Shown piece after piece: positions 1 to 51,017 of a stretch of 51,017 nt of DNA. The translations under genes were made by a program, and so were the position numbers. The stretch is from an uncultured Acidimicrobiales bacterium. GTDB lineage: Bacteria; Actinomycetota; Acidimicrobiia; Acidimicrobiales; SZUA-35. The DNA lies in the NCBI GenBank assembly GCA_938021675.1, contig CALIFY010000057.1, positions 1 to 51,017 of the forward strand, in the 5' to 3' direction. The notes under the pieces are model-generated. The model had not been told where the DNA came from. It worked only from the letters and a program-made list of their open reading frames with translations, and made no database searches. The stretch's first letter is position 1. Every line of letters begins with the position of its first letter.

Positions 1-855
1 CCCGAGATATTCGCCGTCGACTTGAAACGGGAATGGGCGACGACCGAGCAACGTCGCCCCGGTGACGTCGTCGAGTCGGCGGGTCGTTGGCCCATCGGTG
101 AAGCCCGAAGACCGGCGGAGTGCGGTGAGAACAGCCGGCACCATGTGGCGCAGCGATAAAGACGTCAACACCACGATCGAGAGCGGGGTATCGAGGGTTG
201 CGGCCGGAGCGAGGATGAGTGGCCGGCTGCCAAGGTAGGTATACGGATTGCAATTAAGGGTGATGGCCAATTGAGCGTCTTCGACGGTCCGTCCGTCGTC
301 GGTGGTGATCGAGAACCACGGCACCCGTCGATCTACTCGGCGTAGCCAGGTCTCGAACGTGCTGGAGACGAACAGAGGGTGGCCGAGATACCTTTTCAGC
401 GGACCTCGCTGCTCGACCTGACCGACGACGGCGGCGTCGAAGCCGGCCCCGACGTTAAAGAGGAAGGCCCGGTCGTTCGCCATCCCGACCCCGGCCGACA
501 CGATCGATTTCGATGCCAGTGCTTCGAGCATGACGGTCGTAGCGGCCAACGGCTCGTTCGGGTAACCCAAGGCGCGGGCAAAGACGTTTGTCGATCCGCC
601 GGGGAGGCCAACCACCGCGGTGTCGGTTCCGAGCAAACCATTGGCCACTTCGTTGATTGTGCCGTCACCGCCAAGGGCGATGACCACCTCGGCCCCAGCC
701 CGCCCCGCACCGTGGGCCAGGCGGATCGCATGTCCGCTCTTGGTCGTCTCGATAACGGTGAGTTCGTGGAGTTCGGCGACCGCCTTCTGGATGACGACGC
801 GGGTCCGGTGAGTCACCGCGGAAGCGAATGGATTGACGATCAACGTAAGCCGCAC
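1..855 (-). CDS. Diacylglycerol/lipid kinase family protein (3' end cut by window edge)
   Basis: About 284 residues are visible; the gene runs leftward and its C-terminal end lies outside the window. The N-terminus reads VRLTLIVNPFAS, followed by the nucleotide-binding motif GGDGTINEVANG and GLPGGSTNVFARALG, the signature of the DAGK catalytic domain (YegS/BmrU/DgkB family). These enzymes use ATP to phosphorylate diacylglycerol or related lipids at the inner membrane face. The C-terminal part (TYLGSRPLILAP, then FQVDGEYLG at the edge) fits the second beta-rich domain. The GTG start at 855 is preferred because a -10-like CAGAAT lies 6 nt upstream, matching the leaderless layout seen elsewhere here. 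It is divergent from etfB and shares the 88-bp intergenic region containing a palindrome. The exact lipid substrate cannot be read from sequence. Confidence 0.9.
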   Translation of the reverse strand, partial: MRLTLIVNPFASAVTHRTRVVIQKAVAELHELTVIETTKSGHAIRLAHGAGRAGAEVVIALGGDGTINEVANGLLGTDTAVVGLPGGSTNVFARALGYPNEPLAATTVMLEALASKSIVSAGVGMANDRAFLFNVGAGFDAAVVGQVEQRGPLKRYLGHPLFVSSTFETWLRRVDRRVPWFSITTDDGRTVEDAQLAITLNCNPYTYLGSRPLILAPAATLDTPLSIVVLTSLSLRHMVPAVLTALRRSSGFTDGPTTRRLDDVTGATLLGRRPFPFQVDGEYLG

Positions 856-905
856 CGACCCATTCTGCTCTGGATTCGGCCCTGTGTTGTGCCCTGTCGA
901 GTTGA

Positions 906-921
906 TTGACCGGCCGGTCAA
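906..921. promoter_or_regulatory. Perfect 16-bp palindromic operator upstream of etfB
   Basis: TTGACCGGCCGGTCAA is identical to its own reverse complement. It sits 22 bp before the etfB ATG, just upstream of the -10 box at 931-936 and over the expected -35 region, which is where a repressor would block RNA polymerase. Uninterrupted palindromes of this size are typical TetR-family operators, and fatty-acid or branched-chain degradation genes of actinobacteria are often TetR-controlled. The regulator is not in the window; its identity is inference. Confidence 0.55.
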
Positions 922-930
922 GTTTTGGCG

Positions 931-936
931 TAACAT
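931..936 (+). promoter_or_regulatory. -10 box of leaderless etfB promoter
   Basis: TAACAT followed by 7 nt and then ATG (944). No Shine-Dalgarno sequence precedes the start, so transcription probably begins on or next to the start codon. Confidence 0.5.
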
Positions 937-943
937 ACACGGC

Positions 944-1723
944 ATGAACGTCGTTGTGTGCGTGAAGCAAATACCGGATCCGGCCGATCCTGGCGCCCTC
1001 GATCCGGAGACCAGAACTCTCAAACGAGAGGTAAAACTGATTCTCGATGAGTCCGACTCCTATGGGGTCGAGATGGCGCTTCAGCTGGTCGACGCCGCCG
1101 GCGAAGGCGAGGTCAGCCTCGTATCGATGGCCCCGAACGATGAGCGGTCCGGTCTCGCCACGGCATTGGCGATGGGAGCGTCGTCGGCCACGTTGATCTC
1201 GGACCCGTGCCTGGTCGGATCGGACTCGTTGACCACGGCCAAGCTCCTCTCGGCGGCCATCGCGGCCCGAAACCCAGATCTGGTGATCGCCGGATCTGAG
1301 AGTTCGGATGGCTATACCGGCACCGTGCCAGAGCAGATTGCTGCCGTACTCGGGTTCCCTTCGGTGACCGCAGCAAAGTCGATCACCGTGAACGGTGAAG
1401 GCATCGAGGTCGAGCGTCAGACCGACGCCGGCTACGACGATGTGACCTGCCCCATGCCATGTGTGGTGAGCGTGACCGCTGGCGTGGTCGAGCCTCGATA
1501 TCCGTCGTTCAAGGGAATCATGGCCGCAAAGTCGAAACCGGTCGATATCAAGACCGCCGCAGACCTTGGATTCGAGCCAGGCTCGGTCGGGTGGGCTGGC
1601 GCTGGTCAGGAAATCGTTGACGTTGCCGAATCTCCCCAGCGAGAGGCCGGCGAAATCGTCGAGGACGACGGCGAGGCGTACAACCGCATCGTTTCGTTCC
1701 TTGAAGAGCACAAGGTTATTTGA
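944..1723 (+). CDS. etfB: Electron transfer flavoprotein subunit beta
   Basis: This 259-residue protein begins MNVVVCVKQIPDPADP, the characteristic EtfB N-terminus, and carries the AMP-binding adenine-nucleotide hydrolase-like fold with ESSDGYTGTVPEQIAAVLG. EtfB pairs with EtfA to form the FAD/AMP heterodimer that takes electrons from acyl-CoA dehydrogenases and related enzymes and passes them to ETF-quinone oxidoreductase. Length matches the usual 250-260 residues. ATG at 944 is chosen over an in-frame start at 833, because the upstream extension is not EtfB-like and would cover the operator and the -10 box. It is followed after 15 nt by etfA, forming an operon; the palindrome upstream suggests repression by a TetR-type regulator. 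Confidence 0.96.
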   Translation: MNVVVCVKQIPDPADPGALDPETRTLKREVKLILDESDSYGVEMALQLVDAAGEGEVSLVSMAPNDERSGLATALAMGASSATLISDPCLVGSDSLTTAKLLSAAIAARNPDLVIAGSESSDGYTGTVPEQIAAVLGFPSVTAAKSITVNGEGIEVERQTDAGYDDVTCPMPCVVSVTAGVVEPRYPSFKGIMAAKSKPVDIKTAADLGFEPGSVGWAGAGQEIVDVAESPQREAGEIVEDDGEAYNRIVSFLEEHKVI

Positions 1724-1738
1724 GGAGGGCACGACACT

Positions 1739-2707
1739 ATGACACTGGACAAGATCTGGGTGCTGGCCGAGGTGAGTGACGGGCAGGTGTCCGCCACCAC
1801 GACAGAACTGCTAACCAAAGCTCGCGACCTGGCCGACACGGTCGAGTGCGTGTACGCCGGAGCCGATGCCGACGTCTACGCCGAAGCCCTCGGAAGTTAC
1901 GGTTGCGAAACCGTCCACCAGACCGGCGACCTGGCCGGAGCCTTGGTAGGCGTTCCGCTGGCGGCGGCGATCGCCGACGCGGTGGTCTCCGGTGATGGGC
2001 CAGACGCACTTCTGGCCGGCACCTCCTATGACGGCCGCGATGTGGCCGGACGGCTATCGGTCGCGCTCGACAAGACCGTCATCACCAACGTCGTCGATAT
2101 CGAACTCGACGGCGACTCGCTGGTCGGCACCGAACCGATATTTGGTGGCGCAACCGATATCAAGACCAAGTTCACCGACGATGGCCCGTACATCGTCCTC
2201 GTTCGACCGAAATCCTTCCCGGCAGACCCGATCGATGGTCCGGCCGCCGACATCGAGGATCTCGACGTTCCCGAAGTGGGCTCCGCTGGCGGTGCGACGG
2301 TGACCGAGCGACACGTCGAGGAATCCGTCGGTCCAAAGCTCGACGAGGCGGGTCTCGTCGTGGCCGGTGGACGGGGGCTTGGCGAGGCCGAGAAGTTCGT
2401 CATGGTCGAGGACTTGGCTAAGGCGCTCGGTGGGGCCGCTGGTGCATCGAGGGCCATCGTCGACGCCGGCTGGGTTCCGTATTCCTACCAGGTTGGCCAA
2501 ACCGGCAAGGTGGTCAAACCCGATATATATGTGGCGTGCGGGATCTCGGGAGCCACTCAACACCTGGTCGGGATGAAGGGCTCGAAGCACATCATCGCGA
2601 TAAACAAGGATTCCGAAGCACCGATCTTCGGCGTCGCCGACCTCGGAATCGTCGGCGACGTCCACAAGGTACTACCACAGCTCATCGAGGCATTGTCCAA
2701 CCGGTAG
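1739..2707 (+). CDS. etfA: Electron transfer flavoprotein subunit alpha
   Basis: This 322-residue protein has the N-terminal EtfA domain (MTLDKIWVLAEVSDGQ) and a C-terminal FAD-binding domain: VVAGGRGLGEAEKF near 220, then SRAIVDAGWVPYSYQVGQTGK, and the signature YVACGISGATQHLVGMKGS followed by IIAINKDSEAPIF. These residues bind FAD in known ETFs. A good ribosome-binding site (GAGGAGGG) overlaps the end of etfB. Length is normal for the family. The gene ends 16 bp before the convergent channel gene, with no clear terminator in the gap. Together with EtfB it should serve beta-oxidation or amino-acid dehydrogenases. Confidence 0.96.
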   Translation: MTLDKIWVLAEVSDGQVSATTTELLTKARDLADTVECVYAGADADVYAEALGSYGCETVHQTGDLAGALVGVPLAAAIADAVVSGDGPDALLAGTSYDGRDVAGRLSVALDKTVITNVVDIELDGDSLVGTEPIFGGATDIKTKFTDDGPYIVLVRPKSFPADPIDGPAADIEDLDVPEVGSAGGATVTERHVEESVGPKLDEAGLVVAGGRGLGEAEKFVMVEDLAKALGGAAGASRAIVDAGWVPYSYQVGQTGKVVKPDIYVACGISGATQHLVGMKGSKHIIAINKDSEAPIFGVADLGIVGDVHKVLPQLIEALSNR

Positions 2708-2723
2708 TCCCCACCAAGAGCGA

Positions 2724-3806
2724 TCAGGAGTCGATCCACCGATCGACGATGGCCTCGACCTCACCACTGGCCTGCAGGTCGGCGAGTGCGACATTGATCG
2801 GCTCTCGCCACACCGAGCCTTGGACCAATCCGAAGGTTTCGAACTCTTCGTAGAACACCTGTCCGGTCGGGGCCACGCCGTAGCGTGGCCCGATCGACTG
2901 GATGGCAAACGGATTGGCGACCATCAAGTCGATCTCGCCGTCGGCGACCGCTTCGAACAGCTGCTGCTGAGAGGCGAACTCGCTGGTCGAAACGCCCTGT
3001 TCCGCTACGAAGCTGGCGAAGCTGGTACCAGCGACCACACCCACCGGTTGGCCATCGAGATCATCGAGGCCGGTAACCGGGGGTTGGGTGCGTCGCTGCT
3101 GCAACACCGCGGTTGCTTGGGACACGAATGCGCCGACGAGGAACAAGCTGAGGATCATGCCGACCAGGGCGACGACTCGCCCCCGACTGGACCGCGGTGC
3201 CTTGTCGCCGTAGCCGACGGTGGTGACGGTCACCACCGCCCACCAGAGCCCATCCCACACGCCGAGCAGGTAGGAACTGTGGAAGTCCTCGTTCTCCGGA
3301 TGTTTCCGCTCGACCAACCAAATGGCGTGAGCCAATAACACCAAGAGAATGATGGCTACGGCCAGAATGCCAAGGACTTCGGTCGAGAATACGGCCAAGA
3401 GGATCGAGGTATCACCGATCGAGCGTTCGTGAAAGCCGAGCTGGGGTCCGGAGGTGATCACGGCCGAAGAAAAGTCGTAGCCGGCTTCGCGCTCGGACGT
3501 CGGTGCGAGCGGCGCAACCGCCACGTCGGCTCGACCGTCGTCGAGCGCCGGCAGTAGATCACCGAACTCCTCGACCCAAAGGATCTCGTAGTCGACACCG
3601 ACTTCAGAGGCGACCTCATCCCAAATTTCGGCATAGAAGCCGTCGGCGTCGCCATCATCATCGATCACGAACGGTTGCAGCTCGGTCATGACAACGGTGA
3701 GTTCCGTCGCTTCGTCGTCGATCTGTTGGGCCGATGCGGACGAAGTGGCCGTCGCCGCCACTGCAGCCATCGCTATCACGCCCAGTTTGGTGGCGGCCCG
3801 CAGCAT
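2724..3806 (-). CDS. GluR0-like ligand-gated potassium channel (periplasmic-binding domain plus K+ channel)
   Basis: This 360-residue protein has a signal peptide (about 1-26, ending SSASA), an extracytoplasmic substrate-binding S1 lobe (about 35-130), a TM helix (about 136-162), a pore helix and potassium filter TTVGYGD at 195-201, a second TM helix (about 210-230), and an S2 binding lobe (about 245-360). This split ligand-binding domain around an inverted pore is the architecture of prokaryotic ionotropic glutamate receptors such as GluR0. The S1 motif APTSEREAGYDFSS places an arginine (R106) where iGluRs bind the amino-acid alpha-carboxylate. Start at 3806 is supported by the signal peptide and by a -10 box TACGGT 6 nt upstream. 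An in-frame upstream extension overlaps the divergent peptidase gene and is not credible. The ligand is unknown; potassium selectivity is inferred from the filter. Confidence 0.88.
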   Translation of the reverse strand: MLRAATKLGVIAMAAVAATATSSASAQQIDDEATELTVVMTELQPFVIDDDGDADGFYAEIWDEVASEVGVDYEILWVEEFGDLLPALDDGRADVAVAPLAPTSEREAGYDFSSAVITSGPQLGFHERSIGDTSILLAVFSTEVLGILAVAIILLVLLAHAIWLVERKHPENEDFHSSYLLGVWDGLWWAVVTVTTVGYGDKAPRSSRGRVVALVGMILSLFLVGAFVSQATAVLQQRRTQPPVTGLDDLDGQPVGVVAGTSFASFVAEQGVSTSEFASQQQLFEAVADGEIDLMVANPFAIQSIGPRYGVAPTGQVFYEEFETFGLVQGSVWREPINVALADLQASGEVEAIVDRWIDS

Positions 3807-3812
3807 GGCGAT

Positions 3813-3818
3813 ACCGTA
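3813..3818 (-). promoter_or_regulatory. -10 box of leaderless channel gene
   Basis: On the minus strand TACGGT is followed by ATCGCC and ATG (3806), spacing 6 nt, with no Shine-Dalgarno. Confidence 0.45.
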
Positions 3819-3914
3819 TCGCTTGTCGAGGAGTCGGGCCACAATGTCGTAGTTCCGTGCGGTTGCGGGGGAGTGTGCTGGTCCGGCCTTTGCTTGCGGT
3901 GCGGGTCGGCCGTC

Positions 3915-3920
3915 TATGAT
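3915..3920 (+). promoter_or_regulatory. -10 box of leaderless M20 peptidase gene
   Basis: TATGAT, 6 nt (CCGGCT), then GTG (3927). The close match to the consensus TATAAT and the absence of any Shine-Dalgarno point to a leaderless transcript and fix the GTG start. Confidence 0.55.
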
Positions 3921-3926
3921 CCGGCT

Positions 3927-5261
3927 GTGATCGATCGACTGACCAACGAGACCGTCGAGCTGTTGCAAGCCCTTATTCGGAACCGATGTGTCAACGATGG
4001 CACTGCCGAATCTGGTTTCGAGGACCGATCGGCCCGCCTGCTCCGCGATGAGCTTGAAGGAACCGGCGTCGATCTCCAGATCTATGAGCCAACTCCAGGC
4101 CGGTCGTCGCTCGTCGCCCGCTGGCCCGGCACCGACCCGGATGCGCCAGCCCTCTGTCTCATGGGGCACACCGATGTGGTGCCGGTGTCTCCCGAGGGGT
4201 GGCGCCACGATCCGTTCGGTGGCGAACTGATCGACGGTGAAATCTGGGGGCGAGGGGCGGTCGACATGCTGAACCTCACCTCTTCTATGGCAGTCGTTTT
4301 TCGCCATCTGGTGACCAGCGGACGGCGCTACCCGGGCGACATCATCTATTTCGCGGTGGCCGATGAGGAGGCGGGCGGTCGCCACGGAGCGGAGGTCCTG
4401 ATCCGAGATGAATGGGACGTTTTGAACTGCGACTACGTCCTGACCGAGTTCGGCGGCATTCCTCTGTATTCACCGAAGGGTATGTCTCTCTTGGTGACCA
4501 CCGCCGAGAAGGGGATCGGCTGGCGTCGTCTCACCGTGGGAGGGTCTCCGGGGCACGGGTCGACGCCGTACGGCACCGACAACGCCCTAATTAAGGCCGC
4601 TGAAGTAGTCCGCCGGTTGAGCGAGTATCAGCCGAATCCACAACTCGACGAGCTTTGGGGAGCCAGGGTTGGGGCTATGGGACTCGACGACGAGTTGACC
4701 AGCAAACTCCTCGACCCCGGCCGGCTCGCCGAGGCGTTGGCCGAACTGCCACCGGAGATCGCCCGCAATGCCCACGCCTGTAGCCACACCACGTTCAGCC
4801 CGAACGTCATTCACGGTGGCGTGAAGACCAACGTGATCCCCGATCGGGTCACCATCGAGGTCGATATCCGGACGCTTCCCGGCGAAGAGTCCGACGATGT
4901 CGACGCTCATCTGCGGGCCGCTCTCGGGGATCTCGCAGACTCGGTCCAGGCCGACATCATCCAGCAAGACCCGTCGACCGCATCACCGATCGACAATCGG
5001 CTCTGGGACACCCTTGTCGCCTCCATCGGCAAGGCCTACCCGAAGGCCAAGGTCGTGCCAAGTATCGTGACCGGCGGAACAGACGCTCGATTCTTTCGCG
5101 ACCGGGGAGCGGTGGCCTATGGGGCCGGTCTGTTGAGCCCCGCCGTCGATACCAGTGAGTTCTTTCGTCGCTTCCACGGACACGATGAACGGATCGACGT
5201 CGAATCGCTACGGCTGACGGTGGCGCTCTGGCTCGACGTCGTCGAACATCTGTGGGATTGA
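3927..5261 (+). CDS. M20 family metallopeptidase (dipeptidase / deacylase)
   Basis: This 444-residue zinc peptidase has LCLMGHTDVVP (first metal-binding His and Asp), GRGAVDML (bridging Asp), AVADEEAGGRHG (catalytic Glu pair), a dimerisation domain with GSPGHGSTPYG, and GGTDARFFRDRG. This is the M20/ArgE-DapE-CPG2 fold; the paired-Glu and HTD signature resembles actinobacterial M20 dipeptidases, but the substrate (dipeptides, N-acyl amino acids or succinyl-diaminopimelate) cannot be fixed by sequence reading. The GTG start is fixed by the TATGAT box; the protein then begins VIDRLTNETVELLQ, a normal M20 N-terminus. It is divergent from the channel gene, which might suggest amino-acid ligand release and sensing, but that is speculation. 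Confidence 0.9.
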   Translation: MIDRLTNETVELLQALIRNRCVNDGTAESGFEDRSARLLRDELEGTGVDLQIYEPTPGRSSLVARWPGTDPDAPALCLMGHTDVVPVSPEGWRHDPFGGELIDGEIWGRGAVDMLNLTSSMAVVFRHLVTSGRRYPGDIIYFAVADEEAGGRHGAEVLIRDEWDVLNCDYVLTEFGGIPLYSPKGMSLLVTTAEKGIGWRRLTVGGSPGHGSTPYGTDNALIKAAEVVRRLSEYQPNPQLDELWGARVGAMGLDDELTSKLLDPGRLAEALAELPPEIARNAHACSHTTFSPNVIHGGVKTNVIPDRVTIEVDIRTLPGEESDDVDAHLRAALGDLADSVQADIIQQDPSTASPIDNRLWDTLVASIGKAYPKAKVVPSIVTGGTDARFFRDRGAVAYGAGLLSPAVDTSEFFRRFHGHDERIDVESLRLTVALWLDVVEHLWD

Positions 5262-5688
5262 GCTCCGCATGGTTGAAGTGCCGGTGTGAAGTGCCTGTGT
5301 GAAGTCACGTAGTGCGGTGTGAAGTGATGACCGAGCCGGCACTTTATGGGGTTTTTATGTCGGATGTCTCCTTGGTGCTGGAGCGGTGGTGTGAAACATG
5401 GCACTGCACGAAGCATTACGGACCTGTGTCGGTGTCGTCTCAGGTCTCTGACCTGGGGGAACGGTGGTTCCTGGATGTCAAGTATCGATTTGGACCGAGC
5501 GGCATTCTGAGTCAGCGCGTGGGATGCGGCCCGTTAGTGGTCTACGGTGCACTCTTCGGCGCAGGCGGATCGCAACAGGCGGGCGATCCAATACCCATTT
5601 GCAGTTTCACAAGTTGTTCTCAGTTTGGAGAGTGCAAATGGCTGATGGCTTCAATTGTCGCGAATGCAACCGGGAGGAGACACCCACA
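5262..5688 (+). other. 427-bp non-coding region with structured 5' leader
   Basis: No convincing gene is present. The 5' part has the direct repeats. The 3' part contains two stems: GGATCGC/GCGATCC (5567-5573 with 5583-5589, 9-nt loop) and CCATTTGCA/TGCAAATGG (5595-5603 with 5633-5641), the second enclosing a small inner hairpin (TCTC 5618-5621 with GAGA 5628-5631). They lie directly upstream of the ribosome-binding site GGGAGGAGA of the surface-protein gene, so they should be in its mRNA leader. I do not recognise a known riboswitch class. Confidence 0.5.
5284..5326 (+). repeat. Cluster of direct GTGTGAAGT repeats
   Basis: GTGTGAAGTG at 5284-5293 and 5317-5326 and GTGTGAAGTC at 5297-5306, with partial copies at 5271-5280 (GGTTGAAGTG) and near 5389-5396 (GTGTGAAA). 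All are in the same orientation at spacings of 13 and 20 bp, just after the peptidase gene. They could be protein-binding direct repeats for the downstream surface-protein gene or a simple local duplication. Confidence 0.4.
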
Positions 5689-6078
5689 ATGAATGGAACA
5701 ACCACGATCTCGCTTCGGCACAAGCCGCTGTTGCTGCCGGTGATGGCCGCTTTGGCCTTTGCCTTCATGCTTGCCATGGCAGCAGCTGCAAGTGCAGATG
5801 CTACGAGTACTACTGCAATGGAAGAAGAAGAGACAACCACGACCGCAGCAGCGGAAGAGGAAGAAACAACCACAACCGCAGCAGAAGACGCTGAGGAAGA
5901 AGAGACAACCACCACCGAGGCTGACGCCGACGATGGTGCAGCCCCTGAGGGTGGCGCCGACACCGGTGCCGGTGGCACGAGCTCGAACACCACGCTCATC
6001 GCCTCAGCTCTCGCAGTATTTGGTGCGATGGCCCTTGGTGGCGGCTCGATAGCTGCTCGCCGTCGGACAACTCACTAA
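5689..6078 (+). CDS. Thr/Glu-rich sortase-anchored surface protein
   Basis: This 129-residue protein has an N-terminal signal peptide (basic start, hydrophobic stretch about 13-33, then SADATS), a low-complexity body with three EEETTTT-type repeats (about 45-77), and a cell-wall sorting signal: GADTG (89-93), a hydrophobic segment (about 102-121) and the basic tail ARRR. In sortase substrates the order is LPxTG, TM helix, positive tail; here the pentapeptide position is occupied by GADTG, so the motif is atypical. The next gene is a sortase. A strong ribosome-binding site (GGGAGGAGA) fixes the ATG. It is likely to be a highly expressed wall or spacer protein whose repetitive body may be O-glycosylated on Thr; this last point is inference. 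Confidence 0.75.
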   Translation: MNGTTTISLRHKPLLLPVMAALAFAFMLAMAAAASADATSTTAMEEEETTTTAAAEEEETTTTAAEDAEEEETTTTEADADDGAAPEGGADTGAGGTSSNTTLIASALAVFGAMALGGGSIAARRRTTH

Positions 6079-6095
6079 TTCAGACATCGGGACGC

Positions 6096-6131
6096 GTGGA
6101 GAGGCCGGCCATTTCCGGTCGGCCCCTCCAC
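6096..6131 (+). terminator. Hairpin between surface protein and sortase
   Basis: GTGGAG (6096-6101) pairs with CTCCAC (6126-6131), and the inner GGCCGGCC pairs with GGTCGGCC with one G-T pair, giving a stem of about 14 bp around a short ATTTC loop. There is no U-tract. As it lies inside the two-gene unit, it may act as a partial terminator or as a 3' stabiliser, giving more substrate than sortase. Confidence 0.55.
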
Positions 6132-6147
6132 GGCCCGGAGTTGCTCG

Positions 6148-6933
6148 ATGCGACATCACGGTCCTGAGCATCGACGAGGTCGCCCGGTTGCCTTTGCGGC
6201 ACACCGGCCAGACCAATACGGCCGATATGGCCATGTACCGCGTGCACAACGTCGGCGCCCACAGTGGCCTCGGCCGTTGGTGGCGCTACTACTTCTCGCC
6301 TTTCTTGGCGCAGCGATACTCGGCCTTGGGGCTGCGCTCGATCGAGCCGGCTTCTTTTCTTCGACCGACTGGGGTCGTCAATCGGCGGCGGATACCTCGG
6401 TCGAGGGGGCGCCCGCAGATGGGGCGTCGGCCCAGGCGGTAACCACCCAACCGCCACCGAATCCGGTAGCGGCCAATCTTCCGCCACAGGTGGCAGACCC
6501 GGTACGGGTTCGCGTCCCCGCCATCGGGGTCGACGCTGGCACCGATCCCATGGGAATTCGGTCCGACGGCTCTATCGAGGTGCCGGAAGACTTCGCTCAG
6601 ACCGGTTGGTGGAAAGATGGCCCAGAACCGGGCGAGATCGGTCCATCCGTCATCCTTGGTCACGTTGACTCTGTCGATGGACCAGCGGTCTTCTTCGACC
6701 TTCGAGGCCTGACCGCAGGCGACGAAATTCATGTCGATCGCGCCGATGGCACGACGGTGACCTTCCTGGTCGAGCGAATCGAGCAGCATAGTAAGGACGA
6801 CTTCCCAACCGAAGCGGTGTACGGCCCGACGACAGACTCGCAGCTCCGATTGGTGACCTGCGGCGGAGTGTTCGATCAAGACGCACGGTCCTACAAAGAC
6901 AATCTGATCGTCTTCGCATCGCAAAAGGTCTGA
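6148..6933 (+). CDS. Class F-type sortase
   Basis: This 261-residue membrane protein has a basic cytoplasmic N-terminus, one TM helix (about 43-62), a Ser/Pro-rich linker, and a sortase beta-barrel from about 117. The catalytic triad is visible: His172 in ILGHVDS, Cys238 in LRLVTCGG and Arg247 in DARSYKDN. The motifs VRVPAIGVDA and GHVDSVDGPAVFFDLRGLTAGD are typical of actinobacterial class E/F sortases; no LPxTG substrate other than the preceding gene is visible. It should cleave the sorting motif of its neighbour and attach it to the cell wall. The TM and Ser/Pro linker come before the catalytic domain as usual. The 70-bp gap to the substrate gene holds a hairpin. Confidence 0.9.
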   Translation: MRHHGPEHRRGRPVAFAAHRPDQYGRYGHVPRAQRRRPQWPRPLVALLLLAFLGAAILGLGAALDRAGFFSSTDWGRQSAADTSVEGAPADGASAQAVTTQPPPNPVAANLPPQVADPVRVRVPAIGVDAGTDPMGIRSDGSIEVPEDFAQTGWWKDGPEPGEIGPSVILGHVDSVDGPAVFFDLRGLTAGDEIHVDRADGTTVTFLVERIEQHSKDDFPTEAVYGPTTDSQLRLVTCGGVFDQDARSYKDNLIVFASQKV

Positions 6934-7008
6934 TCGAGGCCCGAACCTGGGATCGGATCGGTGATGGTGCGCGCGGGAACGACCGTCGGCACCTAACCTG
7001 AGGTCGAC

Positions 7009-10000
7009 ATGGTCTCGGTTACCACCACCGCTGCGGGAGCGGCTGCGGTGGAGGCGTTGGGGCGCCACCTCGATCGCGCCCGGAACGGCTCTGCTTTGGC
7101 TCCTGCAGTCGTCATCTGTAACACGCCGGTGATGGCGGTAGGGCTTCGTCGCGCGTTAGGTGCCCGTTCGGCAGGAATCGCCGGGGTGACCGTAACCACG
7201 GTCCGCCGGTTCGCCGAAGACTTGGTTGCTCCGGACCTGCTGGGACACGGTCGGCGGCTCGCTCGTCCCGCCGATCAGCTCGTGGCGATCCGGGCCGAGT
7301 TGGCCGAGGCGCCCGGTCGGTTCGATCGAGTTGCCGACCATCGCACCACCGAAGCGAGGTTGGCCTCGTTTCAGAACGAACTCGTCGGTCTGCCCGATGA
7401 TGTGATCAGCCGCCTGGCTGCCAGCGCGGTCGGACTGTCTGGTGACGCCCTCCGGGTCGCGGCGGCCACCAACGCTCGATTGGGCCACGCCGTCGGAGGC
7501 GATGAGTTGATGACGCTGACCCTCGACCGCCTGCAGGCGTGCGGCTCAGGATCGCTTGGGCCGCTCGTCATTTTCTTGCCGGAACCGCTTCGTCCCTTCG
7601 ACGGTCGGCTCGTTCAAGCGCTCGCTCGCCGCGACGATTGTGAGGTCATCGTCGGGACGTCCGATGTGCCCGAGATCGACGACCGACACTTTCGGCGGCT
7701 TGCCGGGTGGAGTATTCAGGTTGATCGGAGCTGCATGGCAGCCACCGAAGATCGATCCGGTCGAGCCACCGTCCTAGAGGTGACCGACCCTGAGGATGAA
7801 GTTCGGGCCGCCGTGCGCGATGTGTCGGCCCATGCTGCGGCCGGAGTTCCGCTGCCCAGCATGGCTGTGTTGTACGCCACCACCGATCCCTACGCCGAGC
7901 TGGTCGCTGACCAACTTCGAGCCGCGGGGTTGCCGTTCGGGGGCCAAGGACACCGGTCGCTGGCGACATCGCTTGCCGGCCGAACACTGCGTCGCCTTTT
8001 GTCGTTGTCGGTTCATGGCCTTGAACGGGGAGCGGTTATCACCTTGGTCAGCTCCGGGCCCATCGACGGGGGTGACGGTCGACCGGCACCGGCCGCGGCA
8101 TGGAATCGGGTGTCCCGTCAGGCTGGGGTCATCGATGGCGAGCATTGGGTGCCCCGGCTAGCCGAGTTGGCTGGGGCGACAGACGATGTCGAATCGAAAG
8201 AGACGACCCAGGCACTATCGGCATTCGTTGAGGAGCTCGCCTCTAACCTTCGGCCACCTGACGGCCGTACGTGGTCCGCCTGGTCGACGTGGGTTCAGAA
8301 CTTGCTCGATCGGTACCTGCTCGTCGGGTCACCCCGAGCGGATCGACTGCCGGCTGCCGAGTCGTCGTTCAACGGCTCTCCAGCCGGGGAGCGGGCCGGC
8401 GAGTTTGTAGGGGAGCGGCCAAGCGATCCGGCGGTGGAATGGCCGAGCGAGGAGGTGGCGGCGCTCAGTCGGATCCAGTCCATGCTCGACGACCTGGGTG
8501 GTCTGGATGAGGTTGGAGCCCCGCCCCGCCTCGACACCTTCGAATCTACGGTTGCCCACGAACTCTGGTCGATGACCGTTCCTGGACCTCCCCTCGGGTT
8601 TGGTGTTCATGTCGGTCCCGTCGAATCGGTCGCCGGCCTACCGTTCGAGCGGGTCATCGTTCTCGGGTTGACCGAAGGAGTGTTTCCGAGAAGCCCCCGG
8701 GAGGATTCGCTCCTCCCAGACCAGCTCCGGGCCGCTGGGGGCGGCATGCTCATGGAGAAGTCGGCGGTTACCGATGTCGACGTTCGATCGGTGGCAATGG
8801 CCACTGCAGGATCTCGCCGGCCGGCGTTGTTGCTGACTTCACGAGGAGATCTGCGGAGCAACCGTTCGAGGACTTGGCCTCGGGTCTTGTCATCGCTGGT
8901 CGGGTCCCGACAGTCTCTTGACTCCCATTACCGAGGGCTGGTAGACCATGGCCGCCCGGCGAGTGTTGAGGACTTCGGGCTCCGCGCCCTGATCGGTCAC
9001 GTCGAACATGATGATCCGGTACACACCCACGAACTCGCTCATCTCGATACTGTCTTGGCGACCAATCTGGCCAGGATTCGCAACCGCGCTCGCCCCGAGA
9101 TGACCCGTCACGTCGGGAGAGTCCCCGCCGGACAAGTGGATCCCGTCGAACGTCTATTGTCTCCCACAGCGCTTGAGACATACGCCGCGTGCCCTCGCAA
9201 GTACCTGTTCCAACGGGTGTTGCGCCTTGGTGAGGATGAGCGGCCGGAGCGGATCGATGAGATTACCGCTCGTGACCGAGGGACCCTCGTTCACCGGGTG
9301 CTTGAACGGTTCATCGCCGACGCCATCGCTGACGATGCGGTACCTACTCCAGATCAGCCGTGGCCGGTCGAGCGTCGAGCCCATGTATTCGATCTGTTGG
9401 CTCGCGAAATCAAGCTCGCTGAGAACCGGGGTGTCACCGGTGGGGCGGTCAAGACGGCGCTCCTTCATCGAAGCTTGATCGATGAGATGCATCGGTTCCT
9501 CGATCGAGATGACGAGCTTCGATCGGAGCGTCGGTCAACGCCGGTCGCCGTCGAGTTTTCGTTCGGATTCGAGACCAGTCCGGCGTTGGAAGGTCTTCTG
9601 CCCGATCGGCCGATGCATCTTCGTGGTTCGGTCGACAGGGTTGATGTCACCGAAGACGACGGCTTGCTCGTCATCGACTACAAGGGAGGGTCGGATCGCC
9701 CGTTTCGTGGGATGGAAGCCAACCCGCTCGACGATGGCCGTCGTCTTCAACTACCGCTGTACGCCCGGGCGGTGGCCGAACGGTTGGCCCGGCACGGCCG
9801 ACGGACCGGGCTGTACTGGCTTACCAAAATGGACTCCATCAAAGAGATGGTCCTGGACGAAAAACTGGAAGCCGACTTGGAAGACGCGGTTGGGGCCGCC
9901 CTCGATGGGATCGGGGGCGGTGTGTTCCCCGGAGTCCCCGGCGACGTCGTTGGCTGGCCACGCCTGAGCTTCGAGAACTGCAAATACTGCGATTTCGATC

Positions 10001-10164
10001 GCATCTGCCCGACCGACCGGCAGAGCGAATGGGAACGGGTTCGCCACGACGAGGTACTGACACCGATCGATCGTCTCGTTCGGAATATCGATCCAGATCC
10101 AGAGCCGGTCTCTCGCCCGCCGTCGAACGCCGGCGATGCGGGCCCGGATGGGGCGAGTCGATGA
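7009..10164 (+). CDS. addB: AddB-like helicase-nuclease subunit (PD-(D/E)XK, Fe-S)
   Basis: This 1051-residue protein is the partner of the AddA helicase that follows. The C-terminal part has the PD-(D/E)XK nuclease core (LRGSVDRVDV..LLVIDYKGGS) and the four cysteines of an iron-sulfur staple: one in ETYAACPRKYLFQ and three in CKYCDFDRIC. The middle has inactive helicase-like segments such as LPFERVIVLGLTEGVFPRSP. AddB proteins resect double-strand breaks with AddA. The N-terminus reads AVVICNTPVMAVGLRRAL where AddB of Bacillus has a Walker A loop; no GxGKT is visible, so this copy looks ATPase-dead. A GAGG lies 9 nt before the ATG. Its TGA overlaps the addA ATG by 4 nt, implying translational coupling. 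Confidence 0.85.
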   Translation: MVSVTTTAAGAAAVEALGRHLDRARNGSALAPAVVICNTPVMAVGLRRALGARSAGIAGVTVTTVRRFAEDLVAPDLLGHGRRLARPADQLVAIRAELAEAPGRFDRVADHRTTEARLASFQNELVGLPDDVISRLAASAVGLSGDALRVAAATNARLGHAVGGDELMTLTLDRLQACGSGSLGPLVIFLPEPLRPFDGRLVQALARRDDCEVIVGTSDVPEIDDRHFRRLAGWSIQVDRSCMAATEDRSGRATVLEVTDPEDEVRAAVRDVSAHAAAGVPLPSMAVLYATTDPYAELVADQLRAAGLPFGGQGHRSLATSLAGRTLRRLLSLSVHGLERGAVITLVSSGPIDGGDGRPAPAAAWNRVSRQAGVIDGEHWVPRLAELAGATDDVESKETTQALSAFVEELASNLRPPDGRTWSAWSTWVQNLLDRYLLVGSPRADRLPAAESSFNGSPAGERAGEFVGERPSDPAVEWPSEEVAALSRIQSMLDDLGGLDEVGAPPRLDTFESTVAHELWSMTVPGPPLGFGVHVGPVESVAGLPFERVIVLGLTEGVFPRSPREDSLLPDQLRAAGGGMLMEKSAVTDVDVRSVAMATAGSRRPALLLTSRGDLRSNRSRTWPRVLSSLVGSRQSLDSHYRGLVDHGRPASVEDFGLRALIGHVEHDDPVHTHELAHLDTVLATNLARIRNRARPEMTRHVGRVPAGQVDPVERLLSPTALETYAACPRKYLFQRVLRLGEDERPERIDEITARDRGTLVHRVLERFIADAIADDAVPTPDQPWPVERRAHVFDLLAREIKLAENRGVTGGAVKTALLHRSLIDEMHRFLDRDDELRSERRSTPVAVEFSFGFETSPALEGLLPDRPMHLRGSVDRVDVTEDDGLLVIDYKGGSDRPFRGMEANPLDDGRRLQLPLYARAVAERLARHGRRTGLYWLTKMDSIKEMVLDEKLEADLEDAVGAALDGIGGGVFPGVPGDVVGWPRLSFENCKYCDFDRICPTDRQSEWERVRHDEVLTPIDRLVRNIDPDPEPVSRPPSNAGDAGPDGASR

Positions 10165-13100
10165 CCGAACTCGTCGATCAATCGCAACGGGACATGGTGA
10201 CCGGGGCCCTCGATCGAACGTTGTTCGTGGAAGCCGGCGCCGGGAGCGGGAAAACGACCGCGCTGGTCGATCGGATCGTCAACCTCGTCGACGTTGAAGG
10301 GGTGCCGGTCGGCCGGATTGCCGCGATCACCTTTACCGAGGCCGCGGCCCGCGAGTTGCGGACGCGCGTCCGCGATGCGCTTGAGGAGCGGAGCGTCGAT
10401 GCCCTGCGGCCGGCGCTCGGGGCGGCCGCCGCCCAAGTGGAGGCGGCGGCATTCAGCACCGTTCACGGCTTCGCCCTTCGTATCTTGGCCGATCATCCGA
10501 TCGAAGCTGGCCTACCACCGGGGTTCGGTGTGGTCGACGAGATCTCCAGCACTATCGAATTCGATGAGAGTTGGCGGATATTCACCGGTCGCGTCGGCGA
10601 CGATATGGCGTTGTTCGATGTGCAGGAACGGGCAGCGGCTCTGCGGGTCGACCTCCGACATTTCGCCGAGGTGGCCCGTCGTTTCGACGACAACTGGGAC
10701 TTACTCGACCGGGTCGGTAGCCAGCCGCCGGTATTGAGCGACATTTCCTTTGATGACCTGCTGGTCGGTGGAGACGAACTCCGCGATCTTGCCTCGTTGT
10801 GTGCCGTCCCAGATGACCGCTATCTCATCGCCTTCGAATCCTTTGTAGACCAGATCACCGAAATCGCCGGTGGCGAGCCCCTCGATCAGATCCAAGCGTT
10901 CCTCTCGTTGCGTCCTCCGCCCAGGAATCGGGGTCGTAAGGCGAGCTGGCGCGACCCCGGGCTTGATGAGGTACGAACTCGGGTGGCCGAGTTCCTGGCG
11001 GCGATAGACGCCAGGATTGATCAGTACCGCAACGAGGTGATGGAGTTCTTCATCACGCTGGTGGCCGACTTTGTCCGCACCCGGGTCGCCAATCGTCAGA
11101 AACAAGGTGAGCTGGCATACCACGACCTACTGGTGCTGGCCCGACGGCTGCTGCGGTCCGATGAGCTGGTACGGCGGACGCTACATCAGCGGTACACCCG
11201 CATCCTGCTCGACGAGTTCCAGGACACCGACCCGATCCAAATCGAACTGGCTGTCCTATTGGCGGCGAACGAGCCGGTCGGTTCAACACCGTGGACGGAA
11301 TTGGCTGAGCGGCTCGAACCGGGCCGGGTCGTAGTGGTCGGCGACCCGAAACAATCGATTTACCGATTCCGTCGAGCCGATGTCGGCGTGTACTCGCAGG
11401 CCGAAGCTGCGTTGGTCGACGGCCCGGTACGACTCTCGACCAATTTCCGGTCGGTGCCGGGCATTCTCGAATGGGTAAACGATGTCTTTGGTCGAGTCAT
11501 CGGCCCCGGTGACCCTGGTCGTCAGCCTCCCTACGGGTCGCTCGCTCCATCCCGCGACCGTGGGCCGGGCCACGTCGCTCCGGTGACCGTCCTCGGCGGG
11601 CCGCATGAACGAAGCACAAAGGTCCGACAGATCCGGCAGGCGGAGGCCGGCGACGTTGCCGCCGTCATCTGCCGGGTTATGGAAGAAGGTTGGCTTGTGG
11701 AGCGGGATGGCCAATGGCTCCCGGCCAGGCTGAGCGATATCGCCGTGCTCATACCATCCCGCCTGTCCCTACCATCGCTTGAGTCAGCCTTCGCTGCCAC
11801 CAACCTCCCGTTTCGGCCAGAGACCAACTCGTTGGTCTACGCCACCCAGGAGGTCCGAGATGTGTTGGCCGCGGTCCGGGCCGTGGTCGACCCATCGAAC
11901 TCGGTCGATGTGGTCGCCGCCCTCCGGTCGGCGTTGTTCGCCATCGGGGACGATGAACTCCTCACCTGGAAATTGACCGGTCACTCGTGGGATTACCGTA
12001 ACCCCGACGAGATCGACCGGTCTTCAGATGGTTTGGTCGTCCATTCGCAGCCCTCCGATCCAGGTGTTGATCGGTCGGTCGACATCGACGACCGACGAGG
12101 CTCAGACACCGAAGACAGCGGCGGGATCGTCGAGGCGTTCGCCGCGCTTCGGCAATGGCACGATGCTCGATGGTGGACGGAGCCAGCGGCATTGATCGAT
12201 CGGATCGTTCGTGAGCGGCGTCTACGGGAAAGTGCGCTTGCCGAACCTCGTCCACGCGATCGGTGGCGTCGCTACCGATTCTTGGCTGAACAGGCCCGTG
12301 AGTTCTCCGAGACCCAAGGCGGCGATCTGCATGACTTCGTCGAGTGGGTGGCGATCCAATCGAGTGACATGGTGAGGGTGACCGAGCCGATCCCGCCGGA
12401 ACCCGATGACGACGCGGTCAGGGTCCTCACCATTCATGGAGCGAAGGGCCTCGAGTTTCCGGTGGCTGTGTTGGCTGGCGCTCCGACCGCTGAAGGGCGG
12501 GCCAAGACCGGACCGAAGGTCATTTTTCCGTCTAACGATCCGGAGTCCCGACCACAGGTCACGCTGGGGGCGGAGCGGCGGACCACCGAGTACGACATTC
12601 ATGCATCGATGGAGGAGGTGCTCGATTCGTATGAACGGGTCAGGCTCCACTACGTCGCCGCCACTCGGGCTCGCGACCACCTGATCGTCAGCGCCCATCA
12701 CAAGGAAGGCAAGGCTGAGAGCATCGGCCGGCGGACGTGGGATGCAATCCAGCACCGTCCAGAGCTGTGGAACGAGTTTGAACGGCGGGGCGATGAACAC
12801 TACGCGGCGGAGCCGCCGACGCAGCTCAGGCTTGCTGGTGGAACGTTTAGCGGCGAACTGGCCGAATGGGAATCGGCCCAGCATCAAATACTTGCTCGGG
12901 CCGCTGCCGCCCAGCCTTGGTCGGCGACCCGGCTGGCGAGATGGGCCGACGCCGAGCGATCCCCAATCCAGACCAGCGAGGACAGCCGGGTCGTCGATCG
13001 GTTGGACGTTGGACACGATGGGCTCGAAGCCGATGTGCAACAACCGAAACCGTCGGCGTCGGCCGGGGTGGCCATCGGTTTGGCGGTGCACGCGACGCTG

Positions 13101-13601
13101 CAAGTCATCGACCTGTCAGTTCCAACAGGAACCGAACACCTGTCGGCGTCGGCAGCTGCCCGCTTTGGTGTGCCAGACCTCGCAGTCGACGTTGCGGCTC
13201 GTGTCAACGGGGCGCTGTCGTCATCGGCGGTGGAACTCGCTCGTCTCAATCCACACCACCGCGAACTCTATGTCGCCATGCCGACCGGGACCGGTGTCGT
13301 CGAGGGTTTCATCGATCTTTGCATCGAGACCGACGATGGCGTTGTCATCGTCGACTACAAAACAGACCATCTGTCGAGTCGATCAGAGGCGATCTTCAAA
13401 GCGGCGGAGTATCGAATTCAGGGAGCGACCTACGCCTTGGCGGTGGCCCATATCACCGGACGGCCCGTCGTGGCCTGTCGATTCGTCTTCCTCGGCGTCG
13501 ACGATGTGGTCGAGGTCGGGATCGAAGACCTCCCGGCCGCCTGTGCCGAGGCTCAGTTACTGTTGGACCGCCACGTGTCGGCCCCGATGGTCCAACGCTG
13601 A
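10161..13601 (+). CDS. addA: AddA-like UvrD/RecB helicase-nuclease
   Basis: This 1146-residue protein is a SF1A helicase plus nuclease. Motif I is VEAGAGSGKTTALVDRI near residue 23-40, followed by AAITFTEAAARELRTRV (Ia), RILLDEFQDTDPIQ (motif II), VVGDPKQSIYRFRRAD (III), VRVLTIHGAKGLEFPVAVLAG (V), and RLHYVAATRARDHLI (VI). The C-terminal nuclease has EGFIDLCIE and VVIVDYKTD, the PD-(D/E)XK catalytic residues. Together with AddB it should unwind and resect DNA ends for RecA loading. Start at 10161 (ATGA overlap) is preferred over an in-frame start at 10029 that would read through addB. No Chi site can be inferred from the sequence. Confidence 0.93.
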   Translation: MTELVDQSQRDMVTGALDRTLFVEAGAGSGKTTALVDRIVNLVDVEGVPVGRIAAITFTEAAARELRTRVRDALEERSVDALRPALGAAAAQVEAAAFSTVHGFALRILADHPIEAGLPPGFGVVDEISSTIEFDESWRIFTGRVGDDMALFDVQERAAALRVDLRHFAEVARRFDDNWDLLDRVGSQPPVLSDISFDDLLVGGDELRDLASLCAVPDDRYLIAFESFVDQITEIAGGEPLDQIQAFLSLRPPPRNRGRKASWRDPGLDEVRTRVAEFLAAIDARIDQYRNEVMEFFITLVADFVRTRVANRQKQGELAYHDLLVLARRLLRSDELVRRTLHQRYTRILLDEFQDTDPIQIELAVLLAANEPVGSTPWTELAERLEPGRVVVVGDPKQSIYRFRRADVGVYSQAEAALVDGPVRLSTNFRSVPGILEWVNDVFGRVIGPGDPGRQPPYGSLAPSRDRGPGHVAPVTVLGGPHERSTKVRQIRQAEAGDVAAVICRVMEEGWLVERDGQWLPARLSDIAVLIPSRLSLPSLESAFAATNLPFRPETNSLVYATQEVRDVLAAVRAVVDPSNSVDVVAALRSALFAIGDDELLTWKLTGHSWDYRNPDEIDRSSDGLVVHSQPSDPGVDRSVDIDDRRGSDTEDSGGIVEAFAALRQWHDARWWTEPAALIDRIVRERRLRESALAEPRPRDRWRRYRFLAEQAREFSETQGGDLHDFVEWVAIQSSDMVRVTEPIPPEPDDDAVRVLTIHGAKGLEFPVAVLAGAPTAEGRAKTGPKVIFPSNDPESRPQVTLGAERRTTEYDIHASMEEVLDSYERVRLHYVAATRARDHLIVSAHHKEGKAESIGRRTWDAIQHRPELWNEFERRGDEHYAAEPPTQLRLAGGTFSGELAEWESAQHQILARAAAAQPWSATRLARWADAERSPIQTSEDSRVVDRLDVGHDGLEADVQQPKPSASAGVAIGLAVHATLQVIDLSVPTGTEHLSASAAARFGVPDLAVDVAARVNGALSSSAVELARLNPHHRELYVAMPTGTGVVEGFIDLCIETDDGVVIVDYKTDHLSSRSEAIFKAAEYRIQGATYALAVAHITGRPVVACRFVFLGVDDVVEVGIEDLPAACAEAQLLLDRHVSAPMVQR

Positions 13602-13618
13602 TTGCCGCCGCTACTGGA

Positions 13619-13822
13619 CTACGTGGTCGAGTCGGTTTGACCACACCCTGGGCAGGGGCTCGGCCCAGAGTGGGTCACGTGCCCCGTCCAGCTGGCCCCA
13701 TCAAAATATCGAAGGTTGTGCAGCAGCCGAGGGTCGGGATACCAGCCGGCGGCGATCCCTGTCGGGTGGTCGGCTGCGTTGCTTGTGGGTTTGGGGTTGT
13801 CGATGACGGTCATGAGCTCCAT
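13619..13822 (-). CDS. Small DUF2510 protein
   Basis: This 67-residue protein is nearly all DUF2510: AAGWYPDPRLLHNLRYFDG then ASWTGHV, with the characteristic W-Y-P-D-P and R-Y-F-D-G-x-x-W-T. The C-terminus has a CPGC pair that could bind a metal. DUF2510 is a short domain found mainly in actinobacterial membrane or secreted proteins; its function is unknown. There are no TM helices here, so this is a stand-alone copy. On the minus strand, TACATC lies 7 nt before the ATG, a weak leaderless promoter. It is convergent with addA with a 17-bp gap. A second DUF2510 protein is at 22422. Confidence 0.7.
   Translation of the reverse strand: MELMTVIDNPKPTSNAADHPTGIAAGWYPDPRLLHNLRYFDGASWTGHVTHSGPSPCPGCGQTDSTT
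13623..13644. terminator. Possible shared hairpin terminator after addA
   Basis: GTGGTC (13623-13628) pairs with GACCAC (13639-13644), 10-nt loop, in the 3' end of the convergent DUF2510 gene. Short and without a U-tract, so weakly supported. Confidence 0.3.
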
Positions 13823-13957
13823 CCACGCTGATGTAGAACGGTGGGCGTCTTCGATATAGAGATCTCGGTCGGCGGTCCGAAATACTTTAGGTTTTGTGAC
13901 TGTAGCGGCTTGAGCGTCGCACGGCTTGGCGCCGAGCTGATCAGCAGCAGATCTGGG

Positions 13958-14782
13958 TTAGGCGACCAGTGCGGCGGCTGGCGCATGGGCGGGCAGTGAA
14001 CCTGCCTCCGAACGTCTCGTCAGTTCGGCCCGGCCTTCAGGACATTGCGACACGAACGGGCACCAGCCACAGAGCACCGTTGGTTGCGGGTCGAAGCTGT
14101 CGGTGGTGCAGGCGTCGGTAATCTGATTCCACGTACCGCCGAGCGCGTCGACCGCGTCCGAGATCCGTTGGTCGGTGACTCGGATGTCGAGGATGCGTTG
14201 ACCGAGATACAACAACCGCGCTCGTTCTGGAAGTTCATCCGTCGAGCCGTAGATGGCTGCGGCGTACAGCATGACCTGTTGGATTTTGTCTTCCCGCCAC
14301 CGAGCGCCGGGAAGCGTGCCTGATTTGTAGTCGGTAACGACGAGCCGCTCACCGACCCGGTCGACCCGATCGACGATTCCAACGAAGGGTACCGAACCGA
14401 GGTCGGTAGAGATTTTCTGTTCGGTCGATACCACCTCGACGCCGGCCGGGTCTTCGATATCCCAGAGACCGGCGATGGCCAGCCAGGCTTGCCATCGGAA
14501 GGCCCGGGATGCGGTCTCATCGAGTTCGAGGGCGATGAAATCCTCGTCGAGAGCAAATGCCGGCCACTCCTCTTTCGCCAATGCTTTCGCTCGCTCGACG
14601 GTTCGCTCGTCGGCCGACAGCTCGCACAACACTTCGAGCACACGGTGGGCGAAGGAGCCGACGAGTGCAGCTTGCCCCGAAGGGTCTGGTAGCCGGTCGA
14701 TGTACTTGAACCGCCATCGGCGGGGACACCCATCGAACGCAGAAGCCGAAGACGGCGAAAGGTATGGGGGGAGGTCGGCCAT
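13958..14782 (-). CDS. RecB-family / Cas4-like exonuclease (PD-(D/E)XK, Fe-S)
   Basis: This 274-residue stand-alone nuclease starts YLSPSSASAFDGCPRRWRFKYIDRL, the N-terminal Cys region of the family. It has the core VGIVDRVDRVGERLVVTDYKSG with catalytic Asp and D-x-K, and closes with CGWCPFVSQCP. The one plus three cysteines form the usual iron-sulfur cluster. This matches the RecB-like exonucleases common in actinobacteria; no cas genes are nearby, so a CRISPR role is unlikely. A GGAG lies about 8 nt before the ATG. It lies close to addAB but on the opposite strand, so a shared function in DNA-end processing is only suggested by proximity. Confidence 0.88.
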   Translation of the reverse strand: MADLPPYLSPSSASAFDGCPRRWRFKYIDRLPDPSGQAALVGSFAHRVLEVLCELSADERTVERAKALAKEEWPAFALDEDFIALELDETASRAFRWQAWLAIAGLWDIEDPAGVEVVSTEQKISTDLGSVPFVGIVDRVDRVGERLVVTDYKSGTLPGARWREDKIQQVMLYAAAIYGSTDELPERARLLYLGQRILDIRVTDQRISDAVDALGGTWNQITDACTTDSFDPQPTVLCGWCPFVSQCPEGRAELTRRSEAGSLPAHAPAAALVA

Positions 14783-14848
14783 ATTCGTTCTCCATCCTGG
14801 TCGATGGGTGTGACAGTGGGGTGGATGCCGGGCTGGTCGGCGCTGGTG

Positions 14849-16255
14849 TTACAGCTTCCTACCGCCGCTACGGCGGGACCGGCTGCCAAGTTTTCGCCCG
14901 CCACTGCTTCTGGATCGGCGTCGGGTTGATGCTCCACCTCCACGGCGTAGCACGCCGCCGCCGAGGCCGGCACCAGATGATGTCCGTCGGTTGCTTCCCC
15001 CTCCGAGCCCGCCACCGAATCCACCATCGATGCCAGAGAATCCCCCACGACGTCGCTGAGTTCGACGGGACGTGCCACCCAACCCGCCGCCGAGCACAAT
15101 GTTGGCCAGGATGCCCCCGAGACCGCCTCCGAGCACCCCTCCGAGACCACCACCGGTTTGGGGTCGCTGACCGCGCCGGCGATACGAGCGCCCGGTGCGG
15201 GGAGAGGTCACGACCTCACCGTCATCCCGCCGCGGGGTCGGTGCTGAGCGTCGCTCCTCCTCGGCGGCGTTGGCCGCCTCGACCGCCGCCGCAGCCTCGA
15301 CTTCCTGGGGAGAAGGGGGGATCGGTTGCCCATCGAGCTGGGCCGCTATGGATTGAAACTGCCATTCGGCATGGTCGATACGGTCGTCGAGCTCATCGAC
15401 TTCTTCCGCCGACTCGGCCCCGTCGATTCGGCGGCTCACCTCTTGGTAGCTTTGCGTCGCCTCTTCGTAGGTTGCGATCAGCTCCGGGTCGTCGTGAACG
15501 ATCACACGGTCACCGAGCGAGATGACGAGGTCGGCGTTGCTCTTCAACTGTTCCTTAATCTCGGCGCGATCCTCATCGAGATCAAGCTGAGCATGGCGGG
15601 ACTCCCGTCGACGCCCCCGCCACGCCCGAAACAAGAAGAAACCGCCTCCGAGCCCGGCTATACCGAGCAGAATGGATCCAACCCCAATCCCTCCGCCATC
15701 CCCGCTGCTGGCCTCGGTGCCGTCGGGCGTGTTCTCCGTTGGCTCAAGCGAGCCGACGAACGCGTCTAGCCCTCGGGCGATGGCGCCATCTCGGAATCCT
15801 TCAAATGCCGCATCGAGCGCCGGGTTGTACTCACTCTCGGAGTAGGTGAACGACGATGCCGCGTAGCCGCCGCTGAGCAACACAAGCACGGTCTGGTAGC
15901 GGGCACCGCTGGCGTCCAGTTCCACCAGGAGGGCATCGGCTCGATCGATCGCATCGTCGTCGGACCCGTCTTCGTCGAGCCAAGCGAAGGCGATCCCATT
16001 GGCGTTTGCCCGCTCGATCGCATCATCGAGTTCGGGGTCAGTTGGAAATTCAAGAAAACTACCCGATTCGGCCAGAGCGACAGCGCCTCTCGAATCGGCG
16101 GCAACGGGGTGTGATGTCGCAGCGACGACGAAGGCGAAGGCGATGAGGGTCGCGACGAGGAACTCGCCCGCTCGGCAACCAACGAGGACCCGATGCCGCG
16201 GCCGAACACCGAGGGCGGACGTTATCGAACCGGTGGAAGGGCGGAGGGGGTGCAC
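14849..16255 (-). CDS. Membrane protein with TPM-like extracytoplasmic domain and Gly/Arg-rich tail
   Basis: This 468-residue protein has a signal or anchor helix (about 30-50), an extracytoplasmic domain of about 130 residues (ELDDAIERANANGIAFAWLD..TVLVLLSGGYAASS) with a layout like TPM/Psb32 proteins, a second TM helix (about 195-212), a coiled-coil region rich in Glu/Asp (about 225-320), and a Gly-rich and Arg-rich tail with GGGLGG repeats ending in two copies of SGGRKL. The GTG start is supported by TAGGAT 6 nt upstream. The tail is predicted to be disordered and could bind nucleic acid or membrane, which is inference. I do not recognise a specific family member; the TPM assignment is tentative. 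Confidence 0.7.
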   Translation of the reverse strand: MHPLRPSTGSITSALGVRPRHRVLVGCRAGEFLVATLIAFAFVVAATSHPVAADSRGAVALAESGSFLEFPTDPELDDAIERANANGIAFAWLDEDGSDDDAIDRADALLVELDASGARYQTVLVLLSGGYAASSFTYSESEYNPALDAAFEGFRDGAIARGLDAFVGSLEPTENTPDGTEASSGDGGGIGVGSILLGIAGLGGGFFLFRAWRGRRRESRHAQLDLDEDRAEIKEQLKSNADLVISLGDRVIVHDDPELIATYEEATQSYQEVSRRIDGAESAEEVDELDDRIDHAEWQFQSIAAQLDGQPIPPSPQEVEAAAAVEAANAAEEERRSAPTPRRDDGEVVTSPRTGRSYRRRGQRPQTGGGLGGVLGGGLGGILANIVLGGGLGGTSRRTQRRRGGFSGIDGGFGGGLGGGSNRRTSSGAGLGGGVLRRGGGASTRRRSRSSGGRKLGSRSRRSGGRKL

Positions 16256-16261
16256 GGATAG

Positions 16262-16267
16262 ATCCTA
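16262..16267 (-). promoter_or_regulatory. -10 box of leaderless TPM-like gene
   Basis: On the minus strand TAGGAT, 6 nt (CTATCC), then GTG at 16255. Confidence 0.5.
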
Positions 16268-16375
16268 GCGACCGATGCCCTGGTCAGCGGCTCGGTCGAC
16301 AGGGGCGCAATGTTGTCGGCGACGTCATATCGGCGATGGATACACCGGGGTGCGGTTCGTCCCTGTTCGGATCGT

Positions 16376-16756
16376 TCAGCTCTGGCCTGTTGTATGCCGG
16401 CGGAGCCAATCGGTCGTTTCCTGCTTTGCCTCGATCTCGGCGTCGATTCGGTGATAGGCGGTCTTCCACCGACGATGTGCTACCAGGTTTTTGGCGAACG
16501 ATGCCACATACCGGATGGAGAAGCCAACGACGCCGAGTTCGTGCCATTGCCGGACGTGAACAAGCTCGTGGGCCAGCAGGGTGCTCGTCCCGTCGTGCCG
16601 CTGCTCGTCGGCCAACAGAACGTGTCGGCCGAGAGTCATGCCTTTGTAGCCACCGGGGATACGCCGTATGACGTATACCCGGACCCGACCGGCCAGATCA
16701 CCCCCGAGGACGTCATACGCTTCGAGTTCGACATCGTTCAGTGCTCGACCGGGCAT
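16376..16756 (-). CDS. Small zincin-like protein with HExxH motif
   Basis: This 126-residue protein has LLAHELVHVRQWHELG (about 61-76), a clear HExxH zinc motif followed by a QW-H-E segment as in DUF4157-like and related peptidase domains. The rest (RVRVYVIRRIPGGYKGMTLGRHVLLAD) resembles the beta-hairpin that precedes the zinc helix. There is no signal peptide or TM helix. Such small HELxHxxQ proteins are widespread and largely uncharacterised. It is probably transcribed separately; upstream on the minus strand is AAAGGGATAGTG before the ATG, which could supply a ribosome-binding site. Catalytic activity is not certain because a third ligand is not obvious. Confidence 0.7.
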   Translation of the reverse strand: MPGRALNDVELEAYDVLGGDLAGRVRVYVIRRIPGGYKGMTLGRHVLLADEQRHDGTSTLLAHELVHVRQWHELGVVGFSIRYVASFAKNLVAHRRWKTAYHRIDAEIEAKQETTDWLRRHTTGQS

Positions 16757-16879
16757 CGCTCACTATCCCTTTCCCCTTGGTGGCGTTGTCGGAGACCGGC
16801 TCGGGTGCGACCTTTATGAAGACTAGTCGTCGCCGGCTGATCGCAAGACCGGTCTCGAATCGTTCTACCATCGTCAGAG

Positions 16880-18346
16880 ATGAGATCGACACGCACTCGG
16901 TTGACGGCCGGCGCTTTCAGCGTCGTTGCCGTCGCGTACCTGGCCCGCCGATTCCTCCGCCCGCGGTCGGTGTCGACGGCGCCGGTTCATGGCACGCGAC
17001 TGTTGGCCCGAAACCTCCGTCTGGCCGGACTTGGCGCCCGGGGAGGTGGCCGATTCGCCGCATATCAGGCCCGAAAGGTATTCGCTTCCGCCGAACGCCA
17101 GGAGGAGCTCAACACCGAGTTTCAACTGCGGACCGCTGAGGACGTGACCCGAGAACTTGGCAATATGAAGGGCGCCATGATGAAGGTAGGGCAGATGGCC
17201 AGCTATCTGGACACCGGTCTGCCCGACCCCGTCCGCCAGACCTTGGCGTCGCTGCAGAGCGACGCACCGCCGATGGCCCCCGAACTGGCGGCCGGCCAGA
17301 TCGCCGCCGAGCTTGGGGCACCGCCGGAGCAGCTCTTTTCCGAGTGGGACCCGGTCCCTATCGCCGCCGCGTCGATCGGCCAGGTCCATCGGGCCATAAC
17401 CTCGCAGGGCCAGGCCGTCGCGGTCAAAGTTCAATACCCCGGGGTGGCGGACGCGGTCGCCGCCGACCTCGGTAACGCCAACTGGCTCTTCGGCGGGATG
17501 GCGGCGATGTTTCCTGGGGTCGACTCAGGGCCGATCGTCGACGAGATCAAGACCCGGCTACACGAGGAACTCGACTACGAGCTCGAGGCCAGGAATCAGC
17601 GGCATTTCCACGACTACTTTCAGGGTCACCCCTACATAACCGTGCCGGCGGTCATCGATGACTACTCGACCCGCCGGGTTCTCACAAGCGAACTGGCGAC
17701 CGGCCACCGCTTCGACGACGTGGTCGGTTGGAGTAAACGGGAGCGCGACCTGGCGGCCGAGACACTGTTCCGGTTTTCTTTCGGCGCGATCTACCAGCTC
17801 CATGCCTTCAATGGCGATCCTCATCCTGGTAACTACCTGTTTAACAAAGGCGGTCGCGTCACCTTCCTCGACTTCGGTCTCGTCAAGCGTTTCGAACCGG
17901 CGGAGACGAAACTGTTCGAAGATCTCATCATCGAGATGGTTATCAACGGAGACATTTCGGCTTTTCGACGAATCGTTGAAGACGCAGGGATTCTGGCCCC
18001 CGACGCTCCGTTCGAGGACGAGGTCATAGAGGAGTACTTCAGCTACTACTACCGCTACGTGATGAACGACGAGGTGACGGTCATCGATAGTGAGTACGCC
18101 GCCGGTGGGGTCTCACAGCTGTTCGACATGAATGGACCATACGGTCCGTTGATGAAGCAGTTGAACGTGCCGCCGGCCTTTGTGGTGGTGCAGCGGATCA
18201 CGCTCGGGCTGATGGGGCTGTTCGCCCAGCTCAACGCCAGCGCAAACTGGCAGGCCATCGCTCGCGAGCTTTGGCCGTTCGAGTTGGGCCCACCGTCCAC
18301 CCCGATGGGGGAGGAGATCGCGCAGTGGTATCGGTCCCGGTCGTGA
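16880..18346 (+). CDS. ABC1/AarF/UbiB family atypical kinase
   Basis: This 488-residue protein has the family-specific N-terminal KxGQ motif (MMKVGQMASYLD), the nucleotide-binding AVAVKVQYPG, the conserved EELDYELEARNQ, and the kinase core NGDPHPGNYLFN then VTFLDFGLVKR. UbiB-family proteins are atypical kinases or ATPases linked to isoprenoid-quinone or lipid metabolism. An N-terminal hydrophobic segment (about 9-24) could anchor it to the membrane. The -10-like TACCAT lies 8 nt before the ATG. It is convergent with the ferrochelatase gene; the hairpin at its stop codon may end transcription. The substrate is unknown. Confidence 0.92.
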   Translation: MRSTRTRLTAGAFSVVAVAYLARRFLRPRSVSTAPVHGTRLLARNLRLAGLGARGGGRFAAYQARKVFASAERQEELNTEFQLRTAEDVTRELGNMKGAMMKVGQMASYLDTGLPDPVRQTLASLQSDAPPMAPELAAGQIAAELGAPPEQLFSEWDPVPIAAASIGQVHRAITSQGQAVAVKVQYPGVADAVAADLGNANWLFGGMAAMFPGVDSGPIVDEIKTRLHEELDYELEARNQRHFHDYFQGHPYITVPAVIDDYSTRRVLTSELATGHRFDDVVGWSKRERDLAAETLFRFSFGAIYQLHAFNGDPHPGNYLFNKGGRVTFLDFGLVKRFEPAETKLFEDLIIEMVINGDISAFRRIVEDAGILAPDAPFEDEVIEEYFSYYYRYVMNDEVTVIDSEYAAGGVSQLFDMNGPYGPLMKQLNVPPAFVVVQRITLGLMGLFAQLNASANWQAIARELWPFELGPPSTPMGEEIAQWYRSRS

Positions 18347-18359
18347 CCTAGAACGACCG
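18338..18359. terminator. Hairpin at the end of the AarF gene
   Basis: CGGTCGT (18338-18344) pairs with ACGACCG (18353-18359), 8-nt loop. It overlaps the TGA stop and lies in the 45-bp gap between convergent genes, so it may serve either direction. No U-tract. Confidence 0.4.
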
Positions 18360-18391
18360 CCGGCTCCGGGGCACGTTGCCTGGTTCGAAGC

Positions 18392-19432
18392 TCATCGGCT
18401 TGGTCTGGCCGGGAGAGCGCAGTGACCGTCGGGGCAGTCATCGGGCCATGGCCCGTCCGGGCCGACGGAGAGCCGCGGTTGTTGGTGGCGACGTTCGTCG
18501 ACCAGTTCGCGGATCATGGTGACGAACCGAGGGTCGGTGCCAACCGTCGGAACCCGATCGAGCGTGATGCCGGCCTCCGCCGCGGTTTGGGCCGCCTGTG
18601 TGTCGAGATCGAACATGACCTCCATGTGATCGCTCACGAATCCGACGGGTACGAGGGTCACGTCGGTGATGCCCTCGTTGGCCAGCAGGAGGAGATGGTC
18701 GTTGATGTCGGGTTCAAGCCACGGCACCGACGGCGGTCCACTCCTGCTCTGAAAAGCGAGGTCGTAGTTGTCTGAACCCGGATTCAGCTGGGCGTGGTCC
18801 ATGATGAGTGTCGCCGCATCGTGGAGCTGGCTCTCGTAGGAGCAGTTGGCGGCCATGACATCGGGGATGGAATGGGCGGTGAAAACGATCCGATGCTGTG
18901 GACCAAGACCGTCGACCGCTCGGTCGCCCAATGTGGCTCGCAGGTTGGCGGCCATAGGTTCGATAAACCCAGGGTGGTTGTAGTACAGCCGCAGTTTGTT
19001 CAGGCGGGGAGCATCGGGACCGGCCGCAGCTGCCGCTTCGGTCAGATTCTCTCGGTATTGCCGACAGCCCGAGTATGAACCGAACGCGGAGGTCACGAAC
19101 ACTGCAGCGTGACGGATCCCGTCGGCCGTCATCTCAGCCACGGTGTCGGCGAGGAATGGGGTCCAGTTTCGGTTACCCCAGTAGACGGGTACGTCGTCCC
19201 CGGCCGTTGCCAGCTCAGCCTGTAACGCCGAGACGAGAGACCGGCAGTGGTCGTTGATGGGGGAGCGGCCACCGAACAATGCGTATTGTTCGGCTACTTC
19301 GACGAGACGTTCCTCTGGCACGTTGCGGCCCTTGGTTACGTTCCGGAGGAATGGTAGGACGTCGTCCGGGTGCTCGGGCCCTCCAAAGGACAGCAACAGG
19401 ACGGCGTCGATCGGAGCCTCAGTGGAGATCAT
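18392..19432 (-). CDS. hemH/cpfC: Ferrochelatase (coproporphyrin ferrochelatase type)
   Basis: This 346-residue protein has the family motifs LLLSFGGPEHPDDVLPFLRN, FVTSAFGSYSGCRQYREN, the active-site His in TAHSIP (187), and VGFVSDHMEVMFDLD with Glu271. It inserts iron into coproporphyrin III (actinobacterial route) or protoporphyrin. The GSYSGCRQY cysteine (123) and C-terminal CPDGHC (333, 338) are reminiscent of the [2Fe-2S] cysteines of actinobacterial ferrochelatases, though only three candidate ligands are in the usual places. The ATG at 19432 is preferred over an in-frame TTG two codons upstream. The WhiB gene lies just upstream on the same strand. Confidence 0.94.
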   Translation of the reverse strand: MISTEAPIDAVLLLSFGGPEHPDDVLPFLRNVTKGRNVPEERLVEVAEQYALFGGRSPINDHCRSLVSALQAELATAGDDVPVYWGNRNWTPFLADTVAEMTADGIRHAAVFVTSAFGSYSGCRQYRENLTEAAAAAGPDAPRLNKLRLYYNHPGFIEPMAANLRATLGDRAVDGLGPQHRIVFTAHSIPDVMAANCSYESQLHDAATLIMDHAQLNPGSDNYDLAFQSRSGPPSVPWLEPDINDHLLLLANEGITDVTLVPVGFVSDHMEVMFDLDTQAAQTAAEAGITLDRVPTVGTDPRFVTMIRELVDERRHQQPRLSVGPDGPWPDDCPDGHCALPARPSR

Positions 19433-19470
19433 GCACAAAGTGAAGCAGCGTTCGCCGCCGATGAGTGAGA

Positions 19471-19812
19471 TCAGGCGCTAGTGGCCAACCGACGTTCCTC
19501 GCGGCGAGCGTCGTCTCGGGCTTTAATGACAGCTCGTCGGCTCGGCGACCGAGGGGCATGTCCCGCCGCGGCTCGCTGCTCGTCGTTTTCGCAGCCCCAG
19601 AAGCCATGTTCCTTGTTGAGCCGAGCGGTCTCGCGACACTTGACCATCACCGGACAAGATATGCAGTACGAGGCGGCGATGGCTTCTCGTTCGACTCGGC
19701 GTTCCGGACGCTCGGCAGCCGGGCCAAAAAACACGTGAGTTAGACCCTTGCAGATCCCGTGATCGGCCCAATCATTGTCAGTGTCGGGATGGAGGGCGAA
19801 CTCGGTGTCCAT
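19471..19812 (-). CDS. WhiB-family iron-sulfur transcriptional regulator
   Basis: This 113-residue protein has the four cluster cysteines C21, C50, C53 and C59 (HGICKG..AASYCISCPVMVKCRETA) followed by the beta-turn motif EHGFWGCENDEQRAAAG and a basic C-terminal tail for DNA binding. WhiB-like proteins bind a [4Fe-4S] cluster and act with the primary sigma factor. The conserved G(V/I)WGG is GFWGC here, placing an additional cysteine (74) in the turn. Start is the ATG at 19812, with AGGAG 5 nt upstream. An in-frame start ten codons upstream is less likely. It precedes the ferrochelatase gene, and iron or heme sensing is a reasonable guess only. Confidence 0.92.
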   Translation of the reverse strand: MDTEFALHPDTDNDWADHGICKGLTHVFFGPAAERPERRVEREAIAASYCISCPVMVKCRETARLNKEHGFWGCENDEQRAAAGHAPRSPSRRAVIKARDDARREERRLATSA

Positions 19813-19983
19813 ATCGGCTCCTGATCGTAGTTGGACCGTCAACTACCGTTATCGGCACAGTAGCACGGGATCTGAGCGATCGGTCAAACAATTGAGCTGT
19901 GCTTCTGGTCACGTCGATGTCAGTGTTCGAGCGCTGGTTGGTCTACGATTCAGGCGTTTCGAGCCGGAACTCGATGGAGGCGG

Positions 19984-21375
19984 CTACTCCGTAACGTCGG
20001 TTGGCATGTAGTAGTTGGACGGGCTCACCGGCAGTCCGCCGTCGGCCATCATCGTCTCGGTCCATGACACGGTGAGGGGTGCGAAACCGATGCCATCATC
20101 ACCGTATGTCATGTTCGATTCGTGGTTGAAGCCGAGTTTGTGTCCCGTCTCGTGAGCGAACGTTACGTCGCCCGCCGGTTCTGTCCGTAACTGTTTGCTG
20201 AGCACGTAGTCGGCGACGCCCATCGTCGTCCCGCCGCCGAGGCCGGAGACTTTGGTGACGACTCCGCATCGGTACAACTCCTGACCGAACAACTCGGCGA
20301 GAACGGCTTCTTTGTCGGCCACCGTCAGCCGGCGTTTTTCATTGTCGGTAAGATCCTCGGCCAGGAACGCAGCCCGGAATCCAGGGTCTGACCAGGTGAC
20401 GGCATGGTTTATGACAAGAGCCGTAAAAAGGCGTGCTTGCCCGGGGCGAATGTTGGGTTGCCATCGGCTGTTTGGGTCATCATCTGGGTTGAAATCGTGC
20501 ATGGCTATCGTCCAGTTCACGTGATCGAGTGCCGCCAGCTGGCGAGCAACACCGGAATCGGACGAAAAATCGAATGACACCAAACTCGGATCTATGCCGG
20601 CCGAGAACTCCGAAAGATCGACCACATCACCGTTGGTGTCGACCGCCAGACCGTCGTCGCCGAGGAACGGGTACTCGATCTCCACGATGCCGTGAGCCCT
20701 GAACGTATCGATTCGGAGTAGATCGATATCGGTTGCCAAGCCCTCAATCGAAAGTTTGATCTGCACGTCGTGAAGGTCGACTGGTGCGAAGTTGGCCAGC
20801 TCGATGTGAGTATCGCTTCGTGGTCGGACCCTCACGATCCTTGACATCTCAAAGGTGCGATCCTCCGAGGTCATTACCGACATTGGTTCGTTGTCGGCAA
20901 ACATGAGATCGACCTGGTCGAAAGAGTGACGCTGGGGTTCCGCGGTGGGTTCGGTTGTCGTGGATGTGGGCGGAACGGTGGTCGACGTGGTAGGTGGAAC
21001 GGTTGAGGTTGTCGTCGGGGCGCTTGTCTCCGTGGGGGCTGACGTGTCAGGTAGAGCGGTATCGTCGCCCGTGGTCGGGGCCGTCGTGACCTGTACCGAT
21101 GACGTTGATGCCCGGCCCGTCGTCGTGGGGGTCGTGCTCGGTGGAGGTGGGACGGCGTACGTATCCACGCCGCGCACCTCAAGAGCCTCCGTCGAAGCGA
21201 GCGCTTCGGTGGTCGTCGTCAAGCTGCTCGAATCGGTCGCCAGATTGGAGTCAAGCAAGAATGCGTCGTTGCCTTCATCGACCGGTGAACAACTCGCCGC
21301 TAGCAAAAAAACACAGCTACCGACCGGCACCAAAAATCGGTTCCGACCGCACCGCCTATGAATCCGCCAATACAT
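19984..21375 (-). CDS. Secreted metzincin-type metalloprotease lipoprotein
   Basis: This 463-residue protein has a lipobox LAASC (C29), a long Thr/Pro/Ser-rich linker (about 50-150), and a C-terminal domain with HETGHKLGFNH (408-418), an exact HExxHxxGxxH metzincin zinc site, and SNMTYG where a Met-turn is expected. It is therefore probably a zinc endopeptidase attached to the outer face of the membrane, with the linker spanning the wall. The ATG at 21375 is preceded by AGGTGGG; the in-frame extension upstream is unlikely as it would displace the signal peptide. The middle domain (about 150-330) is not recognised. Substrate unknown. Confidence 0.85.
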   Translation of the reverse strand: MYWRIHRRCGRNRFLVPVGSCVFLLAASCSPVDEGNDAFLLDSNLATDSSSLTTTTEALASTEALEVRGVDTYAVPPPPSTTPTTTGRASTSSVQVTTAPTTGDDTALPDTSAPTETSAPTTTSTVPPTTSTTVPPTSTTTEPTAEPQRHSFDQVDLMFADNEPMSVMTSEDRTFEMSRIVRVRPRSDTHIELANFAPVDLHDVQIKLSIEGLATDIDLLRIDTFRAHGIVEIEYPFLGDDGLAVDTNGDVVDLSEFSAGIDPSLVSFDFSSDSGVARQLAALDHVNWTIAMHDFNPDDDPNSRWQPNIRPGQARLFTALVINHAVTWSDPGFRAAFLAEDLTDNEKRRLTVADKEAVLAELFGQELYRCGVVTKVSGLGGGTTMGVADYVLSKQLRTEPAGDVTFAHETGHKLGFNHESNMTYGDDGIGFAPLTVSWTETMMADGGLPVSPSNYYMPTDVTE

Positions 21376-21512
21376 GTTCCCACCTAAATGCCCCGCCAGC
21401 ACCTTAGCGGAGCCGTCAATCCATTGCTTGTCGGGTCGCGTTGGTCGACACCACATCGTTGTTGAGAACCCGATGCGGTGGAATCGGTTCTCCCACCTGC
21501 CAGCATCGTGTA

Positions 21513-22322
21513 GTGCGAGTGATGACCTGGAACATTTGGTGGCGCTTCGGGCCGTGGCAGGAGCGCCAGCCTGCCATTCGAGCTGAACTGGAGCGGGTGA
21601 ATGCCGACGTCATACTCCTGCAGGAGGTCTTTGCCGTCGATGGCACAGACCAGGCGGCCGAGCTGGCCGATCACCTGGGCCTGTTTCTGGCCCGAACCAC
21701 CGAGGCCGACGGTTCACCGCAGGAGTTCGGCAACGCGATATTGAGTCGCTACCCAATCGATCGTCACGCCATGATTCGCCTCGCCGCCAACGATGGCTCG
21801 CCGTCGCATCGCTCGGCCCTCGTCGCCCACGTAGACGGTCCGGCCGGTAGGCAACCGTTCGCCGTCACCCACCTGGCATGGCAGTACGACGCGTCCGCGT
21901 TACGGCAGACCCAGCTTGGTGCCGTCGTCGATTTCATCGCTGAGAACAGTGCAACCGAGCAAGCGGCGGCACCGGCCGTGGTGGCCGGCGACTTTAATGC
22001 TGTGCCGGCCTCAGACGAGATTCGCCGGTTGACAGGAGTGGGCGTTCCGTACCGCCCCGGCCTGGTGTTCACCGACTGTTGGGCTGCGGTTGGAGAGGGT
22101 CCCGGCTGGACGTGGACTCGCGATAACCCCCACGCAGCCGACGCGCTGTGGCCACGTCGCCGTCTCGACTACGTGTTCGTTGCGTGGCCGCGACCGAAAC
22201 CGTTTGCCAATCCTCAGCGAGCGGGGCTGGCTGGGGTCGAGCCGATCGACGGAATTTTGCCGTCAGATCACTATGCGGTAGTGGTCGACTTCGATGAGCG
22301 GCAGACTTTAGACCATGGTTGA
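21513..22322 (+). CDS. Endonuclease/exonuclease/phosphatase family hydrolase
   Basis: From the GTG at 21513 the protein is 269 residues. It has the EEP core motifs MTWNIWW, ILLQEVF, GDFNAVP, RRLDYVF and the terminal SDHYAVVVDF, which provide the metal ligands and catalytic His/Asp residues of the DNase I / exonuclease III / sphingomyelinase fold. Substrate could be phosphodiesters in nucleic acid, inositol phosphates or lipids; lack of a signal peptide suggests a cytoplasmic role. The GTG start gives VRVMTWNIWW, the normal N-terminal strand. An in-frame start at 21441 adds 24 unlike residues and is disfavoured. It is divergent from the metzincin gene. Confidence 0.88.
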   Translation: MRVMTWNIWWRFGPWQERQPAIRAELERVNADVILLQEVFAVDGTDQAAELADHLGLFLARTTEADGSPQEFGNAILSRYPIDRHAMIRLAANDGSPSHRSALVAHVDGPAGRQPFAVTHLAWQYDASALRQTQLGAVVDFIAENSATEQAAAPAVVAGDFNAVPASDEIRRLTGVGVPYRPGLVFTDCWAAVGEGPGWTWTRDNPHAADALWPRRRLDYVFVAWPRPKPFANPQRAGLAGVEPIDGILPSDHYAVVVDFDERQTLDHG

Positions 22323-22375
22323 GCCTTTGCATCTAGTTGCCCCTGGGCGGCGAGTACCCACGGATGGGTGGCGAA

Positions 22376-22387
22376 CAACCATGGTTG
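22376..22387. promoter_or_regulatory. 12-bp palindrome upstream of DUF2510-HelD pair
   Basis: CAACCATGGTTG is perfectly self-complementary and lies 34 bp before the DUF2510 gene start. A sequence ACCATGGTTG recurs at about 22313-22322, at the end of the previous gene. Could be a dimeric operator; may also be chance. Confidence 0.3.
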
Positions 22388-22421
22388 CTTGGCCACCAGC
22401 CGTCGCTTGGCGGATTGGGAG

Positions 22422-23522
22422 ATGACCGACTCCGCACCCGATCCACCCTCTTCAGACCCTCCGCCATCGACACCGCCGGCGCCGACGGCTCCCAGCCCTG
22501 GTTGGTACCCCGATCCGTCGGATGGCGTCGGGTACCGGTGGTGGGACGGCAACGTCTGGACCGCGGCGCGAACATCCGAGCTTGGTTCGGAAGGGAACCG
22601 GGATCGTTCCACGCTCGGTCCGCTCGGTCCATGGCTTTCTGGATCGTTCCGACTCTGGCTCCGTCGCATCGGGCACATGCTCCCGCTGCTCGTCCTGTTC
22701 GTGCTGTGGGTGGGGATAGCGTTCTCGGTCGCGGGCTGGTTTGCGTTACGCGACACGGTCATCAGTATCGACCAGAACTCGGGGGCAGTATCGGTCGACT
22801 ACGGCGGATCGATGGCCGCTCTTGTCGTCCTGGCGGCGTTGCTGCCCATTTCGGCGGTGTTGTCGTATGTGTTCAAGGCCGGCGTGGCCCGTCAAGCCCT
22901 GGTGGCCGAGGCCGAAATTCCAGAGAACTGGCAGGACTCGCTCCAGTGGTTGCGGCCCCGTCTGCGGCGCGTCGTCGGAGCATCGCTCGGTCGGTCGGCC
23001 GGCTACTGGGCGCTCGGAGGATTGTTTTGGGTCGCCGTCATTGCGAGCCCGGCGTTCATTCTGCTTTTTCCGTTCGTGGTCCTTGCGGTCCTGTTCCTGT
23101 GGTACCGGTTGGCCTTCGTCGGAGTGGTGGCCGCTATCGGGCCGGTCGAGGTTGGTCCGTTCTCCAGTAGCTGGCGGCTTACGTCGACCACCATGCTGCC
23201 GTTGTTTGGTCGGCTGGTCTTGCTGGCCATCCTGGCGTTCAACGTGCTGCTCGCCGTCGGCTTTTTGGCCACTCCGCTACTGGCTATCGCCGGCCAGGGA
23301 GCGACCCCGGTCGAGCCGACAGCGGAGACCATTCGGCTCAACGACGTATTGGGTCCTTCGTTGGCCGCCTTCGCCCTCGGCACCTTCGTCAACGCTATCG
23401 GGATTGGGGCGAATCACGCCCTGGTCACCGTCGGCACCACCTTGCTCTATCGAGACCTTGGAGGATCGGTCGACGAGCCAGAAATCGACGAGTCTGACCG
23501 GGTCGAGGAGGGGTCGTCATGA
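22422..23522 (+). CDS. DUF2510 polytopic membrane protein
   Basis: This 366-residue protein starts with a Pro/Ser-rich segment, then a DUF2510 domain (about 26-50: PGWYPDPSDGVGYRWWDGNVWT), and then about six TM helices (first at about 85-105; VLFVLWVGIAFSVAGWFAL, AALVVLAALLPISAVLSYVF and ILLFPFVVLAVLFLWYRLAF are clear). The C-terminus is acidic (DEPEIDESDRVEEGSS). DUF2510 is cytoplasmic in such proteins. The stop TGA overlaps the HelD start (ATGA), so the two are translationally coupled and should be made in a fixed ratio. The start is uncertain: ATG at 22422 follows GGGAG with almost no spacer, and an in-frame start at 22368 is possible. Function unknown. Confidence 0.75.
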   Translation: MTDSAPDPPSSDPPPSTPPAPTAPSPGWYPDPSDGVGYRWWDGNVWTAARTSELGSEGNRDRSTLGPLGPWLSGSFRLWLRRIGHMLPLLVLFVLWVGIAFSVAGWFALRDTVISIDQNSGAVSVDYGGSMAALVVLAALLPISAVLSYVFKAGVARQALVAEAEIPENWQDSLQWLRPRLRRVVGASLGRSAGYWALGGLFWVAVIASPAFILLFPFVVLAVLFLWYRLAFVGVVAAIGPVEVGPFSSSWRLTSTTMLPLFGRLVLLAILAFNVLLAVGFLATPLLAIAGQGATPVEPTAETIRLNDVLGPSLAAFALGTFVNAIGIGANHALVTVGTTLLYRDLGGSVDEPEIDESDRVEEGSS

Positions 23523-25600
23523 CGACCTCCGATCCTCCGATTCATCCCGATCTGGTATCGGAACAGGCAGTACTAGACCGCGCCCACCGGTTCCTAGAAA
23601 ATATGCAAGACCGGGCCAGAGCGGCCAAGACGATCGGCGATCGGGTGGTACAGGACGAAGACTCGGCCGACGCCCGAGTGGTTCAGTACCACCTCGAGCG
23701 GAGACAAGAGTCGCTTCATAGCGGTCATGGTCCACTCTGTTTTGGCCGGATCGACAATGACAGCGGTGAACGTTGGTATGTCGGGCGACGACACGTCGAG
23801 GACGACCAGGCCCGGCCTGTTGTCGTCGACTGGCGAGCACCGGTGTCGGCCGCCTTCTACCGGGCGACGGCCGTCGACCCGTGTGGCCTTGAGTTCCGAC
23901 GTCGTTTCAGCATCGCAGACCAAGAGATCGTCTCGATCTTCGATGAGGACCTGACCGATCCCGACGCCAATCTCGCTTCTGGATTACCGGACCCGTTGCT
24001 GGCAGAGTTAGACCGCGCTCGCAGCGGTCAAATGAGCGACATCATTGCCACTATCGCTGCTGAGCAGGATGTCATCATCCGTGCTCCGCTCGACGAACTG
24101 CTCGTCGTCCAAGGTGGGCCGGGTACCGGAAAGACGGCGGTTGGACTCCATCGCGCTGCCTTTCTGTTGTTCCAGCACCGCCAGGATCTGAGCGACTCAA
24201 AAGTGCTGGTGCTAGGTCCAAACCCACTGTTCCTTCGCTACATCGCCGACGTACTGCCATCGCTCGGTGAGGTGTCGGTTCGCCAGGCCACGGTCGAAGG
24301 TTTGTTGGCCGCCAAGTATCGGGTCGCCGGTGTCGATGAGCCAGCTGTTGCCCGGGTGAAAGGCGACCTGCGAATGGCCGCCGTGGTAGACGGCGCCATT
24401 CGGAACCGGATCCGCATCCCGGCCGATGGACTTGAGGTGAAATCGGGGTTGGCGGTGGTCCGGTTCCTGGCCGAGGACCTTGAGGCGATGGTCAAGACGG
24501 TGTTGTCGCGGCGGCTTCCCATCAACGACGGGCGCGAGGTGCTGCGGAACATGTTGGTGGCCGAAGCGTGGCGACGTCACTCCGGCAGGGCGAGCGTCGA
24601 TCCTGGCAGCGAACCGATCTTCACCAGCGGGGCCAGAGGCGACAAGTCGTTTCGGAGTACCGTCGACAAGCTGTGGCCGAAACACACCGCTGTCGCAGTG
24701 CTCAAGGGGCTGTTCAGCTCGCGAAAACGGTTGGCCGAGGCGTCCGCTGGCATCCTGGACGATGCCGAACGGCAGCTTCTCTACCGCCCGTCTGCAAAGA
24801 AGGGTGCCGACGAACCGTGGACGGTGGCCGACCTGGCCATCCTCGACGAGATCGAGACCCGATGTGTCGGCGTCCCGACCACTTACGGGCATGTTGTGGT
24901 CGACGAAGCTCAAGATCTGTCGCCGATGGCGTTGCGGTTGGTTGGGCGCCGGGCCGAGCGTGGTTCGATGACCATCCTCGGCGATCTGGCGCAAGCCACC
25001 ACCCCGATGGCCAGTCGATCGTGGGAGACAGCCATCGAGACGCTGGTTGCTGCCGGCCAGTGGGTTGACGATCCACCGGCGGTTCACGTCACCGAATTGA
25101 CCGTTGGGTATCGAGTGCCGGCCGCCATCCTCGACGTGGCGAATCGCTTGTTGGCCGAGGCGGCTCCAACGGTTACCCCAGCCCGGTCTGTCCGGCCCGG
25201 CGGCGATCCTCCTCTGATCGTGGCTGTTGAGGCCGACGAGCTGGCGGCCACCGTTGTCGCCGAGGTTACGGCGTTGCAGGAACGCACGACAAGCGTGGCC
25301 GTGGTGGCGGTCGGGGGCCTTCTCGATCGGTTGGAGCCGGTGTTTACCGAAGCGGAGATCCAGGTTGAGCGGGTCGATGGTTCCAACCGCCGGGGTGGCG
25401 GGTTGCCGGGTGCCGATGCGGTCGCCTTGGTCGAGCCAGCTTCGGTGAAAGGGTTGGAGTTTGATGCCGTCGTGGTTGTCGAACCGGCGGCGATCGCCGA
25501 GTTAGACGCAGGGTTACGGCATCTCTATGTGTCGTTGACCCGCGCCGTCCAACACCTTGGCATCGTTCACCATCGCCCGTTGCCCGCCGCACTGAGTTAG
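23519..25600 (+). CDS. helD: HelD-like RNA polymerase-recycling SF1 ATPase
   Basis: This 693-residue protein resembles actinobacterial HelD: an N-terminal coiled-coil (about 1-60: HPDLVSEQAVLDRAHRFLEN), the segment GRRHVEDDQARPVVVDWRAPVSAAFYRA, Walker A VVQGGPGTGKTAVGLHRAA (about 200), VVVDEAQDLSPM (motif II), TILGDLAQATTPMASR (III), and VKGLEFDAVVVV plus HLYVSLTRAVQHLGI (V/VI). HelD binds RNA polymerase, inserts arms in the primary and secondary channels and uses ATP to remove it from DNA. Mycobacterial/Streptomyces class II HelD proteins are of similar length. It begins inside the stop of a DUF2510 membrane gene. Some HelDs also confer rifamycin resistance, but that cannot be read here. Confidence 0.85.
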   Translation: MTTSDPPIHPDLVSEQAVLDRAHRFLENMQDRARAAKTIGDRVVQDEDSADARVVQYHLERRQESLHSGHGPLCFGRIDNDSGERWYVGRRHVEDDQARPVVVDWRAPVSAAFYRATAVDPCGLEFRRRFSIADQEIVSIFDEDLTDPDANLASGLPDPLLAELDRARSGQMSDIIATIAAEQDVIIRAPLDELLVVQGGPGTGKTAVGLHRAAFLLFQHRQDLSDSKVLVLGPNPLFLRYIADVLPSLGEVSVRQATVEGLLAAKYRVAGVDEPAVARVKGDLRMAAVVDGAIRNRIRIPADGLEVKSGLAVVRFLAEDLEAMVKTVLSRRLPINDGREVLRNMLVAEAWRRHSGRASVDPGSEPIFTSGARGDKSFRSTVDKLWPKHTAVAVLKGLFSSRKRLAEASAGILDDAERQLLYRPSAKKGADEPWTVADLAILDEIETRCVGVPTTYGHVVVDEAQDLSPMALRLVGRRAERGSMTILGDLAQATTPMASRSWETAIETLVAAGQWVDDPPAVHVTELTVGYRVPAAILDVANRLLAEAAPTVTPARSVRPGGDPPLIVAVEADELAATVVAEVTALQERTTSVAVVAVGGLLDRLEPVFTEAEIQVERVDGSNRRGGGLPGADAVALVEPASVKGLEFDAVVVVEPAAIAELDAGLRHLYVSLTRAVQHLGIVHHRPLPAALS

Positions 25601-25667
25601 CCGTCCACGTTTCTCGAGCATCCACCGACGTCCGGTCGAGGTGCGGTCGGCCAAGGTGTCGGCCCGC

Positions 25668-25673
25668 TACCGT
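25668..25673 (+). promoter_or_regulatory. -10 box of leaderless membrane-protein gene
   Basis: TACCGT, 7 nt, then GTG (25681). This supports 25681 over an in-frame GTG at 25672. Confidence 0.4.
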
Positions 25674-25680
25674 GGCCGGC

Positions 25681-26838
25681 GTGGAGGAACGAGAGCAGAT
25701 CGAGCGTTGGTTCGTGCGCCAGGGGCTGCCCCACCTCATCCACGAGTACCGGGCGGCCACCGACGTGTTCACCAGGGCGCTCCCGTTTCTTCTGTTGGTG
25801 TTTTTCTTCGATGTCGTCGGCGCGTTTGGCGACCGGTTCACCGGTTGGGCTCAGGCCGGAATCGCGTTGGTGAGCGTGGCGTTGATCTCCGCTGTGGCGT
25901 TACTCATCAACGTGATGCTCGGCCGACGTCCGTTGCAGCTACCCGACCGGGTCGGTGCCGCCGAATTGGTGGCGTTCGTCGTAATCCCAGCCATTCCTCC
26001 CTTGCTGTTCGGAACCGCCAGGCTTCAGGCGACGATCGGTGTGATCGTGCTCAACATCGTCATCTTGATGCTCGTCTACGTCGTGGTCGGTTACGGGCTT
26101 GTACCGACGACGGTATGGGCGCTTGGCCAGACGGTCCGTCACGTCAGCCAGCTTTTCACCTTGATGGCCCGGGCGTTGCCGTTCGTACTCGTGTTCTCGG
26201 CCTTCCTCTTTCTGAATGCCGAGTTGTGGCAGGTCGCCAGCGATTTCACCGTCATCGCCTTTTGGGCCACCGTCGGACTGCTCACGCTGGTGGCGGCAAG
26301 CTTCGTCGCTCTCCGCATCCCACGCGAAATCTCCGAGATCTCACGATTCGACTCGTGGATCGAGGTGTGCGCCTTGGCCGACGAGGCCCGATCGCCGCTG
26401 CCATCGCAGCGCCCGGAGCAAATGTCGGGCGACTATCAGCCTCGACTCTCTCGGGCCGATCGGCTCAACGTTGGGCTGGTGGTGTTGTTCAACCTCGGAT
26501 TGCAAATACTTCTGGTCTCGACGGCGATCGGCGCCTTTTACGTGGTGTTCGGCTTGTTCGCGGTCAGAGAAGACACGATCGTGGCGTGGACGTCACTTCA
26601 AACACTGCCGGATGAGGACGTACTGTTCCGAGGCTCGTTGTTCGGGACCGACGTGGTGCTGAGCGTTCAACTCGTTCGTGTCGTGGGGTTTCTTGCCGCG
26701 TTCTCTGCGCTCCAATTCGCCGTCGCCGCTGTCACGGACGCAACGTACCGGAAGGAGTTCTTTGAAGAGGTAACCGGAGAAGTACGCCAGGCGATCGCCG
26801 TGCGGGCCATCTATCTCAACCGGCTGGTCAACGAGTAG
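25681..26838 (+). CDS. Polytopic membrane protein, unknown function
   Basis: The protein is 385 residues and starts VEEREQIERWFVRQGLPHLIHEYRA, a hydrophilic N-terminal stretch, followed by about eight hydrophobic segments, for example ALPFLLLVFFFDVVG, LVSVALISAVALLINVML, GVIVLNIVILMLVYVVVGYG and LVVLFNLGLQILLVSTAIG. A soluble loop lies between roughly 225 and 265. I do not recognise a transport or catalytic motif. Its placement 80 bp after HelD may be incidental, as it has its own -10 box. The start could also be the GTG 9 nt upstream. Confidence 0.7.
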   Translation: MEEREQIERWFVRQGLPHLIHEYRAATDVFTRALPFLLLVFFFDVVGAFGDRFTGWAQAGIALVSVALISAVALLINVMLGRRPLQLPDRVGAAELVAFVVIPAIPPLLFGTARLQATIGVIVLNIVILMLVYVVVGYGLVPTTVWALGQTVRHVSQLFTLMARALPFVLVFSAFLFLNAELWQVASDFTVIAFWATVGLLTLVAASFVALRIPREISEISRFDSWIEVCALADEARSPLPSQRPEQMSGDYQPRLSRADRLNVGLVVLFNLGLQILLVSTAIGAFYVVFGLFAVREDTIVAWTSLQTLPDEDVLFRGSLFGTDVVLSVQLVRVVGFLAAFSALQFAVAAVTDATYRKEFFEEVTGEVRQAIAVRAIYLNRLVNE

Positions 26839-26896
26839 CACGGCGTGTCGGCCGGTCGGCGCCGACGGGGTTGGGCGTGTCCCAGGATTGGCCCCG

Positions 26897-27061
26897 TCAG
26901 CCTGACTCAGGCGGTGTCGGTTCGATCGGTGCAGCCTGTGCGGTAGATGAACCATCGTCTTCGGTCTCGACGGTCTCCGGCAACGTGAAGCAACCTTCCA
27001 CGCTGTAGTCGAGCGTCGTTGTGTCACGCTTCCAGAACATCAGCTTGTCGAGCAGACCCAT
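26897..27061 (-). CDS. 54-residue protein, unknown
   Basis: This short ORF encodes MGLLDKLMFWKRDTTTLDY and then an acidic and Pro-rich tail ending in PPESG. On the minus strand CACACT lies 6 nt before the ATG, a partial -10 match, and there is no good Shine-Dalgarno sequence. The amphipathic start MGLLDKLMFWKR could bind membrane or a partner. It lies 38 bp downstream of the parE stop on the same strand, so it may be the last gene of that transcript. Codon choice is similar to the neighbours. Coding is likely but not certain. Confidence 0.5.
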   Translation of the reverse strand: MGLLDKLMFWKRDTTTLDYSVEGCFTLPETVETEDDGSSTAQAAPIEPTPPESG

Positions 27062-27099
27062 GTCACCAGTGTGGCACGGTGGCCGCCGATCTCGGCCGA

Positions 27100-29202
27100 T
27101 CAGATATCGAGCAGTTCCTGGTCGATCAGGCTCGAATTCGACACGATGTACTCTTTTCGGGTTGCGACGTCGCTCCCCATCAGCACGTCGAATAGCTTTG
27201 CCGCTCGCTGCGCTTCTTTGCCATCGTCCATGTTCATCCGCTTGAGGATCCGAGTCGCCGGGTTGAGGGTCGTTTCGGCCAGCTCGTCTACGTTCATCTC
27301 GCCAAGACCTTTGAACCGTTTCCACTTCTCAAACGGCACGCCAATTCTTTCCGAGATCGTCTCTCTCTCGGCGTCGTCGTAGGCGTACACCGGTTCGCCC
27401 TTGTGCTTGGTCGCGAATAGCGGCGGTTGGGCGGCGTACACCATGCCGGCTTCAAGTAGGGGCCGCATGTGATGGTAGATCAGCGTCAACAAAAGACACC
27501 GAATGTGGCTGCCGTCGACGTCGGCGTCGCACAGGATAATGATGCGGCCATACCGAGACTGGCCAACGTCGAAGTCGCGCCCGGAACCGGCACCGATGGC
27601 CGTAATTAGCGCTTGGGCTTCGGTGTTTTCAATGACTTGTTTCAGGCTCGCCTTACCGGCGTTAACCACCTTGCCTCGGAGGGGGAGCACCGCCATAGTC
27701 TCAGCATCTCGACCCTGTTTTGCCGGTCCGGCGGCCGAGTTTCCTTCCACTATCAGCAGCTCTGAATCCGGGCCGTGAATCCGGCAGTCCGCCAGCTTGT
27801 CTGGCATTCCGGTCGACGTGAGGTTTGCCGCCTTGCGGCGGGCGTCGAGCTGTTGCTTTGCCGCCACCCGGTTGATCACCGCCTGAGTGATTTTCTCCCT
27901 CAGCGCGTTCACCTGGATCTTCTTGCCACCTCCGGCTATCCAATCGGTAAATCCTGATTTTGTTGTCTCGTAGACGAGGTTACGGATCGCTGGTGTACCG
28001 AGCTCCTGTTTGGTCTGACCCTTGAATTGGGGCTCAGGGACCGTCACTTTGACGGCGGCGACCAGCCCTTCTTGGATGTCGTTCGGTGTCGCCCGGTCGT
28101 CGCCGTGTTTCGCCAGCTTCTTCAGCTTTTTGGCATCGGCGATTAGTTCTTCGTTGGCGACCCGGGACAATGCACGCTCGAACCCAGCGACGTGAGTCCC
28201 ACCATCGGAGGTAGGGATCGTATTGACGAAACTGACGACGGTGGTGTCGAACCCCTTCACCCATCGAGCGGCAATGTCGATGGTGCATGGTCGAGTTACC
28301 GTTGAAACCTTTCCATCGACGGGGACCTTTTCTTCAAAGGTCGCCTCGTCGTGGATGGTTACGATGTCGGTAATGGTTTCGCCGATGGAGAGGTGATCGA
28401 CGTAGTCGGCGAGGCCTCCGTTTGCCACAAAGGTTTCTGGCTTCGAACCCTTCCCTCGCTTGTCGTGAAAGACGACTTTGAGTCCTGGCACCAAGAAGCA
28501 GACTCTGGCGACGTGCTCCCGTATTTGCTCGGACTCGATGTGGGCCTCGGAGTCGAACACATCCAGGTCGGGCCAGAAGCGAACACGGGTGCCCGATCGG
28601 TTTTTGGGGATCTTCTTTACCTTGGCAAGTTTGGAGCTTGGTTTGAACTTGCCAGATGACAGGTAATTTCCTGGCTCGCGCTCCAAAAACACGAGGCGCC
28701 AAGTAAAACCATCTCGGTCTACTTCGGTCACCAGTTTTGATGACAACGCGTTAACTACCGAGGCGCCGACGCCGTGGAGTCCACCGGACGCGCTGTATGC
28801 ACCAGACCCGAATTTGCCCCCGGCGTGGAGTTCGGTGAACACGACTTCGAGTGCCGTTCGCCCATCGGGCTTTTTGCCGATCGGGATGCCGCGGCCGTCG
28901 TCGGCTACCTCGATGGAACCATCCTTGTGGAGGGTGACGTCGATGGAGGAGGCAAAGCCGCCGGCCGCTTCGTCGACGCCGTTGTCGATGATCTCCCACA
29001 CCAGATGGTGGAGACCTTCGCTGCCGGTGCCACCGATGTACATACCGGGCCGTTTGCGAACGGCGTCGAGTCCTTCGAGGACCTGGATTTTCGACTGGTC
29101 GTAGTCGTTGCTCGAACTCTTTCGAGTCGAAGATCTTTTGGTCGGTTTCTTTTTAGCTGTGCTCACGGCCTTCTTCTCGGTCGCTTTCCTCGCCGTTGCC
29201 AT
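27100..29202 (-). CDS. parE: DNA topoisomerase IV / gyrase subunit B
   Basis: This 700-residue protein is the ATPase subunit of a type IIA topoisomerase: GHKL motifs EIIDNGVDEAAGG (about 70-82), VADDGRGIPIG and GLHGVGASVVNALS, transducer domain, and a TOPRIM domain with ELLIVEGNSAAGPAKQGRD (481-499) and ILCDADVDGSHIR (557-568). The first 36 residues are Lys/Ser/Thr-rich, a basic extension. The canonical EGDSA is EGNSA here (N488). The gene follows parC after only 5 nt, its start lying just past the parC TAG; the two form one transcript with parC first. It is called ParE rather than GyrB because of the parC partner and short total length, but gyrase cannot be excluded as no other copy is visible. 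Confidence 0.93.
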   Translation of the reverse strand: MATARKATEKKAVSTAKKKPTKRSSTRKSSSNDYDQSKIQVLEGLDAVRKRPGMYIGGTGSEGLHHLVWEIIDNGVDEAAGGFASSIDVTLHKDGSIEVADDGRGIPIGKKPDGRTALEVVFTELHAGGKFGSGAYSASGGLHGVGASVVNALSSKLVTEVDRDGFTWRLVFLEREPGNYLSSGKFKPSSKLAKVKKIPKNRSGTRVRFWPDLDVFDSEAHIESEQIREHVARVCFLVPGLKVVFHDKRGKGSKPETFVANGGLADYVDHLSIGETITDIVTIHDEATFEEKVPVDGKVSTVTRPCTIDIAARWVKGFDTTVVSFVNTIPTSDGGTHVAGFERALSRVANEELIADAKKLKKLAKHGDDRATPNDIQEGLVAAVKVTVPEPQFKGQTKQELGTPAIRNLVYETTKSGFTDWIAGGGKKIQVNALREKITQAVINRVAAKQQLDARRKAANLTSTGMPDKLADCRIHGPDSELLIVEGNSAAGPAKQGRDAETMAVLPLRGKVVNAGKASLKQVIENTEAQALITAIGAGSGRDFDVGQSRYGRIIILCDADVDGSHIRCLLLTLIYHHMRPLLEAGMVYAAQPPLFATKHKGEPVYAYDDAERETISERIGVPFEKWKRFKGLGEMNVDELAETTLNPATRILKRMNMDDGKEAQRAAKLFDVLMGSDVATRKEYIVSNSSLIDQELLDI

Positions 29203-29207
29203 CTGTC

Positions 29208-31619
29208 CTACCAGCGCAACGATCCGACGGCCAGTATGCGTCGTTTGGTTGTGCTGCTTGCGCCATCACGACGGGTCGGTCGGATGGTGAGCGCTTCGAG
29301 CGCGTTGTCGGGTTTCGTCGGTGCAGCCGTCTGTCCGACAACACACATGGTGCGGTCTGCTCTGCCGATCCAGGTCAGATCGATTCGCCGCTCATCCTTG
29401 AACTTGGTGATCCTGACCCCGCCGGTACCCCGGCCCTTCGTCGGAATCTCATCGACCAACGTGGCCTTTGCCGTGCCCCGGTCGGTGATCGTCACGACGA
29501 TGGCATCGGTTGCCGCCACGCCGGCGCCTACCACCCGGGCCTTGCCCCGAAGCTTGATGCCCGCCACCCCTTTGGCCGTGGCGCTTTGGATGCTTATCGT
29601 CGAGGCCGGGGTTCGTAACGCCTGCGCATCGGAGGTTACGAGGACGACATCTTCCTTCTCGGAGACGGGAACGGCGGCGACGAGGCGGTCACCCTGGCCG
29701 AGCTTTATGGCCACGCGGCCCGACCGAAGATCGGCGAGCACCGACCGCTCGACTCGCTTGACTAGCCCGGCGGCCGTAACCAACAGAAGGGGGTCGCCGG
29801 ACGGGCCAACGATGGTGATCACCGAGTCACCCCGGTCGGCACCGAATACTTCTTCCATAGCCCGACCTCGACTTCGACCGCCGACCTCGGGGATATCGGA
29901 GGCGGTGACCCGGAGTAACTTTCCGAGGGCGGTTAGGGCCATCACCGGTTGTTGGAGCGTGGTAACCACCACGTCGGCGATGACGTCGTGACGAGATGGG
30001 GTATAGCTCTTTGAGCTTCCCTGCGGCTCGCGGCCAAGCAACCCGGAGGCGCTCCTGCTCACCACGCAGGGGTCGTCGACAATGTCGGCCACGACCTGTT
30101 CTTCGAGTTCGGCCAAATCGGGGATCTCATCGCCACCGACGATCTTGGTTCGCCGGTCGTATCCGTACTTTTCGACGATCTCTCCCAACTCGCTGAGAAC
30201 GATCGTCCGCTGCCGCTGTTCTGAGCCGAGGATTTTCTGGAGACCAGCGATGGTGATCTCCAGTTCAGCTTTCTCGGCCACCAGCTCCTCGTAAGCCAGG
30301 GCGGTGAGACGGCGGAGCCGCAAATCGAGCACGTACTCAGCCTGGATTTGGGTCAGCGTGAGCCGTTCCATCAACTTTTCTCTGGCATCGGCATAGTTTG
30401 CTGCCGATCGGATGATGGCCACGACTTCATCGATGTTGTCGATGGCGATGAGTAGCCCTTCGACAAGGTGGAGCCGTTCCTCGGCTTTACGGAGCCGGTA
30501 CTGCGTGCGGCGGATTACGACGTCGAGCCGATGTTCGACGTAGTGCCGGCACAGGTCGTACAACCCGAGGGTGGTGGGCACACCGTCGACCAGTACGACG
30601 TTGTTGATACCGAACGTTTCCTCGAGGGGGGTCAGCCTGTAGAGCTTTTCAAGTAAGAGCTCAGGGTTGATTCCGGTCTTGCATTCGATGACCAGCTTTA
30701 AACCCGACGTGCGGTCCGACAGGTTCTTTATGTCGGAGATACCTCGGATCTTGTCGGCATTGATGAGGTTCTTGACCTTGCTAATGACGCGCTCGGGACC
30801 GACAAGATACGGCAGCTCGGTGATCTCCAACCCTTTCCTTGCCCTCGTGACGTTTACCACCGTGGCCTTGGCGCGGATTCGGATCGTGCCCCGGCCGGAC
30901 TCGTACGCCTCGCGGATGCCGTCGTCGACGATGATGCCACCGGACGGGAAATCGGGACCCGGGACCTTAGCCATCAGCTCATCGATCGTCGGCTTCGGTC
31001 GGCGTTTGGTCATCACCAACTTGATGGCTTCGTAGATCTCGCCCAAGTTGTGCGTCGGCATGTTGGTAGCCATGCCAACCGCGATACCGGAGGTGCCGTT
31101 GACCAACAGATTCGGGAGCAGTCCTGGCAGGTATGCCGGCTCGGTGCTCTCGCCGTCATAGGTGGGGCGGAACTCGACCGTTTCTTCTTCGATTTCGGCC
31201 AGCAGATCGATAGCCGCCGGGGTGAGCTTGCACTCGGTGTAGCGGTAGGCGGCGGGTGGGTCGTCGAGGCTGCCGAAGTTTCCCTGGGGGTCGATGAGGG
31301 TAATCGGTCTTGCGAAATCTTGCCCTAGGCGTACCAGCGTGTCGTAGATGGCGCTATCGCCGTGAGGGTGAAAGTTTGCCATCACATCGCCGACCACATG
31401 GGCACATTTGCGGTGTGGTCTGTCTGGGTAGAGCCGCATTTCCCGCATCGAATACAGGATTCGCCGCTGGACCGGTTTGAGACCGTCGCGGACGTCGGGG
31501 ATGGCCCGGGAGGTAATGACCGACAGTGAATAAGCGAGGAACGACTCGCCGAGCTCCTCATCGACGGGAACGTCGACCACGTCCCGTGCGAAGGGTAGGA
31601 GTTCGCCTTGTGTTGCCAT
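29208..31619 (-). CDS. parC: DNA topoisomerase IV / gyrase subunit A
   Basis: This 803-residue protein is the breakage-reunion subunit: [21 protein letters not shown] (about 40-60), the helix region [20 protein letters not shown] (74-93) with Ser89 and Asp93 at the usual quinolone-contact positions, and AAYRYTE with catalytic Tyr127. The C-terminal part (about 500-800) is a beta-pinwheel repeat domain ([34 protein letters not shown]), without an obvious canonical GyrA box, which favours ParC. Start ATG at 31619 follows AAGGTGA. It precedes parE with 5 nt between them. The order parC-parE is the reverse of the usual Bacillus arrangement. It decatenates daughter chromosomes and relaxes supercoils. 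Confidence 0.93.
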
Positions 31620-31976
31620 CGACCGTCACCTTCTCTTTCGTCTCGCTCGTTCGAATTCGCTCGGCCGGTCTCGTGCCGATGTTCTTCACGTAGTGTGCCG
31701 GTTTGGGTCGTCGACCCGGTCCCGCGTTCGTCTGCCGTCACGCCGTTTTGTTGGGTGAACACTCGTTCACTCGGGTTGCTACCGTAGCCGTCACCGGCCG
31801 GCGCCAACACAGATCATTGCAAGATCCGGAGTGCAACTGGTGGCAATCACCACGGAACTGGCCGATTGGTGCACAACCGTTACCATGAACCCGCAGAGCG
31901 ATACATCCCTGATGGTCGAACGTCTCCCGCCGCTTGGTGGACGGGTGCGGCGAGACAAAAGGCGCCCGATTCGGTC
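31620..31976. other. Non-coding spacer upstream of parC
   Basis: About 360 bp with no credible gene. It should hold the parC promoter on the minus strand. The only clear structure is the inverted repeat at 31755-31770. Confidence 0.4.
31755..31770. promoter_or_regulatory. LexA-like inverted repeat upstream of parC
   Basis: GTGAACACTCGTTCAC: the GAAC-N4-GTTC core matches the actinobacterial/Gram-positive SOS box (CGAAC-N4-GTTCG) except for T/A in place of C/G flanks. It is 136 bp upstream of the parC start. One site only and no other member of an SOS regulon is near, so this is tentative. Confidence 0.3.
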
Positions 31977-32005
31977 TTGTTCAATCCGGATTACTGTCCT
32001 AGTCT
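31977..32005 (+). promoter_or_regulatory. Sigma70-type promoter of an unassigned transcript
   Basis: TTGTTC (31977-31982), a 17-bp spacer, and TAGTCT (32000-32005), with a T-run after it. Expected start of transcription is about 32013. Spacing is ideal. Confidence 0.5.
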
Positions 32006-32012
32006 CTTTTTT

Positions 32013-32281
32013 GTAGGAGGAAATTAGTGCACGGCCCCGAGGTCGTGGCACCAGATTGTGAGCGAAGCGCTCGCACACTCGGGAGATGCCACCCGTCGAA
32101 ACCCGAGTTTGTACGATCAGCGATCTGTCACCGAACGACGGCGGGTACGAACGGCATTCGTTTCCCAGGTCATCTGCGTCTCAGAGAGGTGGTCACTGGG
32201 TGTTGCGGCGGTATGCCAGCGTGTGCTCGGTGACATGTGGAAACCGCCTCGGTCGGCGACTCACCCGCCGAAGGCGGTTTC
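32013..32281 (+). ncRNA. Candidate structured non-coding RNA (about 270 nt) or leader RNA
   Basis: A promoter at 31977-32005 and a very strong hairpin at 32239-32280 delimit a transcript of about 270 nt. Its 5' part folds into successive stems: 32027-32051 (GTGC-ACGGCC with GGTCGT-G-GCAC), 32057-32077 (GAGCG/CGCTC with flanking TGT/ACA), and CTCGGG/CCCGAG (32078-32083 with 32102-32107). The RNA begins with GUAGGAGGAAA. An alternative is a 68-codon ORF from the GTG at 32027 (stop 32233), which has a perfectly placed AGGAGG, but its third positions are less GC-rich than the neighbouring genes and its product is Cys/Arg-rich and unlike any family I know. I do not match it to tmRNA, SRP RNA, RNase P RNA or a known riboswitch. 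Confidence 0.4.
32239..32280 (+). terminator. Strong hairpin terminator
   Basis: GAAACCGCCT (32239-32248) pairs perfectly with AGGCGGTTTC (32271-32280); inside it TCGGCG (32252-32257) pairs with CGCCGA (32265-32270) around a 7-nt loop. There is no U-tract. It lies 48 bp before the AAA+ gene, between the candidate RNA and that gene's own promoter. Confidence 0.65.
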
Positions 32282-32316
32282 TGCGCGCCTATGGCCCTTC
32301 CAACTCTGTTGTGCCG

Positions 32317-32322
32317 TAGTCT
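32317..32322 (+). promoter_or_regulatory. -10 box of leaderless AAA+ gene
   Basis: TAGTCT, 6 nt (TGAGCG), then GTG (32329), no Shine-Dalgarno. Confidence 0.5.
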
Positions 32323-32328
32323 TGAGCG

Positions 32329-33312
32329 GTGCCAACCGCCGAGGAGTTCCGCAAGCGAATGCTCGAAGCGACCGGTGCGGCGCGTTCCGCGGTCCGCTCA
32401 GCGGCCGCAGATCGTCGGCTCGACAGTCGAATCCGTGAACTTCCTGGTCCGCTGGCAAACCGCACAAGACCGTTGGACCAGATACAGGCCGACCTCGACC
32501 GGCTGGTCGGCCTTGAGACCGTCAAGGAACAGGTCAGAACCCAGATCGCTTTCCTTCAGATCCAAGCCCGCCGTCAAGAGTATGGACTCAACGAGGTGCC
32601 CACCAGTCAGCACCTCGTATTCCTCGGGAACCCGGGTACGGGAAAGACGACCGTCGCTCGCCTTCTGGCCGAGATGTATTCATCGATCGGACTGCTCCGT
32701 AAGGGGCATCTCGTCGAGGTAGACCGAGCTGGGCTCGTCGGTCAGTACGTCGGACACACGGCGACCAAGACAAACCGTGCCGTGAAGCGGGCCCTCGATG
32801 GGGTGCTGTTCATCGATGAAGCGTACGCCCTCTCGCCCGAAGGTATCGGCCGAAATGACTTTGGCGCCGAGGCCATCGAGACGTTATTGAAGCGAATGGA
32901 AGACCACCGGGATCGGCTCGTAGTTATCGTGGCCGGCTACCCCCGTTTGATGGAGCGGTTCTTGCAATCGAACCCCGGTCTTCGATCTCGTTTTGCTCGG
33001 GAGATCGAATTCCCTGACTACACCGCGGCGGAACTCATCGACATCTTTTTGTCGATGGTCGATGAAGCCGACTATCGCCTCGAAACCGACGGCGACATGG
33101 TGGTCTCGGAATTGTTGAAAGACGTTAAACGGGCACCTGGGTTTGGCAATGCCAGGTTTGCTCGAACGCTGTTCGAACAAGCTATCAATCGACAGGCGCT
33201 TCGGTTGGCCGGTAACGGTGCCATCGATCATCTCGACCAACAGACGGTGTCGGTTATCGCCTCCGACGATCTTTGTGCAGCGGCCTCTCTATTGGCGAAA
33301 CAGCAGCACTAG
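32329..33312 (+). CDS. CbbX/SpoVK-type AAA+ ATPase
   Basis: This 327-residue protein has a short helical N-terminus, then [21 protein letters not shown], Walker [12 protein letters not shown] (99-108), Walker [12 protein letters not shown] (160-170) and the arginine-finger region [17 protein letters not shown]. This is the CbbX clade, which includes the rubisco activase CbbX, SpoVK and the C-terminal ATPase of EccA. No cbb, sporulation or type VII secretion genes are in the window, so the client is unknown. The GTG start is set by TAGTCT 6 nt upstream. The protein is about the length of CbbX. It is flanked on both sides by non-coding DNA with strong hairpins. Confidence 0.9.
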
Positions 33313-33351
33313 CGGTCGTTCGGATCGAGCCGTCGTAACGCTGACTTAGGT

Positions 33352-33561
33352 CCGTCGCTGAGCTGCGGCCGAGTTGAGCGACGGCGCACCTGCTCGCTGA
33401 CGTCCTCCACCCGTGGGGGGAAGGGGAGGGGGCTGGAGGACGCCAACGAGCCAGGGCTCTGACGCCATGGGTCAGCACACCGTGAGGCATGCCGATCCGT
33501 GGCGAATGAGAGCACAGGTAGAAAAGCCACCGCCTTAGCCGACGCAGACGCCGGCTAAGGC
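33352..33561. other. Multi-hairpin non-coding element, strand undetermined
   Basis: Four stems in 210 bp: P1 CCGTCGCT (33352-33359) with AGCGACGG (33377-33384); P2, an extended stem with CCTG-CTCG, internal loop CTGA/CCAA and CGTCCTCCA (33401-33409) pairing with TGGAGGACG (33434-33442) and CGAG-C-CAGG (to 33455); P3 CTGAC/GTCAG (33459-33475); and P4, a 10-bp stem (33532-33561). The P2 loop (33410-33433) is nearly all G on the plus strand (runs of 6, 4 and 5) and C on the minus strand. This resembles the C-rich loops of actinobacterial 6C RNA in part, but only one such loop is present. No ORF here looks real. Confidence 0.45.
33532..33561. terminator. Hairpin terminator, possibly bidirectional
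   Basis: GCCTTAGCCG (33532-33541) pairs perfectly with CGGCTAAGGC (33552-33561), 10-nt loop. On the minus strand it is followed after a few bases by TTTTCT, so it fits as the terminator of the RHH gene ending at 33698; on the plus strand it could end the preceding structured RNA or the AAA+ transcript. Confidence 0.6.
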
Positions 33562-33697
33562 CGATTGGTGGGCAGGACTTCCCCGGACGTACCGGAGCCG
33601 CCCTGTGGTTTCCAACGATTACTTCTCAGAGGGAATGCGAGATCGAATCCGATCCGCCACCGCATCGGCGGTAGCGGATCGGCGACCTCGACCGACG

Positions 33698-33934
33698 TTA
33701 CCGCCGGCGGCGACGCCGTTGGGCGTCGATTTTTCGAGCGGACTTCACCACGGTGTTTAACCGTTGACCAAGTTGCTCGTGGCTTAAGGCAGCGTCGAGG
33801 TTCAGTTCCGGTGCAAGCGCTTCAAGAATCGCGCTTACGCTGACACCCTGCTCTGCGGCGAATCCATGCCAATGGTCATGAGCGTCATCGCTCACATAGG
33901 CATGGAGGGCTTTACGACCATTATCATCAGACAT
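33698..33934 (-). CDS. Small ribbon-helix-helix-like protein with Arg-rich tail
   Basis: This 78-residue protein has KALHAYVSDDAHDHWHGFAA then EQGVSVSAILEALAPEL, a beta-strand plus two-helix pattern like Arc/ParG-type ribbon-helix-helix proteins that bind DNA as dimers, and a polyarginine C-terminus (RRRRRR). ATG at 33934 is preceded by AAAGG about 11 nt upstream. The frame is open further upstream but the extension has no family-like character. It is a lone gene with no toxin beside it. Target DNA unknown; a nucleoid or autoregulatory role is possible. Confidence 0.65.
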   Translation of the reverse strand: MSDDNGRKALHAYVSDDAHDHWHGFAAEQGVSVSAILEALAPELNLDAALSHEQLGQRLNTVVKSARKIDAQRRRRRR

Positions 33935-34251
33935 CAAATGGTTACCTTTGTTTCTCAGTGCGGCGGTTTCTGGTGTCACCCGGTTCAAGAACACAATCCT
34001 TGGACTACGAGCCGACGTAGTCACCCACGTCGATTCACAGTTGGTTCGGAAGCGGCGGTGCTGCATGCTTTCGTTCCGTGTGACTTCCAGCGCTCAGGAC
34101 CCTAGCGGTGTCCTGGTTCGATCTCAAGACCCATTGTTGAGCAATATTCTGCAGTCCATCTGCTCGATTGCTTCTCGATGCACAAGGGCGGTCGGGACGG
34201 CGACCAAATAGGCAGCGATCAGCCACCAAATTTCCTGCACCTAGCCGGCGT
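33935..34251. other. 317-bp intergenic region without a gene
   Basis: Upstream region of the minus-strand RHH gene and downstream end of the glutaredoxin gene. AT content is slightly higher than around it (for example GAGCAATATTCTGC). Apart from a short AGGAC/GTCCT hairpin near 34096-34114, I see no clear feature. Confidence 0.35.
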
Positions 34252-34578
34252 TTAACGGCTGGTAGCAATCAAGTGAGGAGCTACGTCGGCCAACAACCGC
34301 TCGACCTCGGCCCGGCGTGGATTGACCATGGCCTGATCACCCACGACGACCGTCGGCACCGTCTCGTTGCCATCGGCGACAGACCGAACCAGCGCTGCCG
34401 CGTTCGGATCGTCCCAGATGTTGTGCTTCTCCAACGGAATGTTGGCCTTACCAAGATCCCGTTCGAGCTTCATACAGAACGGGCAACCGGGGCGCCAGTA
34501 GAACTCGACCGCGTCGATCTCCTCGGCGTTGCTGGCGCTTGGGTGCGGGTCTTTAGGCGGCTCGCCGTTTCCTGTCAT
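34252..34578 (-). CDS. Glutaredoxin/mycoredoxin-like protein
   Basis: This 108-residue protein has the active site RPGCPFCMKLERDL (CPFC at 32-35), the cis-proline region ETVPTVVVGD and the downstream loop NPRRAEVERLL. It is a thioredoxin-fold disulfide reductase of the glutaredoxin type; in actinobacteria the CPxC mycoredoxins work with mycothiol rather than glutathione. The N-terminal 20 residues are Pro/Ser-rich and unordered. The ATG overlaps the stop of the upstream site-2 protease (ATGA), so the two are translationally coupled. This pairing suggests redox control of the protease or of its product, which is inference. Confidence 0.88.
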   Translation of the reverse strand: MTGNGEPPKDPHPSASNAEEIDAVEFYWRPGCPFCMKLERDLGKANIPLEKHNIWDDPNAAALVRSVADGNETVPTVVVGDQAMVNPRRAEVERLLADVAPHLIATSR

Positions 34579-35765
34579 GAACGATTCGAACCGGTCAGCC
34601 GGTCGAATTGTTCCCCGGACGCCGGGCTGCGATCCCGCCCCCATACGTCTGGCGGTTCGAGCAGCGGACGAACTTGCGAATCGCTTACCGTGCCGACGAC
34701 ACGACCATCGCTTGCCTGATGGACGACGACGAGCAACGAATCGTTGCCGCTCTGGCGTTGGAGTACATCGTCGATCGACTCGTTGGTCCAGGCCCGCCCC
34801 ACGTTGGCCGTTGGACGCATCAAGTCGATCACGCGGGTCCAGCTCTTGGCCGGAGGATCGAGCGTGGAGTGATCGGCGGGGACGACATAGCCGATCGGTT
34901 CTGCCGACCACCGGACGACGGGAAACGCCACACCGAGACCGTCAGGGCCGGCCAGGGTGTCGAGCTGGTCGAGGGTGTAGCTATCGGGGATTGGCTGCGG
35001 ATCTCGAACCATCACGTCTGACGGGGAACTTCGCTGCAACCGCCGTCGGATGGTGGCAGCGCCGATCTCCTGCTTCGCGCCGTTGAACAGGAACGCCCCA
35101 ACCACGAGGGTGGCGGTACCGGTCCACCGTCCGCTGAGCAACTGGAGGAGTCCGGCGACCAGAAGCACCAGTCCGAGTACGACTCCGACTCGACCCGAAA
35201 TGACCCGAGCCAATTCTGCGTCGTTGAGTCGCCGCCACAGCGCGGCGGTAAGCACTCGACCGCCGTCGAGGGGCGCGGCCGGCACCAGGTTAAGAACGGC
35301 GAGGACCAGGTTGACAACCGCTAACCAGGCGACGGCACCGATGACGAGGGGAGGCAACGTCGAGAGCCTGGCGGCCAGCATGGCCGCCCCGGTGAGCGTG
35401 GCGCCGATGGCAAGGTTGACGGCCGGTCCGGCGGCGGCGATCCAGAACTCGGCTCGAGGAGTCGGAGCTTGCCTGGCCAGTTTGGCATGGCCACCCAACA
35501 GCGACAGCGTGATGCTGATGACGCCAACGCCATGCCTGCGGGCGGTCGTTGCGTGGCCTAGCTCGTGGGCGAGAACCGAAAGGAGAAAGATCGTCACCGC
35601 AATGCTGGCGATCACCAGCCGGGAACCGAGGGTGGCATCCGGGTCGACCCGAGGAAAGCCTTGGATCGCCAGTGTGGCGATGAACAGTGTGGCCAAGACG
35701 GCGAGGCCGACTTCGACCGACACCGGGGTGCCGGCGATCCGGCCGATGCGCATGCTGCGGTTCAC
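34575..35765 (-). CDS. M50 site-2 protease (Rip-like) with C-terminal CBS-like region
   Basis: This 396-residue integral-membrane metalloprotease has SVLAHELGHATTARRHGVG (HELGH at 67-71), and LNLVPAAPLDGGRVL with the third ligand Asp167. TM segments surround both motifs. The C-terminal 180 residues are soluble and contain PSDVMVRDPQPIPDS and LDTLAG, as in CBS domains that follow many M50 proteases (Rip3 type). It would cut TM anti-sigma factors or other membrane substrates. The annotated GTG start at 35765 could be replaced by the ATG at 35753; neither has a strong ribosome-binding site. It is coupled to the glutaredoxin gene by ATGA overlap. Confidence 0.9.
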   Translation of the reverse strand: MNRSMRIGRIAGTPVSVEVGLAVLATLFIATLAIQGFPRVDPDATLGSRLVIASIAVTIFLLSVLAHELGHATTARRHGVGVISITLSLLGGHAKLARQAPTPRAEFWIAAAGPAVNLAIGATLTGAAMLAARLSTLPPLVIGAVAWLAVVNLVLAVLNLVPAAPLDGGRVLTAALWRRLNDAELARVISGRVGVVLGLVLLVAGLLQLLSGRWTGTATLVVGAFLFNGAKQEIGAATIRRRLQRSSPSDVMVRDPQPIPDSYTLDQLDTLAGPDGLGVAFPVVRWSAEPIGYVVPADHSTLDPPAKSWTRVIDLMRPTANVGRAWTNESIDDVLQRQSGNDSLLVVVHQASDGRVVGTVSDSQVRPLLEPPDVWGRDRSPASGEQFDRLTGSNRS

Positions 35766-35865
35766 GGTGTTCCCAGCGGCACGTTGCTACCGGGAGCCGG
35801 TTCTTCAGGTTGACGGCCGGGGTCGGGGTGGTTGACGTTCACCCCCTCCATCATCGTCGATTCCG

Positions 35866-36687
35866 TTACGTATTGGCTAACACCATGAAGAGCAGCAGGG
35901 TGGCTAACAACCCGACGAACAGCCATTCGACTCGGTATCGAGTGCCGCGCTCCTCGATCAAGAACGCTTCGGCCGCCACCGATCGACGTTCGATCTCCTT
36001 GAGTTTGCGCTCCATGGCCAAGAGCCTGAGTTGCTTGCCCGCGGTGATGCGACGACTGCTGTTCAGCTCCGATTCCAGGTCGCCGTATCGGTCCTGAAGC
36101 TCGCGGAATACGGTCTCGGTCTCGGTGAGTTGTGCCTCGAGGTCGGCAACGTCGACGGCCGGAGAGGCATCACCGTCTCGTATCGGGTCGACGATTTTTG
36201 CGTCCGTCTCCGCATCTTCCGACGCCTCATCGGTATCCGGGGTATCCAACCTGGATCGGAGTTTTCGAAGTGTTCCCGGCAGTTCCGGGCGTATCGGAGC
36301 GAGCAGTCGTTCGATGGCAAGTACGGACCGCTTCAACTCGTCGATGTCTTCGGGCAGTGAGAAATGAGCCCAGGTATTCCGAGTCTCGATGAGTTGTTCG
36401 ATGAGACCGCGCAGATCTGCCCCGAAGGTATCGGCAAACACCGGCCCCCAAAATCGCCGTAACACGAGCAGCTGGAACAACGGATCGACGGCTCCGTGCT
36501 CGGCCGGACGGCCTAGACGGTTTGCCGCTGCTTCGGCCCACGACGGCTCGTCGGCGAAGTAGTCCGCCATCCGCTCGTCGATAAACGGACCGAGGCCGTC
36601 GGCGAGTAGCTCGAAGGCCTCAGCCATGAGGGCGTGACGGCTCACGGCGATGCTGGGCGTGCTCCCGATAGGCATCGTCGTTCCCAT
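35866..36687 (-). CDS. Tail-anchored HEPN (Swt1-like) protein with coiled-coil
   Basis: This 273-residue protein has an N-terminal all-helical domain (about 15-135) that resembles the Swt1-type HEPN domain, containing ETRNTWAHFSLPEDIDE with RNTWAH (103-108), an R-x4-H motif used as the RNase active site in many HEPN proteins. After an acidic linker (about 148-180) comes a coiled-coil (about 180-250) and a single C-terminal TM helix (about 254-271) with no extension, so it is tail-anchored with the HEPN domain in the cytoplasm. No antitoxin lies beside it. It is divergent from the GGDEF-EAL gene. RNase activity is inferred from the motif only. Confidence 0.7.
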   Translation of the reverse strand: MGTTMPIGSTPSIAVSRHALMAEAFELLADGLGPFIDERMADYFADEPSWAEAAANRLGRPAEHGAVDPLFQLLVLRRFWGPVFADTFGADLRGLIEQLIETRNTWAHFSLPEDIDELKRSVLAIERLLAPIRPELPGTLRKLRSRLDTPDTDEASEDAETDAKIVDPIRDGDASPAVDVADLEAQLTETETVFRELQDRYGDLESELNSSRRITAGKQLRLLAMERKLKEIERRSVAAEAFLIEERGTRYRVEWLFVGLLATLLLFMVLANT

Positions 36688-36825
36688 CGGCGGTAGTGGG
36701 TCTGGTCTGAGGGCCAGCTTGAACGTTTTGTCTCCCCGATGGGTGATCGGGTTCCATCGCAGGTCCGTCCGCGGTTAGAGGGCATGAGGCCCTCATGTTT
36801 TGACCGGTTTTGCCGTAGGAGAGCC

Positions 36826-38430
36826 GTGAAGGCACAGCGAGGTTTCGCGCTGCCGGCCATCGTGTTGCTGGCCGGTTGTATCGTTGCCGTCAGCTGGATT
36901 ATCGGTCTCGACTATCTCTACGTGCTGTCGCCGACGGAGATCGTCCAGCTGATGACCACCGGCGCGCTCGGCGCGGTCGGCGCGTCGTTGGCGTCGCTCG
37001 TGCTTTTGCTGGTATCGAACCCTGATCAAAAGCGGCTCGATCAGGTTGAACACGACGCCAAACACGATGCGCTGACCGGACTCACCAATCGGGGTGAACT
37101 TTTCCGGATTTTGGACCAATCGCTGGTGAGTGCCCGCAACGAAAACATGGTTCTCGGGGTGCTCTTTCTCGACCTTGACCGGTTCAAGGCGGTCAACGAC
37201 TCGATGGGTCATGAGGTCGGCGATGAACTCCTTCGCATCGTCGCTGTCCGGCTGAAATCGGCGGTGCGTAACACCGATGTGGTGGCCCGTTTTGGTGGAG
37301 ACGAATTTGTTGTGCTCTGCCGGGATCTACTTTCTCCAGACTCAGTCGTCGCTACGGCTCGGCAGATACTCAAACATTTCAAGGACCCGGTTGCCCTCAA
37401 CGGTAAAGACCACCACATCTCGACCAGCATTGGCATCGCCATCGCGAGCCCCAACGAAACCCTCCCTGGTGATGTGCTGGTCAGCGGTGCAGATGCGGCG
37501 ATGTACCGGGCAAAGCAAACGAAGTCTGGGTACTCGGTGTTCGACAAAGAGGCGCAGCGGGTACGGGTGATGAATCGCCTCGACGTCGAGCGAGAACTAC
37601 TCCAAGCACTCGATCGAAATCAGTTCGTTGTCCACTATCAACCGATCGTCGACGTCTTTGCCGAGTCCCTCTATGGATTCGAGGCCCTCTTGCGGTGGAA
37701 CCACCCGAAGCGAGGGATGCTGGGGCCCGGTGAGTTCCTTCATGTCGCTGAAGACGTTGGTCTCATGTCCCGCATCGGTGAGCTGGTTTTACGTGAGGCC
37801 TGTGCCCAAATGGGAGTGTGGAATCACATCTCGGCCGGAGCAAAATCGATCCGAATGGGAGTGAATGTTGCCGAACAACAATTGACCGACGGCCGGCTTC
37901 CAAATCACCTGGCCGAGATTTTGAGTTGGGCTGGGCTCGATCCCGGTCAGCTCGTATTGGAGATCACCGAGGACGTTATCGTCGATCACCTCGACGGGAT
38001 GAATATCCTCAATCAACTTCGAGACCTCGGCGTAGGGCTTGCTATCGATGACTTCGGGACCGGGCAGTCGTCGCTTAGCTACATCAAACAGTTCGACATG
38101 GTTTCGGTGCTCAAGATCGATAGAGGGTTCGTTCGCGACATGCGAGAGGCCAACGCCGATCGAGCCATCGTGGAAGCGGTGGTGGCCATGGCCTCGGCCC
38201 TCGGCCTGCGTGTGGTCGCCGAGGGGGTGGAGTATGAGGACCAGATCGAACAGCTCAAGCAGCTCGGAGTAGGCCTCATGCAGGGATTCTTGTTCGAGGT
38301 TCCGGTCACTCCCGACAGGATCGACCCACAGATTTGGTTCCCGTCTCGCCGGCCGGATGCCGGTGGTCAGGCGTTGGTTTCCCCGATCCGTCGTCGAGGA
38401 ACCAGGACTCGGGATCGTCGCAAGGGATGA
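36826..38430 (+). CDS. GGDEF-EAL cyclic di-GMP protein
   Basis: This 534-residue protein has two N-terminal TM helices (about 8-27 and 45-64) with almost no extracytoplasmic sensor, then a GGDEF domain with RFGGDEFVVLC (157-161), preceded by RNTD (148-151), an I-site at the standard 5-residue distance. The EAL domain has YGFEALLRWNHP (EAL 286-288), ENITED-like region LEITEDV and DDFGTGQSSL. All four motifs look intact, so it could both make and degrade cyclic di-GMP; in many such proteins only one activity is used. The GTG at 36826 follows TAGGAGAG. In-frame upstream extension to 36739 is disfavoured. Confidence 0.93.
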   Translation: MKAQRGFALPAIVLLAGCIVAVSWIIGLDYLYVLSPTEIVQLMTTGALGAVGASLASLVLLLVSNPDQKRLDQVEHDAKHDALTGLTNRGELFRILDQSLVSARNENMVLGVLFLDLDRFKAVNDSMGHEVGDELLRIVAVRLKSAVRNTDVVARFGGDEFVVLCRDLLSPDSVVATARQILKHFKDPVALNGKDHHISTSIGIAIASPNETLPGDVLVSGADAAMYRAKQTKSGYSVFDKEAQRVRVMNRLDVERELLQALDRNQFVVHYQPIVDVFAESLYGFEALLRWNHPKRGMLGPGEFLHVAEDVGLMSRIGELVLREACAQMGVWNHISAGAKSIRMGVNVAEQQLTDGRLPNHLAEILSWAGLDPGQLVLEITEDVIVDHLDGMNILNQLRDLGVGLAIDDFGTGQSSLSYIKQFDMVSVLKIDRGFVRDMREANADRAIVEAVVAMASALGLRVVAEGVEYEDQIEQLKQLGVGLMQGFLFEVPVTPDRIDPQIWFPSRRPDAGGQALVSPIRRRGTRTRDRRKG

Positions 38431-38440
38431 AGCCGATGTG

Positions 38441-39286
38441 TTAGTCGGCCGGTGGGGGAGCGACGAAGTCGATGAGTTCTTCAACCGCGCCGATAAGCGA
38501 CGGTTCGAGGTCGCGGTACGACGAGACCCGGGCCAAGATGGTGCCCCAAAGTTCGCCGGTACTGCCACCGAAGCCGAGTTCGGCCCGGATCCCTTCTTTC
38601 CAATCGGTGCCCTTCGGGATCGTGGGCCAGGCTTGGATTCCGATCACCGAGGGGCGGACGGCCTGCCAGATGTCGACGTATTCGTGACCGCGGATCATGA
38701 CGCTGTCCGCTGCCGGCCCACCGGAGGAAGCGTCTAGGGCCGCTTCGGCGATGCGAGATTCCTTGGTGTGGGTGATCAGGTGATCCAACAAGATGCCGAG
38801 CCGGCGGTCTGGTGTTGGAGCGAACTCGGTTATGACGGCTCGAAGATCGTCGGCGCCGTGAAGAGGCTCGACTACCACCCCTTCGGCCCGAAGGTCGTCG
38901 CCCCAGATCTTTTCGACGAGTTCGGCGTCGTGAAGACCCTCGACCAGGATCCGGCTGGCAACCGCTACCCGAGCCCCCCGTTGCTCTGGACCGATCGAGC
39001 CAGATGCGGTGATCGCCGGCGCTGAGGGCGCTGCTGGCGCTGGGCGCACCAACGTCACCGTGTTGCCACCTACCGAGAATGCGCCATCGGAGACTGGAAG
39101 TACGTGCTCTCGGCCGTCCCCGGCCCGAATGGTTACCTGTTGGCCGGAGAACTTGACGATGGCGCCGACGTAGCCGCTCGTTCGGTGGCGGACGACGAGA
39201 CCTTTCGTCGCCGGTTGCTTCGGTAGCTGCGGGCGTTTGCGCCGCTTACCGCTTCCATCGATCGGTCCGCTCAGTATTCCCGTCAC
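38441..39286 (-). CDS. DUF3097 family protein
   Basis: This 281-residue protein matches the actinobacterial DUF3097 layout: a basic N-terminus, a beta-rich domain (KGLVVRHRTSGYVGAIVKFSG), then RILVEGLHDAELVEKIWGDDLR with EGxHDAE, which looks like the first acidic motif of a TOPRIM fold, and GILLDHLITHTKE as the possible DxD region. This suggests a nuclease or primase-like fold, but that is only inference. It is one of the signature proteins of the phylum. The GTG start is supported by TATCCT 7 nt upstream. Convergent with GGDEF-EAL with 10 bp between stops. Confidence 0.82.
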   Translation of the reverse strand: MTGILSGPIDGSGKRRKRPQLPKQPATKGLVVRHRTSGYVGAIVKFSGQQVTIRAGDGREHVLPVSDGAFSVGGNTVTLVRPAPAAPSAPAITASGSIGPEQRGARVAVASRILVEGLHDAELVEKIWGDDLRAEGVVVEPLHGADDLRAVITEFAPTPDRRLGILLDHLITHTKESRIAEAALDASSGGPAADSVMIRGHEYVDIWQAVRPSVIGIQAWPTIPKGTDWKEGIRAELGFGGSTGELWGTILARVSSYRDLEPSLIGAVEELIDFVAPPPAD

Positions 39287-39293
39287 CGGTCGG

Positions 39294-39299
39294 AGGATA
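39294..39299 (-). promoter_or_regulatory. -10 box of leaderless DUF3097 gene
   Basis: On the minus strand TATCCT, 7 nt (CCGACCG), then GTG (39286). Confidence 0.5.
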
Positions 39300-39346
39300 G
39301 TGGGATGGTTCGAGGTCTGGAGTGATGTCGATCGGCGGAGGGTTCG

Positions 39347-40048
39347 CTAGTCGAAATTGGATGGTTCTGGGGCTCCGAGCACCCTGGCGAACCGGCGGGC
39401 CATGAGTTCGTAGCCGAGGTCGTTTGGATGGAATCGGTCGGCGGCGAGCCGTTCACGTGGTGAGGCCCCCGATTCCCCCCATGGTTCGACGATGGTCACG
39501 CCCCGTCCGCCGACAGCATCCCGGATAGCGCGGTTGACCAGTCTGGCTCGTAGCGAACCGCCGGCGACCGTGCCGATAACCATCGGAGTCGGCAGCTCGG
39601 CGATCAGCGTTCGAAGGCGTCGCCGTGGGCCTCCGGTATCACCGGACCAGACCACGTCATTGGTGCCGACACAACACAGGGTCAGTTCGCCGGCCAGTTG
39701 GGTAGCGATCGGGAGCTGGCGTTCGACCGCGTCTTCGGTCCGCGCACCGGACTGACCCAAGTTGATGACGCGCCACGTCGCGCTATCCCGTTTGCTAAGT
39801 GCTGCCCGAAGCAGGCTGACGTAGCCGAGATCGGGCGACGATGCCCCGATGCCGATCGCCGTCGAGTCGCCGACGACGACGAGCAGCGGTCCGTCGTCGG
39901 CCATCGCCTGTTCGTTTCGTTCGTTCCACCAGGCGGTATACGGCTCGACCTGAGCCGACACCCGACGGACCCCGGACAGGACGAGCCCCAGGGCACGAAG
40001 CCCCAATCCCGGGGGTTTCGACTCGAGCGGTGGCACTTCGATGTTCAC
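39347..40048 (-). CDS. SGNH/GDSL-family hydrolase
   Basis: This 233-residue protein carries the SGNH blocks: LVVVGDSTAIGIGAS (catalytic Ser), LGQSGARTED (Gly), CVGTNDVVW (Asn) and DRFHPNDLGYELMA (Asp-x-x-His). It is a serine esterase or lipase of the lysophospholipase/acetylesterase group. The N-terminus has a hydrophobic helix (LRALGLVLSGVRRVSA) that could be a membrane anchor, but no cleavable signal is clear. GTG at 40048 is the likely start (VNIEVPPLESK). It is divergent from the ABC-F gene with 85 bp between. Substrate unknown. Confidence 0.88.
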   Translation of the reverse strand: MNIEVPPLESKPPGLGLRALGLVLSGVRRVSAQVEPYTAWWNERNEQAMADDGPLLVVVGDSTAIGIGASSPDLGYVSLLRAALSKRDSATWRVINLGQSGARTEDAVERQLPIATQLAGELTLCCVGTNDVVWSGDTGGPRRRLRTLIAELPTPMVIGTVAGGSLRARLVNRAIRDAVGGRGVTIVEPWGESGASPRERLAADRFHPNDLGYELMARRFARVLGAPEPSNFD

Positions 40049-40132
40049 GTTGCCTAGTTTGCCTCCCGTCTGAGACGGTGCCTCGACCCGGAGGCCGAAC
40101 CTTTCGGTCTGTCCCGCTAGATTGACTGCCGA

Positions 40133-41968
40133 ATGATTCTGGTTGATGCCATCGGTTGCACCATGACCCGACCCGATCGAGCGCTGTTTGAATCGGTGTC
40201 GGTCACGATCTCCTCCGGTGACCGGATCGGGGTGATCGGTATCAACGGGACCGGCAAGTCGACGTTGCTTCGCGTGTTGGCCGGCACGGCTGAACCTGAG
40301 GCCGGTGAGCTTCGGTTTGGGCGTGGGGTGACGACATCGTTCCTCGACCAGGAAGCGGCGTTGCCCGACGGTGAGGTGTTGGCCGCGGTCGCCGCCGCGG
40401 CTGGCGACGGCGTCGATCGGTGGGAGGTCGAAGCGGTCTTACAACGACTCGGCATGGGCGGTCATCTCGATCGACGAACCGATGCGCTTTCCGGTGGGGA
40501 GGCCAAGCGGGTGGCTTTGGCTCGGGCCTTGGTCACCCCGGCTGACCTGCTCATTCTCGACGAACCGACCAACCACCTCGATCTCGATTCGATCGAATGG
40601 CTGGAGGACCGCTTGGCCGGCCACCGGGGTGGAATCATCCTGGTGACGCACGACCGGCATCTGCTGGATCGGTTGACTACCCGGATGGTGGAACTCGACC
40701 GTGGCCGGGCGTACGTCCACGAAAGCGGGTACGCCGGCTACCTTGAGGCCCGTCGAGATCGAGAGGCAGCGGCGGAAACCGCCGAGATGGTGCGACGAAA
40801 TTTGGCCAGGGCCGAGTTGGCTTGGCTCCGACGTGGCGCCCCCGCCCGAACATCGAAACCCAAGGCCCGCCTCGACGCAGCCCGAACGATCGTGGAAAGC
40901 CGGCCCGATGCGCCAGCGCGCCCGGCCGAGCTCCATCTAGAATTTCCCACCCCCCGCCTCGGCGATGTGGTGGTCGAGCTGGAAGACGTCGACCTGTCGG
41001 CCCCCGATGGTCGATCGTTGTGCCGTGGGTTGGAGCTGCGGCTCGACAACCGGGAACGGTTGGGGATCGTGGGGCCGAACGGCGCAGGAAAGACGACCTT
41101 GCTCGACGCTATCGCCGGACGCCGGCAGCCTGAGAGCGGGTCGGTAAAACAGGGTTCGACCGTGGCGCTCGGCTACTACGACCAGTTAGGAGCCTCCCTC
41201 GATCCGAATGCCCGCGCTCGGGAGGTGGTGGCGGGACCTCACCGCAAGCCGGACTGGACTGACGCCCGGCTGTTGGAGGCGTTCTGGTTCGACACCGACG
41301 CTCAATGGGCCCAGGTCCATACGTTGTCGGGCGGCGAGCGACGTCGGTTGCAGCTGTTGCGGGTTCTCGCCGATCGGCCGAACGTCTTGTTGCTCGATGA
41401 GCCGACGAACGATCTAGACCTTGAAACGCTCCGAGCCCTCGAAGACTTCTTAGAAGACTGGCCCGGCGCGCTCGTGGTGGTTAGCCACGATCGGGCGTTC
41501 CTCGAACGGGTTGTCACCGACGCCTTGATCATGGACGGTCGTGGCGATGCTCGGCGGTGGCCGGGCGGCTTTCGCCAATGGGATGCGCAACGGGACCGCC
41601 GGGGCGGAAAGCGCGATGTGCTGGAAACGGGGATCCCCGCCGATACCGCCGGTGACCTCGATGCGGAACCCAAGTCCCATGCCGCGGCCAGGCCGCCCTC
41701 CGCCGGGCGAGAGACGTCGAAGTCGAGCAGCCGATCTGGGAGGTCGACGAGCACACTCGGTCACCTGATACGAGAGCTCGAAAAGTCGATGGTCAGGCTT
41801 GAGACGAACAAGAAACGGCTGGAGGTCGAGCTACAGGACGCGAGCGAACAGCAGGACTACGAAGCGTTGGCGTCGACTGGCGAGGCGTTGGCCGAAGTAA
41901 GTGCTCAGCTTCTGGCCGCTGAGGACGAATGGATGACCTTGGCCGCCGAGCGCGAAGATCGATCGTGA
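40133..41968 (+). CDS. ABC-F family ATPase (Uup-like)
   Basis: This 611-residue cytoplasmic protein has two ABC domains: Walker A GINGTGKST (36-44) with LSGGEAKRVALARAL, and GPNGAGKTT (about 314-322) with LSGGERRRLQLLRVL; Walker B segments LLILDEPTNHLDL and LLLDEPTNDLDLE. The linker between the two (about 205-270) is charged and rich in helix formers, and the C-terminal tail (about 520-611) forms a coiled-coil as in Uup, which binds branched DNA or ribosomes. No TM helices. ABC-F proteins act on the ribosome, and some give antibiotic resistance. A TAGATT box lies 9 nt before the ATG. Confidence 0.93.
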   Translation: MILVDAIGCTMTRPDRALFESVSVTISSGDRIGVIGINGTGKSTLLRVLAGTAEPEAGELRFGRGVTTSFLDQEAALPDGEVLAAVAAAAGDGVDRWEVEAVLQRLGMGGHLDRRTDALSGGEAKRVALARALVTPADLLILDEPTNHLDLDSIEWLEDRLAGHRGGIILVTHDRHLLDRLTTRMVELDRGRAYVHESGYAGYLEARRDREAAAETAEMVRRNLARAELAWLRRGAPARTSKPKARLDAARTIVESRPDAPARPAELHLEFPTPRLGDVVVELEDVDLSAPDGRSLCRGLELRLDNRERLGIVGPNGAGKTTLLDAIAGRRQPESGSVKQGSTVALGYYDQLGASLDPNARAREVVAGPHRKPDWTDARLLEAFWFDTDAQWAQVHTLSGGERRRLQLLRVLADRPNVLLLDEPTNDLDLETLRALEDFLEDWPGALVVVSHDRAFLERVVTDALIMDGRGDARRWPGGFRQWDAQRDRRGGKRDVLETGIPADTAGDLDAEPKSHAAARPPSAGRETSKSSSRSGRSTSTLGHLIRELEKSMVRLETNKKRLEVELQDASEQQDYEALASTGEALAEVSAQLLAAEDEWMTLAAEREDRS

Positions 41969-42002
41969 GCTTGAGGAAGCATCGGCTACCGTCACCGGTG
42001 CG

Positions 42003-43172
42003 ATGAACCAAAGCAACGGTGACAATTTGATCCGCCACGAGGACGAACTTCGGCGGCTCGATGGTGTCAAGTGGAACAGGTTTCCCAGCGACGTGTTACC
42101 AGCGTGGGTTGCCGACATGGATTTGGCACCACCGTCGTTCGCTGTCGAGGCCGTGAGGAACCTGGTCGACCGTGGCGATTTCGGGTATAACCGTCGAGCG
42201 ATCGGTCTTCTGCCGGAGGCATTCTCCGAGTGGCAGCAGCGCTACCACGGCTGGAGGCCAGCGGTCGACGAGACGCTCCTGTTCAACGACGTGTTGCACG
42301 CCATCCAAGTGTGCGTGTGGCTCCACAGCAGGCCGGGCGACGGGGTCGTGGTGCTTACGCCCATCTATCCGCCGTTTCGATCGTCGATAGCCGAATCGGG
42401 TCGGCGTCTGGTCGACGTGGCGCTTGAGCCGGAGGGGTGGCGGCTAGATCCAGAGCGGTTGGCCGATGCCATCGACGACACGACGTCGGTGCTTCTGCTG
42501 TGCACGCCTCACAATCCGACCGGACGGGTATTTGACGACGAGGAACGACAGGCGATCGGCCGGGTCGTGGTCGACAACGACCTGATGTTGATCAGCGATG
42601 AGGTTTGGGGAGACGTAACCCACCCCGGGTCGGTCCATGTGCCGATGGCCACCGTCGATCCTGCCGTGGCTTCCCGGACGGTCACTATCTCGTCGGCCAG
42701 CAAAGCGTTCAACCTGGCCGGGCTGCGTTGCGCCCTCGCCCATATCGGATCGGCATCTTTGGCCGATCGGTTCGCCGCGTTGCCAAGCCACTTTCTCGGC
42801 GAGGTGAATAGCCTTGGCGCTGAGGCCTCACTCGCTTGTTGGACCGAGGGGCACCGGTGGCTCGAAGACACGCGTCGTTTCTTGACGGACCGTCGTGATC
42901 AGTTGAAGGCTCGGGTCGACGCCGAGCTGCCGACCGTCGGGTTCCACCAACCGGAGGCGACCTATCTCGCCTGGCTTGACCTTTCCGCAGCCGGGCTCGG
43001 CTCGGATCCGGCCGCCCTGCTGTTAGACCGAGCCCGCATCGCCTTGTCATCCGGTCCGGATTTCGGGGAGAACGGCCGCGGATTCGCCCGGTTGAACATG
43101 GCGACGTCACCCCAATTGCTCGATCGGTTGGTCGATCGACTCGTTTCGGTGTTGGCCGAACCGAGCCGATAG
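42003..43172 (+). CDS. PatB/MalY-type PLP-dependent C-S lyase or aminotransferase
   Basis: This 389-residue protein starts with LDGVKWNRFPSDVLPAWVADMD, typical of MalY/PatB, followed by the fold-type I core: LLLCTPHNPTGRVF (171-174), ISDEVWGD (PLP-contact Asp199) and SSASKAFNLAGLRCA with PLP-lysine K234. MalY/PatB enzymes split cystathionine or cysteine to release ammonia and pyruvate plus sulfide or homocysteine, and belong to class I/II aminotransferases. It is preceded by TACCGT 10 nt before the ATG; no clear ribosome-binding site. The ABC-F gene ends 34 bp before it. Exact substrate uncertain. Confidence 0.9.
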   Translation: MNQSNGDNLIRHEDELRRLDGVKWNRFPSDVLPAWVADMDLAPPSFAVEAVRNLVDRGDFGYNRRAIGLLPEAFSEWQQRYHGWRPAVDETLLFNDVLHAIQVCVWLHSRPGDGVVVLTPIYPPFRSSIAESGRRLVDVALEPEGWRLDPERLADAIDDTTSVLLLCTPHNPTGRVFDDEERQAIGRVVVDNDLMLISDEVWGDVTHPGSVHVPMATVDPAVASRTVTISSASKAFNLAGLRCALAHIGSASLADRFAALPSHFLGEVNSLGAEASLACWTEGHRWLEDTRRFLTDRRDQLKARVDAELPTVGFHQPEATYLAWLDLSAAGLGSDPAALLLDRARIALSSGPDFGENGRGFARLNMATSPQLLDRLVDRLVSVLAEPSR

Positions 43173-43234
43173 CGACCTCGGCGGTCGCCCCCCATGTTGG
43201 GTTTGCCTTCCCATCGACGTATTCCTGGGCCAAA

Positions 43235-45523
43235 ATGGCTTCCTTGAGTCGCTCGATGCTCCTCCAGCGCGTTCGAACCGATGCCGGCGAGCAGCGGCAG
43301 ACCTCTCTGCGTTCGATCGCTGGACTGGGGTTCGGTGCAGCCGTGTTGGTAGTCGTCGGTGGCGCGTTGGCTGGCGCCGCCGAGCCTGGCGACCCGTGGA
43401 GGTTGTGGTCGGTTCCAACGATCCCGGTCCGTCGGTCCGCCTCGATTGTTCCCGCCCTGTTCGCGTACTACGGCGGGTTGATCATTCTGGTCAGAGCATG
43501 GCTGTTGCTGCGGCGTCATCACCTCACCAACGGGATTACGGTCTCGGCGTTGGCGTTGGTGGTGTTCATGTGGGCCGCGCCGCTTCTGGTTGGCCCGCCG
43601 CTCGGCAGCCGCGACGTCTACGCATACGCGGCCCAGGGTCGGATGGCGGAACAGGGTTTCGATGTGTATGAGGCAGGGCCGGCCGAGCTCGGTGCCGACG
43701 ACCCGGTGTTGGCTCCTGTCGACCCGTTGTATCGAGAATCCCCAGTCGTGTACGGGCCGGTCTTCGTATCGTTGTCGTCGATCGTGGCCGCAGTGGTCGG
43801 GGAACATGTCGGGGCGGCTGTTCTCGCCTTCCGGTTTCTTGCCGTTGTGGGGCTGTTGGTTGCGGCGGTGGCCGTGTACGACTTGGCCCGGTCACTGGGT
43901 CGCGACCCGGTCGATGCGCTGGTTCTTGCCGTGGCCAATCCTCTCGTGCTTTTTCATCTCGTTTCTGGTGCTCACAACGAAGCGATCATGCTTAGTTTCC
44001 TCGTTGGAGGGGTGGCGATCGCGCAACGACCCCGTCTGCTCCACGTTGGAATCGCGTTGTGCGCCTTTGCCGCCGCGATCAAGTTGCCGGCCATTTTGGC
44101 GGTCGCTTTTCTGGGGTGGCCGTGGGCGGTGCAAGCCAGTAGTTGGCCGAGGCGATGTGGCCGTGTTGCTCTGGTGGGTGCCGAAGCGCTCGGTGTCGTC
44201 GCTGCCGCTGGTCGGTTGACCGGTTGGGGCTGGGGATGGGTCGACGCACTCACGAACTCCGAACCGGTCAATGCGTACCTCAGCATCACCCGCCTCGTCG
44301 GTGGTGGACTTTCGTTGGTGACCGGTTTCGACGTCGATCGCGTCTTGACCGCGGCCCGTTTCACCGGCGTGCTGCTGGCTGCGGGGATTACCTGTTTGCT
44401 ATTGCTTCGTCGACATGGGAGCTGGCCAACCGCGTTGGCTTGGAGCCTTCTGCTCTGGGCGGTGCTACATCCCACCACTCAACCGTGGTATCTCACGTGG
44501 GGGTTGATGTTGTTGGCGGCCACGTCGGCCGGTAAACGCAACCGGGGTCTTGTCGCCGGTTGCGCGGCCGCCAGCTTCGTTGTGCTTCCGATCGGGCCGC
44601 AACTCGGACTCATCGTGATGGACGACACGCGGGTCGTTACGTTGGTGTCCGCCGCGTTCTTGTTGTGTCTGTTGACGTTCAGCCCGGCCCGCGGCCGTCA
44701 ATCGCTTCACCGTGCGGACCTCGATCCGGACCTGGTAAGCATCGTGGTCCCGACTCGCCATGAGGCGGCGAACATCTACCCGTTCGTCGATGGTGTTGAG
44801 AAGTTGGCAGAAAACGATCCGGTCCTCGCCGGGCGGCGGATTGAGGTCCTGTTCGTCGATGACAGCGATGATGAGACCGCAGACGTGATCGCTGAGGTTG
44901 CGGCGGCGCCGTTGAACGATCGTGTGTCGGTCCGGCTCGCTCACCGGTCGACGTCGGAGCGTTGGGGTGGCTTGGGTGGCGCGGTCGTCGATGGGTTCAG
45001 TCTCGCTGGCGGTTCGGTGGCGGTGATCATGGACGGCGATCTCCAGCATCCGGCCGACAAGATCCCGGGGCTGGTCGCCGGAGTCGATGGCGGGGCGGGG
45101 TTGGCGTTGGCCAGCCGTCGAGTCGTTGGTGGCTCCGATGGTGATGGGCTGACGCCAAACCGGCGTCGGCTTTCCGTTGGGGCGGCTGGATTGGCGAGGC
45201 GTCTGTTTCCTGGCCAGGTCGGTCCGGTCTGCGATCCGCTGTCGGGCTTCTTCGCGGTGCGGCTCGGCGTGCTTGATCTGAACCGGCTCCAACCGGACGG
45301 GTTCAAGATTCTCATCGAGTTGTTGGTGACCCACCCGGACCTACGGGTGGCGGAGACGCCGTTCCGGTTTGCCGGTCGAACCCAGGGGGTGTCTAAGGCG
45401 TCGACGAGCGAAGGGGCCCGTTTTATCGGTCACCTCATCGATCTACGACTCCGGACGTCGGGGATTTGGGCAGGCGCTCCGGTGCCTCAGCGGGTTTTTT
45501 CCTCAATCGTCGCCCGCAGCTGA
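43235..45523 (+). CDS. Fused GT-C mannosyltransferase and GT2 polyprenyl-phosphate sugar synthase
   Basis: This 762-residue protein joins two enzymes. Residues 1-490 are a polytopic GT-C module of the MptA/MptB type: SRDVYAYAAQGRMAEQGFD (catalytic Asp128 in the first loop), VYGPVFVSL and QPWYLTWGLML, with about a dozen TM helices. Residues 497-720 are a soluble GT2 module like Ppm1/DPM synthase: VSIVVPTRHEAANIYP, VLFVDDSDDETADVI, DGDLQHPADKIPGL (DGD 600-602), DPLSGFFAVR and GFKILIELL. GT2 makes polyprenyl-phosphate mannose, which GT-C enzymes use as donor outside the membrane. One polypeptide would therefore couple donor synthesis and use. Its 3' end overlaps the convergent next gene by 89 nt. 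Confidence 0.88.
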   Translation: MASLSRSMLLQRVRTDAGEQRQTSLRSIAGLGFGAAVLVVVGGALAGAAEPGDPWRLWSVPTIPVRRSASIVPALFAYYGGLIILVRAWLLLRRHHLTNGITVSALALVVFMWAAPLLVGPPLGSRDVYAYAAQGRMAEQGFDVYEAGPAELGADDPVLAPVDPLYRESPVVYGPVFVSLSSIVAAVVGEHVGAAVLAFRFLAVVGLLVAAVAVYDLARSLGRDPVDALVLAVANPLVLFHLVSGAHNEAIMLSFLVGGVAIAQRPRLLHVGIALCAFAAAIKLPAILAVAFLGWPWAVQASSWPRRCGRVALVGAEALGVVAAAGRLTGWGWGWVDALTNSEPVNAYLSITRLVGGGLSLVTGFDVDRVLTAARFTGVLLAAGITCLLLLRRHGSWPTALAWSLLLWAVLHPTTQPWYLTWGLMLLAATSAGKRNRGLVAGCAAASFVVLPIGPQLGLIVMDDTRVVTLVSAAFLLCLLTFSPARGRQSLHRADLDPDLVSIVVPTRHEAANIYPFVDGVEKLAENDPVLAGRRIEVLFVDDSDDETADVIAEVAAAPLNDRVSVRLAHRSTSERWGGLGGAVVDGFSLAGGSVAVIMDGDLQHPADKIPGLVAGVDGGAGLALASRRVVGGSDGDGLTPNRRRLSVGAAGLARRLFPGQVGPVCDPLSGFFAVRLGVLDLNRLQPDGFKILIELLVTHPDLRVAETPFRFAGRTQGVSKASTSEGARFIGHLIDLRLRTSGIWAGAPVPQRVFSSIVARS

Positions 45524-46718
45524 CGGGGATTGCCACCAAGATCAGGTTTCGGATTACGAGTAGGGCCGCTGGGATTGGTTCGGCAAGGTTTGGTGGACCG
45601 AAGACGGCGAGTGTCGCTCCGGTCAGTACAGCAGCGGTGGCGACGAGCACCACCGTTGGGTCGGTGGCCGGTCTGCCACGGCCGGCGACGGCGGCGAAGG
45701 GAATGAGCCACAAAACGAACTGTGGCGACAGAAGCGGTGCGGTGACGAGCAGGGCCGCGGTGGCACCGAGGGTGACAACGGCCAGCCGATCGAGGTCGGC
45801 CTCGGGTTGGTCCGAACCGTGGACGGCGGAACGACGACGGTTCGAGGCCGCGAGCGAAGCCAAGGCCAGGGTGATCGTCACCGCGATGATCCGCCCCAGT
45901 AACACGAGCTGTTGATTGACGGTTCCGATTCGGAAGGCGTTGAGTTCGAAGCGCGGTTCAGCGTCGCTGAAGAGGGCGAGGACCGACCCGGGCAGGCTCT
46001 CGATATGCCACCCGGTCGTTCCCCGAAGGGAGCCGACTTGATCGATCGGGTCGAATCCGGTGTCGGCCCACACCAACCAGGTCAGGCCGAGTATCGCGGT
46101 GGAGGCGACAGCTGTAGCGGCCGCCAGCCGGCGTCCGATTCCCATCGCTCCGGCAACCACAAGCGCGGGCCACACTTTGATCATCGTGCCGACGGCTACC
46201 AGTAGGCCGAAACCGGCCGATCGAAGCCACGGCCTCGCTTGGTTGTGGCCGATGTGTTCGGCCGCCCGGTGGCGTTGGTGGTGTTCGGTCAGCACCAGGG
46301 CACTGCTTATCGCTGCTGCTGAGACGATCGTGTCGAGCCGAAGGAACCCCATCGGTAGGAGCGGTAGGCCGAGGATGAGGTAGCGCTGGGCGGTGGCGGT
46401 ATCCAACCTTCTCCAGAGCATGATGGCCACCGATAGGTCAACTACTAGCGACACACCCACCAACGCCCGATTGGTGTCGACGACGTTGCCTCCGGCCAGG
46501 AGTTCGAGCACGACTACCGAGCCGGGCGGATACTCGACGGGGTGCTCGGCCCATGGTTTTCGGTCGTCGTCGACGATTTCTTGGAACCGTTCGGCGTCCC
46601 AGCCGCGCAACTCGTCGGGGTCATCGGTCCACGGGCCGACGAATAAAACGACCGCCACTGCCAATCGAGCCGCTATGGCGACGGTCGTGACCGCGATCGG
46701 CCAACGTCGAGCACCCAT
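45435..46718 (-). CDS. GT87-like polytopic glycosyltransferase (DUF2029)
   Basis: This 427-residue membrane protein has about ten hydrophobic segments and the loop WDAERFQEIVDDDRKPWAEH then PVEYPPGSVVVLELL (the EYPP motif of polyprenol-phosphate-dependent GT-C proteins), and DPIDQVGSLRGTTGWHIESL in a luminal loop. It probably uses polyprenyl-phosphate sugars in envelope glycolipid synthesis, as the fused gene beside it would make. The ATG at 46718 gives a hydrophobic N-terminal helix; the long in-frame upstream extension crosses the nfuA gene and is not real. The stop at 45435 lies inside the GT fusion gene, so the two are convergent with an 89-nt overlap. Confidence 0.82.
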   Translation of the reverse strand: MGARRWPIAVTTVAIAARLAVAVVLFVGPWTDDPDELRGWDAERFQEIVDDDRKPWAEHPVEYPPGSVVVLELLAGGNVVDTNRALVGVSLVVDLSVAIMLWRRLDTATAQRYLILGLPLLPMGFLRLDTIVSAAAISSALVLTEHHQRHRAAEHIGHNQARPWLRSAGFGLLVAVGTMIKVWPALVVAGAMGIGRRLAAATAVASTAILGLTWLVWADTGFDPIDQVGSLRGTTGWHIESLPGSVLALFSDAEPRFELNAFRIGTVNQQLVLLGRIIAVTITLALASLAASNRRRSAVHGSDQPEADLDRLAVVTLGATAALLVTAPLLSPQFVLWLIPFAAVAGRGRPATDPTVVLVATAAVLTGATLAVFGPPNLAEPIPAALLVIRNLILVAIPVSCGRRLRKKPAEAPERLPKSPTSGVVDR

Positions 46719-46850
46719 GTCGTCAAACGATCCTAGCCAGACGAGCGTTGCTCTGTGACGGTGATTGCCCGCACCGAGTGGCGGCGAGCCTCGGAGGCAA
46801 TCGACCATGGTTTTACGGGGTCGACGGCCGAGTGGGTATCCTAAGGAGCT

Positions 46851-47612
46851 ATGAGTTCTGCGGAGTCCAGCATCGTCGACCCGGATGCCAACGGCGAAGC
46901 CTCGGGTGAGCCGCCGGTTGATGGCGAAGCCTCGGGTGAGCCGCCGGTTGATGGCGAAGCCTCGGGTGAGCCGCCGGTTGATTCGGCCGAGATCGATTTT
47001 GAACGCGCTCCGTTGAGGGTGTCGGAGGATGCGTTGGCCACCGTTCTCGATGTGCGCGCCGCTGAGGATGATCCAGCTGCTACCGCTCTTCGTGTGGCGA
47101 TTACCGGTTCGAACATGACCGAGTTCACCTACGCACTCGATTTGGTACCGATAGCCGAAGCGGCGGCCGACGACCTCGTCTACAAACAAGGTAGCCACGA
47201 CGAACTTTCGGTGATCGTGCCGGCCGCTTCTATGCCTCAGATGCGGGGCGCATCGCTGGATGTGCCAAGCAATAGCGCGGCCGGTGGACTGGTCATCCGA
47301 AACCCGAACACCCCCGACCCGTTGGCCGGGCTCGACATCGATCTGTCTGGCGAGCTGCCTCAGAAGGTGCAGGCGGTTCTCGATCAGGCCATCAACCCTG
47401 CCTTGGCGTCTCATGGGGGTTTTGCCACCCTGGTAAACATCGATGAGACGGTGGCCTATGTGACGATGGGCGGTGGGTGTCAGGGGTGCGCCGCCAGCGC
47501 GATGACGCTGCGTGATGGCATTAAGACGATGTTGATGGACGCTCTTCCTGAGATCACCGATGTCATCGACGCGACCGACCATTCAGCTGGCGAAAATCCC
47601 TTCTATTCGTAG
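46851..47612 (+). CDS. nfuA: NfuA-like iron-sulfur cluster carrier with N-terminal repeats
   Basis: This 253-residue protein has a repeat-rich N-terminus (about 15-44: three copies of GEASGEPPVD), an A-type-carrier-like domain (about 52-150) that lacks its cysteines, and a NifU C-terminal domain (about 168-250) with TMGGGCQGCAAS, the CxxC (210/213) that holds a shared [4Fe-4S] cluster. NfuA transfers clusters to client proteins. Start ATG follows AAGGAG with 2-nt spacer. The repeats are acidic and probably disordered. It is divergent from the GT87 gene. Confidence 0.92.
   Translation: MSSAESSIVDPDANGEASGEPPVDGEASGEPPVDGEASGEPPVDSAEIDFERAPLRVSEDALATVLDVRAAEDDPAATALRVAITGSNMTEFTYALDLVPIAEAAADDLVYKQGSHDELSVIVPAASMPQMRGASLDVPSNSAAGGLVIRNPNTPDPLAGLDIDLSGELPQKVQAVLDQAINPALASHGGFATLVNIDETVAYVTMGGGCQGCAASAMTLRDGIKTMLMDALPEITDVIDATDHSAGENPFYS
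46893..46982 (+). repeat. Three perfect 30-bp tandem repeats inside nfuA
   Basis: 46893-46922, 46923-46952 and 46953-46982 are identical; each adds ten codons (GEASGEPPVD). Being in frame and identical, they should vary in copy number by slippage without destroying the gene. Confidence 0.95.
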
Positions 47613-47685
47613 GTTTGCAGTCGGCTTCGGGTGCGTTCATTGCCATATGGTGTGGAGGGTTTCGGCGGCAGCGTCGGTCTCCCAG

Positions 47686-47691
47686 TAGGTT
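47686..47691 (+). promoter_or_regulatory. -10 box of leaderless unknown gene
   Basis: TAGGTT, 6 nt, then GTG at 47698. Two more GTGs occupy the spacer (47692, 47695), in frame. Confidence 0.45.
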
Positions 47692-47697
47692 GTGGTG

Positions 47698-48300
47698 GTG
47701 GATGCGCTCGACGCTGGTCGTCACCTCGCTGATCGCCATGAGCTGCGGTCCAAGGTTGATACTGATCGATCGTTGTTCGATTACGCAGAGTTGAGTTTTC
47801 CCGGTGATTGGACGCTGCGTTCGTCATTGTGTCGGCTGGCTCAACCGGAACCGGTGCGGGTCAGTGCGATTCTTGAGCTGATGCGTCGACTGGATCTCCC
47901 GTTGCATCATCTCCGGCGGGCCGTTGAGCGTTACCCGGTGGAGTGCGATAGGGCCATAGACGGTGCGGAGCCTGGTGCCCCACCCGGCCGGCCCTATGTC
48001 GACGGCCGGGCTGTCGATTTGGCCCGGTTGGTAGCCGGCGGTGCTGATGCCGCTGCGCTGGTCAGGGGATATGAGCAGCGGTGCCCGTTGGATCAGGAGG
48101 AACGGCTTGCCGTTCCTTTGCTGGCTATCGCCGTGGAGATTGAGCAGTTGGCCGAAACGTTGACCGGTTGGGCCCTTGTCGGCCCGGCCGATCCTCCGGT
48201 CGGAGCTATCGACCAGGTGTGTCTGTCGGTGGCTGGCGGCCTCGATCGTCTCGGTGTGCCGTCGGAGGTTGCCCGGCCTGGTCGATCGGGCCGGAGCTGA
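47698..48300 (+). CDS. Unknown soluble protein, about 200 residues
   Basis: The protein reads VDALDAGRHLADRHELRSK, with a helical middle (AILELMRRLDLPLHHLRRAVERYP) and a C-terminal part (RCPLDQEERLAVPLLAIAVE). Predicted mostly helical, Arg-rich, without TM helices, signal peptide or catalytic motif I recognise. Codon use is normal for the window (high-GC third positions). The start is uncertain among three adjacent in-frame GTGs (47692, 47695, 47698); the last gives the standard 6-nt gap to TAGGTT. It is convergent with the secreted-protein gene, 24 bp apart. Confidence 0.65.
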   Translation: MDALDAGRHLADRHELRSKVDTDRSLFDYAELSFPGDWTLRSSLCRLAQPEPVRVSAILELMRRLDLPLHHLRRAVERYPVECDRAIDGAEPGAPPGRPYVDGRAVDLARLVAGGADAAALVRGYEQRCPLDQEERLAVPLLAIAVEIEQLAETLTGWALVGPADPPVGAIDQVCLSVAGGLDRLGVPSEVARPGRSGRS

Positions 48301-48324
48301 GTCCTGGGTGACTGTTGTCGTTTG

Positions 48325-49230
48325 TTATGGGTTTTGGGTGGCGATGGCTTGGATTTCGGCGACGGTGACGGGGCGGGTTGAGTTTGTGGTGATGTCGGGG
48401 AGTGGGCCTCCGCAGGCGGAGTTGGAGCAGGTGTAGGCGGTGGTCCAGGTGGTGGTGAGTTCGATTTGGTGTTCGGTTATGGCTGATGATTGTTTGAATA
48501 TGGTGGTGCAGTTGGAGGGTTGGGCGTCGTCTCCTCCGATTCCGAATTGGTATGGGGTCATGTCGGCGCCGGTGCAGGTTTGGGTGTCTTCTCCTCCTGA
48601 CCAGGTGGCTAGTGCCGGGGTGGCGGTGGTGGTGACGGTGAATCCGGGGATGGATGCGATCGCTGAGACTGGTGTGTTCCATGCGGTTTCGTCGACCCAG
48701 AGGAAGGTGGGGAGTTGGGTGATGAGGGGGATGTCGTCGTCGCCGTCTGGCGAAGTGATTGGGTTGAACGCGACGACGGGGGTTCGGGCGTAGGCGTCTT
48801 GGATCATGTCTGCGATGATCGCTGCTGGTGGGGTTCCACCGTCGGGGTAGAAGGTGTAGGCGCCGATGCCGGCTGGCCCGCAGAACACGACCTGGTAGTC
48901 GACATCAAAGATCGATCCGTCGTTTATCGCAGCATCGCCGCTTCCCCCGGTGGCGAGTGGTTCCCCAGCTGGTAGCAGTTCGAATGTGCAGCCATCAAGA
49001 AACGACGGCCCGGTCGAGATCGCAGTAGTGGTTGGCCCATCAACTCCTGCCGGGAACGTACGCTCAGCGCTGGATTCAACCGCGTCGGGACGGGTGCCCG
49101 CGTTGCCGCACACGAAACACCCATCGTTGGGGTCAGGCACAGACTCCGCGGCGAGTGGACTTGCGGTTTGAATACCGGCAAGGGCGAGGATGACCGTAAC
49201 CACAACGAGGCGCAGCAAGGTGGAGATCAT
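48325..49230 (-). CDS. Secreted Cys-containing protein, unknown function
   Basis: This 301-residue protein has a signal peptide (MISTLLRLVVVTVILALAG, cleavage near ASPLAAES), then PNDGCFVCGN, a CxxC that may bind metal or form a disulfide, and several further Cys residues (TFELLPAGEP, CTGADMTPYQFG, TAYTCSNSACGG). The mature protein is rich in Thr/Pro with beta-type sequence. It has no membrane anchor. ATG at 49230 overlaps the TGA of the lipoprotein gene (49227-49229), so it is coupled to it; the lipoprotein may be a partner. I do not recognise a family. Unusually C-rich codons on the minus strand show as G-runs on the plus strand at 48310-48720. Confidence 0.7.
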   Translation of the reverse strand: MISTLLRLVVVTVILALAGIQTASPLAAESVPDPNDGCFVCGNAGTRPDAVESSAERTFPAGVDGPTTTAISTGPSFLDGCTFELLPAGEPLATGGSGDAAINDGSIFDVDYQVVFCGPAGIGAYTFYPDGGTPPAAIIADMIQDAYARTPVVAFNPITSPDGDDDIPLITQLPTFLWVDETAWNTPVSAIASIPGFTVTTTATPALATWSGGEDTQTCTGADMTPYQFGIGGDDAQPSNCTTIFKQSSAITEHQIELTTTWTTAYTCSNSACGGPLPDITTNSTRPVTVAEIQAIATQNP

Positions 49231-49835
49231 GTTGCGGCGATCTCGCATTCGGTGGGGGTGTCTTCTAGAAGGCTTGAGTACCACTCTGTGACCTTCCAGC
49301 CATCATCGGTGAGCACGACTAGGAACTCGCTGGTGGTGAGATAGGTCGGATCCTCTGTTCCCACTACTTCTTGAGTCTCGTTGTCGATGAACTCGACGTC
49401 TGATCCGATGCAGGCGTCGAGGGCTCCTTCACCTGCTTCAAGGTCTACTTCGATTCCGGTGACCTCTATTTGTTGGCCTCCTCGACTTCTCGCAATGCGC
49501 CCTTGGGATTCGATCTCGTCGGCGTATTCGATGGCGCGTTGCCGGGCAAGACCGGTGAGGTATTCAACGCGAATTCCCTCCTGACCTTGAGAGCTGTCAT
49601 ATGGCTCCAGGTACCATTCGGTGACGAGTTGTTCGATCTCGGCTTCGGCCTTGTCCTGCTCGGAGAGGGCGGTGGTGGTTGGGGCTGTGGTTGTTGTGGT
49701 GGTTTCGACCATTGTGCTGGTCGTTGATGTGCTGGGCGAGGCTGCGGTTTCGTCGGTGGGGTCGCTGGAACAAGCCCCGAGGACCAGAACACTAAAAGCC
49801 GCGACTGCTACGAATATGTGTTTTCCCGCCACCAT
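49227..49835 (-). CDS. Lipoprotein, NTF2-like fold suspected (copy 1 of tandem pair)
   Basis: This 202-residue lipoprotein has a lipobox LVLGAC (C22), a Thr/Ser-rich linker to about 57, and a domain of about 140 residues: EQLVTEWYLEPYDSSQG, GQQIEVTGIEVDLEAGEGAL and LVVLTDDGWKVTEWY. The GWKVTEWY ending and strand pattern suggest an NTF2/Mce-associated fold, though this is inferred. -10 TATCAT lies 7 nt before the ATG. It is followed by the coupled secreted-protein gene, and a diverged paralogue lies 200 bp upstream. Confidence 0.8.
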   Translation of the reverse strand: MVAGKHIFVAVAAFSVLVLGACSSDPTDETAASPSTSTTSTMVETTTTTTAPTTTALSEQDKAEAEIEQLVTEWYLEPYDSSQGQEGIRVEYLTGLARQRAIEYADEIESQGRIARSRGGQQIEVTGIEVDLEAGEGALDACIGSDVEFIDNETQEVVGTEDPTYLTTSEFLVVLTDDGWKVTEWYSSLLEDTPTECEIAAT

Positions 49836-49842
49836 GGTCTAA

Positions 49843-49848
49843 ATGATA
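49843..49848 (-). promoter_or_regulatory. -10 box of leaderless lipoprotein copy 1
   Basis: On the minus strand TATCAT, 7 nt (TTAGACC), then ATG (49835). The copy 2 promoter is the homologous sequence. Confidence 0.55.
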
Positions 49849-50035
49849 GGCCGTCGAAATGCCCACAAAACGGTGGACAGATGTTTATCACTGTCGGTGG
49901 TGGTCTCGAAGTCGTGATGTAAGGCCCAGGCTTGTGAAAAATGTCATTCTTTTGGTTCTTTGACCGGACATTCAGTATTGGGTCGGGAATAGTGCGCGTA
50001 CTTTACACTCCGTCACGAATGCAAGGGTGTGGATT

Positions 50036-50605
50036 TCATTGTTCGGTGAATTCGCATTCGACCGGATCGCCCGTGGCCCGGCTCGGGTACCACTCGTCAA
50101 TCTTCCAGCCGTCGTCGGTCAGCTCAACCAGGAACTCTCCGGTGCTGAGGCTGTTCGGATCATCTGAACTCAACACTTCTTCGGTCTCGATGACAACAAC
50201 CTCGCTATCTGATCCGTTGCACACGTCGACGGCGCCGGTACTGGCTTCGAGGTCTACTTCAACACCGATGACCTCTATTCGCTCACCCCCACCACTCCGT
50301 ACAAGCTCTCCTCTAGACGTCAACTCATCAACAAGTTCGATGATTCGCTGCCGGAGAAGACCGGTCAGATTCTCAGTACGGTTCCCGCCCACGCCGTTCG
50401 AAGTATCAAATGGTTGCAGGTACCAGTCGGTGACGAGTTCTTCGATATCGGCTTCGGCCTTTTCTTCCTCGGGCACTGTGGTGGTCGTCTCGGGGCTGTG
50501 GCTGATGTGGCACTGGGCGAGGCGGCGGTTCGGATCGCTCGAACAGGCTCCGAGCATCAACGTGCTACAACCGACTGCTACCACTATGCGTGTTCCCGCC
50601 GCCAT
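50036..50605 (-). CDS. Lipoprotein, NTF2-like fold suspected (copy 2 of tandem pair)
   Basis: This 189-residue paralogue of the downstream lipoprotein has the lipobox LMLGAC (C21) and the same domain: IEELVTDWYLQPFDTSNG, IEVIGVEVDLEASTGAVDVC, LVELTDDGWKIDEWYPSR. The linker differs: after SSDP it reads NRRLAQCHISHSPE, while copy 1 reads TDETAASPSTSTT. Read one frame over, the same DNA gives TAASPSATSATAP, so a pair of compensating indels has reframed the linker in copy 2. -10 TACCAT is 7 nt before the ATG. The promoter sequences of the two copies are also similar, so the duplication included the 5' flank. Confidence 0.78.
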   Translation of the reverse strand: MAAGTRIVVAVGCSTLMLGACSSDPNRRLAQCHISHSPETTTTVPEEEKAEADIEELVTDWYLQPFDTSNGVGGNRTENLTGLLRQRIIELVDELTSRGELVRSGGGERIEVIGVEVDLEASTGAVDVCNGSDSEVVVIETEEVLSSDDPNSLSTGEFLVELTDDGWKIDEWYPSRATGDPVECEFTEQ

Positions 50606-51017
50606 GGCCTAAATGGTAGGCCGGCGAATCACCCACAAAATGGTCTATGAATGTGAATCGTCGTCGGCAACGGTCAGATGGTGAAATCGGTGGTAGTTCG
50701 ACGTTCATGATCGGTCAATGGTTGTGGCCTTCATGATATTGCTTGTCTGGTTGACTTGAAGTTTGGACTTGAGTTGTCGCTAGCCTGTTCCATCTTTTCG
50801 GGAATGTGAGCGTACGCCTGGTGTGGCAGAGCCAGCTCTCGTGTGGGGAGTCAGACAGCGTGATCCGGCCTCGTGAGCAGTGGGGGCGACCGCGGCAGGG
50901 GTGAACGAGCCTGACGAACCGTCCGAGCCCGTGGGCAGCCGTTTAGCACTTCGGCTTGAGTCGCGCTACGTCTACGCCGTATTCTTAACAGTGTCTCCAC
51001 GCCTGGGCCGTCAGGGG
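50606..51017. other. Non-coding right edge, possible leader of an off-window gene
   Basis: 412 bp with no credible ORF. The first 60 bp are the 5' flank of lipoprotein copy 2. Beyond that, TTGAAG (about 50756-50761), 19 bp and TAGCCT (about 50781-50786) could be a rightward promoter, followed by GC-rich, potentially structured DNA up to the edge. It could be the long leader of a gene to the right, such as a ribosomal-protein or rRNA unit, but I cannot match it to a known class. Confidence 0.3.
50613..50618 (-). promoter_or_regulatory. -10 box of leaderless lipoprotein copy 2
   Basis: On the minus strand TACCAT, 7 nt (TTAGGCC), then ATG (50605). Confidence 0.55.

Follow-up and report, generated by a model that had tools for sequence, protein, structure and literature searches.

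The described systems closest to the locus we report here come from other actinobacteria. In C. glutamicum ~97% of mapped starts are reported to have a TAnnnT motif, and the leaderless share of mRNAs is given as 33% (PMC3890552); over half of this organism's sRNAs are said to seem species-specific (PMC4046766). In mycobacteria, I-shaped terminators that lack a U tract are described as the predominant intrinsic terminators and as lying near stop codons, although intrinsic terminators are described there as scarce and Rho as dominant (PMC12288462). The need for a U tract is itself disputed; titles cited by the same paper fall on both sides, and one of them says that the mycobacterial polymerase requires it (PMC12288462). 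The unit that we describe, from an uncultured Acidimicrobiales bacterium, resembles the sRNA set reported for C. glutamicum in being intergenic, in having a TAnnnT-type promoter, and in having no Rfam family and no relatives that we found; it differs in that the C. glutamicum sRNAs were seen by RNA-seq (PMC4046766) whereas the unit is known from sequence alone, and in that a well-placed AGGAGG and start codon suggest that it is translated.

The window analysed here is a stretch of 51,017 nt that makes up one contig of a 4.4-Mb genome in 99 contigs. Within it the unit lies between a minus-strand gene (29208-31619), which from its sequence we take to be gyrA, and a plus-strand gene (32329-33312) for an AAA+ ATPase whose product contains an AAA core (PF00004) and an AAA lid 6 (PF17866) in Pfam and is presumably of the CbxX/CfxQ type. 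The nearest relatives of the AAA+ protein among 80 named loci are from metagenome-assembled Acidimicrobiales, and no relative was found in viral contigs. The elements of the unit, all on the plus strand, follow one another in a set order. A promoter-like sequence of the actinobacterial -10 type TAnnnT spans 31977-32005, with TTGTTC at 31977-31982, a 17-nt spacer and TAGTCT at 32000-32005. A Shine-Dalgarno-like AGGAGG at 32015-32020, 6 nt upstream of a GTG codon, is followed by an open frame of 68 codons that runs from this GTG (32027) to a TGA at 32231-32233, the translation of which contains six Cys residues. Three successive stems are predicted at 32027-32051, 32057-32075 and 32077-32108. 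Six bases past the stop codon begins a terminator-like hairpin (32240-32281) with a perfect 10-bp stem formed by the arms GAAACCGCCT and AGGCGGTTTC and a 22-nt loop in which an inner 6-bp helix is predicted; its 3' tail is TGCGCGCC, and 47 nt separate its end from the GTG of the AAA+ gene. The promoter sequence, the AGGAGG with its frame, the three stems and the 10+6-bp terminal stem had each been picked out in a sequence-only reading of this DNA, and each is indeed present and, where it is a stem, folds as described, with the proviso that in the case of the promoter this confirms a pattern and not an activity.

As sequence patterns, these elements have the layout of a small gene: a promoter, a spaced Shine-Dalgarno sequence, a start codon, and a stop codon ahead of a terminator-like hairpin. 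The position of the frame between the Shine-Dalgarno sequence and the hairpin favours such a layout. Our preferred reading, which we hold tentatively and with somewhat less than even confidence, is that the locus is a small transcription unit, orphan and specific to its lineage, that contains a translatable frame and whose product would be either the peptide or the RNA. Driven by the TTGTTC-17-TAGTCT promoter, transcription would begin at ~32012; the AGGAGG would recruit ribosomes to make an orphan peptide of 68 residues (GTG 32027 to TGA 32231-32233); and the U-less hairpin would end the transcript at ~32281, 47 nt short of the AAA+ start codon. Since such a transcript would end before the AAA+ start, the AAA+ gene would stay under its own promoter. 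It is from these elements and their spacing that we infer transcription, translation and termination, together with any function that the peptide or the RNA might have.

How much weight the elements can bear depends on how often they arise by chance. We shuffled the 466-nt part of the spacer at 31857-32322 4000 times with dinucleotide composition kept. The pattern TTGnnn-16..18-TAnnnT alone appeared in 475 of the 4000 shuffles, and each strand of the 51-kb window has 3 instances of it; a 10-bp hairpin appeared in 53 of 4000. Promoter and hairpin appeared together in only 3 of 4000 shuffles, and promoter, AGGAGG and start in none (this last combination occurs once in the window, both strands counted), but the patterns were drawn up after the sequence had been seen and these figures therefore overstate the case. 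Further, a stricter sigma-70 scan of 31600-32700 found no promoter, and a U-tract terminator scan of the same interval found no terminator. These results bear on a rather unlikely but serious alternative, namely that the region is neutral spacer, made up of inserted or decayed DNA, in which the promoter, the AGGAGG and the hairpin are there by chance. The frequency of the single patterns in shuffled sequence fits this alternative, as do the lack of conservation in every search that we describe below, the equal structure of the reverse strand and a base composition like that of the surroundings (G+C 0.55-0.64 in 120-nt windows). The rarity of the signals in combination speaks against it, as does the fact that a hairpin of this sort is missing from 10 related spacers. 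The same rarity, and the correct order and spacing of the elements, argue for the small transcription unit; the commonness of the promoter pattern on its own, the two strict scans and the post hoc choice of patterns count against it.

Structure is unevenly distributed along the unit. The three-stem region (32012-32110, 99 nt) folds with a z of -2.6, and 2 of 200 shuffles were equally stable; the terminal hairpin (32236-32285) has a z of -5.9, with none of 200 shuffles equally stable, and a hairpin this strong placed six bases past the stop codon is in keeping with a small transcription unit. The 136 nt in between (32105-32240) fold no more stably than their shuffles (z +0.56, 139 of 200 shuffles equally stable), and the whole 276 nt of the unit reach a z of -2.1, a value that the reverse strand matches. 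In a ranking of 849 120-nt windows along the 51 kb, the one that holds the hairpin (32221-32340) stands at 11, whereas the other four that lie wholly or mostly over the unit rank 88, 174, 378 and 764. It is possible, though we consider it unlikely, that the unit specifies a non-coding sRNA of ~270 nt in which the GTG frame is accidental and the stems are the product and work through base pairing or through binding a protein. The three adjacent stems and the terminal hairpin would suit an sRNA, as would a frame with non-native codon usage and no protein family match. An sRNA would, however, have no need of a well-placed Shine-Dalgarno sequence and start codon, and the middle part that folds no better than its shuffles, the modest whole-unit z with its equal on the reverse strand, the lack of an Rfam match at the cut-off and the lack of a structural relative of the three stems in 11 other genomes of the genus all weigh on the other side.

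The Rfam result agrees with the earlier judgement that no known RNA class is represented: no match reached the gathering score anywhere in the window, a search of 31620-32420 returned two matches far below the cut-off (E 2.3 and 7.1), and seven of the 10 related loci described below likewise gave no match. The unit recalls what we take to be the form of Ms1 and other 6S-like actinobacterial RNAs, as a stand-alone structured RNA of roughly 300 nt, but it differs from them in that no Rfam family matched at the gathering score, with no match to RNAs of this sort even at E up to 10, and in that its three stems were not found elsewhere in the genus. When a model was built from the one sequence of the three stems, its only match among 12 genomes of the genus was the source itself. 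With filters off, the same model gave, apart from the source, eight matches at E < 1 in 11 loci, none of them in a gyrA/AAA+ spacer; we rejected these as chance, the best of them (E 0.034, locus L012, 2988-3067) lying inside gyrA.

We find that the codon usage of the 68-codon frame is not that of native genes. With a codon table made from 23 genes of the window, the frame scored -0.26 against 0.30 +/- 0.12 for native windows (1st percentile -0.01), which come from the same genes that trained the table, and thus lies close to the scores of windows read in the wrong frame (-0.11 +/- 0.22). Across seven entries, which stand for six open frames within or close to the unit since one was scored twice, scores ranged from -0.26 to +0.06, and the best 33-codon window starting within 31920-32250 on either strand reached +0.14; as all of these fall below the 0.30 of genes, we rejected coding in any frame on this measure. 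Codon usage speaks against an old native gene, and not against a young or foreign one. Protein families gave no further help. The interval 31620-32328 holds 23 stop-to-stop peptides of at least 20 residues, of which ten were scanned against each library (NCBIfam, PHROGs and Pfam), with the 68-residue peptide scanned from its GTG and further ORF forms also scanned against Pfam, and the 68-residue frame matched none of the three. Low-scoring matches of other peptides, which we treated as chance, were to PRK05601.1 (NCBIfam, E 0.041, 12.8 bits against a cut-off of 550), TIGR00524 (NCBIfam, E 0.083, 12 bits against 185.85), PHROG 19510 (E 0.013, a 42-residue reverse frame), PHROG 15900 (E 0.35), and the Pfam families TSP_1 (E 0.16-0.19) and ARTD15_N (E 0.2). 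The non-native codon usage and the lack of a family match both detract from the reading of the unit as one with a translated product.

We examined 27 other loci of the family with strong AAA+ matches (L006-L032). The divergent gyrA/AAA+ order is found in 10 of them (L006-L014 and L017), nine from the same genus and one from another genus of the family; in the remaining 17 no gyrA lies within the 1.5 kb examined, one of these being cut by a contig end. Two of the 11 other genomes of the genus (G002 and G008) have only weaker AAA+ matches, which are probably paralogous. The spacers of the 10 relatives measure 270, 276, 316, 331, 331, 344, 347, 355, 412 and 443 nt, as compared with 711 nt in the window. 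The promoter pattern is missing from the plus strand of all 10 (in L013 it occurs on the minus strand), and none has a perfect stem of at least 8 bp that closes a loop of 3-30 nt. A terminator is not required between divergent genes, and the longer spacer, with a hairpin and a promoter pattern that the related spacers lack, argues for a separate small transcription unit. That the promoter-to-hairpin unit is separate from the AAA+ gene, as had been proposed, thus holds as a description of anatomy: the 10 related loci have shorter spacers and do without the unit.

Most of the remaining spacer sequence aligns poorly among these loci, but two elements that flank the unit are conserved. Next to gyrA, at 31812-31843 on the minus strand, lies an element that has its full pattern in 10 of 11 loci, the window among them, and is partial in L007; it reads GATnATGGC-N18-GGTGG on the plus strand (GATCATTGC in the window) and CCACC-N18-GCCATnATC on the minus strand (GCAATGATC in the window), and is likely to be a promoter or operator of gyrA. 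On the other side, outside the unit, is the -10 sequence TAGTCT (32317-32322, plus strand); all 11 loci have a TAnnnT 6-8 nt upstream of the AAA+ GTG, which bears out the earlier suggestion that the AAA+ gene has a leaderless promoter of its own, and the gene appears to be leaderless. In the window 486 nt lie between the gyrA-side element and the AAA+ gene; the corresponding distance is ~61-191 nt in those nine relatives whose element shows the full pattern. Given the longer spacer and the conserved flanking elements, the unit occupies DNA that is missing in these relatives, and by this comparison the extra DNA amounts to ~300-400 nt between two conserved control elements.

The conserved TAnnnT also bears on whether the unit could serve the AAA+ gene as a second, distal promoter with an attenuator-type leader, past whose hairpin polymerase would occasionally read. 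The two are on the same strand, the hairpin ends just 47 nt before the AAA+ GTG and has no U tract, and in C. glutamicum transcripts that end <100 nt before a gene are reported to have been classed as mRNA leaders (PMC4046766). Such an arrangement nevertheless strikes us as distinctly improbable, given that the AAA+ gene has its own leaderless promoter in 11 of 11 loci, that 10 relatives manage without the extra DNA, and that a leaderless start would have to be served from within a long leader.

In all of the sequence collections that we searched the unit is, as far as sequence comparison can tell, an orphan; it was seen only in its own genome, where its DNA has no second match. Against 60 relatives there were two short DNA matches, of 26 and 34 nt. 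Among 396 other genomes of the order 18 matched at E <= 0.01, over spans of 22-44 nt, which is background level since an equally long control spacer (33320-33655) matched in 42 of 396; this, too, is what neutral spacer would give. The best short match (34 nt, 91%, in genome G309, E 2.5e-5 for one genome of 397) lies in an open stretch of 408 codons, and as a second blastn gave no extension we did not accept it as the trace of a decayed gene. The 68-residue frame found protein-level matches at E <= 0.01 in 14 of 297 other genomes, where ~3 are expected and no control was run, with a best E of 2e-4 and partial alignments at 31-47% identity; a 100-residue frame matched in 13 of 297 (best E 1.3e-4, likewise against ~3 expected and with no control). 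Matches of both frames are partial, some have internal stops, and viral contigs gave none. We found no convincing homologue of the 68-codon frame, and no conservation of it as a protein, which also tells against a translated unit. With neither stems nor frame found conserved, the first half of the two-part outcome that the sequence-only reading had named as refuting it holds. We rejected a repeat or mobile element as well: the unit DNA matches its own genome once, as does the exact hairpin stem pattern, there was no DNA match in plasmid and phage records, and two exact pieces of the unit were not found in viral contigs. Of the repeats within 31620-33700, a 13-nt direct pair (92%) brackets the unit at 31940-31952 and 32370-32382; it was not accepted as a target duplication because its second copy lies inside the AAA+ gene. 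The ends of an insertion cannot be defined since the flanks have diverged.

We note that the terminal hairpin, with a stem that runs into TGCGCGCC and no U tract, is not a canonical intrinsic terminator; on its predicted fold it fits the shape of an I-shaped one. It resembles the mycobacterial I-shaped terminators in being GC-rich, in having no U tail and in lying 6 nt past a stop codon, and differs in that it comes from another actinobacterial group and that its terminator role is putative (PMC12288462). Within 300 nt downstream of the AAA+ stop codon, the best perfect stem has at least 9 bp in 6 of 27 loci, the window included, with no T tract after the stem in any of the six, and 18 of 27 have no perfect stem of at least 8 bp. 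Hairpins that lack a U tract thus occur at gene ends among these loci but are not general there; the six loci lend support to the small transcription unit and the 18 detract from it. The reported scarcity of intrinsic terminators in mycobacteria, the dominance of Rho and the cited title that requires a U tract also detract from it, while the published TAnnnT starts, species-specific sRNAs and U-less terminators of actinobacteria favour it.

With many C. glutamicum sRNAs described as apparently species-specific (PMC4046766), an orphan small unit would be ordinary for the phylum, and by this analogy the unit, if transcribed, would probably be a small transcript of an ordinary kind, specific to its species. 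A bolder version, that it is a newly arisen lineage-specific gene whose transcript is a structured RNA and serves also as the message for a 68-residue six-Cys peptide, captured in the gyrA/AAA+ control region and tied to the regulation of either gene, seems to us very improbable. The unit opens no long-standing question. If transcribed, it would add to the known species-specific small transcripts, and would do so among uncultured actinobacteria on which our literature search found no small-RNA study (the single match concerned paddy-soil metatranscriptomes). None of the papers among the matches listed dealt with this locus. The unit would then also offer a clean example of how a spacer can gain a small unit with both flanking control elements conserved.

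Lastly, we made some observations elsewhere in the window. Downstream of the AAA+ gene a convergent gene for a small protein (33698-34066, minus strand) is 76-85% identical at the DNA level over ~270-300 nt in seven related genomes, and the spacer between the two holds three perfect stems of 9-10 bp (33401-33442, 33532-33561 and 33649-33682), none with a T tract after it. The lowest folding z in the scan of the window (-5.5) falls at 5821-5940, in a Glu/Thr/Ala-rich part of an open frame at 5464-6078.
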